Below the pieces are notes generated by a model. It saw only the letters and a program-made list of their open reading frames with translations, did no database searches and was not told the origin of the DNA. The position numbers and the translations under genes were made by a program. A DNA stretch of 10,123 nucleotides from Phycisphaerales bacterium (lineage in GTDB: Bacteria; Planctomycetota; Phycisphaerae; Phycisphaerales; Phycisphaeraceae). The stretch is from positions 1-10,123 of the forward strand of contig JAAUTM010000023.1 in assembly GCA_012031455.1 (NCBI GenBank), given 5' to 3'. This document shows positions 1-10,123 of this stretch, in pieces. How positions within the stretch are numbered: the first letter of the stretch is position 1; each line of letters begins with the position of its first letter.

Positions 1-485
1 CTGTAATCAGGCAGGGGGCGTTTGGTACGGATGCGTATGTTGGGTGGACCGAACAAACCTTGGCGAAGCTCCATGAGCAGGCCGATTTCCTCGAAGGGAT
101 TATTGAAACAGGCCCGCGGCAGTTGGGTGCTGTCCACCAGCGAGGAGGCACCGTCGGCCACAGCCAGGGGTACATCCTGCGCCAGCCGTGATATTTTGAT
201 GACCAGTTCGATGGGCCTGTCACCCGTGGAAGTGACACGATAAACATGCCCCGTGCTGCGCCGCAGGCGATGACCACGAATTGCGTATTGCTGATCGTCG
301 AACCATTGGTTGGGTTGCAGGGAATTACGCCATGGCCAGCCAAAGGGCGTGAAGTAAAAATGATCTCCCTTGGGGCCTGCTAAAAAGGCATAATCCACAT
401 CGAACGCCCGGACCATGGCTTGCGTGGGAAGGGCAGCAAAGTCATCGATGCCGCTGCAGCGTTCATAGGCATAAGGTAAAGTCAT
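1..485 (-). CDS. Partial hypothetical protein, possible kinase-like N-lobe
   Basis: The frame is open from an ATG at 485-483 to the left edge, giving the first 161 codons of a longer protein. The start is the only ATG/GTG/TTG after an in-frame TGA about 13 codons upstream, and no clear Shine-Dalgarno precedes it. The N-terminus begins MTLPYAYERCSGIDDFAAL. Around residues 80-100 a beta-hairpin-like stretch (VYRVTSTGDRPIELVIKISR) carries a VIK lysine. It is followed near residue 130 by NPFEEIGLLMELR, spaced like the VAIK lysine and alpha-C glutamate of a protein-kinase-like N-lobe. That resemblance is inference from pattern only. The catalytic loop would lie beyond the edge, so kinase activity cannot be judged. 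I recall similar hypothetical proteins in planctomycetes but cannot verify this here. The gene is divergent from purE with about 120 bases between the starts. Confidence 0.6.
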   Translation of the reverse strand, partial: MTLPYAYERCSGIDDFAALPTQAMVRAFDVDYAFLAGPKGDHFYFTPFGWPWRNSLQPNQWFDDQQYAIRGHRLRRSTGHVYRVTSTGDRPIELVIKISRLAQDVPLAVADGASSLVDSTQLPRACFNNPFEEIGLLMELRQGLFGPPNIRIRTKRPLPDY

Positions 486-589
486 CGGCGGATGGTAGGC
501 GTGATCGCCCGAATCGGAAAAGGTTCAATCTTCGAAAAACTGGATCAGGGCCAAACCGCTAAGGAGGTTCATCACATCATGCGTCAACC

Positions 590-605
590 AAGGAAAACAA
601 CCATG
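590..605 (+). promoter_or_regulatory. purE translation start signals
   Basis: AAGGA at 590-594 lies 8 bases before the ATG at 603. A stronger AAGGAGG at 561-567 lies 11 bases before an in-frame ATG at 579. Starts at 603 and 579 share a frame and differ by eight residues. I prefer 603 because the corrected length then fits the PurE family, but 579 is possible. Confidence 0.4.
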
Positions 606-1105
606 GCAGGCGGTAAATCAGGCTTCGGTGCAGGTGGGCATCATCATGGGCAGTGCATCGGATGCTCCGACGATGAAGGCTGCCGCAGCTGTGCTGGAGG
701 AACTGGGGGTGAGTTTTGAGATGCAGGTGGTTTCGGCACATCGTACGCCGGAGTGGATGTTTGAATATGCAGGCTCAGCCGAGGGAGGGGATCAAGGTAA
801 TCATTGCCGGGGCCGGTGGCGCCGCACATTTGCCGGGGATGGTGGCAAGTAAAACCATATTGCCGGTGCTGGGTGTGCCAGTGCAGAGTAAGGCGCTCAA
901 CGGGCTGGACTCGCTGCTTTCGATTGTGCAGATGCCCCGGCGGGGTGCCGGTGGGGACTCTGGCTATCGGTGAATTCGGGGGCGCGTTAATGCCGGCCTG
1001 CTGGCGGCACGCATACTGGCCACCAATGACCCGCAGCTTGCCCAAAGGTTGCATGAATACCGAGATCAATTGGCCAAGGCTGCCAGGGAAACGCCCATCG
1101 GGTGA
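603..1105 (+). CDS. purE: N5-carboxyaminoimidazole ribonucleotide mutase (PurE), frameshifted
   Basis: PurE converts N5-CAIR to CAIR in cytosolic de novo purine synthesis. The protein is read across three frames: [19 protein letters not shown] (from 628), [15 protein letters not shown] (to about 769), [39 protein letters not shown] text and SIVQMPR (to about 937), [13 protein letters not shown] (to about 980), then [19 protein letters not shown] to the TGA at 1103-1105. The GSxSD, SAHRTP and [12 protein letters not shown] active-site blocks are all intact. The breaks fit a 2-base loss near 769-775, one extra G near 937-940, and extra G and T bases in 976-988. An extra G near 621 would join the ATG at 603 to the core. 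Corrected this way it gives about 166 residues, close to the 169 of E. coli PurE. No purK is visible next door. Every conserved block survives, so sequence error is more likely than a pseudogene. Confidence 0.93.
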
Positions 1106-1142
1106 ACGGGGTGCGGGGAACAATTGCGATGAGTGTGAATGC

Positions 1143-1160
1143 GTCAGCGGATATGCTGAC
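1143..1160 (+). other. Hairpin between purE and the coiled-coil gene
   Basis: GTCAGC and GCTGAC form a perfect 6-bp stem around a 6-base loop (GGATAT), 38 bases after the purE stop. There is no T-run, so it is either a weak terminator for purE or a structure in the leader of the next gene. Confidence 0.3.
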
Positions 1161-1205
1161 TGACTTACAGCTATGATGTTCGTTTCAACCTCAGGGAGTT
1201 TCAAC

Positions 1206-1865
1206 ATGCGAAACGCTGTGATGCTGCTGGGCATTTTTGTGGGATTTTTGATGGTGGCGCAGGCTGGTGCGCAGACTGTGGAGGAATTGAAGCAGACGGT
1301 GGAGCGACTGCAGGCTGAAAACGCGCAGCTCAAAACGGACATGGAATCGCTGACGGTGGAGAACAAGCGTCTGCGTGTGCTGGCTGGGCTGGTTGAACCG
1401 GAGGATCGTGCGTTGGCTCAGGAGCGCAAACTGGAAACACAAACCGATGCCTCGGGACGCATCACCAAGGCGACGTCCAATCCGATGGAGCTGATCATCA
1501 CCGGCGGAAGCCGCGCGGATCACGAAATTCACCTGCGTTATGAAAATGATCAGCCGATCCTTGAAATACGTGGTTTTTACAGCCGTGGCATTTACCGGGA
1601 TGTAAAAAGCATGGAACTGAAGGTGAATGACACCCCGATGTCGATCACGGTGAGTAACTACCGGTCCAAACGTCAGGACTTTGGTACCCGGGTGAACATC
1701 AATGCGGATGATGAATTTTTGACGCTGAACCTCACCCGCGAACAGGTTGCAGCCATCGGCAAAGCGGGCAGCGTTTCAGGCAAACTCGGCCGCATGACGT
1801 TCCGGCTCGCGCAGGATCAGATCGCCCTGTTCCGTGCTTTGGATGCCCGCTTGGGTCAGCAATGA
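1206..1865 (+). CDS. Secreted coiled-coil protein of unknown function
   Basis: This is an intact 219-residue protein. The start at 1206 is chosen over the ATG at 1173 because AGGGAG (1193-1198) lies 7 bases upstream and because the protein then opens with a classical Sec signal peptide. That peptide is MRN, then a hydrophobic core (VMLLGIFVGFLMVAQ), then AGA before Q, a likely signal peptidase I site near residue 23. Residues about 25-62 (VEELKQTVERLQAENAQLK and onward) show leucine/valine heptads typical of a short parallel coiled coil. The remaining 150 residues are charged and beta-rich, with text such as EIHLRYENDQPILEIRGFYS, and match no family I recognise. It probably acts in the periplasm or at the cell surface. 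It is the only gene in the left 3 kb with no frameshift. Convergent with the minus-strand gene that follows. Confidence 0.8.
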   Translation: MRNAVMLLGIFVGFLMVAQAGAQTVEELKQTVERLQAENAQLKTDMESLTVENKRLRVLAGLVEPEDRALAQERKLETQTDASGRITKATSNPMELIITGGSRADHEIHLRYENDQPILEIRGFYSRGIYRDVKSMELKVNDTPMSITVSNYRSKRQDFGTRVNINADDEFLTLNLTREQVAAIGKAGSVSGKLGRMTFRLAQDQIALFRALDARLGQQ

Positions 1866-1946
1866 TTTGTTTGTCGCTCAGCCGCCACTGGTTGAGTGAA
1901 TCAATCAAATCGGAGGGTTTCTGCTGAGGGACGCGGTACCACAGAA

Positions 1947-1967
1947 CCCACACCGATGCGGTGTGGG
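1947..1967. terminator. Terminator-like hairpin, first copy
   Basis: CCCACACC (1947-1954) and GGTGTGGG (1960-1967) form a perfect GC-rich 8-bp stem with a 5-base GATGC loop. It lies between two convergent genes, 82 bases after the plus-strand stop and 64 bases beyond the minus-strand stop. No T-run follows on either strand, so intrinsic termination is plausible but not certain. Confidence 0.55.
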
Positions 1968-2014
1968 CTTCGACAGCAGAGAACTCATATCCACCGATGC
2001 GGTGTGGGCTTCGA
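1951..2014. repeat. Tandem duplicate of the hairpin segment, 41-base period
   Basis: The 23 bases at 1951-1973 recur exactly at 1992-2014. Both copies contain the GATGC loop and the GGTGTGGG right arm of the hairpin. The second copy keeps only a 4-5 base left arm (CCACC), so its stem is shorter. Two copies only; not a CRISPR. Confidence 0.8.
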
Positions 2015-2030
2015 TACCGATATCATGCAC

Positions 2031-2538
2031 TCACATCACCGGTTCGGTGCGTTGCACATAGAACATGGAATCCGCAGGGCGGGGGCCGATCATGTGCCAG
2101 CTGATGGGGAACTTGGGTTTGAGTGCCAGGTAGCTTTCATACACCTGACGTGCCCATGCATATTGCTGTTCGATGTTGGCTTCCACCGCCAGATTATCGC
2201 TGCCGGGGATGAACAGCCTGCGCTGGTAATTCCAGTTGGGGTCCAGGCGCACCAGCAGATGGCCTTCCTCCCATTCGATGGGGTATCCATGAACGTAGCC
2301 TGAGCCGGTGTCGGGGTGTGAACCAGTAACAGACAAAGCGGTCTTTCTCGACGGTGGAGGTGACATCGCTGCCACCCTGGAGAAGTCGGGCGTGGGAGAT
2401 GCGGATGGGAGTGACCCCCAGGCGCTTGCGGGCGATCCAAAGTTTGCTGTTCTGAACATCCATCAGCCCGACATGGGCGTAGTCAGCCCTGAGCTGGTCC
2501 GTGGTGTAGTGCTTGTTGATTTTGAGCGTCGTCTCCAC
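2031..2538 (-). CDS. Hypothetical protein, frameshifted
   Basis: Two overlapping minus-strand frames join into one protein of about 168 residues. It runs from a GTG at 2538 (VETTLKINKHYTTDQLRADY, then VGLMDVQNSKLWIARKRLG) to about 2313, and then continues as GSGYVHGYPIEWEEGHLLVR, LDPNWNYQRRLFIPGSDNL and FPISWHMIGPRPADSMFYV to a TGA at 2033-2031. Removing one base from the run of four at 2313-2316 restores the frame. Upstream, the text WQIVRISDSLAPP in a third frame would attach if one base were restored in the five-base run at 2539-2543. The true start may therefore be an ATG near 2617. No signal peptide or membrane segment is visible, and I recognise no family. Aromatic and charged motifs (HGYPIEWEEGH) suggest a compact globular domain. 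It is convergent with the coiled-coil gene and divergent from the glycosyltransferase block. Confidence 0.7.
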
Positions 2539-2788
2539 GGGGGTGCCAGACTATCCGAGATGCGAACGATTTGCCAGCCGATGATGAATCACCCTCGTTC
2601 CTGGCACCCAGTCCCATCACTATCGTCAATTGCTGCTGTAGCACTCAGCGGGTGTTTCCATCTATGGCCAACCGGGATCCGCGACATTTCACCCAGGGTG
2701 CGTCCTTAACCCCTGTAGCGATTCTGACGATGATGATGATGAGGTAAGCCTGATCTTCAGGGTGTCGGTCCAGACAGGGAGTGCGCTG

Positions 2789-3713
2789 ATGGTTCAGAGG
2801 GTGATAACCTGCAATCCGAAGGTGTCGGTGGTGATGCCGATTTACAACACCCGTGCCTATCTGGCCCAGGCAATTGCCAGCATCCGCGCCCAGACCTTCA
2901 CCGATTTCGAGCTGTTGCTGGTCGATGATGGCTCCACCGATGATTCGTTGCAGATCGCTCAGGATTGCGCTGCCGCAGACCCTCGTTTGCGGGTCCTGGC
3001 TTTTCCTCATCAGGGTTACCGAAGCATCAACCTTGCGGTGGAAGAGGCCCAGGCACCTTTGCTGGCTCGGATGGATTCTGATGACACCTGCATGCCGCAG
3101 CGCCTGGCACTGCAATACCAATACATGAACGATCACCCCGAATGTGTTGCAGTCGGCACATGGCTGGAAAAAACCGACCCCTTCGGCAGCCCCTGCGGTT
3201 TGCAGACCCCGATCACCGAACATGATGAAATTGATCGGCTGCTTTTGGAAGGCAATGCTTCGGGAATCATCAACGGCACAACGATGTTTCGCCGTGATGT
3301 CTGGCTGAGCATCGGCGGCATCGACACCCGTTACGGCTTCGCCGAGGACGTGGATTATTTTACGCCTGGCTGAGCAAGGCCGACTGGCCAACATCCCGCA
3401 GGTGCTTTACCGCTATCGTCGGCATCTGGGCAGCAGCTGCTACAACCAGTTCGACACCATGCTGGGCAACATTGAAAACGTCCTTTGCCAGACCTGGCAA
3501 CGACGCGGATTGCATGGGCAACCGAACCTCGACATCGTACGCCAGCGGCTATCACAACCGATGTCGCAGGCGGACATTTGCCGAAGCTGGGCCTGTCACG
3601 CCCTGGAACAGAACAATCGCAATCTGGCCCGGTATCACGCCTGGCAGGCAATTAAACGTGAACCGCTGGCCATGCAATCGTGGAAGGTGGCTTATTGGAG
3701 CCTCGCGGCATGA
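2789..3713 (+). CDS. GT2 family glycosyltransferase, frameshifted
   Basis: A GT-A fold transferase that would move a sugar from a nucleotide-sugar to a glycan or lipid-linked acceptor on the cytoplasmic side. Near the start are VSVVMPIYNTRAYLAQAI and FELLLVDDGSTDDS (nucleotide-binding half), then LARMDSDDTCMPQRL with the metal-binding DxD-type acids. GIINGTTMFRR and GFAEDVDYF mark the acceptor/catalytic half. The frame breaks in the T-run at 3358-3361 and resumes as LRLAEQGRLANIPQVLYRYR, a textbook GT2 C-terminal block, to the TGA at 3711-3713. Dropping one T gives about 307 residues, normal for the family. I use the ATG at 2789; a GTG at 2762 is an alternative. The tail (residues about 230-307) is helical and lacks membrane spans. 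Its stop overlaps the next gene's ATG, so the two are likely translationally coupled. Confidence 0.88.
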
Positions 3714-4681
3714 GTGAGCCACAGGCACAACTTCATCATCAACAACCACATCAACAGGGCTGCGATGTCCCGGTTCATGGGAAGTTGCCGATTTCCGTGG
3801 TGCTGGCGTTCCGCAATGAAAAGGCGATGTTGCAAGAGTGCCTGCCAAGGCTGTCATTTTGTTCGCAACTGATTTTGATCGACATGCAAAGCACCGATGG
3901 TTCACGGGAAGTGGCCCAGCGCTTTACCCATGAGATTTACGACTGGCCAGCCGAGCCGATTGCCGACCCGGCCCGTGCCTGGGCGATGCAGCATGTAACT
4001 GAGCCTTGGATGCTCAAGGTGGACCCTGATGAACAGTTCCCTGAGGCACTGGTGGGGGAAATTGCTGCAGCCTTGAAGCAATATCCGGAGGCCGGGGGTT
4101 TTCGCCTGCCGATGCGTTATTACTTTAAGCGCAAAATACTCACCGGCACCGTGTGGGGCAGTGCCACGATGACCACGCTGGCATTGTTGCACCGTGAGCG
4201 CGGACGATTATTACCCTGGTGCAACCGTGTGACAGAAGTATTGCCCGGGTTCGCGACGGTGAGCCTGCCCAACACCGATGAAAATCACATTCGCCATCTG
4301 TGGTGCGATTCATATCGTGACTTGGCGCATAAACACCTGATCCGCTACCCGCGCAAGGACGCGCAGCGCATGCTTGATGAAGCCAGGCCCTTCCGCTGGC
4401 GAACCCTGCTGGGCGAAGCAGTCGGGTCGTTCTGGAACAGCTATCGACACTTGGATGGCTGGCGACTGGGGCTGCGAGGCCTGCTGCTGAGCCTGATTTA
4501 TGGGGCCTACCACTTCATGATGCACTGGCATCTGCGCCGACTCACCAAGCAAATCACGAGCTTGGGGTTAAATCCCCCAGGGGTGGCAATAAGTAACAAA
4601 CCTTCATCGGCTGCGCCGGGGCTTGAGAATCATGCATCTGCTGCAACCCCCACCTTTCCTTGGCAAAGAGATGCAGCGTGA
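3710..4681 (+). CDS. WaaE/KdtX-like GT2 glycosyltransferase
   Basis: This is an intact 323-residue GT2 enzyme of the WaaE-like type, the group that includes LPS-core glucosyltransferases. The motifs are ISVVLAFRNEKAMLQECL (residues about 23-40), LILIDMQSTDGSREVAQ, and the metal-binding DPDEQF within WMLKVDPDEQFPEALVGEI. GGFRLPMRYYFKRKILTG follows, as in this subgroup. A hydrophobic stretch near residues 250-275 (LRGLLLSLIYGAYHFMMHW) probably anchors it to the membrane. The start at 3710 is favoured by GGAG at 3697-3700 and by the ATGA overlap with the preceding gene. The first 20 residues are low-complexity and Gln/His-rich, and the last 40 are Pro/Ala/Ser-rich. Sugar donor and acceptor cannot be read from the sequence. 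Confidence 0.88.
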   Translation: MSEPQAQLHHQQPHQQGCDVPVHGKLPISVVLAFRNEKAMLQECLPRLSFCSQLILIDMQSTDGSREVAQRFTHEIYDWPAEPIADPARAWAMQHVTEPWMLKVDPDEQFPEALVGEIAAALKQYPEAGGFRLPMRYYFKRKILTGTVWGSATMTTLALLHRERGRLLPWCNRVTEVLPGFATVSLPNTDENHIRHLWCDSYRDLAHKHLIRYPRKDAQRMLDEARPFRWRTLLGEAVGSFWNSYRHLDGWRLGLRGLLLSLIYGAYHFMMHWHLRRLTKQITSLGLNPPGVAISNKPSSAAPGLENHASAATPTFPWQRDAA

Positions 4682-5979
4682 ACAATTCACAGCAACATAC
4701 GGCTGATTCGTTACCGAACGCGCACAGGCAATCATCAATGCGCTGGCAGAGTGTGGATGCGCTGCGTGGGGTGGCAGCATTGGCGGTGATGGTGTGTCAC
4801 GCCTGGGGCTGGTTCGTTCATGACAATCTGCAAGCTCAGGGCGGAGCGTGGTGGCTGGCATTTCCCGTTACCCTCGGCCATACAGGGGTACATTTGTTTC
4901 TGGTGTTGTCGGGCTTCTGTATTCACATGCGTTGGGCTCGCATGTCAGAGCAAACACCCGGTGTTCAGGTGCAATGGTGGGATTTCTGGAAAAGGCGTAT
5001 GGTGCGACTCTATCCACCTTACGTAGTGGCGTTGCTTGCATCGCTGGCGTTGTCGGTGCTGATTGAGATGTGGCTCAATAGCGACTACACATGGTCGGGG
5101 ATGCAGGCTCAGCAGGCCATGCTGCCTTGGGACTTGCTGACCCATTTGCTGATGGTTCACCTTTTTTTCAGTGCTTTTGCGTTTGGGGGTGGGAACGGAG
5201 TTTTCTGGACGCTGGCCCTGGAAGAACATTTGTATGTGCTATATCAGCCGTTTTTATGGTTGCGCCAAAGGCTGGGGTTAACCGGCACCTTGATGGTGGT
5301 GGGAGGCGTGTGCCTGGTTTGGCGCAGTGTTTGCGTGATGTGGCTCAAGGCCCCGCCGGTCAATGTGGCTGTGCCTCAAGGCTGGTCAGCGCAGGCGATG
5401 TTATGGATGTGTCAGGCACCGGCCCGCTGGCTGGAATGGTGTCTGGGAGCGGTGGCTGCCGAGTGGGTGCTCAGTCGAAGGCAGCATCCAGTGATACTGA
5501 CCCACCCGCTGACCGCCATCGGTTTGCTGGTGGCTGCAGTTTTGGCAAATCAATATCCCTATGCTTGGATTGTCAACGACATTGTGTGGGGCCTGGGATT
5601 TTTTGTTCTGCTCAATGCGCTGGTGATGAGTGAAAATCAGGCCACGAACCAATCCAAACACCACACACTCATCCTTAAGAAAGGGATTGGTTGGCTTACG
5701 GCCTGCGGTATCGGTTCCTATTCCATTTACCTGGTTCACCTTCCTGTATTGCAAACATCACGATATGTGGGTTATCACCTTGGCTTGCAAAATCAGGATT
5801 GGGGCATGGCTCTGCTCATGCTCCCGGCGATGGGGGCGGCATTGTTACTCGCCTGGTTGTTTCATCACGGCATCGAAAAACGCTTTATGCACCCACACCA
5901 ACACGCTCCCAAACAACAAACCGCCGAACCCATTCGGATAAGCGGTCCGATAAGCAACCCTGAGCGTTTGGCAGCTTGA
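4678..5979 (+). CDS. Acyltransferase family 3 membrane protein
   Basis: An integral membrane O-acyltransferase (OafA/YrhL-type, PF01757) that would acetylate or otherwise acylate a surface polysaccharide. It is intact, 433 residues. Near the start is SVDALRGVAALAVMVCHAWG, with the LRG and the conserved histidine of the first membrane helix. GVHLFLVLSGFCIHMR (helix 2), the basic loop FWKRRMVRLYPPYVVA (the family RxxRIxP-like element) and FWTLALEEHLYVLYQ (the SLxxEhxFY-like element) follow in the usual order. About ten hydrophobic segments run to residue 405. The tail is polar and His/Gln-rich. The GTG start at 4678 overlaps the upstream TGA (GTGA). A TTG at 4660 and an ATG at 4738 are alternatives. 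It closes a three-gene coupled unit with two glycosyltransferases, which fits decoration of their product. The 236 bases after it hold no gene or clear signal. Confidence 0.92.
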   Translation: MNNSQQHTADSLPNAHRQSSMRWQSVDALRGVAALAVMVCHAWGWFVHDNLQAQGGAWWLAFPVTLGHTGVHLFLVLSGFCIHMRWARMSEQTPGVQVQWWDFWKRRMVRLYPPYVVALLASLALSVLIEMWLNSDYTWSGMQAQQAMLPWDLLTHLLMVHLFFSAFAFGGGNGVFWTLALEEHLYVLYQPFLWLRQRLGLTGTLMVVGGVCLVWRSVCVMWLKAPPVNVAVPQGWSAQAMLWMCQAPARWLEWCLGAVAAEWVLSRRQHPVILTHPLTAIGLLVAAVLANQYPYAWIVNDIVWGLGFFVLLNALVMSENQATNQSKHHTLILKKGIGWLTACGIGSYSIYLVHLPVLQTSRYVGYHLGLQNQDWGMALLMLPAMGAALLLAWLFHHGIEKRFMHPHQHAPKQQTAEPIRISGPISNPERLAA

Positions 5980-6202
5980 GTTTTATCCTTCAACGGCTCC
6001 TAACCACATGCATTACAACTAACTTCCGGTGTGTTGCAGTACACGGTTTGCAGAGGTGGATCAATCTACCAAGTCGTGCCTGACTAAGTCCATTGATTCC
6101 TAAAGATGACATTGTGGTTTATTCCATCTTTAACACTCATATCGGGTGGGTAAACAGTCGATGAGAGGATTGTCGGACAATGCAGTGCCGTGGCACACCT
6201 AT

Positions 6203-6218
6203 GGAGGAGCCGTCCATG
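6203..6218 (+). promoter_or_regulatory. Ribosome binding site fixing the GT2 start
   Basis: GGAGGAG at 6203-6209 lies 6 bases before the ATG at 6216. It overlaps an in-frame ATG at 6201, which therefore cannot use it, so 6216 is the likely start. Confidence 0.7.
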
Positions 6219-7138
6219 ATCCAGCCGCGCATCACGATCATCACCCCCTGTCGCAATCAGGATCGCTACATCGAACAAGCTCTCTGCAGTGTGCTTGATC
6301 AAGGGTATGGCAACCTCGAATACATCGTCATTGATGCCATGTCCGACGATCGCAGCGCTCAGGTCATTGAGCTTTATCGCCACCGCATCAAGCACTTCAT
6401 CCGTCAATCCGACAACGGCCCAGCCGAAGCACTTAATCAGGCTCTCTCCCGTGCCACCGGGGACATCATCGGCATCCTCTATGCCGACGATCTGTACCTC
6501 CCGGGACCCTGGACCTCATCAGCAGGCAGATGGCCACCACGCAACCCGCATGGATGGTGGGGCGATGTCTGCGCATCGGTGACAATGATCAGATGCTCGG
6601 CTTGCTCGAACCCCAACAGCACCTGGACCTCACCTCCTATTTGATGCACGATTGTGAGCCCTTGCCCACCATCGCCAGTTTCTACCGTCGTGAACTTTTT
6701 CAGCGCTACGGGATGTTCGACAGTCAGTTGCAATATGCCTTTGATTATGAGTTCGTCTGCCGCCTGCTGGCCGGTGGCCAGTCCCCTGTGCAGATGCTTC
6801 ACCTGGCCTCCGCTCAGCGTGAACACAACGAAAGCCGCAGTGCGACTCACCCGGTGGACATGGGTCTGGAATACATCGCAGCCGCCCGACGTTACGCAGA
6901 TCAACTGCCCCTGCCTCAGCGTGTAAAACTATGGCGCAACTGTGATCAGCGCCAGCGCATCTACGCCCTGGCACAGGCTGAAATGCAAGGCGATCAGGGA
7001 CGCGGCTACCTCTGGCAGCAACTGCTCTATCGTCCCTGGTGGCTGGTCAACGGGAGCCTGCGGCAAATGCTGGTGCGTGGCGGACGCATCCCCACAGCCC
7101 TGGATCATCCAGAACAATCGCTACGTCAAGCCGCCTAG
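6216..7138 (+). CDS. GT2 family glycosyltransferase, frameshifted
   Basis: A second GT-A fold nucleotide-sugar transferase. It opens MIQPRITIITPCRNQDRYIE, then YGNLEYIVIDAMSDDRS and FIRQSDNGPAEALNQALSRA (the typical SD.G..DAlNkG-like GT2 block). ATGDIIGILYADDLYLPG carries the DD metal-binding pair. The frame breaks at GGG/A/CCC (6503-6509). One missing base (G-run of three read as four) gives LPGTLDLISRQMATTQPAWM and continues through IASFYRRELFQRYGMFDSQL and FDYEFVCRLLAGG to the TAG at 7136-7138. The corrected protein has 307 residues, a normal length. The DYEFxxRL block is the usual C-terminal GT2 signature. The 236-base gap upstream suggests its own promoter rather than coupling to the acyltransferase gene. 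Donor and acceptor are unknown. Confidence 0.88.
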
Positions 7139-7155
7139 GTGGAACTCGTCCACCT
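7137..7155 (+). terminator. Hairpin overlapping the GT2 stop codon
   Basis: AGGTGGA (7137-7143) and TCCACCT (7149-7155) form a perfect 7-bp stem with a 5-base loop. The stem begins within the TAG stop of the upstream gene. No T-run follows, as with the hairpin at 1947, so it is a candidate terminator only. Confidence 0.4.
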
Positions 7156-7308
7156 CATAAACCCTATGAACTGTAATTTCAGAAGACTCCTTTCACTTAA
7201 GCATTGATTGTAATGTCACAAACCAGCCGATGTTCGAGTTGTATGGATTGTTTAAGTCCCTGCCCCCTGGGGATGTTTCGTTGTACCGGGGTCGCTCTGT
7301 TTTGGTGT

Positions 7309-7315
7309 GAGGTGG
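7309..7315 (+). promoter_or_regulatory. Ribosome binding site of the GT4 gene
   Basis: GAGGTGG lies 6 bases before the ATG at 7322. It fixes the start of a gene whose first frame is only about 16 codons long before a frameshift. Confidence 0.6.
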
Positions 7316-7321
7316 TATTTC

Positions 7322-8472
7322 ATGCGTATCGCTCTGGATGCACGCCCGATTTTCAGCCCCCGGCGCAGGGCATCGGCAAGTCATTGCTGGCGCTCTACCA
7401 GCATGTGGCTTACTTGCGTCCGCATTGGGAGATCATCGCCTACCACCGCATGCCCGGCTCCGTCCAGCCACCCATCCTCGCCCCAACACTTTTCAACCCC
7501 GCTTCATGGAGATGCCCGGTGACCGCTGGAACGCATGGGAAGGCCTGCGTCTTCCAATCACCGCCTGGACCCGTGGCGTGGACCTTCTGCATTGCCCTGC
7601 CAACACCTGCCCGCGCTGGGCCATGCTCCCCACCATCGTCACCGTCCACGACATCATCCCGCTCGATGAATCACAATATTATCCCCCTGAAGAAGTGCAG
7701 CGTTTTGAAAAGGGTGTCCGCACCGCCTGCCAGAACGCCTGGATCATGTGCCCCTCGCAATACACCAAGGATCGCCTGGTGGATCGTTTCAAGACCGACC
7801 CTCGCCGCATTGTGGTCAATCCCTGGGCATCTGGCACGGGTGTGAAACTGGTCGAACCCATGCGGGCGCAGAAGGTGATGAACCGTTATGGCATCGCTCC
7901 GCCTTTCGTTCTGCATCTGGGGGCATCGGACCCTCGTAAAAACACCCGCAGTGTCATCGATGCCTGGGCCATGATCGACAAAGCTGTGCGTGGTTCGTGG
8001 GAGCTGGTCGTGGTCGGGCTCAATGATGAAACTCGCAGTCAGCTTATGTCCGCAGTGGAACGCCTGGGTCTGGAAGCTCATGTGCATCTTCTGGGTTACC
8101 GTGAAGGAAGATGAGCTGTCCGCCCTGATGACCGCTGCGGAGGTGCTGGCTTATCCGAGCCTGTCGGAGGGCTTTGGTCTGCCCGTGCTGGATGCTTTTG
8201 CCACCGATACAGCCGTGCTCGCTGCCAATGCCAGCAGCATTCCGGAAGTGGCGGGGGATGCAGCCGTGCTGGTGGACCCGGGGGACCGCTGTGCAGTGGC
8301 ACGGGGACTGACCAAGCTGTTGCGTGACAAACGTCTGCGGGAAACATTGGTGGAGAAAGGCCGGGCACGATTGGAACAATTCACCTGGCAGGCCACCGCC
8401 GCCCGTTTTGTACAAACCCTCGAACGTATCCAAGCCGGTGTGCAGAGCCGCCGGGATCAGGTCGCTGCGTAA
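7322..8472 (+). CDS. GT4 family glycosyltransferase (GT-B fold), frameshifted
   Basis: A retaining GT-B fold transferase (Glycos_transf_1, PF00534 type) of the mannosyl/rhamnosyl-like group. It reads across three frames: MRIALDARPIFSPRRR; GIGKSLLALYQHVAYLRPHW to LAP; NTFQPRFMEMPGDRWNAWEG, GVDLLHCPANTCP, VTVHDIIPLDE, FVLHLGASDPRKNTRSVIDA, HVHLLGYRE; then EDELSALMTAAEVLAYPSLS, EGFGLPVLDAF and a TAA at 8470-8472. The breaks match one base lost in GGG 7368-7370, one lost in CCCC 7481-7484, and one gained in GG 8106-8107. Corrected, it is 383 residues, a normal length. HDIIPLD, the PRKN donor-site loop and the EGFGLP loop are all present. In the E-x7-E motif the second acid is Asp. Upstream (7139-7308) I see no gene. 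It ends the polysaccharide block, 13 bases before the RAYT element. Confidence 0.92.
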
Positions 8473-8485
8473 TCGCGCACCAAAT

Positions 8486-8508
8486 AAAGGTGTCAGGATG
8501 AATTATTT
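8486..8508 (+). repeat. Left RAYT repeat
   Basis: 23 bases with core AAAGGTGTCAGGATGAATTA. It is a perfect inverted match to 9323-9345 and begins 14 bases after the GT4 stop. It ends in the TT of the putative -35 box of the transposase promoter. Confidence 0.85.
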
Positions 8509-8536
8509 TGACGGTTGGGACTCGACACGTTAATCT
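8508..8536 (+). promoter_or_regulatory. Putative sigma-70-like promoter of the transposase
   Basis: TTGACG (8508-8513) and TAATCT (8531-8536) are separated by 17 bases. The -10 box ends 7 bases before the ATG at 8544, where no Shine-Dalgarno is visible. A transcript from this promoter would be nearly or fully leaderless. Confidence 0.4.
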
Positions 8537-8543
8537 GCTGCAC

Positions 8544-9244
8544 ATGGGAAGAGCATTGCGCCAATCAGCCGGTGGAGTGGTGTACCACGTTCTGAATCGC
8601 CGAGTGCTTCGGCTGGGGTTGTTTGAAGATGAGGGGGATTACCTGGCTTTTGTCCGCGTGCTGGCCGAGGCGTTGCAACGCAAGGATGCCCCCGAACTTT
8701 TTGCCTATTGCCTGATGCCCAACCACTGGCACCTGCTGCTGCGGCCTGGCAAGGACGGGGATCTGTCACGCTGGATGCAGTGGCTGACCGTCACCCACAC
8801 CCATCGCTGGCATCAGCACCATCACACCTTCGGCACCGGGCCTGTCTATCAGGGTCGGTTCAAAGGCTTCCCAGTTCAGGCCGATGACCACTTTCTGATC
8901 GCTGCCCGTTATGTGGAACGCAATCCGCTGCGTGCGGGCCTGGTTGAAGGGGCAGAGGCCTGGCGCTGGTCAAGCCTGGGACTGATGAACCGCACGGTCA
9001 GTGACCGGCGGAACTGGAACTTCGGCAACGCTTGTCGGATTGGCCGGTGGACCGCCCGCGGAACTGGCGGCAACGGGTGAATCAGGCGGAGTCGCAGGAG
9101 GAGTTGGTATTGCTGCGGCGCTGCTCGGTACGTGGCCAGCCGTTGGGCCAGGAGTCATGGATACACCGGATCGCCAGTAAAATGGGCTTGCTCAGCACCC
9201 TCCGTCCCCGTGGCCGACCCAGGCTCGAAAATAATTCAACCTGA
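8544..9244 (+). CDS. REP-associated tyrosine transposase (RAYT), frameshifted
   Basis: A Y1 single-strand transposase of the IS200/RAYT group (PF01797), which nicks and moves repeat-bounded hairpin elements. It opens MGRALRQSAGGVVYHVLNRR, a standard RAYT N-terminus. The HUH metal-binding pair is in FAYCLMPNHWHLLLRP near residue 60. GPVYQGRFKGFPVQADDHF and YVERNPLRAGLVEGAEAWRW (with the WSS that follows) are family signatures. The frame breaks near 9006-9007, where restoring one G gives DRAELELRQRLSDWPVDRPR and the typical tail ending LRPRGRPR. The corrected length is 233 residues, normal for the group. I choose ATG 8544 over the TTG at 8508 because the family starts there. The last four codons and TGA lie inside the first downstream repeat. 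Confidence 0.93.
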
Positions 9245-9252
9245 CACCTTTT
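9229..9252 (-). repeat. Downstream RAYT repeat, copy a
   Basis: This is the same 24-base pattern as the outer right repeat, with A for T at one position (TTCAACCTGACACC against TTCATCCTGACACC). It contains the transposase stop codon at 9242-9244. Confidence 0.8.
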
Positions 9253-9257
9253 CTTTC

Positions 9258-9277
9258 TCAACCTGACACCTTTTCTT
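9258..9277 (-). repeat. Downstream RAYT repeat, copy b
   Basis: These 20 bases match 9236-9255 exactly, forming a 22-base-period tandem pair with copy a. It lacks the A/T-rich AAATAAT end found in the other copies. Confidence 0.75.
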
Positions 9278-9322
9278 GACTTATGGGCGACTCAACTTTG
9301 GCTTGTGAAGGGCGGGCTGGGG

Positions 9323-9345
9323 AAATAATTCATCCTGACACCTTT
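9323..9345 (-). repeat. Outer right RAYT repeat
   Basis: Exact reverse complement of 8486-8508. It contains the last codons (K-V-S-G) and TGA of the minus-strand viperin gene at 9330-9344. Confidence 0.85.
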
Positions 9346-10123
9346 TCCTGCTCAGCTGTAACCTTATCCCAGTTGTAATTCCCCCCACGCTCTTTGAAGC
9401 GTGGCAAGGATACACTGACCTGTTGGAGAGCTAGCTCAATTCCTATCTCATGAATTGATTTGCTGTATGTATGTCGACCTTTGGTATTGTCAAATAACCG
9501 ACCTGCAGGGTCTATCATGAGATAGGAGCCTGTCATCAGTTCGTTGTTCTCTGCCACAATGCTAATACTAGGCAAGCTTTACATGTTTATTAACATAGTT
9601 CTGGAACTGAGCGTCAGATACTGCCCAAGATTGCGGTTGAGAATCATTCTGGCCCTCTATTCGTAGTGCCTGAAAATCTTCAGTCTCTCAGGCAGCACCT
9701 CCAGTACGAAAGCGGACATATCTTCCTGCCAGTTGAATGCTGATACGACGGTGTTCATCTTGAGTCGCAATCCAGCATTGCGTATAAGTGAAATACGTTC
9801 TAGGTATTCCTCAGCACCGAACGCAAGACGTCCAGGACCAATTCTGCCTGATAGCGCATTTGTTTCAGGGATAATGCTGTCAATACTCAATACGAACCAG
9901 TGTAATCCTGAAAGATCTCTGAGTAGTTGTTCATTAAGTGTCAGGCCATTACTCACGACCATAGTGGTCATGCCGAGATTGCTGGCTTCAGCAGTCAATG
10001 ACGAAAGCCATGGGCACAAAGTTGGTTCACCCCGACAAATGAAATTTTACGTACCCCGGCGTCTGCGAGTGCCCGAACACATTTAAAGGTGGTTGCAATC
10101 TCTGATACCGAGTGGGCTTTGTT
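9330..10123 (-). CDS. pVip: Prokaryotic viperin (pVip), radical-SAM antiviral enzyme, 5' partial, frameshifted
   Basis: Viperins dehydrate nucleoside triphosphates to 3'-deoxy-3',4'-didehydro forms that block phage RNA synthesis. About 264 codons are present; the CxxxCxxC iron-sulfur motif would lie past the right edge. In order: ALADAGVRKISFVG joined to GEPTLCPWL (GGE, SAM-binding), TTMVVSNGLTLNEQL, FVLSIDS, GLRLKMNTVVSAFNWQEDM, PERLKIF joined to QALRIEGQNDSQPQSW, FQNYVNKHV joined to LPSISIVAENNELMTGSYLM, IDPAGRLFDNTKGR, then FKERGGNYNWDK. The last blocks parallel human viperin's C-terminal SYLILD and KRGGKYIWSK. Breaks fit one base lost in CCCC 10030-10033, one lost in AAAA 9673-9676, and one gained in TTT 9578-9580. 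PxRLK replaces the usual PxRWK. GC is about 40%, below its neighbours, suggesting transfer. The stop lies inside a RAYT repeat. The alternative, a MoaA-like enzyme, fits the C-terminal third poorly. Confidence 0.9.

Follow-up and report, generated by a model that had tools for sequence, protein, structure and literature searches.

Does the right-hand end of this contig carry a gene for viperin and, if so, was the gene broken in the living cell or only in its assembled sequence? Viperins are known to protect bacteria from phages; the prokaryotic members are called pVips (also SAND), and the founding pVip paper is said to be that of Bernheim et al. in 2021. The window considered here is the whole stretch of DNA that was analysed, 10,123 nucleotides in length. 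An earlier note on it had claimed that three small indels on the minus strand conceal a single viperin at the contig end, one that could be told from MoaA-type radical-SAM proteins by its C-terminal RGGxYxW block. The explanation we hold with good confidence is that the window ends in a partial pVip gene; in the organism this gene is most likely unbroken, its three breaks being errors of the contig.

Reconstruction of the viperin gene

Frame translation of positions 9330 to 10123 on the minus strand yielded four reading-frame pieces of one viperin-family protein of 264 residues. The pieces are spread over three frames, and the frame changes fall near 10031, 9672, and 9576, which bears out the proposal of one protein across three small breaks:

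10031..10123, minus strand: viperin piece 1, 31 aa, cut by the contig end; from frame translation, its own matches, and tblastn with the relatives P0001 and P0002
9672..10031, minus strand: viperin piece 2, 120 aa, GEPT to PERLKIF; nearly all within the open reading frame (ORF) at 9657-10019
9577..9672, minus strand: viperin piece 3, 32 aa, which holds the EGQND block; from frame translation and its own matches to relatives
9330..9575, minus strand: viperin piece 4, 81 aa, which carries the SYLMIDPAGR and RGGNYNW blocks as well as the stop codon; from PADLOC, NF038283, and the PDB

Every motif quoted in the earlier note was found in the translation, on the minus strand and in the order given. 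The GGEP block, present in 110 of 110 other viperins compared, depends on a join: GEP lies in piece 2 and the first G comes from piece 1, such that the GG of GGEPT is created across the first join. The C-terminal RGGxYxW block is present in piece 4 and aligns with solved viperins. By comparison with P0001, about 40 N-terminal residues fall past the contig end, among them the CxxxCxxC motif, which is present in both of the closest relatives, P0001 and P0002.

Two listed ORFs lie inside the viperin stretch, one of 120 aa (9657-10019) and one of 81 aa (9330-9575). Even without joining the pieces, the viperin signal is more than chance. The 120-aa ORF matched the PADLOC pVip model at 8.7e-30, the NCBIfam model NF038283 at 3.9e-30 (105 bits; cut-off 180), and PDB viperins at 2e-7 or weaker; Pfam returned a sub-threshold radical-SAM match for it. 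The 81-aa ORF matched the PADLOC viperin-kinase model at 7.5e-23, NF038283 at 5.8e-16 (58.5 bits), and PDB viperins (best 9.4e-11), and had no match in Pfam. Taken alone at E<=1e-3, piece 1 matched five of the 30 best relatives (best 37.5 bits) and piece 3 matched 18 of them (best 66.0 bits); shuffle controls (100 each) reached maxima of 24.4 and 26.9 bits, respectively. When tblastn was run against the raw DNA, four of the 30 relatives recovered piece 1 at E<0.01, and the reversed-sequence control gave 11 matches at E<=1 across the 30 queries. Single-frame annotation had been expected to miss the gene, which holds in part: naming by the NF038283 cut-off does miss it, because both ORFs score under 180 bits, whereas an E-value search with the PADLOC models sees the fragments.

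Once the indels were corrected, the joined peptide scored 233.7 bits against NF038283, passing its cut-off, and covered model positions 39 to 280 of 281. The best PADLOC model was the pVip without kinase (226.5 bits, 8.9e-68), ahead of the viperin-kinase fusion (221 bits) and the kinase-associated pVip (194.9 bits). In a search of PDB sequences, nine viperins came first (6.3e-33 to 2e-28), followed by two cytosylglucuronate decarboxylases at about 5e-5.

A possible kinase beyond the contig end

The earlier note had added that a nucleotide kinase, a frequent neighbor of pVips, could here lie only beyond the right edge. Among related loci a kinase neighbor is optional: 29 of 80 carry a kinase, comprising 12 fused within the viperin ORF, 11 of the fused type but adjacent (two of them weak, at about 5e-6), and six deoxynucleoside kinases beside the viperin, these six coming from a two-query search. 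Many of the loci are short, which makes the absence of a kinase from the remainder weak evidence. The count excludes loci L087 and L088: both were brought in by the MoaA search and repeat viperins already represented by L047 and L060. All 23 fused-type cases belong to Bacteroidota, as judged by record title or tree label.

A kinase-linked pVip, with the nucleotide kinase encoded just past the contig end, is a sub-case of our favored explanation, and the frequency of kinases among related loci keeps it possible, if on balance doubtful. Against it, the best PADLOC model was the one without kinase, though its margin over the fusion model was small; the restriction of fused-type cases to Bacteroidota also counts against it, and the viperin here has no kinase fused at its C-terminus. 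Pfam scans of 17 of the 85 listed ORFs returned no kinase family; all lie on this contig, from which the 5' side of the viperin gene is missing. PMC10865869 links pVip genes with HicA and RelE genes; both were absent among the Pfam matches of the same 17 ORFs, on a contig that stops short of the viperin 5' side.

Sequencing errors or decay

Sequencing errors probably account for the frame breaks in the viperin gene, given that purE and at least one glycosyltransferase of this contig are broken as well. The purE gene (AIR carboxylase), which runs for 478 bases from about 628 to its stop codon at 1103-1105, shows three frame changes by eye (622, 620, 621, 620), and Pfam confirmed the opening two pieces, at profile positions 1-52 and 50-104. 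The glycosyltransferase is split over ORFs 7338-8114 and 7990-8472, which match adjoining stretches of the PF00534 profile (15-82 and 75-171). By eye, two family-2 glycosyltransferases and a transposase likewise carry on into a second frame, their second halves being without Pfam confirmation. Errors along the contig must be uneven, since ORFs 1173-1865, 3680-4681, and 4660-5979 are open. Close to every viperin join there are short runs (three or four) of a single base, observed without a control; they suit read error but prove nothing.

The breaks could instead be real mutations in a decayed viperin pseudogene, perhaps following insertion of a Y1-transposase element at its 3' end:

8486..8508, minus strand: left inverted repeat of the Y1-transposase element, the perfect complement of 9323-9345
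8508..9244, plus strand: IS200-like (Y1) transposase gene, probably in two frames (8508-9080, then 9032-9244)
9323..9345, plus strand: right inverted repeat of the element, overlapping the last codons and stop of the viperin gene; from the repeat search

The transposase, which we take to be of the RAYT type, matched PF01797 at 2.9e-10 in ORF 8508-9080; ORF 9032-9244 had no Pfam match and was recognized as its continuation by eye. The 23-base inverted repeats are perfect, and a pattern search put the number expected at a mean of 0.00 in 200 shuffles; a further copy with one mismatch lies at 9229-9251. The viperin frame takes its last codons from the right end of the element (8486-9345), just after the last conserved block. 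Matches to the transposase were found in 14 plasmid records, all below 60% identity, and the repeat was present in none of the 80 viperin-related loci in which it was sought.

Such decay would account for a mobile element that terminates within the last viperin codons, for three breaks inside about 455 bases, and for the alteration of an invariant tryptophan. We nevertheless judge it distinctly unlikely. The broken purE and glycosyltransferase genes fit errors along the whole contig, the element is located past the last conserved viperin block, and nearly all conserved columns are kept. Across 110 other viperins, 58 columns are at least 95% conserved; eight of these fall in the missing N-terminal part, and of the 50 covered here the window protein retains 48. 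The two exceptions are residue 148 in piece 2, a leucine in place of the tryptophan found in 110 of 110 viperins compared, and residue 210, a leucine where 107 have phenylalanine and three have valine. Tyr201 aligns with the tyrosine of the SYLIL motif in mouse viperin (5vsl), presumably Tyr302, which is thought to be catalytic; a tyrosine occupies this position in 109 of the 110 others.

The viperin stretch at 9346-10123 also differs from the remaining contig in composition. Its G+C content is 46.3%, whereas each of 172 overlapping segments of equal length from elsewhere on the contig is higher (49.6-60.8%, mean 56.7%), a difference consistent with acquisition by transfer. Elsewhere in the window, positions 2762-8472 hold a cluster of one acyltransferase and four glycosyltransferases; three of the latter are divided between frames, in two cases on a reading by eye alone. 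For the glycosyltransferase at 3680-4681, 18 relatives besides itself were found, including one at 40% identity from Poriferisphaera corsica (Phycisphaerae, Planctomycetota). The product of the ORF at 1173-1865, 230 aa long and of unknown function, may begin with a coiled coil; four relatives were found, one of them a 219-aa protein to which it is 98% identical over 95%. A search of the window against Rfam at the gathering threshold returned no match.

Relatives and phylogenetic placement

The window viperin had 1128 protein matches at E<=1e-3, and the best 120 were all at least 45% identical. Closest among the matches listed were P0001, 67% identical over 90% and located on a 2059-base JGI contig, and P0002 at 60%, followed by others at about 50%. 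In species genomes, 137 stretches encode viperin relatives, of which 80, with best segment identities of 39-50%, were retained; by record title they derive from Bacteroidota, Poribacteria, Chloroflexota, Myxococcota, Latescibacteria, and others. A viperin relative was found in 15 plasmid records, all below 60% identity, and there was no match between the window and plasmids at the DNA level. A phage-borne viperin was considered and is unsupported: tblastn gave no match in 50,697 phage records, and of the 39 pattern matches obtained in viral contigs, none encoded a relative.

A tree of 117 rows was built by a quick method with SH-aLRT support and MoaA as the outgroup, from 25 of the 120 listed proteins, all 80 loci, 5 of the 15 plasmid matches, and six MoaA sequences. 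The six MoaA rows were separated from the 111 viperin rows at a support of 100, with the window protein on the viperin side; the program warned that long branches, those of MoaA included, may yield false joins. The window protein, P0001, and P0002 formed a three-member clade at a support of 100, although the position of this trio among other pVips lacks resolution. The three genes might belong to a distinct pVip lineage of uncultured bacteria, one with a long stem and a particular substrate preference, in which the change at the invariant tryptophan of the window copy is real; we regard this as quite improbable.

The fold was modelled for P0001, the nearest intact relative, and thus tests the relative and not the window protein. 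The model, built from 40 sequences, had a pLDDT of 89.3 and a pTM of 0.88. Its best 30 PDB matches were viperins or viperin-like enzymes of mouse, Trichoderma virens, and Nematostella (TM-score by query 0.72-0.86); next came SuiB and SkfB at 0.57-0.64 and MoaA entries at 0.54-0.59. Family membership is shown by sequence and tree for the window protein, and by fold for its closest relative.

That the window protein is instead a MoaA-like or other radical-SAM enzyme is in practice ruled out: it matches the models for MoaA (TIGR02666, 36.9 bits) and PqqE (35.7 bits) weakly, by way of the shared radical-SAM core, yet these scores are far below the respective cut-offs (284.05 and 381.35) while the viperin cut-off is passed, and both the tree and the fold of P0001 stand against it. 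The distinction from MoaA drawn in the earlier note is upheld by the curated models, the PDB sequence matches, the MoaA-outgroup tree, and the modelled fold of P0001.

Predicted function

What is known of the family suggests how a pVip of this kind would act. The CxxxCxxC motif would bind a [4Fe-4S] cluster; with it, the enzyme would cleave SAM to form a 5'-deoxyadenosyl radical, and the radical would abstract the C4' hydrogen of a nucleoside triphosphate. The product would be a 3'-deoxy-3',4'-didehydro (ddh) nucleotide, which could stop RNA chains made by phage polymerases. The window protein may perform the same chemistry as known pVips; we infer its activity, the base of its substrate, its intactness in the cell, and its role in defense. 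In PMC10732462, PMC9642334, and PMC12926258, prokaryotic viperins are described as producing ddhCTP, ddhUTP, or ddhGTP and as inhibiting phage T7 RNA polymerase in E. coli. PMC9642334 further describes the CxxxCxxC cluster and proposes a conserved tyrosine as the donor of a proton and an electron, with another residue as the alternative. For Asgard viperins, PMC11291487 gives 9 of 48 as active against T7 when first tested, with codon optimization adding one more.

Comparison with known systems

The window gene is an ordinary pVip, partial and broken in sequence, of a family already known. It adds one partial member and two close relatives to a family that is well represented (1128 matches). 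Perhaps its wider meaning is that ORF calling and score cut-offs can under-count the defense genes of contig ends or error-rich assemblies, even as domain models still detect their fragments.

MoaA belongs to the same radical-SAM superfamily and has a common core, but is set apart from the window peptide by score and on the tree. With the animal and fungal viperins (RSAD2; PDB 6q2p, 5vsl, 7n7h, 9dfw, and 9dfn) the window peptide aligns over 239-255 residues, and the fold of P0001 matches theirs with TM-scores of up to 0.86; however, P0001 is only 29-33% identical to them, and the window peptide scored 111.7 bits against the animal viperin model TIGR04278, below its cut-off of 450. With the pVips themselves (NCBIfam NF038283, PADLOC PDLC02903) the window protein shares nearly the full length of the model, the conserved blocks, and the C-terminal RGGxYxW; it differs from them in its leucines at 148 and 210 and in a best segment identity of at most 50% to the 80 loci kept from species genomes.
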